Shown: positions 1 through 34,361 of the stretch, piece by piece
Numbering within the stretch: the first letter of the stretch is position 1
How the letters are laid out: each line of letters starts with the position of its first letter
Assembly: GCA_018814025.1 (NCBI GenBank)
Contig: JAHJAM010000006.1
Location: 1 to 34,361 of the forward strand
DNA from: Patescibacteria group bacterium
GTDB lineage: Bacteria > Patescibacteriota > Patescibacteriia > UBA9934 > GWF2-40-263
DNA length: 34,361 nt
Direction of reading: 5' to 3'
The notes under the pieces: generated by a model
What the model saw: the letters and a program-made list of their open reading frames with translations, nothing else
Told to the model about the DNA's origin: nothing
The model's database searches: none
Made by a program: the position numbers and the translations under genes

Positions 1-3000
1 CGACGACACCGTGGATCAAACCACCCCGGCCACCCAAACCGTGTCACTCGATAATGTGAATCCAACCGTGACCAGCGGCAACGTCACCATTGATGCCACT
101 GGCTGCACTGGCACGGCCGGCACTTGTAAGATTGGTGACACCATTGTTTACGAATGGGATAACTCAGCTTCCGGCGACAACAACCCTGATATCACTCTGA
201 CTTCACAGGTGTCTTTTGACTTGTCGTTGTTTGGATTAAGTTCCGCGGCCACTCCAGACACCCTTGTGGCCGGTGTGTTTAGTTACACTTACAATGTGGT
301 CGCTGGTTCAATCGACGCCAACAATCTAACTTTTGATGCCACTGTCACTGATCCAGTCAATAACGTTACCGGACCAGTCACTTCCAGTAATGATGCTAAT
401 CTCGACAACATTGCCCCGGTGGTGACCGACGGCAATATTTCCGTGTCCGGCGCTTCTGGCACCGGCGGCGCCTTCATCATCGGCGACACTGTCGTCGTCA
501 CTTGGAACAATTCAACCGGTGGTGATAACAACACTGACCTCGCTACCGCTATCGCGGATCTTTCCGATTGGGGCGGGGGAGCATCTGTGGCCATGACCGA
601 CACCACAGCCTGCGGCGGCGTAAACGGCGACAACATCTACGAAGCTTGCTACACCTTGGTCACGGGCGTGATTGATACAACTTCAGCCCAGACTTCCATG
701 AACGCCACTGACGACGCCGGTAACACTACTCTGACCAATGATGGTCAAACCTACACCGTGGATACTAATCCGCCGGATTTAACCGCTTGGACTTTGGATC
801 TGGTCGCCGGCACTCTCACTCTGGTCTTCGATGAATCAGTTGAATCATCCGTGCTCGATGTGACCGCCATCACCCTTCAAGACGCGGCTACGGCCACCAC
901 TTCATATACTCTGACCGATTCCACTTCCGCCTCCGGCGACGGCACCACCATCGTCATCACCCTCTCGGCCACGGACTTGGCCGCCCTTGAAATTGATGAT
1001 GGTTTAGCTACCTCCATTACCAACACCTATCTCACGATCGGCTCCGGCACCGAAGATGACTTGCGCGGCAATAACAACACTCCGCTGGCTGACGGTTTTG
1101 GCCAGCAAGTCTTTACCTATACTGGTGATCCAAAATTTGAACAATCAGCCTACCGTCTCTTTAATAACACTGATTCCACGGATGTGGGTTCAGCTTTGGC
1201 CGCTCAAGACACAGCCGCGACTCTGGCTGGCAACGGCGACGCTTTCCGCTTACGCTCATTAGTCCACGTAAAGAAATCTGATCTCGCCATCTCCGGCCAA
1301 AACTTCAAACTCCAATTCGCCACCAAGTCCGGCACTTGTGATACTGGCTTCGTGGGCGAAACTTACGCCGATGTCACGGCCGGCACGGCCATTGCCTACC
1401 ACAACAACGCCACGCCAAGTGACGGCGACAACCTGACACCAAATGCCAATGATCCCGTCCACGGCGGCGACACCACGGTTGATCAAGACTACGAAGAACT
1501 TAACAATTTCACCAACTCCGTGGCCATTATTCCAGCCAAGGATGATGGTCTGTGGGATTTCTCTTTAATTGATAATAATGGCATCCCGGTCACTTCCTAT
1601 TGTCTGCGGGTTGTTGAAGCTGACGGCACTTTGCTTGAGACCTATTCGGTCATCCCAGAAATTACCACCGTGACCGGCAACACGCCGCCTACCGGCACCT
1701 GGAATTCCACCACGCAGAAAACCAATGGCTCCGGTTACGTTGATTTATCCATTGAAGTGAATGACGCGGAAGGCGATGACACCAAGGCCAAGCTCGAGTA
1801 TGAAACCGATTCCGACGGCGCTTGCAACGGTCCCTGGGCCAAAGCCACTTTGCTGGGTCCCTCCACCGCGGACTTCAGCGATTCCGGCGGCGTTCCGGAT
1901 GTGACCAACGCCAACGCCTACCAAGTCGGTTCTGGCGCCACCACCCGCATCATCACCTCAAGCGGTTCCAACACTGTTCAATTTGACTGGGATTCTAAGA
2001 CCGACCTGCCGACTGCTAATGGCACCCAGTGTTTGCGTTTGACCGTCAACGACGACACCATTGATCAAACCACGCCGGCCGCGCAAACCGTGAATGTGGA
2101 TAATGTGAATCCGACCCTGTCTTCCTGGTCCCTCAATGTGTCCACCCAAACCCTGACCCTGGTCTTTGACGAATCCGTCCTGGCTTCGGCTTTGGATGTC
2201 ACGGCCATCACCTTGCAAGACGCGGCCACAGCCGGCACTTCATATACGCTGACCGATTCCACCACGGCCTCGGGCAACGGCATCACCATTGTGATTAACC
2301 TCTCAACTGCCGACTACAACGCCATTCAAGCTAATAATTCCTTAGCCACTTCAATCAACGATTCTTATCTGACCATCACCGCTTCCGCGGAAGACGATCT
2401 GGTGGGCAATCCCAACAACGCCATCGCCAATGGTTCCGGTTTGCAGGCCGCGGCTTATACCGCCCAGTCGCTGTATACTCAATCCGCTTACCGCCTCTTT
2501 AATAACGCGGATTCCGCGGATGTGGGTTCGGCTTTGGCCGCTCAAGATACGGCCGTGAGCTTGGCGTCCCAAGGCGATGCCTTCCGCTTGCGCGAACTGG
2601 TTCATGTGGGCGGCTCGGCATTACCCGGCTCCGGTCAAAACTTTAAGCTTCAATACGCGCTCCAGTCCGGTTCTTGCGACACCGGCTTCGTGGGCGAAAG
2701 CTACAGCGATGTAAACGCGGGCACGGCCATCGCCTTCAACAACAATCCCACGCCCTCTGACGGCGCCAACTTAACAGCTAACGCAAATGATCCGGTCCAC
2801 GCCGGCCACACCACTAATAATCAAACTTACGAAGAGTTGAACAACTTCTCCAATTCAGTTTCCGCCATTCAACCCGGCCGCGACGGGCAGTGGGATTTCT
2901 CCCTCATCGACAACGACGGCAACACCGGCCGCACTTATTGTTTCCGCGTGGTCAAGGCTGATGGTTCGCCGCTGGACACCTATTCGGTAATTCCCCAAAT

Positions 3001-4441
3001 CACCACTTATCACACCACGACCACCGGCGGCGGCGGGGGCGGAACCGTTATTGATACGCCATACAATTTAGCTGCAGACTTTAATGAGGGTTCATGCGCC
3101 TCAAGCCGGCAAGTTCAATTGCATTTAACCGCCTCCTCGGCCAATCAGGTCTTAATCGGCAACCAAGCCAATTTGGATTTGGAAACCTGGCAAACCTTTG
3201 CTGGTCCGGAAATGACCCTGCCTTGGACCCTGACCGCGGGCGACGGTCTAAAAACTGTTTACGTCCGCTTTAAGAGCCCGTTGAATAATTTATCCAACAT
3301 CATTTCCGCTTCCATTAATTTGGATGCGGCCAACCAATGCGGCCAGCCGCCGGTCGAGCCTGAAGAGCCCGAAGAACCCGGCGAACCCGCGGGTCCGGAG
3401 CAAACCGCCTGCCTCTTTGATTGCGCCCGGGCCGGCTACCGTCTTTATATTGTGAATCCGGACGGCACCAAGCGCTTTATCAACACTAGTTTTGTACAAG
3501 AAGAACCAATAGCGCCCGGCATCATCACTTACCATTTTGAGGATAAGGGCGAAGACTTCGATTACAATGACGTGGTCATCAAGGTCAACCGCAGCCAGTG
3601 CGACCGAATTTTAGTTGTACCTTTGGAAGTCAATGCGGCCTGGAAGCATGAAGTAAGAATGGAAATCCTCTACGGCGGCATCGTGAAGAAAGATCTGCTG
3701 CTTTGGTCGGATTCGCACGACGGCCTGCACCGCCAGAGTTTGATTGACCTGAACAAGTATCCGGATATCTGCGAAATCGAATCCGTGATCGAACCCATCC
3801 AGCGCGGTTTCATTACAGTTTACGAACATATCAATTATCAAGGCCGTTCCGAAAGTTTCTACGTCGGCGACAATGCCGTTGATTTGAGCGACAACAAGAT
3901 TTTAAGCAATGTCATTTCTTCGATCCGCATTTTTGGCGCCGTAGTTCGCTTTTTCGACCGGATCTTTTTCGGCGGTGCCTTCACTTTGTTTACTCAAGAT
4001 GATCCGGATCTGCGCGATAACCGGCTGGGCCAGGATTTCGCTGACTCATTGAAAGTTTACGAAGATGTCGGCGAGGCACTTGATGACCTCCCGCCGCTTA
4101 ACGATTTGCCAATCGATCGCACACCGCCGCCGGCCCCCACTCCGGCTCCGGAATCCCCGGGCCCTGAAGCCAGCGAGCCGGTTTCCCAAGCACCCGCTTG
4201 CTCCTTGAACATCGCTTTCACCGGCTTCCTCAGCCTTGAATCCCAATCCGATGAAGTCCGGCGCCTGCAAGAATTATTGAAGTGCTTGGGCTTCTTCCCA
4301 GTCGATCAAGCTTCCACTGCCATTTTTGGACCAGTCACCGAGCAAGCTGTGAAAGATTTCCAAACCGACCAAGGTCTTGAACCCGCCGGTTATGTCGGCC
4401 CGGGCACGCGCGCCGCTTTAAACAAATATTTCCGCCCCTAG
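1..4441 (+). CDS. Large surface protein, 5' truncated by window edge: Ig-like repeats, beta/gamma-crystallin and peptidoglycan-binding domains
   Basis: The reading frame is open to the left edge. The GTG at 11 is not a real start, because the codons before it (DDT) continue a motif that recurs at about 2050-2110 (DDTIDQTTPAAQTVNVDN). About 1479 residues are visible. Numbering from the GTG, the N-terminal two thirds are Thr/Ser/Asp-rich beta-sandwich repeats, including two copies of a ~300-residue unit (residues ~248-556 and ~696-1001). Next come a Pro/Glu linker (~1116-1130), a DUF4114-like stretch (FEDKGEDFDYNDVVIKVN, ~1180), and a beta/gamma-crystallin domain (~1266-1352) with a possible Ca-binding NVISS motif. 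The end is a PG_binding_1 domain (~1416-1475; FGPVTEQAVKDFQ). Inference: an exported, wall-associated protein, perhaps an adhesin. The next gene starts 1 nt after the stop and has a similar C-terminal domain, so the two are probably co-transcribed. The domain calls are by eye; the peptidoglycan-binding one is the most secure. Confidence 0.85.
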   Translation, partial: DDTVDQTTPATQTVSLDNVNPTVTSGNVTIDATGCTGTAGTCKIGDTIVYEWDNSASGDNNPDITLTSQVSFDLSLFGLSSAATPDTLVAGVFSYTYNVVAGSIDANNLTFDATVTDPVNNVTGPVTSSNDANLDNIAPVVTDGNISVSGASGTGGAFIIGDTVVVTWNNSTGGDNNTDLATAIADLSDWGGGASVAMTDTTACGGVNGDNIYEACYTLVTGVIDTTSAQTSMNATDDAGNTTLTNDGQTYTVDTNPPDLTAWTLDLVAGTLTLVFDESVESSVLDVTAITLQDAATATTSYTLTDSTSASGDGTTIVITLSATDLAALEIDDGLATSITNTYLTIGSGTEDDLRGNNNTPLADGFGQQVFTYTGDPKFEQSAYRLFNNTDSTDVGSALAAQDTAATLAGNGDAFRLRSLVHVKKSDLAISGQNFKLQFATKSGTCDTGFVGETYADVTAGTAIAYHNNATPSDGDNLTPNANDPVHGGDTTVDQDYEELNNFTNSVAIIPAKDDGLWDFSLIDNNGIPVTSYCLRVVEADGTLLETYSVIPEITTVTGNTPPTGTWNSTTQKTNGSGYVDLSIEVNDAEGDDTKAKLEYETDSDGACNGPWAKATLLGPSTADFSDSGGVPDVTNANAYQVGSGATTRIITSSGSNTVQFDWDSKTDLPTANGTQCLRLTVNDDTIDQTTPAAQTVNVDNVNPTLSSWSLNVSTQTLTLVFDESVLASALDVTAITLQDAATAGTSYTLTDSTTASGNGITIVINLSTADYNAIQANNSLATSINDSYLTITASAEDDLVGNPNNAIANGSGLQAAAYTAQSLYTQSAYRLFNNADSADVGSALAAQDTAVSLASQGDAFRLRELVHVGGSALPGSGQNFKLQYALQSGSCDTGFVGESYSDVNAGTAIAFNNNPTPSDGANLTANANDPVHAGHTTNNQTYEELNNFSNSVSAIQPGRDGQWDFSLIDNDGNTGRTYCFRVVKADGSPLDTYSVIPQITTYHTTTTGGGGGGTVIDTPYNLAADFNEGSCASSRQVQLHLTASSANQVLIGNQANLDLETWQTFAGPEMTLPWTLTAGDGLKTVYVRFKSPLNNLSNIISASINLDAANQCGQPPVEPEEPEEPGEPAGPEQTACLFDCARAGYRLYIVNPDGTKRFINTSFVQEEPIAPGIITYHFEDKGEDFDYNDVVIKVNRSQCDRILVVPLEVNAAWKHEVRMEILYGGIVKKDLLLWSDSHDGLHRQSLIDLNKYPDICEIESVIEPIQRGFITVYEHINYQGRSESFYVGDNAVDLSDNKILSNVISSIRIFGAVVRFFDRIFFGGAFTLFTQDDPDLRDNRLGQDFADSLKVYEDVGEALDDLPPLNDLPIDRTPPPAPTPAPESPGPEASEPVSQAPACSLNIAFTGFLSLESQSDEVRRLQELLKCLGFFPVDQASTAIFGPVTEQAVKDFQTDQGLEPAGYVGPGTRAALNKYFRP
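752..1678 (+). repeat. Intragenic direct repeat, copy A
   Basis: This ~0.9 kb unit encodes an Ig-like segment (LVFDESV...DVTAITLQDAAT) followed by a QSAYRLFNN...CDTGFVGE module ending near TYSVIPEITT. The same order recurs at 2096-3013 with high protein identity and many synonymous differences, so the duplication is not very recent. Confidence 0.8.
2096..3013 (+). repeat. Intragenic direct repeat, copy B
   Basis: This is the second copy of the unit at 752-1678, offset by about 1344 bases. Shared landmarks are LVFDESV, DVTAITLQDAATA, SYTLTDST, QSAYRLFNN, DVGSALAAQDTA, CDTGFVGE and TYSVIPQIT. The short motif just before it (DQTTPAAQTVNVDNVNPT) also matches the left edge of the window, so at least one more partial unit lies off the left end. 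Confidence 0.8.
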
Positions 4442-4442
4442 T

Positions 4443-6299
4443 ATGAAAAACGCCGTTATCACCACCATGCCTGAAGCCTACCGGCCGCATCGCCGATGGA
4501 AAAAGTTCCTGTTGTTGGGTTTGCTTTTGCCGATTATCGCCGGCGCGATTTTGTACCAAATGGGGGTGGGGGAGGTGCCGGATACGCATGCCTCGCGCAC
4601 TTATCTACAAACCGCCACGGATTGGGCCAAGATTGATAATTTTATCAGCGCCGAATTCCTGAAAACTCCGGAGCCGGGCAATTTGCTTGTGGCCGTGGTT
4701 TCCAATTCTCCGGCCGCGGAAATCCAAGCCCCCCAGGGATGGTCTGAAGCCGTTAATGAAAGCGAGTTCACGCCCGGCCAGGCTGTTTTCTATAAAATCG
4801 CGACTCAAAACGAAAGCCGCGTGGTAACCGTCAGCCACATTAGCCGCCGCGTGAATCTGGGCTTGCAGATCTTTGAATATCCGGATGTTGATTCAGCCAA
4901 TCCCATCGACGTCGTCGCTTCCGTCAACGGCCAAGGTCAGGTTTTGCATTCCGGCACTTTGAAAACCACCGCGGATAAGGACCTGCTGGTGGCCGCTTTT
5001 ACGGTCAGCCGCAAAGAGAATTTCGATCGGGTCTGGGATAATAATTTTTCGTTCCGCAATATCGGCCAAACCAAAGGCGACGGTCTAATTTCCTTCGCGG
5101 TCGGGGATTACATCACCGCTCAAGCCGGTTCTTTCGACACAGCCGTGGCTTTGGACAGTCCGGTCAAATGGCGCGGTCAAATCGTGGCTTTCCATCGCTT
5201 GGACCAGACCCTCCAGCAGGCGGTGGATATTGAGTCGGCTGACGTGGCCGTTGCCCTGAGCGTCAGCAATGAAAATCCCGAACCCGGCGAGGCGATTACT
5301 TACACTTTAGTGACTCGAAACAACGGCGCTCAAGATCTCAACAATGTCTTTGTGCAAAGCGCTTTGCCCAAAGGCGTGTCGCTTTATGAAGCCGGAATTT
5401 CTCAAGGCCGTTACGCCCCGGGCGTGGGTATGTGGGAAATCGGTGATTTGGCTCAAGGTCAAGCCGCCACTCTAAATTTGCACGCCTATGTTGATCAGCG
5501 CACCTACGGCACTTCGGTGATCGCCAGGGCGAGCTTATATATCATGGAACAGGTGGATTTCGATGAAACAAATAATGAAAGTTACGCGGTTATTGATATT
5601 CAAAAAGTCGTGGGCGCCAAGTACGAATGTCCGCCCATTGCCAATATCACCTTTGCCCTGGCACTTGGCCAAGCCACCACAGACGTGCGTTCGGTGGCCG
5701 TGCAAGCCAATGCCGCCGGCGCTACTTATCTGCTATTGAGCGAAAATCCCAATCGCCAGGCCGCGGCCTATTATCCTTTGTCAGCAAATTTGAATTTTGA
5801 ATTAAGTCCGCAGCCCGGACTCAAAACCGTTTACGCCTGGTTCATGAATGCCTGCGGGAGCAGCCCCGTGCAGCAAGCGCAAATCGAATATTCGCCTAAG
5901 CCCATAGTGATTGAGGAAGTTCCGGTCGAGGTTCCGGTCGCGGCCACAGTCGATGTCATTACTTTGCCGCCTGAAGCCGCCGCCTCTCCGGTAGTGCCAG
6001 CGGCCACCGATGATTCGGTCAGCGTCACGGTCACGGTTGAAGAACCGAGCCGCGCTTGCGGCCTTGTGTATCGCTTTTCATATTCCATGGTCCCTGAAGA
6101 CGCCAATTCGGAAGTTCGTCAACTCCAAGAAATTTTACAGTGCTTGGGTTATTTCCCGGCCGAGCAAGTTTCCACCGGCATCTTTGGCCCCATCACCGAG
6201 CAAGCGGTTAAGGATTTCCAAGCCGCTCATGGTATCGATTCTGTCGGTTATGTGGGCCCGTCGACCATTCAAGCTCTGAACCAATACACCCAACCATAA
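4443..6299 (+). CDS. Membrane-anchored or secreted surface protein with DUF11-like and C-terminal peptidoglycan-binding domains
   Basis: A 618-residue protein. The N-terminus is basic and is followed by one hydrophobic segment (residues ~22-40, LLLGLLLPIIAGAILYQM), which fits a signal anchor. Residues ~50-255 form a beta-rich domain with no clear family. Residues ~264-390 look like a DUF11 / conserved-repeat domain (VSNENPEPGEAITYTLVTRN, then a GDLAQGQAATLNL strand). A Val/Pro/Glu linker (~485-530) leads to a PG_binding_1 domain (~555-616; FGPITEQAVKDFQ). That last domain is nearly the same as the end of the preceding gene, including the Cys before LGYFP. The ATG lies 1 nt after the upstream stop with no Shine-Dalgarno, so translational coupling is likely. 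Inferred role: tethering surface structures to the cell wall. The function of the middle domain is unknown. Confidence 0.85.
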   Translation: MKNAVITTMPEAYRPHRRWKKFLLLGLLLPIIAGAILYQMGVGEVPDTHASRTYLQTATDWAKIDNFISAEFLKTPEPGNLLVAVVSNSPAAEIQAPQGWSEAVNESEFTPGQAVFYKIATQNESRVVTVSHISRRVNLGLQIFEYPDVDSANPIDVVASVNGQGQVLHSGTLKTTADKDLLVAAFTVSRKENFDRVWDNNFSFRNIGQTKGDGLISFAVGDYITAQAGSFDTAVALDSPVKWRGQIVAFHRLDQTLQQAVDIESADVAVALSVSNENPEPGEAITYTLVTRNNGAQDLNNVFVQSALPKGVSLYEAGISQGRYAPGVGMWEIGDLAQGQAATLNLHAYVDQRTYGTSVIARASLYIMEQVDFDETNNESYAVIDIQKVVGAKYECPPIANITFALALGQATTDVRSVAVQANAAGATYLLLSENPNRQAAAYYPLSANLNFELSPQPGLKTVYAWFMNACGSSPVQQAQIEYSPKPIVIEEVPVEVPVAATVDVITLPPEAAASPVVPAATDDSVSVTVTVEEPSRACGLVYRFSYSMVPEDANSEVRQLQEILQCLGYFPAEQVSTGIFGPITEQAVKDFQAAHGIDSVGYVGPSTIQALNQYTQP

Positions 6300-6377
6300 A
6301 CTCTTTGCTTCCAATCCCAACTCTCACTTATACTCGTATACCTTATATATAAGAGTTTAAGTTAGTGTTCAGAAGGC

Positions 6378-6406
6378 TTGATTTTCACTACATATTAAGG
6401 TATGGT
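6378..6406 (+). promoter_or_regulatory. Sigma-70-type promoter for tRNA-Val
   Basis: TTGATT (6378-6383), a 17-nt spacer and TATGGT (6401-6406) would start RNA at about 6413, some 8 bases before the mature tRNA 5' end. No terminator is visible between the tRNA and lepB, so the transcript may continue into lepB. Confidence 0.6.
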
Positions 6407-6420
6407 GTGCCAAGTTATCG

Positions 6421-6497
6421 GGACGCATAGCTCAGTTGGTTAGAGCGCTGCATTCACACTGCAGAGGTCTCAGGTTCGAGTCCTGATGCGTCCACCA
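6421..6497 (+). tRNA. tRNA-Val (anticodon CAC)
   Basis: A full cloverleaf can be folded by hand. The acceptor stem is GGACGCA/TGCGTCC, the D-arm is GCTCAGTTGGTTAGAGC, and the anticodon stem CTGCA/TGCAG encloses loop TTCACAC, giving anticodon CAC, which reads GUG. The T-arm is TCAGG-TTCGAGT-CCTGA. Discriminator A and an encoded CCA end at 6497. Confidence 0.95.
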
Positions 6498-6522
6498 GCG
6501 CTATGTTTAGCTAAAATTCGTT

Positions 6523-7143
6523 ATGTCCCTGTTTAAAAAACGCTTTGACACCCCCATGAATTCCTTCTGGCACCGCAAACTCGGTCCCACTGTCGGCGGC
6601 ATCATGGTGTTTGTTTTAGAAGTCGTGCAAATTGTTATCATCTCCGCGGCCATTATCATTCCTATCCGATATTTTTTGGTCCAGCCTTTCTACGTCAAAG
6701 GCGCTTCCATGGAACCGAATTTTTACGACCACGAGTATTTGATTATTGATGAGTTAAGCTATCGCTTCCGTCAGCCCGAACGGGGCGAGATCGTGGTTTT
6801 CCGCTATCCGCGGGATCCGCGCCAATTTTTCATCAAGCGCGTCATCGGCTTGCCCGGCGAAACCGTGGAAATCAATGACGGCAGCGTGGTCATTTTTAAT
6901 GATCTTTATCCCAACGGCACGGTCTTGCTCGAAGATTATCCCAACACCGATTACACCAACGGCAAAGTCAAAACCACGCTCGGCGCCGATGAGTTCTGGC
7001 TTATGGGCGATAACCGGGACGAAAGCATGGACTCGCGCAGCTTCGGTCCGGTCGGCAAAGACAGTTTAATCGGCCGGGTCTGGGTGCGCGGTTTGCCATT
7101 TTCCCGCGCCGGCACCTTCGATTTGCCGCCTTATAATTTCTAA
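6523..7143 (+). CDS. lepB: Signal peptidase I
   Basis: A 206-residue type I signal peptidase, the membrane serine protease that removes signal peptides from exported proteins. One membrane segment (about residues 25-52) precedes the catalytic region. The nucleophile is Ser62 in GASMEPNF, the general base is Lys105 in FFIKRVIGLPGE, and the box MGDNRDESMDSRSFGPV (~160-177) is the conserved C-terminal family motif. Length fits the short Gram-positive/CPR form with a single anchor. The ATG lies 25 nt after the tRNA and has no Shine-Dalgarno. The gene may be expressed from the tRNA promoter after tRNA processing. The hisS start lies 11 nt downstream, suggesting one operon. It is the obvious candidate to process the many LAQA-type signal peptides encoded in this window. 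Confidence 0.95.
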   Translation: MSLFKKRFDTPMNSFWHRKLGPTVGGIMVFVLEVVQIVIISAAIIIPIRYFLVQPFYVKGASMEPNFYDHEYLIIDELSYRFRQPERGEIVVFRYPRDPRQFFIKRVIGLPGETVEINDGSVVIFNDLYPNGTVLLEDYPNTDYTNGKVKTTLGADEFWLMGDNRDESMDSRSFGPVGKDSLIGRVWVRGLPFSRAGTFDLPPYNF

Positions 7144-7154
7144 TCATTCGCCTT

Positions 7155-8564
7155 ATGCCTCCTATCAAGAAACTCGAGAAAGACAAGAAGAAACCCATCA
7201 AAGCGCCAGTGGTTGAAGTTCCCAAAAAGAAAGTGAAAGCGGCTCCGGAACTGTTGCGCGGTTTCCGCGATATCCTGCCCGAAGAGCAGCCGCGTTGGGA
7301 TTTGGTGCAAGACACCGTGCGCCAATTGGCTGATGCTTACAGTTTTGGCCGCGTGGAATTGCCGATTTTGGAACGCACGGAACTTTTTATCCGCACCGTG
7401 GGCAAGCAAACCGACATTGTGGAAAAAGAAATGTACGCTTTTGAGGACGCGGCCGGGGAAAAAGTCGCCTTGCGCCCCGAAGCCACGGCTTCCATTGCTC
7501 GGACCTACATTAATCACGGCATGTTGAATCTGCCTCAGCCGGTTAAGCTTTGGTACTGGGGACCCATGTTTCGCCATGATCGTCCGCAAGCCGGCCGCTA
7601 TCGCCAATTCAATCAGTTTGGTTTTGAAGTGATCGGCGTGGAAGATCCGATTGTGGATGCTCAGCTTATTATCATTGCCACGCAACTTTTTCGCGATTTA
7701 GGTATTGATGTCACGATTCAAATCAACTCCATCGGCACCCCGGAAATGCGCCAGGCTTATTTGGCTGAATTAGTCAGTTATTTCCGCCCTTATCGCAGTC
7801 AATTGAGTGATGATGACAAGCGCCGCTTGCAAAAGAACCCGTTGCGCATTTTGGATAGCAAGGATCCGGCCGTGCAGGAATTGTTAGCCGGCGCTCCGCA
7901 AATCATTGATTGGTTAAGCGAGCCGGCCAAACAGCACTTTATGAAAGTCTTGGAATTTTTGGATGAAATGGAAGTGCCTTACGTGCTTAATCCGCATTTG
8001 GTGCGCGGTTTGGATTATTACACCCACACCGTGTTTGAAATCTGGGAAGCCGGGGATGAGGGCGAGCATGCCCAAAACGCCTTGGGCGGGGGCGGGCGCT
8101 ATGATCAGCTGATCGAAATCCTAGGCGGCCGTCCGGAAACTCCGGCATGCGGTTTTGCCGTGGGTGTGGAACGCGTGGTCAAAGCTCTGGCTCAAAGGGG
8201 GATTGCCAACGAAGCCAAAAATAAACCCAAAGTCTTTTTCGCCCAGTTGGGCGATGCGGCTCGCCGTTCAGGCCTGAGAATTTTTGAAGATTTCCGCAAA
8301 CAGGGAATCTCCGTAGCCGAAGCCTTTGGTAAGAGTGCTCTGAAAGCGCAGCTGGAAGTAGCTAACAAACTTGATGTTGATCTCACTTTGATACTCGGCC
8401 AAAAAGAAGTGCTGGACGGCACCATTATTATCCGCGACATGGAACTGGGCGCTCAAGAAATCGTTGATTCCAGCAAAATCGTGGAACTGGTGAAAAAGCG
8501 CTTAGACAAAAAAGCCGGCATCGTTGAAGAACCTTTACCGGTCATTGGACCGTCGGCACCCTAA
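7155..8564 (+). CDS. hisS: Histidyl-tRNA synthetase
   Basis: A 469-residue class II aminoacyl-tRNA synthetase that charges tRNA-His. An N-terminal Lys-rich extension (~30 residues) precedes the usual start of the fold at LLRGFRDILPEEQPRWD. Motif 2 is seen as WYWGPMFRHDRPQAGRYRQF (~133-152), the His-specific LVRGLDYYTHTVFEIW at ~282-297, and motif 3 as GFAVGVERVV (~332-341). The C-terminal anticodon-binding domain follows (~355-455). The last ~17 residues (from KAGIVEEP to GPSAP) are a Pro-rich tail that overlaps, in another frame, a decayed surface-protein reading frame. The real ancestral C-terminus may therefore have been shorter or different. No Shine-Dalgarno is seen at the ATG. Confidence 0.95.
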   Translation: MPPIKKLEKDKKKPIKAPVVEVPKKKVKAAPELLRGFRDILPEEQPRWDLVQDTVRQLADAYSFGRVELPILERTELFIRTVGKQTDIVEKEMYAFEDAAGEKVALRPEATASIARTYINHGMLNLPQPVKLWYWGPMFRHDRPQAGRYRQFNQFGFEVIGVEDPIVDAQLIIIATQLFRDLGIDVTIQINSIGTPEMRQAYLAELVSYFRPYRSQLSDDDKRRLQKNPLRILDSKDPAVQELLAGAPQIIDWLSEPAKQHFMKVLEFLDEMEVPYVLNPHLVRGLDYYTHTVFEIWEAGDEGEHAQNALGGGGRYDQLIEILGGRPETPACGFAVGVERVVKALAQRGIANEAKNKPKVFFAQLGDAARRSGLRIFEDFRKQGISVAEAFGKSALKAQLEVANKLDVDLTLILGQKEVLDGTIIIRDMELGAQEIVDSSKIVELVKKRLDKKAGIVEEPLPVIGPSAP

Positions 8565-8716
8565 CTGGCGTTACCCAAACCATCTTCACTTCCGGCTCCG
8601 CTCCCATCTTTGAAGGCCAAGCCCAAATCCGCGTGGCCGCTTCCATCTCTTCCACCACTCCGGCCCATGATGATTACGCGGATACGCTGACGTTTATTGC
8701 CACGGCCACGTATTAG
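8528..8716 (+). pseudogene. Remnant 3' end of a secreted beta-rich protein gene, overlapping the hisS tail
   Basis: In the frame ending with TAG at 8714-8716, an open stretch runs from just after a TGA at 8525 and encodes a typical surface-protein C-terminus: VGTLTGVTQTIF, SGSAPIFEGQAQIRV, ISSTTP and a final LTFIATATY. Codon choice (acc, act, ggc, tcc, gcc) matches the large surface genes at the start of the window. There is no start codon or ribosome site, and the stretch enters hisS out of frame. I infer a gene fragment left after a deletion or rearrangement that joined hisS to the end of a surface gene. It could be chance, but the codon pattern argues against that. Confidence 0.6.
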
Positions 8717-8735
8717 GCCATATTTATCCACAGAC

Positions 8736-8764
8736 TTGACATTTTTCCCTAACTTGTGCATAAT
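8736..8764 (+). promoter_or_regulatory. Promoter of rpsU
   Basis: A perfect -35 TTGACA (8736-8741), a 17-nt spacer and -10 CATAAT (8759-8764) lie 39-67 bases upstream of the rpsU GTG. The expected RNA start is about 8771. Confidence 0.75.
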
Positions 8765-8772
8765 TCTGCACA
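8755..8772. promoter_or_regulatory. Inverted repeat over the rpsU -10 box, possible operator
   Basis: TGTGCA-TAATTC-TGCACA is a perfect 6+6 bp inverted repeat with a 6-bp centre that covers the -10 element and the likely RNA start. A repressor dimer bound here would block RNA polymerase. As RNA it would be a weak hairpin at the 5' end. Confidence 0.4.
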
Positions 8773-8802
8773 TAATAACTTATTTGAAAGGGGTGAAAAC
8801 CT

Positions 8803-9048
8803 GTGCCTGAAATCAAACGCCGCAAAGGAGAAAGCTTCGAAAGCCTCCTCCGCCGCTTTACCAGACGCGTCCAACAGAGTGGGAAAATGCTTCAATCGCG
8901 GAAAATCCGCTATCATTCGGCAGAACCCAACAAAAACGCTGTGCGAAACAGTGCTCTGCGACGCGACAAAATTCGTCAAAAACGCGAATATTTGATCAAA
9001 GTCGGCAAATTAATCGAAGATCAAGGACGACGCGGCAAACGTCGATAG
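8803..9048 (+). CDS. rpsU: 30S ribosomal protein bS21
   Basis: An 81-residue, strongly basic protein. The KRRKGESFESLLRRFTRRVQ start and the RRDKIRQKREYLIK region are typical of bS21, which sits on the small subunit near the mRNA exit and the anti-Shine-Dalgarno helix. The start is GTG at 8803, preceded by GAAAGGGGTG (8786-8795), one of the few plausible ribosome sites among the housekeeping genes here. The basic C-terminal extension beyond the Escherichia coli length is as seen in other CPR homologues. The gene is monocistronic, with its own promoter and a hairpin right after the stop. Confidence 0.92.
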   Translation: MPEIKRRKGESFESLLRRFTRRVQQSGKMLQSRKIRYHSAEPNKNAVRNSALRRDKIRQKREYLIKVGKLIEDQGRRGKRR

Positions 9049-9050
9049 AA

Positions 9051-9082
9051 AATTTCCGAGCCCTAAAAAGGGCTCGGAAATT
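9051..9082 (+). terminator. Hairpin after rpsU
   Basis: A perfect 14-bp stem (AATTTCCGAGCCCT / AGGGCTCGGAAATT) with an AAAA loop starts two bases after the stop codon. No U-run follows, so it may act as an mRNA 3' stabiliser or a weak terminator. Confidence 0.65.
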
Positions 9083-9138
9083 GGTAACTGGAGGCTAGGT
9101 CAAAAGAAACTCCTTACCCAGCCTCCAGTTACCAGTTA
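9083..9138. repeat. Intergenic hairpin with CCAGTTA repeats
   Basis: The arms at 9083-9100 and 9116-9133 are complementary at 17 of 18 positions around a 15-nt loop. The right arm runs into two tandem CCAGTTA units (9125-9138). A related CCAGTTA array with its own inverted repeat lies upstream of ftsA (25321-25381), so this looks like a dispersed REP-like element. Confidence 0.55.
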
Positions 9139-9164
9139 CTAGTACCCAACCCAGCTCCACCACT

Positions 9165-9905
9165 ATGTCTTTATTTGAACAAATCACAATTGACATGAAA
9201 GAGGCCATGAAGGCCAAAGAAAACGCTAAGTTATCAACTTTGCGTCTGTTAAAGTCTGCCTTGCAAAACAAAAAAATCGAGCTCTTGCATGAGCTTGATG
9301 AGTCAGAGGTTTTGGCCGTGATCAAATCTCAAATCAAGCAATTGAAAGATTCTTTAGATTCTTTTGAGCAAGCCGGCCGCCCTGAAATGGCTGAATCAAT
9401 CAAAAACGAAATTACCATGCTAAATGCCTATTTGCCGGCTGAGCTGGGCGATGAAGAACTGTTGAAAGTGGTTAAAGAAGCCGTGGCCGCTTCTGGCGCC
9501 GGTTCAGCCGCGGACATGGGTAAAGCCATGGGTGCGGCCATGAAAGCCGTGGCCGGCCAAGCTGATGGCAATCGCGTCAAAGCCCTGGTCCAATCTTTGC
9601 TTGCGGTTTTGGTTTTGGTCTTTGGGCTGATGTTTACTCCCGGCCTGGCTCAAGCCGCTTCGGCTAATTCTGAAGTCATTAACTTCGTCGTGCCGGCCAT
9701 CAAAATTACCCGGATGTTTCTGGTCTTGATTGGCATTGTCTGCATCAACTCAATTTTGATTGGCGGTTTTACCATGATGACCGCCAGCATGCGCAATGAC
9801 ATCCAGGGCATGGGCATGCAGAAAATGTCTTTTGGGATCGTGGGCACCTTGGTTGTGGCCAGTTTATTCTCCATTGCCACCGTGGCTCTTCAAAGACTAA
9901 CTTAA
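9165..9905 (+). CDS. YqeY (GatB/YqeY-domain) protein fused to a two-helix pilin-like membrane module
   Basis: A 246-residue protein. Residues 1-~145 are a complete YqeY domain, related to the tail domain of GatB: LFEQITIDMKEAMKAKE at the start, ITMLNAYLPAELGDEEL in the middle, and ADMGKAMGAAMKAVAGQADG before the usual end. YqeY proteins normally stop near here at about 148 residues. This frame instead continues through a signal-peptide-like segment (LLAVLVLVFGLMFTPGLAQA, ~144-163), a helix at ~175-203 and another at ~218-243. That is the layout of the pilin-like heads of the next two genes. No stop, ribosome site or convincing internal ATG separates the halves; only TTG/GTG codons could restart. 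It is either a real fusion or two genes joined by loss of a stop. The function of the fusion is unknown. A strong terminator follows. Confidence 0.8.
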   Translation: MSLFEQITIDMKEAMKAKENAKLSTLRLLKSALQNKKIELLHELDESEVLAVIKSQIKQLKDSLDSFEQAGRPEMAESIKNEITMLNAYLPAELGDEELLKVVKEAVAASGAGSAADMGKAMGAAMKAVAGQADGNRVKALVQSLLAVLVLVFGLMFTPGLAQAASANSEVINFVVPAIKITRMFLVLIGIVCINSILIGGFTMMTASMRNDIQGMGMQKMSFGIVGTLVVASLFSIATVALQRLT

Positions 9906-9944
9906 GCCTTTTTTCGACTTTTCGATTTCGTCGTTCAACTTTTA

Positions 9945-9973
9945 AAAAAACTCCCAGTTCCTGGGAGTTTTTT
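9945..9973 (+). terminator. Rho-independent terminator after the yqeY fusion
   Basis: The stem AAAAAACTCCCAG / CTGGGAGTTTTTT with a TTC loop ends in a T-run. It separates this transcript from the surface-protein operon that starts at about 10052. Confidence 0.9.
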
Positions 9974-10051
9974 GATTCAATTCTATCCACAAGCTTTCTA
10001 CTCTTATCCTTGATTTTAGAGTAAAATATATAAAACATTACCACTGGGGGA

Positions 10052-11875
10052 ATGATGCAATTCAACCTCAAAAATATTTTTACACCTGAGAAACGGACGG
10101 CCGCTTTTGGCGTGCTCAGTCTTCTTGTTTTTATTGGGGTTTTATTCCTGGTTTTTCCGGCCTTGGCTCAGCAGGATGCCTTGGCTCAGCTGGGCGCTCA
10201 AAGCGGTTTGCCGCAAACCAGTTTGCCGATTTTGATTGCTCGGATTATTCGGGTCGTGCTGGGAGTGATTGGCATTGTGCTCGTGGTCTTAATCGTCTAC
10301 GGCGGTTTTCTGTGGATGACTTCGGCCGGCGAACCGGAAAAAGTTAGTAAAGCCAAAATGGTTTTGCAGAACGCGGTGATCGGTTTCGTTATCATCATGT
10401 CATCTTTTGGCATCACCCAGTTCATCTTAAGTCGCTTGCTTGAAGCCGCGGGTTTGGGCGGGGGAATCTCCTCGCGCGCCGAACAGTTTTACGAGCCGCT
10501 TTCCGGATCTTTAGGCGCCGGCATCATCCAAGATCACTTTCCCAACCGCAATGCCTTGGACATCGCCCGCAACACCAAAATCTTCGTGACCTTCAAAGAG
10601 CCGATTAATCCGGCTTCCATCATTGAAGGCTATGAATCTGATCCCGAGGCCACCAATTTAAATACGGCCAGCGTCAAAATTTACCCCACGGCCGACGGGG
10701 AAGAGGCGGCCCTGGGCCAGGCCGATGTTTTGCTGGCCGTGGATGAAACTTTTCAGACTTTCGTGTTTGATCCGATTCCATTTTTAGGCGACGGCCTCAA
10801 AGATGTGAATTACACGGTTTTCCTCACGCCCAACATTCAAAAAGCTGACGGTTCCTCGGCTTTCACCGGCCGCGAATCCGACGGCTATTCCTGGACTTTT
10901 GAAGTGGGCACGCAAATCGATCTCACGCCGCCTAAAGTTGTTTCCGTGATTCCGTCTGAAACCGGCGGCCCGTTCGCGCGCAACATTACGGTTTCCCTGA
11001 CTTTCAACGAAGCCATGGATCCCGTGGCTTCCACGGGCGAGTTTGACGGCGGTGGATTTACCAATATTTCCGTTTTAGCCGGCGGAACCGATGCGGTTCA
11101 CGGCACTTTTGCCATCAGCAACGGCTATCGCACCGTGGATTTCACTTCGGTTGACGCCTGTGGCCAAGATCCGTGCGGGGACACCATTTATTGTCTGCCC
11201 GGCCCGGCTCAGATTGAGGTTTTGGCCAAAGCCGCGGAATTGGGCGATGAACCGCCTCAAGCTCGGGCCATTGGTGTGAGCTATAACGGCTTGGTGGATG
11301 CGGCCGGCAATTCGCTGGACGGCGATGCCGACGGCGCGGCCCAAGGTCCGGACGCGGATAATTATGCTTGGAATTTTGACACCACCAACACGGTCAATTC
11401 CGAAGTCCCGCAAATTACCGGTCTTTTCCCAGCCATCAACGCCGGGGATGTGGATTTGGATCTGGATGTGGAAGTTACCTTCAGCCTTCCCATGAAAGCT
11501 TCCACCCTGAATTCGGAGAACGTCCGGCTGTACGCCGAGCCTTATCACTCGCTTTGGTTTAATCCCCGAACCGTCAATTTATCCGTGTCCGGCCAGGTGG
11601 CCGGTCTGGGCGAGGCCGTGGATCATTCCCAAGTGCGAATTGAACACCCGACTTTTGTCCCGCCTGATCTTGAACCCGCGCAAAGTTATTACCCGGTTAT
11701 CACCAATGGCGTTAAAAGCTCGTATCAGATTTGCCTGTATCCGGCCATGGATAATTTTTCCAATTGCGATTCGCGCAGCCACAACCCCAACTGCTGCAAT
11801 GGGCAAATCACCAGCCAGCCTTATTGCTGTTATGGCGTGCCCAGTCCGGACGCTTGCGATTATTTAATTGAATAG
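10052..11875 (+). CDS. Secreted, membrane-anchored protein: pilin-like two-helix head plus three Big_5 (SbsA Ig-like) domains
   Basis: A 607-residue protein. A signal peptide ends near residue 33 (LVFPALAQ). Two membrane helices follow (~57-90 and ~105-128), separated by the basic SAGEPEKVSKAK loop. This head is the module common in CPR and sometimes annotated as a pilin-like conjugal transfer protein (TrbC/VirB2-like). By the positive-inside rule the rest is outside. Three Big_5-type Ig domains are visible: ~166-285 (TKIFVTFKEPINPAS), ~290-430 (SLTFNEAMDP) and ~452-565 (VEVTFSLPMKAS). A Cys-rich tail with CC pairs ends the protein. GGGGG (10046-10050) lies just before ATGATG (10052/10055); either ATG could be used. 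It is the first gene of a long operon, and the next ATG is 1 nt past its stop. It looks like a shorter companion of the giant protein. Confidence 0.88.
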   Translation: MMQFNLKNIFTPEKRTAAFGVLSLLVFIGVLFLVFPALAQQDALAQLGAQSGLPQTSLPILIARIIRVVLGVIGIVLVVLIVYGGFLWMTSAGEPEKVSKAKMVLQNAVIGFVIIMSSFGITQFILSRLLEAAGLGGGISSRAEQFYEPLSGSLGAGIIQDHFPNRNALDIARNTKIFVTFKEPINPASIIEGYESDPEATNLNTASVKIYPTADGEEAALGQADVLLAVDETFQTFVFDPIPFLGDGLKDVNYTVFLTPNIQKADGSSAFTGRESDGYSWTFEVGTQIDLTPPKVVSVIPSETGGPFARNITVSLTFNEAMDPVASTGEFDGGGFTNISVLAGGTDAVHGTFAISNGYRTVDFTSVDACGQDPCGDTIYCLPGPAQIEVLAKAAELGDEPPQARAIGVSYNGLVDAAGNSLDGDADGAAQGPDADNYAWNFDTTNTVNSEVPQITGLFPAINAGDVDLDLDVEVTFSLPMKASTLNSENVRLYAEPYHSLWFNPRTVNLSVSGQVAGLGEAVDHSQVRIEHPTFVPPDLEPAQSYYPVITNGVKSSYQICLYPAMDNFSNCDSRSHNPNCCNGQITSQPYCCYGVPSPDACDYLIE

Positions 11876-11876
11876 C

Positions 11877-14800
11877 ATGTCCCGTTCCAAACTTACATTT
11901 TTATCCGGTTTTATCTTCACGCTTTTGATCGGCGCCGGACTTTTGTTTGCGGTGCCGGCTTTGGCCCAAGCCGTTGATTTAAACGCTTTCGGCCAAGCCG
12001 CGGGTTTTTCCACTGATTTGGACATTCGCGTCATGATTGCCCGCTTAATTCGCACGGCCATTTCTTTCGCCGGCATTATCTTGGTAATCATGATCATCTA
12101 CGGCGGTTTCATGTGGATGACTTCGGCCGGGGCGCCTGACCGGATCGACAAAGCCAAAAAGATCTTAACCAACGCGGCCATTGGCCTGGTGATCGTCATT
12201 GCTTCTTTTGCCATCACCAGTTTCATCCTCGGCGCCTTAACCGACGCCGTGGGCGGGGGAGTGATCGGCGAAGATGACGAACCCGGTTTTTATCCCGGCC
12301 CGGGCGGTACCACCAGCGCTCTGGTTTTAACATCGGTCAATACCCAATGCGCTTCCGCTTTAAAAAACTTGCAGTTGCAGATGATTTTTTCCAAAACTAT
12401 TCAAGAAGCCACGGTTCTAGACGGCGGCATTCGGGTGAAGGTCGCGGGCGGTCCGGATGTGCCCGGCACTTTCACGGTTAACTCGCGCAAAGTCACTTTC
12501 ACTCCGACCCAAATTTGTCCGGAAGATCCCAATGAATATTGTTTTAACCCGGCCACTGATTATCGCATCACTCTGGATCCGGCCATTTTGAAAAGCGGCA
12601 GCGGCACGGCTTTGACCTGCAACACGGTTAATCCCTGCAGTTTCGATTTCACCACCGGCCAAGGTGTTGATTTGTCCGGTCCATCCGTCGAGGTTGACGC
12701 TCCGGAATCCGGCCAGTCTTTAATGGTTAATAACCTTGAATTACTTCAGTCTTTGGCTCAAGACGATACCGGCGTTTCTTCCGTGGAATTTACGGTTGAT
12801 GGGGAGCTGATTTTTGATGCGGGTTTGGATAACAGTTCATCCGGCGCTTTAACCCCGGATAATTATTTTCATACCGACGACACCCAGTGGAACACCGCCG
12901 GCTATGTCACCAACCGCAGTTACAATATCCGCGCCCGCGGCTTTGACTGCTCCGGGCGTTCCGACACGGCTGCCATCAACGCGGTTTTGCGCACGGAAAG
13001 CTGCTTTAACGGAATTCAAGATGTTGATTTGGGCGAAGCCGGAATTGATTGCGGCGGTTCTTCGGTCACGGAATATTACTGCGGCGCTTGCGTGGGCGAT
13101 CAATGCGCGGCGAACGAGGATTGTTCCTCCGGCGTTTGCGAAAATGGTTTCTGTGTCGGTTCCACCATCATTGAGCGGGTCAACCCGGGCGACGGCGCCG
13201 TGGGCAACCTAATCACCGTTGCCGGCCGCGGCTTTGGCGCCGAACCCGGCAGTATCGTGTTTTTGGGCGCGGACGGAGTCGGCGATGACTTTGTGGTTTC
13301 CGCTCCTTACGAATGTTCCGGCGCCGACACTTGGACTGACACGCAGATCATTATCCAAGTCCAAGAAGGCATGATCGATGGCCCGATCAAAATTATCACC
13401 GCGGCCTTGGACGAAGATTTGACCAATGATTTAGCCGGACCCTACCTTCCGGATTTTGTGGTGAATGACATCGTTCGTCCGGGCTTATGCAAGCTTGAAC
13501 CGGATATTTCGCCGGCCAATCAAGAAATCCGCTGGCTGGGTAATAATTTTGGCGCCGCGCGCGGTTCCTCAACTGCTTTCTATGGCAATTATTCCGCGGC
13601 CTCTTACGCCAATGATTGGTCTGAAACCGAATTCGGCGCCGTGGCCCCGCTGGTTAATGCCGGCCGGTACCGCACTCAAGTTTTCGTGGGCGATAATTTA
13701 TGTTCCGTGGCCGGCACTCGATGCAACGGCCAAGCCGACTGCCCGGTGGGTGAAGCCTGTGTGATCGGCCGCCAAGGCTCCAATCAAATCAACTTCCAAG
13801 TTTTAGCCGAGGACAGCGTGGCCGTTCCGGTCATTACCTTGGTTGATTCCGGCTGGAAATCTTGTACGGCCGGCGACCGCATTAATCAGCGCTGTGTCGA
13901 TGATGACGGCTGTCCCGGCGGCGGCGCCGGTTCCTGCTTGGAAACCGGCAATTGGGGTCCGGCCAATCAGTATCTTTCCATTTTTGGCTCGAATTTTGGC
14001 AATTCCCTGGGCACGGTTCGCTTCGTGAACAATCTCGGCGCCAGCGCCAACAATGGCATTGAGGCGCTGGGCAGCGATGATTTTCCCGCTGTCTGCGAGA
14101 ATATCGTTTATTGGCGTGACAATGTCATTACCGTCAAAGTGCCGTCGAAATATTTAAATGATGCGCCTTTGGAACCCGGCAGCCATTCGCTTTACGTTAA
14201 ACGCCAAGCAGGCACGGTTTCCAATCAAGTCGAGTTTTATGTGGTTGATGACCAGCCCGGGCCCGCCATTTGCGCCTTAGTGCCCAGTGCCGGTCCCACC
14301 GGCTCCGAGGTTGATGTTTTAGGTGAAAATTTCGGCAACAATAACGCCCGGGTTTGGTTTGCACCCAATCAGTCCGCGCCCGGCGTGCAAACCAATCAAA
14401 CTTACGCCACTCAAGTGCCGGCCGGCGCCCAAACCGGCAATGTCTTTTTAGCCAATGAAGCCGGCTACGGTTCCAACAAAATGCCTTTTACGGTCGGGGA
14501 TTGCCGGGATGAAAACATCTGCGCGCCCGGAGAAAAATGCTGTGCCAACGGTACCTGCCAAGTGACTTGTCCGATCACTGATGTTGATTCCAACTATTCT
14601 TACCAATTTTTCACCGGCCCCGTGCCCGTGGCCCCGGAAGTGGTGCAGATTTGCGATGCCACCGGCTTAGGCTTGGTTTCACCCACGCCTTGGTCAGGGC
14701 ATACTCGCTCGCAAGACATTTGCCGCAACGCCGCGATTTCAGCCAGTTTCCGGGTTGGTTCCGATTTAACTCCGATCATGGATGATCTGGCTTTTGCCCG

Positions 14801-17800
14801 CAACACCTTAGTGGAAAAATGTCTGAATGCGGCTTGCACTGATCGAGAAATCGTGGCCGGTAGCGTGATTGATACCTGGGCCAGCGGTTTCACTTGGCTG
14901 CCGGCCGATCCAGATGGTCTTGAGATCAACACTCACTATTTTGTCACCCTCAACGGTTATTTGCCCGAAGAAGACATCACGGCCATCAAACTGTTAAACG
15001 GGGAGTATCTGCAGGATGATTTTGTTTGGGAATTTACCACCGCCAATTCCGACGTGCCTTGCAGTGTGGGTGATTTAATGGTTTCCCCCGGACAATTTAC
15101 GGCCCGAACGCAGGATGAGCAGGTCAAATATCTGGCCCAGCCTTTGGCCGCGGGCAATGGGGGACAATGTCTTTTGTTAAGCTGTCGAGAATACCAAGAC
15201 CAGTATGTCTGGAATTCCAGCAACTCGGCCCTGGCCCCATTGTTGCCGCAAACCCAAACCGCCTGCGGCATCAGCGCTGAGGCTCGGGAGGAAACTCAAG
15301 TCGGCGATTCGATCACTATCAGTTCTTCAATTGCCGATCCCGCGGTTTCAGGTGAAGGGGAATTGGAAATTCATTTCACGGATCCGGCCATCGTCAGTTA
15401 TTGGCCCAATTGCGAATCCGCTTGTGTAAATGCGGAAATCGGCGCTCGCTTCAATGTTGATATGAGCGACTTTTCCTTCAGCTTGTTGGCCTGCGCCACT
15501 GAGGCTTGTATCAACACTGAGCTAATCTATAATTACACTCTGGCTTTTAACCACGATACTTTCACCCTGCAGCTTTGGCCGGATGATCCCCTGCAAATCA
15601 ATAAATATTACAAAGTCATTTTCTATCCGAGTACCGCCTCCACCAGCGGCCGCCAATTGCGCGCCGTCTACGGGGACGCGGGCTTTAGCTGGCTGTTTCA
15701 CACCAAAAATGATCCCGCTTTCTGCGGCGTGGACCGAGTCAGCGTTGAACCCGCGCAATCTAAAATGCGCTTTATCGGCCAAAAGCAATCCTTGATGGCC
15801 GTGCCTTACGGCGCCCCGGATAATTGTTCAGCCAACGGCCAAATTTTGAATGCCGCGGATTACACTTGGCGGGCTTGGACCGCCGCTGACGCGCCCAACT
15901 ACACGGCCGCCAATCCGCCGGTCGTGGCCGCTTTGCTCGGCAATGGCCTGATCCCTTTGAGTTCGGAATTGGCGCCCGGCTGTTCCAGCGACTGTTTGCA
16001 TACCGGCTCAGCCATCCAAATCGGCACCGCGGTTTGCGGGGATCGATTGGTTGATCTTGAAGTTGAAGATTGCGACGACGGCAACACTTTAAATGGCGAC
16101 GGCTGTTCCGCCAATTGTTTAACCGAAGGCACTGATGCGCCAACTTGCGGCAATAATGATCTGCAAACCGGCGAAGAATGCGATGACGGCAATGTCCTTG
16201 ACGGCGACGGCTGTTCCGCCCGCTGTTTGCGCGAAGGCGCGGCCGCGGCCGGTTATACTTGCGGCAATCGGGATATCGCATTTCGTTCCGCCTCCCAAGG
16301 CGTCATCGGCGAGGAATGCGATGACGGCAATACTCGCAACGGCGACGGCTGTTCCAGCCAGTGTCTGCATGAAGGCTCGATTCCGCAAACCGCGGTTTAC
16401 GCCACCTGCGGCAATAACCTTGTTGAAAGCGGAGAAGATTGCGACGACGGCAACCTAATCAATCGCGACGGTTGTTCGGATCGCTGTTTGGCCGAAGGCA
16501 CTCAAGCCTGCGTTTATCAATGCAATAATGTCGTGAAGAATTGCACTTCCGATGTTCAGTGTGATGACGGGGATCCGGCCACGGCTGATTCCTGCGACCT
16601 CAAGAACGCGCCTTGTTGCGGCAATGGCGGTGCGCCCGAAACCGGGGAGTCTTGCGACGATGGCAATGTCTTGAGCGGTGACGGTTGTTCCAATCAATGT
16701 TTGCGCGAAGGTTCATCGGTTAATTTCACCCCGGCCAGCATTTGCGGCGACAATGTTTTAGTGCGGCCAAGCGAAGCATGCGAAGCCGTGGGCAGTTTGG
16801 TCTCTGGTCCTTACGCCGTGGTTCAAATGGATGAAGGCGCGGTGGAAGAATTATTAGCCGCGCCCGCTGATGTTTATGTTGTTAAATCCAATATCTCCGC
16901 CACGGTTGAGAATTCGCCTTCGTCTCCGGTTTCCGGCACGGCCAATGTTTCTTTGGCCTGCGTCTGTCAAACCGATGCCCAATGCGGGGACAGCGCCAAT
17001 TACGGCTGCGGCACCCGCGGCTGCTGTTTTGAGCGTCCCATGATTTCCACTATGTATCCCAGCGACGGCCAGGTTAATGTCTGCCGCAATACCGCCCTCT
17101 GGTTTGAATTTGATCAAGCCATGGATCCGGCCTCAATCCAAGAGGGTCGAAATTTTTTCCTCAAACTCGTAAATCTCAACGGCTCGGACCTGGATCAAAC
17201 CGCTTGCGAAGCCGCGGGTTATACTTATGTAGCTTCGGCCGATCATCAGCCTTGGCTGGTCCGCGCTTGGCATTGGGTCAAGGATTTTGTCACCGGTTTC
17301 TTTGGTCGTGACGCGGCCGCGGCCCTTTATCAAGGCTGTATCGTGCCTAATGTTTCCTACAGTTCAGAAATCGTCGGCGCCGGCTCGCGCTTGCGCATTA
17401 ATTTAAATGAATTATTGAATCAAGATGCCGCTTATCAAATTGTGGCCCTGGACGATCCCAACAAAGCGGACGGCTTAGCCGAGGGGCTGGTGAATAAATT
17501 TGCCGTGGGCTTGAAAGCCGGCTCCCTCGCCACTTTCCGAGTCGGGGATGAGATTTGCTCCTTGGATGAAGTCAGAGTGGAAGATCTGGGCAAAACTCCG
17601 TTTGACCGGCTTAATCCCAGCTACACTTTGTTTACCAAGACCGCCGAAGTTCACCGCCTGCAAGGCGCGGGTTTCTCTTTCCGCAATGGCGTTGCTCAAG
17701 AAATTCAACCCATCGACACCGTTTACGATTGGACCTGGTCCTGGAATTCCACTTTTGTTGATGATCCCGCTGATTGCCCGGCTGATGATCCGGCTACGCC

Positions 17801-20800
17801 CAGCCTCAATGAAAATGCCAACTGCTTGGCCAGTGCGGATCAAAACGCCGTCAATATTTCCAATCCCACGGCTCCGGATAATAATCCCACTCAAGCCGAT
17901 GTCACGGCCCAAAATCAAGATGGGCGAGAAAGCGCCTACGCCATCGCCACCATTACCACCAACCAGCATTGCGCCGGCGGTTTCAACGCGGGCCAAGTTT
18001 GTACTGATGATGCCGGCTGTCCGGGTGGCGCTTGCGTGCCGGAAAAAATTGATGGCAGCTTGCCGCTGACAGTTTTGCTTTGCTCCAACCCTTGGCCGGA
18101 TGCGAATTTCCCATTCGTCCAAAGTTCAAATAATTCAGGCAACGGCCGCGGTCCCACCAATTTCGGTTTTTACTATTGCCGCGATGCCGGCGATCCCAAC
18201 ACCCCGGACGATGATTTGCCGGCCATGGCCATTCAAGAAGTGGCCGCGCCGGCCGTGGGCGATATTTACCGCGAATTCCTGTTTATTTTGGAGGGCACCG
18301 GCGATGCCTTGGGCGTGCGGGTCATGAATGATCCCAATTATTTGCCTCCGGACATGTGGTTTCAGCAAATGGGCTTTCGCGGTTCGCCGCGCGAGGCTGA
18401 ATTGGACGGCTATCAAGCCGTGCGCGATGGCAACACCATTTACGCTTTAGCCGCCAACCAAACCGGCGACATCTTCCCGAACATTTATGTAATTTCTACG
18501 ACCGATGACCCCAGTCCCGAAGCCGAAAACATTTTCGATCAGATTTTGAACCATTGGACTTTTAACGCCAATACCGGCGCGGTTTCCGATCACAATCTTT
18601 GCGTTGACAGCTCGCATAATTTCCTGACTGATCCGGACACGGGCAATTTCTTAGGCTGTCAGTGGGACGGGGATTGTCCGGCGCCCGGCATTTGTGATGC
18701 GGACAAAGCCAAGCTGGCTCGCGACCTTAGGCGCTTGTCTGATTTGGTGCGCATCAAATCCTATATCACCGGTACTTGTTCCGGCGCCTTCCAGTCCTGC
18801 TCCGGGGATGAGGATTGCTCCGGCGGCCAAACTTGTGAAAATCTTTCCGTACCGCCCTTGGCCGAAGGCAGTTTTATCCGCGCCCTGTCCACCAGCCGCT
18901 GGCCGTCTTGGAATTCGGTTTTGGGCAACGCGCTCGGTCAGGCCTTGCCTCAAGACCCGCTCAACCTTTTCAGTTCTTGTGAAGGCGAGGCTTATGATCC
19001 GGAAACCTGCTTTGACTCCAGCGAAGGCCAATTTATTTGCGCCCAAGGTTCGCATATTTACGGTTTCAACTCTTCCTCTGAAGGCGCCTACACCCTGACC
19101 GCGCAGCTTGAGCATCAAGCCGCGCCCTGGGCCTATCCCATCGATCCGGTGCTTGATGATAATGCGAAAATTGTGGCCGAGTATGAAAATTATCAAGGCT
19201 CAGCTAGCCTCGGCAACACGCCGGCTCAGGTTGATGCCATGGTTGCGGCTTTCGTGGACTTTGACGCGGCCGAATGGCGATTCTACGGCAACCTTAACGG
19301 AGCTTATCAAAACTTGCCCAATAGCACGGCTTGGAATCTGGCTTTTGACTTAGACGATAATATATATTTCAATAATCTTGAGATATATAATCTTCTCAGC
19401 CAGTCGGTTCCTTATGATTTAGGCGCTCTCAATAGCCTGATTAGCGACAGTTTCAGTAAAATTACTCAATTAGAAGCCATTTATCCGACCGTGCCGGCCG
19501 CCCTGGCCGAAGTGCGGAGCCTGCGCAGTCTTCTGTCCGTCTTCCAAGCCAGTTTAGTGGATGGCGTCACTGGCAGCGGTTCCAGCGGCTCTTCACTGAC
19601 CGGCGGTTTCCAAAATCCCGCGCTGTTCTGCAGCGGTCTGATTGTCGGTGATTCATCAGTTTGCGGCGACGGTATTAAAGCCCCGAATGAAATGTGTGAA
19701 ATCGGCGAAGTTGATTTGCTTGATTGTCCGGGCGGCCAAAAGAACGTGAATTGCATCAATGACGGCGGTGTTTGCCGTTTCCAAAGAATTGATGAAGCGC
19801 CCGGCGCTTGCCAAGTTTTCGGCTGCGGCAATGGCGTCAAAGAAGGTGCGGAAGAGTGCGATGACGGAATTTTCAACGGTTCTTATGGTTATTGCAGCCG
19901 CGACTGCACCACCACGCCTGATTTCTATTGTGGCGACGGTTACTTAGCCGGCGGCGAGCAATGCGACTGCGGTACGGTTCAAAATTATAGCAGCCTGCCC
20001 GGCAGCAGCTGGGCCAAGAGCGCCAGCCACTGTTCCAAAGCCAATGGCCAGTATGTTTCCGATTTCAATCAATCCTGTGCCTTTAACTGCACTAAGCCCG
20101 GGCCGTCTTGCGGCGACGGCTTGATTAATGGCAGTGAGGTTTGCGACCCGGGCAACCAGGATTCGAATTATCAACAAGAATCCTGCGGCACTTTTGACTC
20201 TCAGGGCCGCGAAAGATTTAAGTCTCGTTCTTGTACCGGCAGTTGCGGCTGGGGAACTTGGAGCGTTTGCGCTCCGCTTTCCTCCTGCGGCGACGGCGTG
20301 AAAAACGGCACCGAACAATGCGACGACGGGAACACCAACGACAACGACGCCTGCACCAATGCCTGCCAACTTAACGTTTGCGGCGACGGGTACATCAACG
20401 CCGGCCTTGAGTCTTGCGATTTGGGTCCGCAAAACGGCAGCCAGTGCGCGGCCGCTTATGACAGCATCTGCTACTACTGCAATGTCTCCTGCCAATACCA
20501 ATCCCGCACCGGCGATTTTTGCGGCGACGGCCGAATCAACGGTTCAGAATTCTGCGATGGGAATCAAATCCAGCCCCGCGCTTTCGACGCCACCACTCGA
20601 GAAGCCAGTTCGGTTTGTGCCGCCACCGAGGTCAACACTGTGGTAATCGGTAATCCGCGTGTGGATCCGCCCGCTGATGTCTATTCTTGCCGCTATGTGG
20701 GCATCTGCAACGGCGGCGACCACAATGGCGAACCCTGCACTTTGGATTTTGCTGGCAGCGTCTATACGCCCAACGCCGGCGGTTCCGATGGCGTGGGCTG

Positions 20801-21953
20801 CCAAGGCGAACGCTTTAACGGCGTGTGCGTGGCCCCCAAGTGCGCCAGCAATTGCCAATTTGCCTGCCCCTTCGAAACTCAAAAGGCTTCAATCTTGGTT
20901 CAATCCGGCGCCCCCGGCGCCACGCCCCAAGAGTCCATTAGCCTCTATCCTTTCTTAAATTCAGCCAACAATATTCCGGATCGCGCCCAGCTGTTCTTGC
21001 CGGCTTGCCGGGCCAGCGTGGCCATCACCGCGGACATTGATAAGTCCGATGTCCAGCCCCCGAGCGTGGATGTAGTCTTTGTGACGGATCTTTCCGGCTC
21101 CATGGGCGGTGGCAATGTCTGGCGCATTAATGCCGTTAAAGAAGCAACCACTAATGCCATTGATGAAATGATTAATAGCTATCAATACTTTACTTCTGAT
21201 TTGCGCATTGCTTTGATCAGTTATAGCGGCTATTTCGGCGCCCGCATCGATAGTGGTTTTTCGGAAGATCAAACGGCGCTAAAAACAATCGTCGATGGGT
21301 ATATCACCGGCGGTGCCACCCCAACTCCAACCGCGCTCCAGGCCGGCATTGATCTTTTGGCCACCTCCGAAGCCGATGAAAAAATTCTCGTCTTATTAAG
21401 CGATGGGGAACCGTCAGACTCTCCTCAAGGGAAGTTCGATACTGTTGTTTTGGCAAAAAATGCAAACGGAGATCCGATTCATTCCGATATTAAGATTTTC
21501 ACCGCCGCCCTAACCACCACTCAAAGTCTGTTTGGATTCATGAAGCATGTTTCAAATGATCAATGCAAATCAGAAAATTTTCCCGCTCGCATTATTCAAA
21601 CTCTGGCGGATACGAATGGCACGACAATTTATTTCACCAGTCTCGACAAGCCCGGTGATTGCGAACCGGACGGGGCGACCGAATATGGCTTCCAGGCCAC
21701 TGATGCAGCGGGGGTGAATCTGATGTATGAGGCCATTACTAATACGGTCCTGGGCGTGTCCTTCGCTTTTGTCACTGACGGTCCGACCATCACCGCCGGT
21801 CAAGCGCGGGAAGGGAATGACGCCATCTTGCCGTTCCCGGAAAACTTCGCTTGTCGGCCCACGGCCCAAACCGTGCCCATCCGATTAAATTACTCCGGCA
21901 CCGGACAAGCGCATCTCACCGATTTCAAGTTTGAATATTGCCCAATCGAATAG
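11877..21953 (+). CDS. Giant surface protein (3358 aa): pilin-like head, IPT/TIG and Big_5 domains, DUF4215 Cys-rich repeats, von Willebrand A domain
   Basis: ATG at 11877 is preferred over the in-frame TTG at 11868, which lies inside the upstream gene. A signal peptide ends at residue ~31 (FAVPALAQA). Two membrane helices (~50-121) surround the loop SAGAPDRIDKAK, like the upstream protein. Outside come a Big_5-like domain (~145-265), an Ig-like domain, a Cys-rich knot (~375-428), four IPT/TIG-like domains (~428-870), two more Big_5-like units (~915-1275), and five DUF4215 (Myxococcus Cys-rich) repeats with CDDGN...GDGCS motifs (~1385-1615). A long unclassified region with short Cys clusters follows, then a second set of seven looser CGDG...C units (~2592-2895). 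Last is a vWA domain (~3063-3260) with MIDAS elements DLSGS, TPTPT and LLSDGEP. The role in adhesion or sensing is inferred. The very high Cys content implies oxidative folding outside the cell. The next ATG is 4 nt past the stop. Confidence 0.9.
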   Translation: MSRSKLTFLSGFIFTLLIGAGLLFAVPALAQAVDLNAFGQAAGFSTDLDIRVMIARLIRTAISFAGIILVIMIIYGGFMWMTSAGAPDRIDKAKKILTNAAIGLVIVIASFAITSFILGALTDAVGGGVIGEDDEPGFYPGPGGTTSALVLTSVNTQCASALKNLQLQMIFSKTIQEATVLDGGIRVKVAGGPDVPGTFTVNSRKVTFTPTQICPEDPNEYCFNPATDYRITLDPAILKSGSGTALTCNTVNPCSFDFTTGQGVDLSGPSVEVDAPESGQSLMVNNLELLQSLAQDDTGVSSVEFTVDGELIFDAGLDNSSSGALTPDNYFHTDDTQWNTAGYVTNRSYNIRARGFDCSGRSDTAAINAVLRTESCFNGIQDVDLGEAGIDCGGSSVTEYYCGACVGDQCAANEDCSSGVCENGFCVGSTIIERVNPGDGAVGNLITVAGRGFGAEPGSIVFLGADGVGDDFVVSAPYECSGADTWTDTQIIIQVQEGMIDGPIKIITAALDEDLTNDLAGPYLPDFVVNDIVRPGLCKLEPDISPANQEIRWLGNNFGAARGSSTAFYGNYSAASYANDWSETEFGAVAPLVNAGRYRTQVFVGDNLCSVAGTRCNGQADCPVGEACVIGRQGSNQINFQVLAEDSVAVPVITLVDSGWKSCTAGDRINQRCVDDDGCPGGGAGSCLETGNWGPANQYLSIFGSNFGNSLGTVRFVNNLGASANNGIEALGSDDFPAVCENIVYWRDNVITVKVPSKYLNDAPLEPGSHSLYVKRQAGTVSNQVEFYVVDDQPGPAICALVPSAGPTGSEVDVLGENFGNNNARVWFAPNQSAPGVQTNQTYATQVPAGAQTGNVFLANEAGYGSNKMPFTVGDCRDENICAPGEKCCANGTCQVTCPITDVDSNYSYQFFTGPVPVAPEVVQICDATGLGLVSPTPWSGHTRSQDICRNAAISASFRVGSDLTPIMDDLAFARNTLVEKCLNAACTDREIVAGSVIDTWASGFTWLPADPDGLEINTHYFVTLNGYLPEEDITAIKLLNGEYLQDDFVWEFTTANSDVPCSVGDLMVSPGQFTARTQDEQVKYLAQPLAAGNGGQCLLLSCREYQDQYVWNSSNSALAPLLPQTQTACGISAEAREETQVGDSITISSSIADPAVSGEGELEIHFTDPAIVSYWPNCESACVNAEIGARFNVDMSDFSFSLLACATEACINTELIYNYTLAFNHDTFTLQLWPDDPLQINKYYKVIFYPSTASTSGRQLRAVYGDAGFSWLFHTKNDPAFCGVDRVSVEPAQSKMRFIGQKQSLMAVPYGAPDNCSANGQILNAADYTWRAWTAADAPNYTAANPPVVAALLGNGLIPLSSELAPGCSSDCLHTGSAIQIGTAVCGDRLVDLEVEDCDDGNTLNGDGCSANCLTEGTDAPTCGNNDLQTGEECDDGNVLDGDGCSARCLREGAAAAGYTCGNRDIAFRSASQGVIGEECDDGNTRNGDGCSSQCLHEGSIPQTAVYATCGNNLVESGEDCDDGNLINRDGCSDRCLAEGTQACVYQCNNVVKNCTSDVQCDDGDPATADSCDLKNAPCCGNGGAPETGESCDDGNVLSGDGCSNQCLREGSSVNFTPASICGDNVLVRPSEACEAVGSLVSGPYAVVQMDEGAVEELLAAPADVYVVKSNISATVENSPSSPVSGTANVSLACVCQTDAQCGDSANYGCGTRGCCFERPMISTMYPSDGQVNVCRNTALWFEFDQAMDPASIQEGRNFFLKLVNLNGSDLDQTACEAAGYTYVASADHQPWLVRAWHWVKDFVTGFFGRDAAAALYQGCIVPNVSYSSEIVGAGSRLRINLNELLNQDAAYQIVALDDPNKADGLAEGLVNKFAVGLKAGSLATFRVGDEICSLDEVRVEDLGKTPFDRLNPSYTLFTKTAEVHRLQGAGFSFRNGVAQEIQPIDTVYDWTWSWNSTFVDDPADCPADDPATPSLNENANCLASADQNAVNISNPTAPDNNPTQADVTAQNQDGRESAYAIATITTNQHCAGGFNAGQVCTDDAGCPGGACVPEKIDGSLPLTVLLCSNPWPDANFPFVQSSNNSGNGRGPTNFGFYYCRDAGDPNTPDDDLPAMAIQEVAAPAVGDIYREFLFILEGTGDALGVRVMNDPNYLPPDMWFQQMGFRGSPREAELDGYQAVRDGNTIYALAANQTGDIFPNIYVISTTDDPSPEAENIFDQILNHWTFNANTGAVSDHNLCVDSSHNFLTDPDTGNFLGCQWDGDCPAPGICDADKAKLARDLRRLSDLVRIKSYITGTCSGAFQSCSGDEDCSGGQTCENLSVPPLAEGSFIRALSTSRWPSWNSVLGNALGQALPQDPLNLFSSCEGEAYDPETCFDSSEGQFICAQGSHIYGFNSSSEGAYTLTAQLEHQAAPWAYPIDPVLDDNAKIVAEYENYQGSASLGNTPAQVDAMVAAFVDFDAAEWRFYGNLNGAYQNLPNSTAWNLAFDLDDNIYFNNLEIYNLLSQSVPYDLGALNSLISDSFSKITQLEAIYPTVPAALAEVRSLRSLLSVFQASLVDGVTGSGSSGSSLTGGFQNPALFCSGLIVGDSSVCGDGIKAPNEMCEIGEVDLLDCPGGQKNVNCINDGGVCRFQRIDEAPGACQVFGCGNGVKEGAEECDDGIFNGSYGYCSRDCTTTPDFYCGDGYLAGGEQCDCGTVQNYSSLPGSSWAKSASHCSKANGQYVSDFNQSCAFNCTKPGPSCGDGLINGSEVCDPGNQDSNYQQESCGTFDSQGRERFKSRSCTGSCGWGTWSVCAPLSSCGDGVKNGTEQCDDGNTNDNDACTNACQLNVCGDGYINAGLESCDLGPQNGSQCAAAYDSICYYCNVSCQYQSRTGDFCGDGRINGSEFCDGNQIQPRAFDATTREASSVCAATEVNTVVIGNPRVDPPADVYSCRYVGICNGGDHNGEPCTLDFAGSVYTPNAGGSDGVGCQGERFNGVCVAPKCASNCQFACPFETQKASILVQSGAPGATPQESISLYPFLNSANNIPDRAQLFLPACRASVAITADIDKSDVQPPSVDVVFVTDLSGSMGGGNVWRINAVKEATTNAIDEMINSYQYFTSDLRIALISYSGYFGARIDSGFSEDQTALKTIVDGYITGGATPTPTALQAGIDLLATSEADEKILVLLSDGEPSDSPQGKFDTVVLAKNANGDPIHSDIKIFTAALTTTQSLFGFMKHVSNDQCKSENFPARIIQTLADTNGTTIYFTSLDKPGDCEPDGATEYGFQATDAAGVNLMYEAITNTVLGVSFAFVTDGPTITAGQAREGNDAILPFPENFACRPTAQTVPIRLNYSGTGQAHLTDFKFEYCPIE

Positions 21954-21957
21954 TCAT

Positions 21958-22803
21958 ATGGACGCCTACCAAATCCCCCAGCCAATTTATTCTCCGCCCG
22001 CGCCCCCGGCTCCGCCGCCCGCGCCCGCCCCCCGGCGCTCGATTTTGAAGCCGATCTTGCTGGTGGTGGGTATGGTTTTGGTCTTGGCCGCCGCGGCTTT
22101 GGCCATCTGGTATTTTATGGGTTCCCGGCAAGCGAAAATTATTGTTGAAGAACAGCAGGTCAAAATTATCGACCAAGTTCAAAATTCTCTGGCTGATTGC
22201 GCGAATACCGCTAACCCCGAAGCTTGCCGGCAGGATCAGATTGAACGCGCGGCCTTGGATTATCAACAAGTCGAAGTTTGCGAATTATTGTCCGGAGCTC
22301 AGCATGACGCCTGCGTTTCGGAATTGGCGCGCGCCAGTCAAGATGTCCGAATTTGCGCTTATATCCAAGACAAAGAAAAAGCTCAAGTCTGCGCGGATAA
22401 TATCTATCTCAAAAGCGCCACGGCTAATCGCCAAATTAGCGCTTGTCAGAGTATTGTCGATGCCGAAAAACAGAACGGATGTCGAACCATGGTCGGCCAA
22501 GGGTTGTCCCCGGCCGAATGTTTAGCCGCGGATCTCGGTGCCGAGTTTTGTGATCAATCAGCCGTGATCAATCAAGCGGCTCAAGCTCAGGATCCGGCTA
22601 TTTGCCAGCAGCTGGAAAATGAAGAGTCAATCATGGAATGCCTGGACTTCGTTTATGATGATCCGGACTTTGACGGTTTGGAATCAAGCCTCGAGGCCGG
22701 TTTAGGCACTGATCCGCGCAACCCCGATACCGACGGCGATGGTTTTTCCGACGGCCAAGAAGTCCAAGGCGGTTACAATCCGCTGGGCGACGGTCGTTTA
22801 TAA
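21958..22803 (+). CDS. Single-pass membrane protein with Cys-pair helical region and C-terminal TSP3 calcium-binding loop
   Basis: A 281-residue protein. ATG 21958 is chosen over TTG 21931, which lies inside the preceding gene. A Pro/Ala-rich N-terminus (~5-25) precedes one membrane helix (~28-53, LLVVGMVLVLAAAALAIWYF). Residues ~65-230 are predicted helical, with 12 Cys in regularly spaced pairs (for example CELLSGAQHDAC), suggesting six disulphides outside the cell. The C-terminus (~234-281) is a thrombospondin type 3-like loop, NPDTDGDGFSDGQEVQGGYN, followed by PLGDGRL. The gene starts 4 nt after the giant protein's stop, so translation is probably coupled. It is the first of three consecutive genes with the same TM plus TSP3 plan. 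The exact role is unknown; a partner of the giant protein is plausible. Confidence 0.85.
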   Translation: MDAYQIPQPIYSPPAPPAPPPAPAPRRSILKPILLVVGMVLVLAAAALAIWYFMGSRQAKIIVEEQQVKIIDQVQNSLADCANTANPEACRQDQIERAALDYQQVEVCELLSGAQHDACVSELARASQDVRICAYIQDKEKAQVCADNIYLKSATANRQISACQSIVDAEKQNGCRTMVGQGLSPAECLAADLGAEFCDQSAVINQAAQAQDPAICQQLENEESIMECLDFVYDDPDFDGLESSLEAGLGTDPRNPDTDGDGFSDGQEVQGGYNPLGDGRL

Positions 22804-22851
22804 ATTTTCTAATCCTAATTTTTCAAAATCCAAATTCTAACCCCTAATTCT

Positions 22852-23475
22852 ATGTTTGAAGAAGCCCAAAGAAAAGAACCCGAAGATATTTTTGCCAATA
22901 CCGAGTCCGTACCGACTCCGCCCGCGCCCACGGCCGCTCCGGCCCCAACCCTGAGTTCGCCCGGACCAGCGCCCTTGGCGCCGCCGGCTTCACCCATGGC
23001 GGCCCCGGCCCCGATGAAACAGGGTGGGGAAGCCTGGAAGGGTATTTTAATCGCCGTGATTGTGGTCGTGGTGATTGGCGCCGCCGGCTATATTTCTTAT
23101 ATGTTGCTTTCTTCCCAAACCCCGGTTACGCCCGCCCTGGAAGAGATTATCGAGCAACAAGAGCTATTGGATGAAACCACTCCCGAACCCGCACCTGCGC
23201 CCGTGGCTGAACCCGAGCCCGAGCCCGAGTCTGTGAGCATAGATACGGACAAAGACGGTTTAACCGACGCTGAAGAAGCCGCCTTAGGCACGGATCCGAA
23301 CTTGGCCGATACGGATGGCGACCGCTTATTCGATTATGAAGAGGTCAATACTTATCAAACTGATCCTTTAAACATGGATACCGATGGCGACGGTTTCTTT
23401 GACGGCGACGAAGTTGATAACGGTTATAATCCGGCCGGTGAAGGCGAGTTGTTTGTCGTGCCAGCCGCTTCCTAA
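22852..23475 (+). CDS. Single-pass membrane protein with Pro-rich cytoplasmic tail and TSP3 repeats
   Basis: A 207-residue protein. The Pro/Ala-rich N-terminus (~20-55) is probably cytoplasmic and disordered. A membrane helix spans ~64-86 (GILIAVIVVVVIGAAGYISY). A Pro/Glu spacer (~105-127) leads to TSP3-type Ca-binding repeats at ~130-200, seen as DTDKDGLTDAEEAALGTDP, DTDGDRLFDYEE and DTDGDGFFDGDEVDNGYNP. The last of these closely matches the end of the previous gene, supporting paralogy. A 48-nt AT-rich gap without hairpin separates it from the previous gene, and the next starts 5 nt after its stop. No Shine-Dalgarno is seen at the ATG. No known enzyme domain is present. Confidence 0.83.
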   Translation: MFEEAQRKEPEDIFANTESVPTPPAPTAAPAPTLSSPGPAPLAPPASPMAAPAPMKQGGEAWKGILIAVIVVVVIGAAGYISYMLLSSQTPVTPALEEIIEQQELLDETTPEPAPAPVAEPEPEPESVSIDTDKDGLTDAEEAALGTDPNLADTDGDRLFDYEEVNTYQTDPLNMDTDGDGFFDGDEVDNGYNPAGEGELFVVPAAS

Positions 23476-23480
23476 AAATT

Positions 23481-24470
23481 ATGCCTGAAGCTAAAAATCC
23501 CCAGCAAGTTATCGATCAGCCCAAAGGCCAGAAAACGGCCGCGGCTTCGGGCCCGAATATTTTTGTCATGCCCAGCAAATACCGCGGCGGGGCCGCACCC
23601 ATGATGCAGCCCGCGCCGCCGCTGGCTCCGGCGCCGCCCACCAAGCCCCTGCCGCCTCCGCCTCCGCCGCCAATTAAAAAGAAAGCTCCGCCCCTGAAAA
23701 AGAAATCAAGCAAAAAAGGCTTAGTGATTTTTGGGCTGGTCTTTTTGATCTTTCTTTCCGTGGGCGGCTTTTATGCCTTGAAAACGCTTCAACCGCCGAC
23801 TGAAACCGGTTCGCCGGTCACGCCCGTCCTTCAACCCCAGCCCAAGCCCGAACCGCCGGTCGTGGTTGTACCCGAACCCGGGCCCGGGGAACCTGGTTCG
23901 CCTTTTCCCACGGCCACTCGCCCGGGTGCTGATTCCGACAGCGACGGCCTGACTGACCTCGAAGAGCGGTTGGTTTATCAAACCGACCCGCGCCTGCCGG
24001 ACACGGACAGCGACGGCTTTTTAGACGGCAATGAGGTTTTCCACCGCTACAATCCCGTGGCCTTGGCTCCGGGTACCTTGTTGGAAACCGGCTTGGTCAA
24101 AGTTTTTATTCCGCCCGGCGAAGCCTACGGAATTTTTTACCCCAGCGTTTGGGATATCCAAGCTGATCCGAACGATCCGGCCAAATTCATGATTCAAGTA
24201 ACCACCGGCGAAACTATCACCATCAACTTGCTGGACAAAAACCCGAATCAAACATTATCCGCCTGGTATCAAGAACAAGTGGACGCCAACGGGGTCTTTG
24301 AAATCACCACCAAAAATAATTATCCGGCTTTGCTCACTGACAATCAGCTGACTTATTATATTGATGGGGGAGACCGGGTGATTCGTTTGGAGTATGCCAC
24401 CGGTGCCAAAGGCGTAATTGATTATTTGCAGACTTATCAGATGATGATCAATAGTCTTGAATTGAAATAA
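23481..24470 (+). CDS. Single-pass membrane protein with TSP3 loops and an extra C-terminal extracellular domain
   Basis: A 329-residue protein and the third member of the TM plus TSP3 set. A Pro-rich N-terminal segment with KKK clusters (~45-78) precedes a membrane helix (~79-100, LVIFGLVFLIFLSVGGFYAL). After a Pro/Glu linker (~105-148) come TSP3 loops at ~151-192 (DSDSDGLTDLEERLVYQTDP; DTDSDGFLDGNEVFHRYNP). Unlike its neighbours it continues into a ~130-residue alpha/beta domain (YGIFYPSVWDIQ; ITINLLDKNPNQTLSAWYQE) that ends at LELK. This tail resembles domains in many small exported proteins (PsbP-like in general pattern), but I cannot name it with confidence. It starts 5 nt after the previous stop, and ybeY begins 2 nt after its own stop. 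Confidence 0.83.
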   Translation: MPEAKNPQQVIDQPKGQKTAAASGPNIFVMPSKYRGGAAPMMQPAPPLAPAPPTKPLPPPPPPPIKKKAPPLKKKSSKKGLVIFGLVFLIFLSVGGFYALKTLQPPTETGSPVTPVLQPQPKPEPPVVVVPEPGPGEPGSPFPTATRPGADSDSDGLTDLEERLVYQTDPRLPDTDSDGFLDGNEVFHRYNPVALAPGTLLETGLVKVFIPPGEAYGIFYPSVWDIQADPNDPAKFMIQVTTGETITINLLDKNPNQTLSAWYQEQVDANGVFEITTKNNYPALLTDNQLTYYIDGGDRVIRLEYATGAKGVIDYLQTYQMMINSLELK

Positions 24471-24472
24471 AT

Positions 24473-24913
24473 GTGATTAAAGCCGAAGTCAATCAAAATA
24501 TTTTGTCCGGCGCTCACAGGCTCTCAACCCGGACTTTGGCCAAAATTCTTCGATTAGTCAGCCAAAAAACTCAACCGCACAAAGATTTTCAAGTTTCTTT
24601 GGCCTTTGTCAGCCCGGCCCGGATCAAAATCTTGAATCGCGATTATCGCGGGCAAAATCGGGTCACTGACGTGCTGTCATTTGCTTTTCAGAAAGCCTCA
24701 AGCGCCCAAGCCGATCAATTGCTGGGCGAAATCTTGATCTGTTATCCTCAAGCCAAAAAAAATGCCCAAGCCGACGGCTTGCCCGTGCAACAGGAAATTA
24801 ATCGATTAATTATCCACGGCCTGCTTCATCTTTTCGGTTTTCAGCACCACACGGCCAAAAAGGCCGAACAGATGTTTAAGTTGCAAGAGCAGATTCTTAA
24901 CCAAATCGTATGA
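24473..24913 (+). CDS. ybeY: Endoribonuclease YbeY (rRNA maturation factor)
   Basis: A 146-residue zinc-dependent single-strand endoribonuclease that takes part in 16S rRNA 3'-end processing and ribosome quality control. The metal-binding motif is HGLLHLFGFQHH, with His115, His119 and His125 in the normal H-x3-H-x5-H spacing. The family's upstream NRDYRGQNRVTDVLSF block is present at ~55-70. The start is GTG at 24473; the ATG two bases earlier runs straight into a stop. The gene lies 2 nt after the surface operon's last TM gene and overlaps dgkA by four bases (ATGA), so it is translated as part of the same message. Confidence 0.92.
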   Translation: MIKAEVNQNILSGAHRLSTRTLAKILRLVSQKTQPHKDFQVSLAFVSPARIKILNRDYRGQNRVTDVLSFAFQKASSAQADQLLGEILICYPQAKKNAQADGLPVQQEINRLIIHGLLHLFGFQHHTAKKAEQMFKLQEQILNQIV

Positions 24914-25275
24914 TTCATTTTTCACAGTTTAAAAAAAGCCTTCGTAATGCCTGGCATGGCGCCGTGTTGGTCTTCCACACCGAGCAAAATTTTCGCGTCC
25001 AAGTCATTGTCGGCTTGTTGGTGATAATTTTCGCGCTCGTGTTTCAAGTCCGCTGGGCCGAGTTGATTATTCTAGTTTTGATGATCGGCGCAGTTTTGAG
25101 CTTGGAAATGATCAACAGTATTTTGGAAAGAATCGTGGATACCTTCAAGCCTCGCATTCATCCGGTGGTCCGCGACATCAAAGACATCATGGCCGCGACC
25201 GTTTTAACCACTTCAATTGCGGCCGCGATCATCGGGCTAATCATATTTTTTCCTTACTTTATTGCCTTGTTTTAG
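24910..25275 (+). CDS. dgkA: Diacylglycerol/undecaprenol kinase family protein
   Basis: A 121-residue integral membrane kinase with three hydrophobic helices (~32-52, ~52-70, ~95-120). Residues matching the functional set of E. coli DgkA keep the same relative spacing: Glu25, Glu66, Asn69, Glu73, Asp77, Lys91 and Asp92. In Gram-positive-like envelopes this family phosphorylates undecaprenol to recycle the lipid carrier for peptidoglycan; which substrate is used here cannot be told from sequence. It overlaps ybeY by ATGA, a common ybeY-dgkA arrangement. No hairpin terminator is evident after it. Confidence 0.9.
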   Translation: MIHFSQFKKSLRNAWHGAVLVFHTEQNFRVQVIVGLLVIIFALVFQVRWAELIILVLMIGAVLSLEMINSILERIVDTFKPRIHPVVRDIKDIMAATVLTTSIAAAIIGLIIFFPYFIALF

Positions 25276-25320
25276 AGAAAAATGTCCTGTATTATGTAGT
25301 AACTAGGTGTTGGCAATTGG

Positions 25321-25381
25321 AATTGGGTATAAAGTACACCTCGAACCCAGTTACCAGTTACCAGTTATCATTTACCAGTTA
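25321..25381. repeat. CCAGTTA repeat array with inverted repeat, upstream of ftsA
   Basis: Four CCAGTTA units lie at 25347-25353, 25354-25360, 25361-25367 and 25375-25381. AATTGGGT (25321-25328) can pair with ACCCAGTT (25345-25352) through one G-U. The element resembles the one after rpsU (9083-9138) and fills most of the 119-bp gap between dgkA and ftsA. No clear promoter could be picked out within it. Confidence 0.6.
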
Positions 25382-25394
25382 ACAGCCCCATTCT

Positions 25395-26654
25395 ATGTCC
25401 GAAGAAATCTATGCTGGTCTGGATATTGGTTCCTATGGCGTTCGTCTCGCCGTGGGTAAGCCGGTTCCGGCCGGGGATGGCAAAGAACATATTCATATAA
25501 TTGGCGCGGTCGAAGTCCCTTCGCTCGGCGTCACCAAAGGCACCATCACCAATTTGGAAGATGCGGTTTCTTCGGTTTCCAAGGCTTTAGAGCAAGCTGA
25601 GCGCATTACCGGCCTGCCGGTTAATACCGCCTGGGTCGGCATCACCGGCAGCCACATCATCGCCCAAGAAAGCCGGGGCGTGGTCGGCGTCTCTCGAACT
25701 GATGCCGAAATCCGCGACGAAGATATTGAACGGGCCATTGAAGCCGCCCGCACGGTTGCCACCCCCACCAACTACGAAATCATTCACGTCATTCCCAAAA
25801 GCTTTATTGTTGACGGCCAGCGCGGCGTGAAGGATCCTGTGGGTATGAATGGCATTCGCCTTGAGGTCGATGCCTTGATTATTCAAGGTTTAACCTCGCA
25901 AATTAAAAATCTAACCAAATGCGTGTATCGCACCGGTCTGGACATCGAAGACGTGGTTTTCTCCATTCTCGCCACCGCCGAGGCCGTGGTCACCAACCGT
26001 CAAAAGGAATTGGGCGTTTGCGTAGTCAATATCGGGGCCTCAACCACCAGTTTGGTGGTTTATGAAGAAGGCGATGTGCTGCAGACCGCGGTTTTGCCCA
26101 TTGGCTGCGATCATGTGACTTCCGATCTGGCCATTGGTTTGCGCACCTCCATTGATGTCGCCGAACAAGTGAAGCTCCGTTATGCGACTTGCAATGCGGA
26201 AAGCGTGCCCAAAAAAGACGAAATCAATCTGGCCGAACTCGGTGCCCCGGAAGAAGAGTATGTGGGGCGTCGTTTTGTGGCCGATATTACTGATGCTCGG
26301 GTTCAGGAAATTTTCGAACACGTTGATAAGGAACTGGGCAAGATTGACCGCTCCGGCATGTTGCCGGCCGGCGTCATTTTGACCGGCGGCGGCGCTAAGT
26401 TGAACGGCGTATTGGAGGTGGCTAAGACCGCCTTGCGTTTGCCGGCCTCGCTTGGCACCCCAATCGGCATCACCTCTGTGATTGATCGCACCAATGATCC
26501 CAGCATGAGCACGGCCATCGGCTTGGTGCTTTGGGGGCATAACATTCGCGGCGGAGAAGGTCCGAGCGGCTTTGGAAAAATCTTTGCTAAAATTGATCTT
26601 GTGGACAAAGTAACCAGCGGTTTCAAAAAGGTTTTCAAGACCATCAAACCCTAA
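25395..26654 (+). CDS. ftsA: Cell division protein FtsA
   Basis: A 419-residue actin-like ATPase that anchors FtsZ to the membrane at the division site. The phosphate-1 motif is LDIGSYGVRLAVG (~9-21). The SHS2/1C region includes GITGSHIIAQESRGVVGVSR, phosphate-2 is VVNIGASTTSLVVYEEGD (~209-226), and the adenosine motif is ILTGGGAKLNGV (~328-339). The C-terminal SGFKKVFKTIKP is an amphipathic, basic membrane-targeting helix. The ATG has no Shine-Dalgarno. A terminator follows, so ftsZ is read from its own promoter although the gene order ftsA-ftsZ is conserved. Confidence 0.95.
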   Translation: MSEEIYAGLDIGSYGVRLAVGKPVPAGDGKEHIHIIGAVEVPSLGVTKGTITNLEDAVSSVSKALEQAERITGLPVNTAWVGITGSHIIAQESRGVVGVSRTDAEIRDEDIERAIEAARTVATPTNYEIIHVIPKSFIVDGQRGVKDPVGMNGIRLEVDALIIQGLTSQIKNLTKCVYRTGLDIEDVVFSILATAEAVVTNRQKELGVCVVNIGASTTSLVVYEEGDVLQTAVLPIGCDHVTSDLAIGLRTSIDVAEQVKLRYATCNAESVPKKDEINLAELGAPEEEYVGRRFVADITDARVQEIFEHVDKELGKIDRSGMLPAGVILTGGGAKLNGVLEVAKTALRLPASLGTPIGITSVIDRTNDPSMSTAIGLVLWGHNIRGGEGPSGFGKIFAKIDLVDKVTSGFKKVFKTIKP

Positions 26655-26668
26655 ATTCATCGCAAATT

Positions 26669-26701
26669 AAAACCGACAGCCCAAGGAGGCGTCGGTTTTT
26701 G
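26669..26701 (+). terminator. Terminator after ftsA
   Basis: AAAACCGAC (26669-26677) pairs with GTCGGTTTT (26691-26699) around a 13-nt loop, followed by T-rich sequence. This separates ftsA from ftsZ. Confidence 0.75.
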
Positions 26702-26729
26702 TTATCCCAAGATATCCGGAAAATCTTGC

Positions 26730-26758
26730 TTGACAATCGAACACCAGATGGATACAGT
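26730..26758 (+). promoter_or_regulatory. Promoter of ftsZ
   Basis: Perfect TTGACA (26730-26735), a 17-nt spacer and TACAGT (26753-26758) predict RNA starting near 26765, giving a ~60-nt leader before the ftsZ ATG. Confidence 0.6.
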
Positions 26759-26825
26759 ATGAACAAATTTCGCTCAACAAAAAGTATTTTTGAACACTTA
26801 ATTTATTCAACAGGCTTGTAGAATT

Positions 26826-28082
26826 ATGGCAGAGGTTAAACCCGACATTGAAACCTATGCCAAGATCAAAGTTATCGGTCTTGGCGGGGGAGGCGGTGCG
26901 GCCATCAACCGCATGATCACGGACAACATTAAAGGTGTTGATTTCATCGTTGTTAATACTGATGTCCAAGCGCTCAATCAAAATCTGGCCCCTTGTAAGA
27001 TTGCCATCGGCAAAACTCTGACTCGCGGTTTGGGGGCGGGCATGGATCCGGAACTGGGCCGTCAAGCCGCTGAAGAAAATCAAAACGAACTCCGCAACGC
27101 CATCAATGGCGCGGACATGGTGTTTTTAACTTGCGGTTTGGGCGGCGGCACCGGCACCGGTTCGATTCCCGAAGCCGCGAAAATCGCCAAAGATTTAAAC
27201 GCCCTAACCGTGGCCGTAGTCACCAAGCCTTTCAGTTTTGAGGGCGCTCAGCGCCGGCGCATTGCCGAAGAAGGCTATGAACGATTAATCCAGCACGTGG
27301 ACGCGGTCATTACTATTCCCAACGATCGAGTTTTGCAGATTATCGACAAGAAAACTTCGCTCATGGATGCTTTTTCCGTGGTCGACGACGTCTTGCGCCA
27401 AGGCGTTCAAGGCATTGCCGAGCTCATCACCATCCCAGGCTTAATCAATGTGGACTTTGCTGACGTGAAGGCGATCATGGAAAACTCCGGTTCCGCCTTA
27501 ATGGGCATTGGCAAATCCACTGGTGAAAATCGCGCCGTGGAAGCGGCCAAACAAGCCATTGCCAGCCCTTTGCTCGAGCTTTCCATCGACGGCGCCAAAG
27601 GCATTCTTTTCACTATTACCGGCGGTCCGGATTTGGGCATGCACGAAGTGGCTGAAGCCGCCAAAGTCATTACCGGCTCCGCGGATGAAGACGCCAAAGT
27701 GATTTTCGGCGCCAACATCGATGAAGACATGAATGAAGAAGTCCGCGTGACCGTGGTGGCTACTGGCTTTGATACGCGGGAGCGCCGCGTGACCTCAGCC
27801 GGCGCCGTGGAAGTGCAAGCTCAGGGCACCTGGTCGCCTAATCAATATCAGGCTGGTCGGGAGCGGGAAGACGAAAAGAATGAGTCTTTGCGCGTTCAGC
27901 GCCAGAGAATCGGTTTCCGATCCAAACCGGTCCGGGAAGAGTCGTCCGAGCCTGTCACCCCGATGCGCGCCCCGGAACCGTTTAAACCCGAAGTTAAGCC
28001 CATGGCCCCGTCCGCTCCGGTGAAAACCGCGGAAGAAGAAGAAATTGAAATTCCGGCGTTTATCCGCAAAAAAATGATGTAA
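26826..28082 (+). CDS. ftsZ: Cell division protein FtsZ
   Basis: A 418-residue tubulin-like GTPase that forms the Z ring. The start of the fold is [18 protein letters not shown] (~13-30). The tubulin signature [10 protein letters not shown] lies at ~101-110, and the catalytic T7-loop region [20 protein letters not shown] at ~206-225. After a variable linker rich in Glu, Arg and Pro (~335-405), the conserved C-terminal peptide [13 protein letters not shown] should bind FtsA. No clear Shine-Dalgarno lies before the ATG (GCTTGTAGAATTATG). A strong terminator follows, so it is a single-gene transcript. Confidence 0.97.
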
Positions 28083-28089
28083 ATTTTCC

Positions 28090-28119
28090 GACAGGGTACC
28101 CCACGTACCCTGTCTTTTT
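28090..28119 (+). terminator. Rho-independent terminator after ftsZ
   Basis: A perfect 10-bp stem GACAGGGTAC / GTACCCTGTC with a CCCAC loop is followed by five T. It starts 7 bases past the stop. Confidence 0.9.
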
Positions 28120-28128
28120 GTTTTAAGC

Positions 28129-28134
28129 TATAAT
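28129..28134 (+). promoter_or_regulatory. -10 box of nrdR, near-leaderless
   Basis: A consensus TATAAT lies 11 bases before the nrdR ATG. No good -35 is visible because the upstream DNA is the ftsZ terminator. RNA would start only about 5 bases before the ATG. Confidence 0.5.
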
Positions 28135-28145
28135 ATCTCTGTTAT

Positions 28146-28631
28146 ATGTTTTGTCCGGTTTGCAACAATAAAGATTCCAAGGTCGTGGATTCCCGCATCT
28201 CCGCGGACGGCGCCAGCGTGCGCCGGCGCCGAGCGTGTGAAAAATGCAACTTTCGCTTTTCCACCAATGAAGAAGTGGAATTGCTTGATTTGACCGTGGT
28301 CAAAAGCGATGGCCGGCGCGAAGGCTATTCGCGCGATAAGTTGATTCGCGGCCTTAAGCGTTCATTGGAAAAAAGGTCTTACACGGACAACAATTTTGAC
28401 AAGCTGGTGCATCAAGTTGAACGCGATATTCAAAAAAAGCGCCGCGGCCAGCTGACCAGCCAAGAGATCGGGGAGATTGTCATGAATCGCCTCAAGACTT
28501 TTGACAAAGTCGCTTATATCCGGTTTGCCTCGGTTTACCGGTCTTTTGAGGATGTGAAAACTTTTGAATCAGAACTCAAGAAACTCTTGGGCGGTAAAAA
28601 AGTTAAAAAATCAGCCCGGGCCAAAAAGTAA
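28146..28631 (+). CDS. nrdR: Transcriptional repressor NrdR
   Basis: A 161-residue regulator that represses ribonucleotide reductase genes in response to the ATP/dATP balance. The N-terminal zinc ribbon uses Cys3, Cys6, Cys31 and Cys34 (FCPVCNN and RACEKCNF). The basic strand SVRRRRACEKC is the DNA-contact region. An ATP-cone domain follows at ~45-135 (VVKSDGRREGYSRDKLIRGL; VAYIRFASVYRSFED). A Lys-rich tail closes it. No reductase gene is in the window, so its targets lie elsewhere. The short leader and lack of a Shine-Dalgarno suggest leaderless translation. Confidence 0.95.
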   Translation: MFCPVCNNKDSKVVDSRISADGASVRRRRACEKCNFRFSTNEEVELLDLTVVKSDGRREGYSRDKLIRGLKRSLEKRSYTDNNFDKLVHQVERDIQKKRRGQLTSQEIGEIVMNRLKTFDKVAYIRFASVYRSFEDVKTFESELKKLLGGKKVKKSARAKK

Positions 28632-28649
28632 TTTTCATTTTCCGATCCA

Positions 28650-28658
28650 TATTATATT
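28650..28658 (+). promoter_or_regulatory. Candidate -10 region of pyk
   Basis: TATTATATT contains overlapping -10-like hexamers 10-18 bases before the pyk ATG, with no clear -35. If used, the leader would be only a few bases long. No Shine-Dalgarno is present in the T-rich stretch that follows. Confidence 0.35.
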
Positions 28659-28667
28659 TTTTTCTTT

Positions 28668-30059
28668 ATGAAACGCACCAAAATCGTTTGCACGATCGGT
28701 CCGGCCAGCGCCCAGCCGGCCACGCTCAAAGCCATGATGAAGTCAGGTTTGAATGTCGCTCGCTTAAATTTTTCCCATGGCACGCACCAGAGCCATGAGG
28801 AATTAATTAAATTAATCCGCACCACGTCCCAAAAACTTGGCTTGCCCGTGGCGATTTTGGGTGATCTGCAAGGTCCGAAAATTCGGCTCGGCGATTTGCC
28901 CGAGGCCGGGGTGAAACTCAAAAATGGCGAAGTGGTTCAATTTTCCACGGCCGTCTCCAACTATCAGAGCGGGGGAGCCTTGCCCCTGACCTACAAGGGG
29001 TTGCATCAAGATTTAAAAAAAGGCCACCGATTTTTAATTGATGACGGCTTGTTGGAACTGGTTGTCATCGGAATTAAAGGCCGAGTCATCAGTGCCAAAG
29101 TTATCAATGGGGGAGTCGTCACTTCCCACAAAGGCATGAACTTTCCGGATTCGACTTTATCGGTTTCACCCATCACGGCCAAAGACAAAAAAGATGTGGA
29201 GTTCGCGGTTAAGCAAGGGGTTGATTGGCTGGCGCTATCTTTCGTCACTTCCGCCAAAAATATTTTAGATCTGCGGCGGTTGATCAAAAAAGCTGCGAAA
29301 AAAAATCAGGTTTTGCCTCGGATTATCGTGAAGATTGAAAAACACGAAGCCATTGATCACTTTGATGAAATTTTAGCCGTTGTCGACGGCGTGATGGTGG
29401 CCCGCGGCGATTTGGGCATTGAAATTCCGGCCGAAGAAGTGCCGATCCGCCAAAAAGAAATTATTGAAAAATGTCGTTTGGCCGGCAAGCCGGTAGTGGT
29501 GGCCACGCAAATGATGGATTCCATGATTCGCAACCCGCGCCCGACTCGCGCCGAAGTTTCCGATGTGGCCAATGCGGTTTTCGATCACACTGACGCGGTT
29601 ATGCTGTCCGGCGAATCCGCCACCGGCAAATATCCGGTTAAAGCCGTCAAACTCATGGCCAAAATCGTAACCGAAGCCGAAGCCTCGCCTTATGACGACG
29701 TCGCGGTCTTTCGCGGCCGAACTCAAGGCTCCGGACCCAGTTTGGCCTCGATTCTTAAAATCCTGGCCGCTGACCGGCAAATTGATGGCGTAATAGCCAT
29801 GCCTCAAGCTTTGCCCTGGTCAGAACATTTATTAATGTTCCATCCGGAAATCCCTTTGTTTTTAGTGACCAAACAAGTAACCGTTCAACGCCAAAATTAT
29901 TTGCGCTGGGGGGTTTGGCCGGTTTTAGTTAAAAGTAAGATCTCACCTCGGATCCTGATCAATCAGCTGAAAAAACAAAAATTGGTAAAAAGGAAAATGC
30001 GCTTGGCCGTGGTCGAGAATGAAACCAAGAAAACCGACTTCGATATTATCAGCCTCTAG
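28668..30059 (+). CDS. pyk: Pyruvate kinase
   Basis: A 463-residue glycolytic enzyme that transfers phosphate from phosphoenolpyruvate to ADP. Expected blocks are all present: TKIVCTIGPAS at the start, ARLNFSHG (~31-38), ILGDLQGPKIRLG (~63-75), the catalytic-Lys region IIVKIEKHEAIDHFDEI (~220-236), MVARGDLGIEIP (~243-254), and VVATQMMDSMIRNPRPTRAE (~278-297) followed by DHTDAVMLSGESATGKYP. The B domain lies between ~70 and ~170. The C-terminal regulatory domain is present (~335-463). ATP-yielding glycolysis fits the fermentative metabolism expected of CPR bacteria. It is followed by a strong terminator and is the last rightward gene before the strand switch. Confidence 0.97.
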   Translation: MKRTKIVCTIGPASAQPATLKAMMKSGLNVARLNFSHGTHQSHEELIKLIRTTSQKLGLPVAILGDLQGPKIRLGDLPEAGVKLKNGEVVQFSTAVSNYQSGGALPLTYKGLHQDLKKGHRFLIDDGLLELVVIGIKGRVISAKVINGGVVTSHKGMNFPDSTLSVSPITAKDKKDVEFAVKQGVDWLALSFVTSAKNILDLRRLIKKAAKKNQVLPRIIVKIEKHEAIDHFDEILAVVDGVMVARGDLGIEIPAEEVPIRQKEIIEKCRLAGKPVVVATQMMDSMIRNPRPTRAEVSDVANAVFDHTDAVMLSGESATGKYPVKAVKLMAKIVTEAEASPYDDVAVFRGRTQGSGPSLASILKILAADRQIDGVIAMPQALPWSEHLLMFHPEIPLFLVTKQVTVQRQNYLRWGVWPVLVKSKISPRILINQLKKQKLVKRKMRLAVVENETKKTDFDIISL

Positions 30060-30066
30060 CTACAAC

Positions 30067-30094
30067 AAAGCCGTACCAAGTGGTACGGCTTTTT
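30067..30094 (+). terminator. Rho-independent terminator after pyk
   Basis: AAAGCCGTACC / GGTACGGCTTT with an AAGT loop and five T ends the rightward block. Confidence 0.9.
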
Positions 30095-30110
30095 AGAGCG
30101 CGTTCTGCCT

Positions 30111-30431
30111 TCAGGCCGTGGGCTTGCCCACGAAGTTGGGGTGATGGAAAGTCAGTTGATGATTCGGGAAACGGCGCTGAGCCGCATCTCGACAGTTTGG
30201 GTGGCAAGGGCCACGGCGCTGCATGGTTCCTTGGCCGTCCAGCAGCCAAGCCACCATGCGAGCCACCGTCATTTTTTCCCCGCAGCCCACGCAGTATTCG
30301 ATGTTGTTGAGTGCCGCGGCATCAAAGACCGGGGCGTCATCGAGAGTGCGGGGCCAGGGGCGCGATTCTGGGATGGGCAAGGGATTGATCTCCTTGACCG
30401 CGTGATTTCGTCGCAGGATGACTTGGGGCAT
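30111..30431 (-). CDS. Small hypothetical protein with CxxC and HxxxC motifs
   Basis: A 106-residue protein not recognised as a known family. It is real rather than a shadow frame because on the minus strand the ATG follows AGGAG with 9-nt spacing, and a near-consensus promoter (TTGACA-17-TATACT) lies ~64-92 bases upstream of the start. The N-terminal half is Pro-rich (INPLPIPESRPWPRTLDD). The centre has YCVGCGEKMTVARMV, and GPCHPNCRDAAQRRF follows ~25 residues later, which could make a zinc-binding site of four Cys. The C-terminus is His-rich (HHPNF). It converges on pyk, ending 16 bases after the pyk terminator. Nucleic-acid binding is a guess. Confidence 0.75.
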   Translation of the reverse strand: MPQVILRRNHAVKEINPLPIPESRPWPRTLDDAPVFDAAALNNIEYCVGCGEKMTVARMVAWLLDGQGTMQRRGPCHPNCRDAAQRRFPNHQLTFHHPNFVGKPTA

Positions 30432-30467
30432 GAAAAAGAACTCCTAATCCGGTTGGGGTTGAACAAC

Positions 30468-30481
30468 GGTCGCGCACGACC
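30468..30481 (-). other. Leader hairpin of the CxxC protein gene
   Basis: GGTCG-CGCA-CGACC forms a 5-bp stem and 4-nt loop in the ~55-nt leader of the leftward gene at 30111-30431. Comparable small hairpins occur in the leader of the 31927-32751 gene. Confidence 0.4.
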
Positions 30482-30494
30482 AACGGATGGCGGA

Positions 30495-30523
30495 AGTATA
30501 GGCCGCGAACGCCAGTGTGTCAA
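30495..30523 (-). promoter_or_regulatory. Leftward promoter of the CxxC protein gene
   Basis: On the minus strand, perfect TTGACA (30518-30523), a 17-nt spacer and TATACT (30495-30500). RNA would start near 30488. Confidence 0.8.
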
Positions 30524-30551
30524 TGCGTCTTCAAACCTATTTGATCAAAAG

Positions 30552-30585
30552 AAAAATCCCCATCCTATAAAGGCTGGGGATTTTT
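30552..30585 (-). terminator. Terminator of the tRNA-Asp transcript
   Basis: AAAAATCCCCA (30552-30562) pairs with TGGGGATTTTT (30575-30585), 11 bp, plus an inner CC/GG. A- and T-runs on both sides would let it act in either direction. It lies directly beyond the tRNA 3' end on the minus strand. Confidence 0.85.
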
Positions 30586-30588
30586 CTC

Positions 30589-30665
30589 TGGCGGATCGGA
30601 CGGGACTCGAACCCGCAACTTCCGCCGTGACAGGGCGGTGCTCTAACCAATTGAACTACCGATCC
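30589..30665 (-). tRNA. tRNA-Asp (anticodon GTC)
   Basis: On the minus strand the acceptor is GGATCGG/CCGATCC, the D-arm region is GTTCAATTGGTTAGAGC, and the anticodon stem CCGCC/GGCGG encloses CTGTCAC, giving GTC. The T-arm is GCGGG-TTCGAGT-CCCGT. Discriminator G and an encoded CCA (30589-30591) end the gene. Confidence 0.95.
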
Positions 30666-30683
30666 AAGATATTTTGTGTCGAA

Positions 30684-30712
30684 ACTATAGCATGCTCGGC
30701 CTCAGAGGGCAA
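30684..30712 (-). promoter_or_regulatory. Promoter of tRNA-Asp
   Basis: On the minus strand, TTGCCC (30707-30712), a 17-nt spacer ending in TGC, and TATAGT (30684-30689). The TGC just before the -10 makes it an extended -10 promoter. RNA would begin about 12 bases before the tRNA. Confidence 0.6.
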
Positions 30713-30730
30713 GGGGTCAGCCCGGGGTCG

Positions 30731-31012
30731 TCACTTGCTTCCCAGCAGTTTAATAGCTTTGCCTTGGACTAAAGCTTGGCTGACTTTTTCATTGGCCGAC
30801 TGCAAAATTCGCTGAAAAGTGCTTTGTGATACTTGCATGGCCCGGGCGCATTGGGTTTGCTCCCAGCCCTCCACATACTTCAGCCGCAAAGCCTCGAGTT
30901 CGTCGTCGGCCAGCTTCACGGTCTGAAGCCGGGCAGGGGACGTTCCTTCCGGCTTGAATATCAGAACCTTTGGTTGAAATTGAATTCTTCGTCTGATTTT
31001 CGGTCTGGCCAT
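30731..31012 (-). CDS. DUF134 / UPF0251 family predicted DNA-binding protein
   Basis: A 93-residue protein beginning MARPKIRRRIQFQPK, the typical start of DUF134 proteins. The signature region VKLADDELEALRLKYVEGWE (~32-51) and the helix-turn-helix CARAMQVSQSTFQRILQSA (~55-73) resemble a sigma-70 region 4 fold. Targets of the family are not established. The frame could be opened further upstream (to 31102), but the predicted promoter at 31062-31090 would then lie inside the gene, so ATG 31012 is preferred. No Shine-Dalgarno is close to it. It lies upstream of tRNA-Asp on the same strand with no terminator between. Confidence 0.88.
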   Translation of the reverse strand: MARPKIRRRIQFQPKVLIFKPEGTSPARLQTVKLADDELEALRLKYVEGWEQTQCARAMQVSQSTFQRILQSANEKVSQALVQGKAIKLLGSK

Positions 31013-31061
31013 AAAGATAATTTGTGATCTGATTGCTCTCCCCTTATCTCCCCTCATTATG

Positions 31062-31090
31062 AATATATACCCAAAATTGAAATTAAGCAA
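31062..31090 (-). promoter_or_regulatory. Promoter of the DUF134 gene
   Basis: On the minus strand, TTGCTT (31085-31090), a 17-nt spacer and TATATT (31062-31067), with RNA starting near 31055 and a ~43-nt purine-rich leader. Confidence 0.55.
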
Positions 31091-31092
31091 AT

Positions 31093-31127
31093 AAAAAAAC
31101 ATCAGCCGACTTAGGTTGATGTTTTTA
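31093..31127 (-). terminator. Terminator after the pseudouridine synthase gene
   Basis: ACATCAGCC and GGTTGATGT form a 9-bp stem (one G-U) with a 6-nt loop, flanked on the minus strand by a run of seven T (31093-31099). It begins at the stop codon of the upstream leftward gene. Confidence 0.85.
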
Positions 31128-31835
31128 TTTGTCTTTCAAGCCCACCGCTCTTTTCAAATCTCGAATTTCTTTTTCGGCTAATTTTCGCCAATGACCTTCG
31201 GGAAAGTTGGCCAGTTTCAAAGTGAGAACGCGCGTCCTTTTTAAACTTACCACGCCATAACCCAAGTGCTCGCACATCCGGCGGATCTGCCGGTTTTTCC
31301 CCTCTCGCAGAATAATGGCGAATTTGTTTGGGCTCAATTGCCGAACCTTGGCCGGCAAAGTTTTGCCGTCGGTTAACTGGACTCCGGCCTGCAATTTGCC
31401 CAGATCGATTTTTTTCAAAGGCTGATCAACAATCGCCACATATTCCTTATCGTGTTCATAGCGCGGATGCATGATGCGGTTGGCCAATGTTCCGTCATTC
31501 GTCATAATTAGCAAACCGGATGATTCCACATCCAGTCGGCCCACGGGAAAAATCCGCTCCGGACAGCCCACGGCCGCAATGACATTGTCTTTTTTGCGAG
31601 TGTCAGTGGTAGTAATCATGCCCACGGGTTTATGAAACATCAAATAAATCAATTCCGGTTTTTGCTTTTTGTCCCGCCCCAGCACGCGCACCGTATCCGA
31701 ATCTCCGACCTGGTCGCCCAGCTTGGCTTTTTGATCATTTAAAAAAACTTTCCCGGCTTCTATTAAGCGGTCTGCTTCTCGGCGCGAGCAATAGCCATGC
31801 TCGGCTAAATATTTATTGATTCGTGATTTCGCCAT
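31125..31835 (-). CDS. RsuA/RluB/RluE/RluF family pseudouridine synthase
   Basis: A 236-residue enzyme that converts uridine to pseudouridine in rRNA. An N-terminal S4 RNA-binding domain (~3-50; INKYLAEHGYCSRREADRLI) is followed by the catalytic domain. The nucleophile is Asp102 in FPVGRLDVESSGLLIMTNDG, and the C-terminal REGKNRQIRRMCEHLGYGVV motif is also present. Which rRNA position is modified cannot be told; RluB-like is a reasonable first guess. ATG 31835 is chosen over TTG 31847 because that TTG overlaps the predicted -10 box (31847-31852). The leader would then be only about 5 bases, and no Shine-Dalgarno is present. Confidence 0.92.
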   Translation of the reverse strand: MAKSRINKYLAEHGYCSRREADRLIEAGKVFLNDQKAKLGDQVGDSDTVRVLGRDKKQKPELIYLMFHKPVGMITTTDTRKKDNVIAAVGCPERIFPVGRLDVESSGLLIMTNDGTLANRIMHPRYEHDKEYVAIVDQPLKKIDLGKLQAGVQLTDGKTLPAKVRQLSPNKFAIILREGKNRQIRRMCEHLGYGVVSLKRTRVLTLKLANFPEGHWRKLAEKEIRDLKRAVGLKDK

Positions 31836-31846
31836 AGGTTGATTCA

Positions 31847-31875
31847 ATACTAGCTGTTGTTGAATAATTATTCAA
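31847..31875 (-). promoter_or_regulatory. Promoter of the pseudouridine synthase gene, near-leaderless
   Basis: On the minus strand, TTGAAT (31870-31875), a 17-nt spacer and TAGTAT (31847-31852). The -35 is half of a perfect 16-bp palindrome TTGAATAATTATTCAA (31860-31875), which could also be a regulator site. Confidence 0.6.
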
Positions 31876-31876
31876 T

Positions 31877-31910
31877 AAAAAAGTCCCCAGGCTAGCGCTA
31901 GCCTGGGGAC
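31877..31910 (-). terminator. Terminator after the gene at 31927-32751
   Basis: A perfect 28-bp palindrome (31883-31910) with arms GTCCCCAGGCTAGC / GCTAGCCTGGGGAC is followed on the minus strand by a T-run (31877-31882). It begins 16 bases after the stop codon. Confidence 0.9.
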
Positions 31911-31926
31911 CGAGTAGTCAAAAGTC

Positions 31927-32751
31927 TTATTCGATGCTGACTTCGTTTGAGCCGGGCATCGAACTTGGTGTTCCGCCTGGCGAGGCCGTTGGCGCCTCGG
32001 ACACTACCGAGCGGGCGATGTCGCAGGCCTTGGGCAGACCCGCGATGAACAAGAACGCCAGGAAGAAGATAACCAGGCCCAGCTTGAGCACGGCCATGGG
32101 CAGGCTGGATGCGCCCTTGGCCTTGATCTTGTACAGATCCACCTCAAGCTTCTTGGCCTGCTTCTCGCTGGCCTTGGCTTCCTTCGCCAGCTCGATCAGG
32201 CGCTGGTTCTTAGCTGCGAGTCTTCGTGCCTCTTCGCACTTGAGACGCAACTGCCGCTCGTCCTCGTCTTCAACCAGTGGCTCGACCGCCAGTTCATCAG
32301 TCAGCGGCTCGGACTCCTGGAACTCATCCGTCTCTTCCTCTTCCTCGTCCTCAAAGTCCGAGTTCGGAATCGGCGGCGGAGTCGACTCAACTGCTGGCGA
32401 TGACACCTCGCACGGGATCGCCACCAGCGGATGCTCGTCATCCACTGGCTGCCCGTTCTCGAAGACCTTGAGGATGAAGCTACCGGCCTCGCGGAAAATT
32501 CCGCGGTACGACAGCCTGGCTGTCTGGCCCTCACGATCCGGATAGATCTCCCTCAACTCAGTTGCGGCATCGATCTGCACTGGCACATCATCCGCGCTCA
32601 AAAGCCAGAAACCGCGGTTGCCAACTGCATCGATTCCCACGACCTTGAAAAAGATCTCAAACGGCTTGCCCACTTCCATAGTTAGCGGGACAAGAGTCTT
32701 GGGAGTTCCATCACGATGATGGCACGGCATGTTATTCACAAAAAACGGCAT
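31927..32751 (-). CDS. Hypothetical acidic protein with one C-terminal membrane segment
   Basis: A 274-residue protein with no recognised family. Residues ~1-115 look like a beta-rich soluble domain (GKPFEIFFKVVG, ARLSYRGIFREAGSFILKVF). A Pro/acid-rich stretch (~116-160, with DFEDEEEEETDEF) leads to a charged helical region (~163-212), likely coiled coil. A single membrane helix (~216-240; LGLVIFFLAFLFIAGLP) and a short Ser/Pro/Gly tail follow. There is no N-terminal signal, so it is probably tail-anchored with the beta domain in the cytoplasm. A perfect AGGAGG lies 5 nt before the ATG, and a consensus promoter is found upstream. The strong acidity and expression signals differ from most housekeeping genes in the window. 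The function is unknown. Confidence 0.82.
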   Translation of the reverse strand: MPFFVNNMPCHHRDGTPKTLVPLTMEVGKPFEIFFKVVGIDAVGNRGFWLLSADDVPVQIDAATELREIYPDREGQTARLSYRGIFREAGSFILKVFENGQPVDDEHPLVAIPCEVSSPAVESTPPPIPNSDFEDEEEEETDEFQESEPLTDELAVEPLVEDEDERQLRLKCEEARRLAAKNQRLIELAKEAKASEKQAKKLEVDLYKIKAKGASSLPMAVLKLGLVIFFLAFLFIAGLPKACDIARSVVSEAPTASPGGTPSSMPGSNEVSIE

Positions 32752-32756
32752 TCTGT

Positions 32757-32762
32757 CCTCCT
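32757..32762 (-). promoter_or_regulatory. Consensus ribosome binding site (AGGAGG)
   Basis: AGGAGG on the minus strand, 5 bases before ATG 32751. It fixes the start of the gene at 31927-32751 and contrasts with the rightward genes, most of which have none. Confidence 0.85.
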
Positions 32763-32771
32763 TCTACCGTG

Positions 32772-32788
32772 CCGCTTGGTGAAAGCGG
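32772..32788 (-). other. Leader hairpin upstream of the ribosome site
   Basis: CCGCTT / AAGCGG with a 5-nt loop lies 9 bases upstream of the AGGAGG in the ~60-nt leader. It could protect the mRNA 5' end or tune translation. Confidence 0.4.
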
Positions 32789-32816
32789 GAAAATGTAAGG
32801 TGCGAACTAACGGGAT

Positions 32817-32845
32817 AAAATACCACATTTTGGCTAATTTGTCAA
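32817..32845 (-). promoter_or_regulatory. Promoter of the gene at 31927-32751
   Basis: On the minus strand, perfect TTGACA (32840-32845), a 17-nt spacer and TATTTT (32817-32822). RNA starts near 32810. Confidence 0.75.
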
Positions 32846-32878
32846 GATATTCAGGTGGAAAATACAGGGATTTTAAAC

Positions 32879-32911
32879 AAAAACCGGCTTTTTGGCGTTC
32901 CAAAAAGCCGG
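32879..32911 (-). terminator. Terminator after the coiled-coil gene
   Basis: A perfect 12-bp stem CCGGCTTTTTGG / CCAAAAAGCCGG with a 4-nt loop (32884-32911) is followed by five T on the minus strand. Confidence 0.9.
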
Positions 32912-32930
32912 CCAGTTTGATTCAGATACT

Positions 32931-34025
32931 TTACTGAGGCAGTTTGATCACCTCAGATCGAGCAAAGATGCCATCCTTGGGCAACGCCTTGGAAGTGGTG
33001 CCGTAAAGCTCCAACTCATTGGCATTGCCGCAGTTCAGAACATTGTACATCTGGTCGCGAAATTTCTTGGCAAACATTGGCTTGATGCCATGCTCGCCGG
33101 TTCGCGGATTCATGAATGAACACTGGATCACGGCCTCTGCCAAAGCCGTGCCTTGGGCGTGGGCCAGACTGACCTCCGAATGCGAATAGGCTGTGGCGAT
33201 CAGCACCAGAAAGGTGGCGGCCACGGCCACGCGAGCCGGTCGCCAGGCCATCAGGTTCGCCAGGCCTTGCTTCACGGACTGTCCCATCAAGACCAGCGAA
33301 CGAGTCGTGCGCATCTCAGGCAGCTCTCGAAAGAGGCGCGTGCTGCGTTCGATTTCCGTGCGTATGCTGTGGAGCTGGGTTTCCAGCCTCACCACCCGCG
33401 CCGGCGTGTTGTGTTTGGCCAGCTCTTGCTGTAAGGCCAGAAGCTGCCGGGTTCGAAAATCGTTCAAGACTCTGAGTCGCCGCAGTTCAGTTTTGGCCGC
33501 CGCGACTTCAGTCTCGGTCTGATTGGCACTGATCACGGTCCGGCACAAGTTTTCACGGAGTTCTTTCTCCTTGATCCTGGCAAAACGCCAGGTCTCCGCG
33601 CCCTGCTCTTCGCAAGCCTGGAGGCGCGCCTCTTGGGCCGCGTGCTGTTCGGCCGCGCCATTGATGGCCTGGGCCTGCTGGTCCAGGCGAACGCGGTGGT
33701 TGACCGCGGTCTGACCCAGCTTCTTGATCACCGTGCCTTGATCGGCCAAGGCCTGGCTGGTAGCGTTGTGCGCCAGCTCCGTGGCTCGCTTGAGGCGAGC
33801 CAACTCCGCCTTGCTGACCGTGCACCTGGCCAAGCGTCGATGATTCTGGTTCAGCTTCTGCTGTTCCGTGCGATGCTGACGGTTGGATTTCAGCATGGAC
33901 CACTTGGTGATCAACGCCAGTCGATCGACCCGGTTACCGAGCTGATCAGCCAGAGTCGTAATCTGAGCCTGATCCATGTTTGCCAAGTCTTCGTTACTTG
34001 GCATGTTCACGATCCGCTTTGTCAT
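32931..34025 (-). CDS. Hypothetical coiled-coil protein with one membrane segment and a C-terminal Cys-containing domain
   Basis: A 364-residue protein with no recognised family. ATG 34025 (MTKRIVNMPSNEDLANM) is chosen because AAGGAGG lies 7 nt before it; the frame extends to 34112 but would run back towards the promoter. Residues ~25-250 are Ala/Glu/Arg/Gln-rich and almost certainly long helical coiled coil (ARLKRATELAHNATSQALA; RLETQLHSIRTEIER). A membrane helix follows at ~264-285 (ARVAVAATFLVLIATAYS), then a segment ending in AHAQG. The last ~75 residues contain two Cys (IQCSFMNP; VLNCGNAN). The topology is probably a cytoplasmic coiled coil with a small outside domain. It has the same kind of promoter, ribosome site and terminator as its leftward neighbour, suggesting related regulation. 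The function is unknown. Confidence 0.82.
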   Translation of the reverse strand: MTKRIVNMPSNEDLANMDQAQITTLADQLGNRVDRLALITKWSMLKSNRQHRTEQQKLNQNHRRLARCTVSKAELARLKRATELAHNATSQALADQGTVIKKLGQTAVNHRVRLDQQAQAINGAAEQHAAQEARLQACEEQGAETWRFARIKEKELRENLCRTVISANQTETEVAAAKTELRRLRVLNDFRTRQLLALQQELAKHNTPARVVRLETQLHSIRTEIERSTRLFRELPEMRTTRSLVLMGQSVKQGLANLMAWRPARVAVAATFLVLIATAYSHSEVSLAHAQGTALAEAVIQCSFMNPRTGEHGIKPMFAKKFRDQMYNVLNCGNANELELYGTTSKALPKDGIFARSEVIKLPQ

Positions 34026-34032
34026 AGAACAT

Positions 34033-34038
34033 CCTCCT
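34033..34038 (-). promoter_or_regulatory. Consensus ribosome binding site (AGGAGG)
   Basis: AGGAGG on the minus strand, 7 bases before ATG 34025. It decides the start of the coiled-coil gene. Confidence 0.85.
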
Positions 34039-34102
34039 TTGGGAGCTTCTCTCTCCTCAGGGTTAGTACTCTCTGCCTCATATCTCATGAGAAAAGCATA
34101 TA

Positions 34103-34131
34103 AGATTAGCAAAAAAAACCGGTTTTGTCAA
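34103..34131 (-). promoter_or_regulatory. Promoter of the coiled-coil gene with palindromic spacer
   Basis: On the minus strand, perfect TTGACA (34126-34131), a 17-nt spacer and TAATCT (34103-34108). The spacer contains the perfect palindrome AAAACCGGTTTT (34115-34126), placed where a regulator could act. Confidence 0.6.
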
Positions 34132-34174
34132 GGGTTGATCATCCGGTTCTGAATTCGCGAATGGTCGGATCAAT

Positions 34175-34207
34175 AAAAAAACCGGCCTTTCTTGCGAAAA
34201 ACCGGTT
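34175..34207 (-). terminator. Terminator of the gene at the right edge
   Basis: AACCGGCCTTTC (34180-34191) pairs with GAAAAACCGGTT (34196-34207) at 10 of 12 positions around TTGC. On the minus strand a T-run follows (34175-34181). It sits about 20 bases beyond the stop of the right-edge gene. Confidence 0.65.
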
Positions 34208-34225
34208 CGTTGAGCCAATAAAGAG

Positions 34226-34361
34226 CTACGGCAGAGGCGGAGCCTCCAAGAGGCTGGACCGCGGGACGCCTTCGCTCAGGTCGTCCAGTGGGGTCATGAG
34301 GGGCTTGCTGTACCCCTCACACTTCACAATATACATCCGGGTATTTTTACCCGGATCGAAG
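34226..34361 (-). CDS. C-terminal end of an unidentified leftward gene, cut by the window edge
   Basis: On the minus strand a frame enters from the right edge and ends at TAG (34226-34228), giving 44 residues: FDPGKNTRMYIVKCEG, then YSKPLMTPLDDLSEGVPRS, then SLLEAPPLP. The following terminator hairpin supports a real gene end. An in-frame ATG at 34336 could alternatively begin a 36-residue peptide, but no ribosome site precedes it, so a longer gene running out of the window is more likely. No family is recognised. Confidence 0.55.
   Translation of the reverse strand, partial: FDPGKNTRMYIVKCEGYSKPLMTPLDDLSEGVPRSSLLEAPPLP
34335..34356. other. Perfect 9-bp hairpin near the right edge
   Basis: ATCCGGGTA and TACCCGGAT enclose a 4-base T-rich loop on the plus strand. 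It overlaps the partial leftward coding frame (codons for DPGKNTR). It may be just a codon-level coincidence, or a regulatory hairpin if the frame really begins at ATG 34336. Confidence 0.4.

Follow-up and report, generated by a model that had tools for sequence, protein, structure and literature searches.

The window, the whole stretch of 34,361 nucleotides that was analysed, carries a gene (P0001) in which a YqeY domain continues in frame into a signal-peptide-like segment and a pilin-like module of two membrane helices. The open reading frame starts with ATG and runs for 246 codons with no internal stop. Upstream lie an rpsU-like gene and, 2 kb away, lepB, whose product is a candidate for cleaving the fusion protein; downstream follow two genes for surface proteins with T4SS_pilin-like heads (Table 1).

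Table 1. Features around the yqeY-pilin-like fusion gene, in window coordinates.
Feature	Position	Strand	Evidence
lepB, signal peptidase I gene	6523..7143	+	PF10502 2.4e-42 (strong Peptidase_S26 match)
rpsU-like gene (bS21), upstream neighbour	8803..9048	+	PF01165 4.2e-5, just under cut-off
yqeY-pilin-like fusion gene P0001, 246 aa	9165..9905	+	open frame; 30 full-length in-frame loci including the window copy
YqeY domain, residues 1-146	9165..9602	+	PF09424 E 4e-45; phmmer 1ng6 1.3e-30; Foldseek 1ng6/8xje E 6e-10 to 1e-7
Signal-peptide-like segment, residues 145-164 (h-region ~145-158, c-region TPGLAQA), predicted signal peptidase I cut after Ala164	9597..9656	+	-3/-1 motif 30/30
Pilin-like two-helix membrane module, residues 165-246 (helices ~169-209, ~217-245)	9657..9902	+	hhalign to T4SS_pilin heads E 5e-13; weak PF18895 matches
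Bidirectional terminator-like hairpin, AAAAAACTCCCAG-TTC-CTGGGAGTTTTTT	9945..9973	.	perfect 13-bp inverted repeat, A6/T6 ends
607-aa surface protein, T4SS_pilin-like head paralogous to the module	10052..11875	+	PF18895 3e-9, Big_5 1.1e-15
3361-aa surface protein, T4SS_pilin-like head	11868..21953	+	PF18895 6.2e-7

The order rpsU-like gene, fusion gene, pilin-headed surface genes is the usual one in the family to which the window belongs, and the S21-like frame is found upstream in most fused loci. In the window the S21-like protein is possibly a lineage-specific bS21: it has 81 aa and a GTG start, is longer than the Pfam and NCBIfam models, falls just below both cut-offs and ends in a basic C-terminal tail. 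A good sigma-70-like site precedes the gene at 8736-8764. Two inverted repeats lie between it and the fusion gene, a perfect one of 14 bp at 9051-9082 (AATTTCCGAGCCCT/AGGGCTCGGAAATT) and one of 22 nt with 91% complementarity at 9079-9137 (AATTGGTAACTGGAGGCTAGGT / ACCCAGCCTCCAGTTACCAGTT); their role may be to terminate the rpsU transcript or to regulate it. Further upstream, a 618-aa protein encoded at 4443-6299, with a DUF11 domain and a C-terminal peptidoglycan-binding domain (PF01471), adjoins lepB. By eye, the 3361-aa surface protein has many repeated cysteine-rich motifs of the CGDG...CDDGN type, and its C-terminal part resembles a von Willebrand A domain (DVVFVTDLSGSMGG).

The first-pass annotation, made from the DNA letters, had placed the fusion gene next to a surface operon. 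The pilin-headed genes do adjoin it, but a shared operon is doubtful, because the inverted repeat with its A6/T6 ends intervenes and the fusion gene and the surface genes are thus probably separate transcription units. Judged from this hairpin, which a consensus scan did not list, the fusion transcript probably ends before the surface genes.

The YqeY half is complete, since a Pfam search matched profile positions 2-143 of 143 in PF09424 to residues 5-146, at 153.9 bits against a cut-off of 27; this bears out the earlier view that the domain is whole and would normally end near residue 145-148. The B. subtilis YqeY structure 1ng6 was also matched by sequence, and the top Foldseek matches of a predicted model (1ng6, 8xjg and 8xje; TM 0.74-0.90 by target length) show the all-helical YqeY fold. 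Beyond YqeY the frame runs unbroken into LLAVLVLVFGLMFTPGLAQA, continues with ASANS after the predicted cut and then encodes two hydrophobic helices, which is the extension into a signal peptide and two membrane helices that had been read from the letters. At the junction, the window copy has QSLLAVLVLVFGLMFTPGLAQA before the predicted cut and ASANSEVINFVVP after it. In the model the last YqeY helix and the hydrophobic segment form one helix (135-157), followed by a low-confidence break (~158-166) and the helices 169-209 and 217-245; because the alignment behind it is shallow (8 rows; mean pLDDT 71, pTM 0.44), we take the model as supporting evidence only. Each searched genome contains one YqeY gene at most, and exactly one wherever the locus was found. 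Automatic annotation would probably label such genes GatB/YqeY domain proteins, as expected from the Pfam match, and so hide the membrane half.

The module is related to the T4SS_pilin domains. Pfam and NCBIfam searches with the window module alone gave no significant match, and its score against T4SS_pilin (PF18895) is 11.8 bits, below the curated cut-off of 26.6; we therefore call it T4SS-pilin-like and not a PF18895 member. Seven of 12 related modules tested match PF18895 weakly (best E 4.7e-6). A profile of 30 modules, however, aligned to a profile of the downstream T4SS_pilin heads at 97.9% in hhalign (E 5e-13, 76 columns), and this match with the heads of adjacent proteins establishes homology to accepted T4SS_pilin domains. 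What had been noticed as the same plan at the head of the next two genes is thus common descent. A T4SS neighbourhood for the fusion gene was considered and rejected, because the virB4-like gene is not near it but on another contig (C31), which also encodes two further T4SS_pilin proteins.

Across 27 modules the N-terminal tail carries 4 K/R and 41 D/E, and the loop between the two helices 66 K/R, 69 D/E and 39 His. This charge pattern points to a module with its N-terminus out, its loop in and its C-terminus out, and so do the homologous heads, since the large Ig-like portions of these have to lie outside. As YqeY is expected inside and the N-tail of the module outside, the fused protein requires one extra membrane crossing, which the segment between the halves would supply.

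When the 246-aa protein was used as query in whole-genome searches, the junction recurred, always in frame, in 15 of the 19 genera sampled from the family, with 30 full-length copies, counting that of the window, and one more cut by a contig end. The other full-length copies are 44-55% identical to the window copy, measure 242-256 aa overall and read through the junction without a stop. From five genomes of the family no locus could be used, in one case because the match runs off its contig. The family consists of Uhrbacteria-like Patescibacteria, a placement based on the label Candidatus Uhrbacteria of L001, a relative from genus g3 with separate genes. Outside the family no fusion appeared among 381 genomes sampled from the class at E<=1e-32 or among 96 relatives at E<=1e-3, limits that a very divergent fusion could escape. 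Phage records gave partial YqeY matches only, none covering 80% of the query, and a phage origin was rejected. That an assembly or sequencing error had removed a stop or a base at the junction, an alternative raised by the first-pass annotation, can be dismissed with near certainty: nothing was found in its favour, and genomes of 15 genera share the join, at 30 full-length loci. The proposal of a true fusion is strongly supported by this recurrence, by purifying selection along one continuous frame and by the phylogeny described below.

In four other genera yqeY ends at its natural length (~147-150 aa) and a separate small gene for a two-helix protein stands directly behind it. The two genes overlap by one base (ATGA) in g2 and g10, are 5-11 nt apart in g3 and in one g7 genome, and 116 nt apart in the other g7 genome. 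The small protein and the fused module form one family (hhalign 99.5%, E 2.5e-22). In g2 and g3 the small protein has no signal-like segment and starts about where the mature module would, and in g10 and one g7 genome it has a signal-like N-terminus of its own. Loci examined from further families of the order and class showed no small two-helix gene behind yqeY. At seven fetched loci outside the family a large pilin-headed surface protein is encoded within ~225 nt after yqeY, and elsewhere nothing comparable lies nearby. These loci (L044, L045, L048, L049, L050, L053 and L055), with a T4SS_pilin-headed protein directly behind yqeY, belong to several families of the class, and the neighbourhood of yqeY and surface genes is therefore older than the fusion.

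Separate genes in relatives had been named as a result that would speak against a fusion. They do occur, but on the tree they represent the ancestral state and one reversal, and the fusion stands. An RpoB tree (47 genomes, ~1,090 columns) requires three changes, from no small gene to split, from split to fused, and from fused to re-split in g2. The small membrane gene would accordingly have arisen at the base of the family, and three genera still have it split; a single fusion to yqeY probably took place in the ancestor of a large clade. Genus g2 is nested within the fused clade, beside the fused g9 and near the genus of the window; the family, its split and fused clades and the pairing of g9 with g2 all sit on starred branches (96-97% SH-aLRT). 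AU tests rejected a single clade of all split genomes (p-AU 0.003) and, more weakly, a single clade of all fused genomes without g2 (p-AU 0.036). In g2 yqeY stops where YqeY naturally ends, its stop codon sharing ATGA with the start of the next gene, and the part missing is the signal-like segment. We call g2 re-split on the strength of its tree position and the AU tests, and consider independent fusions less likely. Historically, the earlier suggestion that a pilin-like gene had lost its own start is correct, as three sister genera keep the separate gene directly behind yqeY.

Such a history raises the question of whether being joined serves any function, or whether co-directional neighbours simply lost the intervening stop and the join was tolerated. 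With genes that overlap or sit 5-11 nt apart in sister genera, fusion takes just one indel or stop loss, and the re-splitting of g2 also fits a join of no consequence. Against this, the in-frame join has outlived high synonymous divergence across 15 genera with one loss, and we regard a neutral fusion as improbable.

The segment between the halves has the features of a signal peptidase I substrate: a positive charge followed by an h-region and by small residues at -3 and -1. The motif [AVT]-x-A precedes the predicted cut in all 30 homologues (-1 always Ala; -3 Ala in 24, Val in 5 and Thr in 1), the residue after it is Ala in 23 of the 30, and the cut lies 22-26 residues past the conserved DG-x-R-V-K of YqeY in every one. 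The positive charge is provided by R/K at the end of YqeY, residues 137 and 139 in the window protein. From the last K/R to the predicted cut there are 17-26 residues (mean 23) in the fusion homologues, a range that overlaps the 20-30 (mean 24) in the signal peptides of the downstream surface proteins. In the window protein the module is predicted to start with ASANSEVINFVVPAIK, and the stretch spanning the cut is GLAQAASANSEVINF. The apolar run varies among homologues, from 11 to 21 residues. Between close genome pairs, dN/dS was 0.05-0.18 for YqeY, 0.08-0.26 for the module (pN/pS where saturated) and 0.07-0.96 for the signal segment, the protein sequence of which evolves faster than both flanks in six of eight close pairs. 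Cleaved signals typically combine a loose sequence with a fixed -3/-1 motif, and signal peptides evolve fast. To judge by these sequences, the linker reads as a cleavable signal peptide and cleavage is predicted.

Alternatively, the hydrophobic segment could stay in place as a third transmembrane helix, and the pilin-like module would then keep YqeY permanently on the inner side of the membrane. A factor related to the ribosome or to tRNA would thus be positioned close to the translocon or to a secretion machine. This topology is feasible without cleavage (N-in, three crossings, C-out), the apolar run reaches 21 residues and the model helix 135-157 is continuous; YqeY being present in one copy only, its job would then be membrane-based. 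An uncut anchor accounts less well for an [AVT]xA motif in 30 of 30 copies, often after helix-breaking residues, and for the loose constraint on the segment, both traits of a cut signal, or for g2, which dropped the link and kept both parts. We consider it unlikely, if still credible.

The membrane part could also be made mainly from an ATG inside yqeY, at residue 122 or 126, as a normal secreted small protein to which the fused frame is incidental. An ATG is present at residue 122 in 30 of 30 copies and ATG or GTG at 126 in 27 of 30, a product beginning at 126 would have a plausible n-region (MKAVAGQADGNRVKALVQ), and the SD-like energy near both codons is slightly stronger than background. 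Met122 and Met126, however, are ordinary YqeY residues that occur also in split copies and in B. subtilis YqeY; the SD-like signal cannot decide the matter, because the real yqeY starts of the family have no SD; and variation at four-fold sites over codons 97-156 (0.68-0.71) is as high as elsewhere, whereas it dips to 0.50-0.60 in codons 1-36, at the true start. Start codons at the junction itself are not conserved, with at most 14 of 30 in any column over residues 127-159. The internal TTG or GTG start around 9573-9620 proposed by the first-pass annotation finds no support in this lack of conservation or in the unreduced synonymous variation, and we regard internal initiation altogether as very unlikely.

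What we observe is the fusion itself, its conservation and history, the homology of both parts and the conserved -3/-1 motif. The reading we lean towards, at somewhat better than even confidence, is a single precursor that signal peptidase I probably cuts in two, into a tailed YqeY, anchored in the membrane, and a pilin-like membrane peptide. One mRNA frame would give one precursor, the YqeY domain of which would fold in the cytoplasm, while its last helix would pass directly into a Sec signal-peptide-like helix crossing the membrane with its N-terminus inside. The module would insert behind it, with its N-tail outside, the TM1-TM2 loop inside and the C-terminus outside, and signal peptidase I would most likely cut after [AVT]-x-Ala. 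The products would arise in equal amounts: YqeY with its C-terminal membrane-anchoring tail, and a VirB2/T4SS-pilin-like membrane peptide of ~82 residues. Genuine membrane anchors can also precede small residues, the apolar run of some copies is long enough for an uncut anchor, and the tail left on YqeY would have to be tolerated or degraded; these points weigh against a cut precursor. A tether of YqeY to the membrane had been suggested before. This covers only part of the picture: given a linker that looks like a cleavable signal peptide, what anchors YqeY may be a tail left by the cut in place of an intact multi-pass membrane protein. The benefit of a cut precursor might be fixed-ratio production or the membrane placement of YqeY. 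More doubtfully, YqeY, as a factor associated with the ribosome or tRNA, would serve as the cytosolic head of the signal peptide in a two-in-one precursor, so that insertion of the module and the amount or location of the sole YqeY are locked together; if this were true, it would be a new link between translation and assembly of the surface apparatus in Patescibacteria.

YqeY is widespread and, to our knowledge, still without an assigned function. That a lineage has its sole YqeY attached to a membrane module, and that split, fused and re-split forms all exist in nature, is a concrete clue that YqeY can work at the membrane; the three forms also provide clean, ready-made constructs for studying how internal signal peptides are processed and what YqeY does. 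In H. halodurans, yqeY can be deleted without loss of viability (PMC11445130). In Patescibacteria the fusion links the locus of rpsU and yqeY with the pilin-headed surface proteins encoded beside it. One further lead, and no more than that, is a preliminary report of YqeY binding to OLE RNA, which forms a complex that contains bS21 (PMC12054373). In a literature search of mostly non-subscription papers we found no published YqeY-pilin-like fusion and no mention of YqeY together with the Candidate Phyla Radiation; YqeY fusions to GlnRS and T4SS pilins are already known (PMC3927822, PMC12102498), and the YqeY-pilin-like fusion appears unreported.

Compared with known YqeY proteins (PF09424; 1NG6 from B. 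subtilis, 8XJE from C. jejuni, 8XJG from V. parahaemolyticus), the window protein has the same complete domain by sequence and predicted fold. Those copies are free soluble proteins of ~148 aa, whereas the window YqeY continues into a membrane module, so that the stand-alone soluble state, usual though not defining for YqeY, is departed from in 15 of the 19 family genera. The GlnRS-YqeY fusions of Deinococcus and others likewise carry a fused YqeY-like domain (PMC3927822), so the domain tolerates fusion; there, however, YqeY is a C-terminal add-on of a soluble tRNA synthetase, and in the window it is N-terminal to a membrane module. VirB2/T4SS_pilin-like pilins (PF18895) are common in Patescibacteria (PMC12102498), and these and the Mbov_0395 family (NF045849) share with the window protein the signal peptide, the two helices and the short charged loop. 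The window copy differs from the VirB2/T4SS_pilin-like proteins in that it falls below the Pfam cut-off, lies behind yqeY and not near a virB4-like gene, and has a cytosolic domain in front. We know of no complex that contains both YqeY and a pilin-like module. In FbcH, the cytochrome b-c1 polyprotein of Bradyrhizobium, two proteins arise from a common precursor that is divided at a signal sequence within it; the processing proposed for the window protein resembles this plan, although FbcH, unlike YqeY with its module, joins two subunits of one complex.
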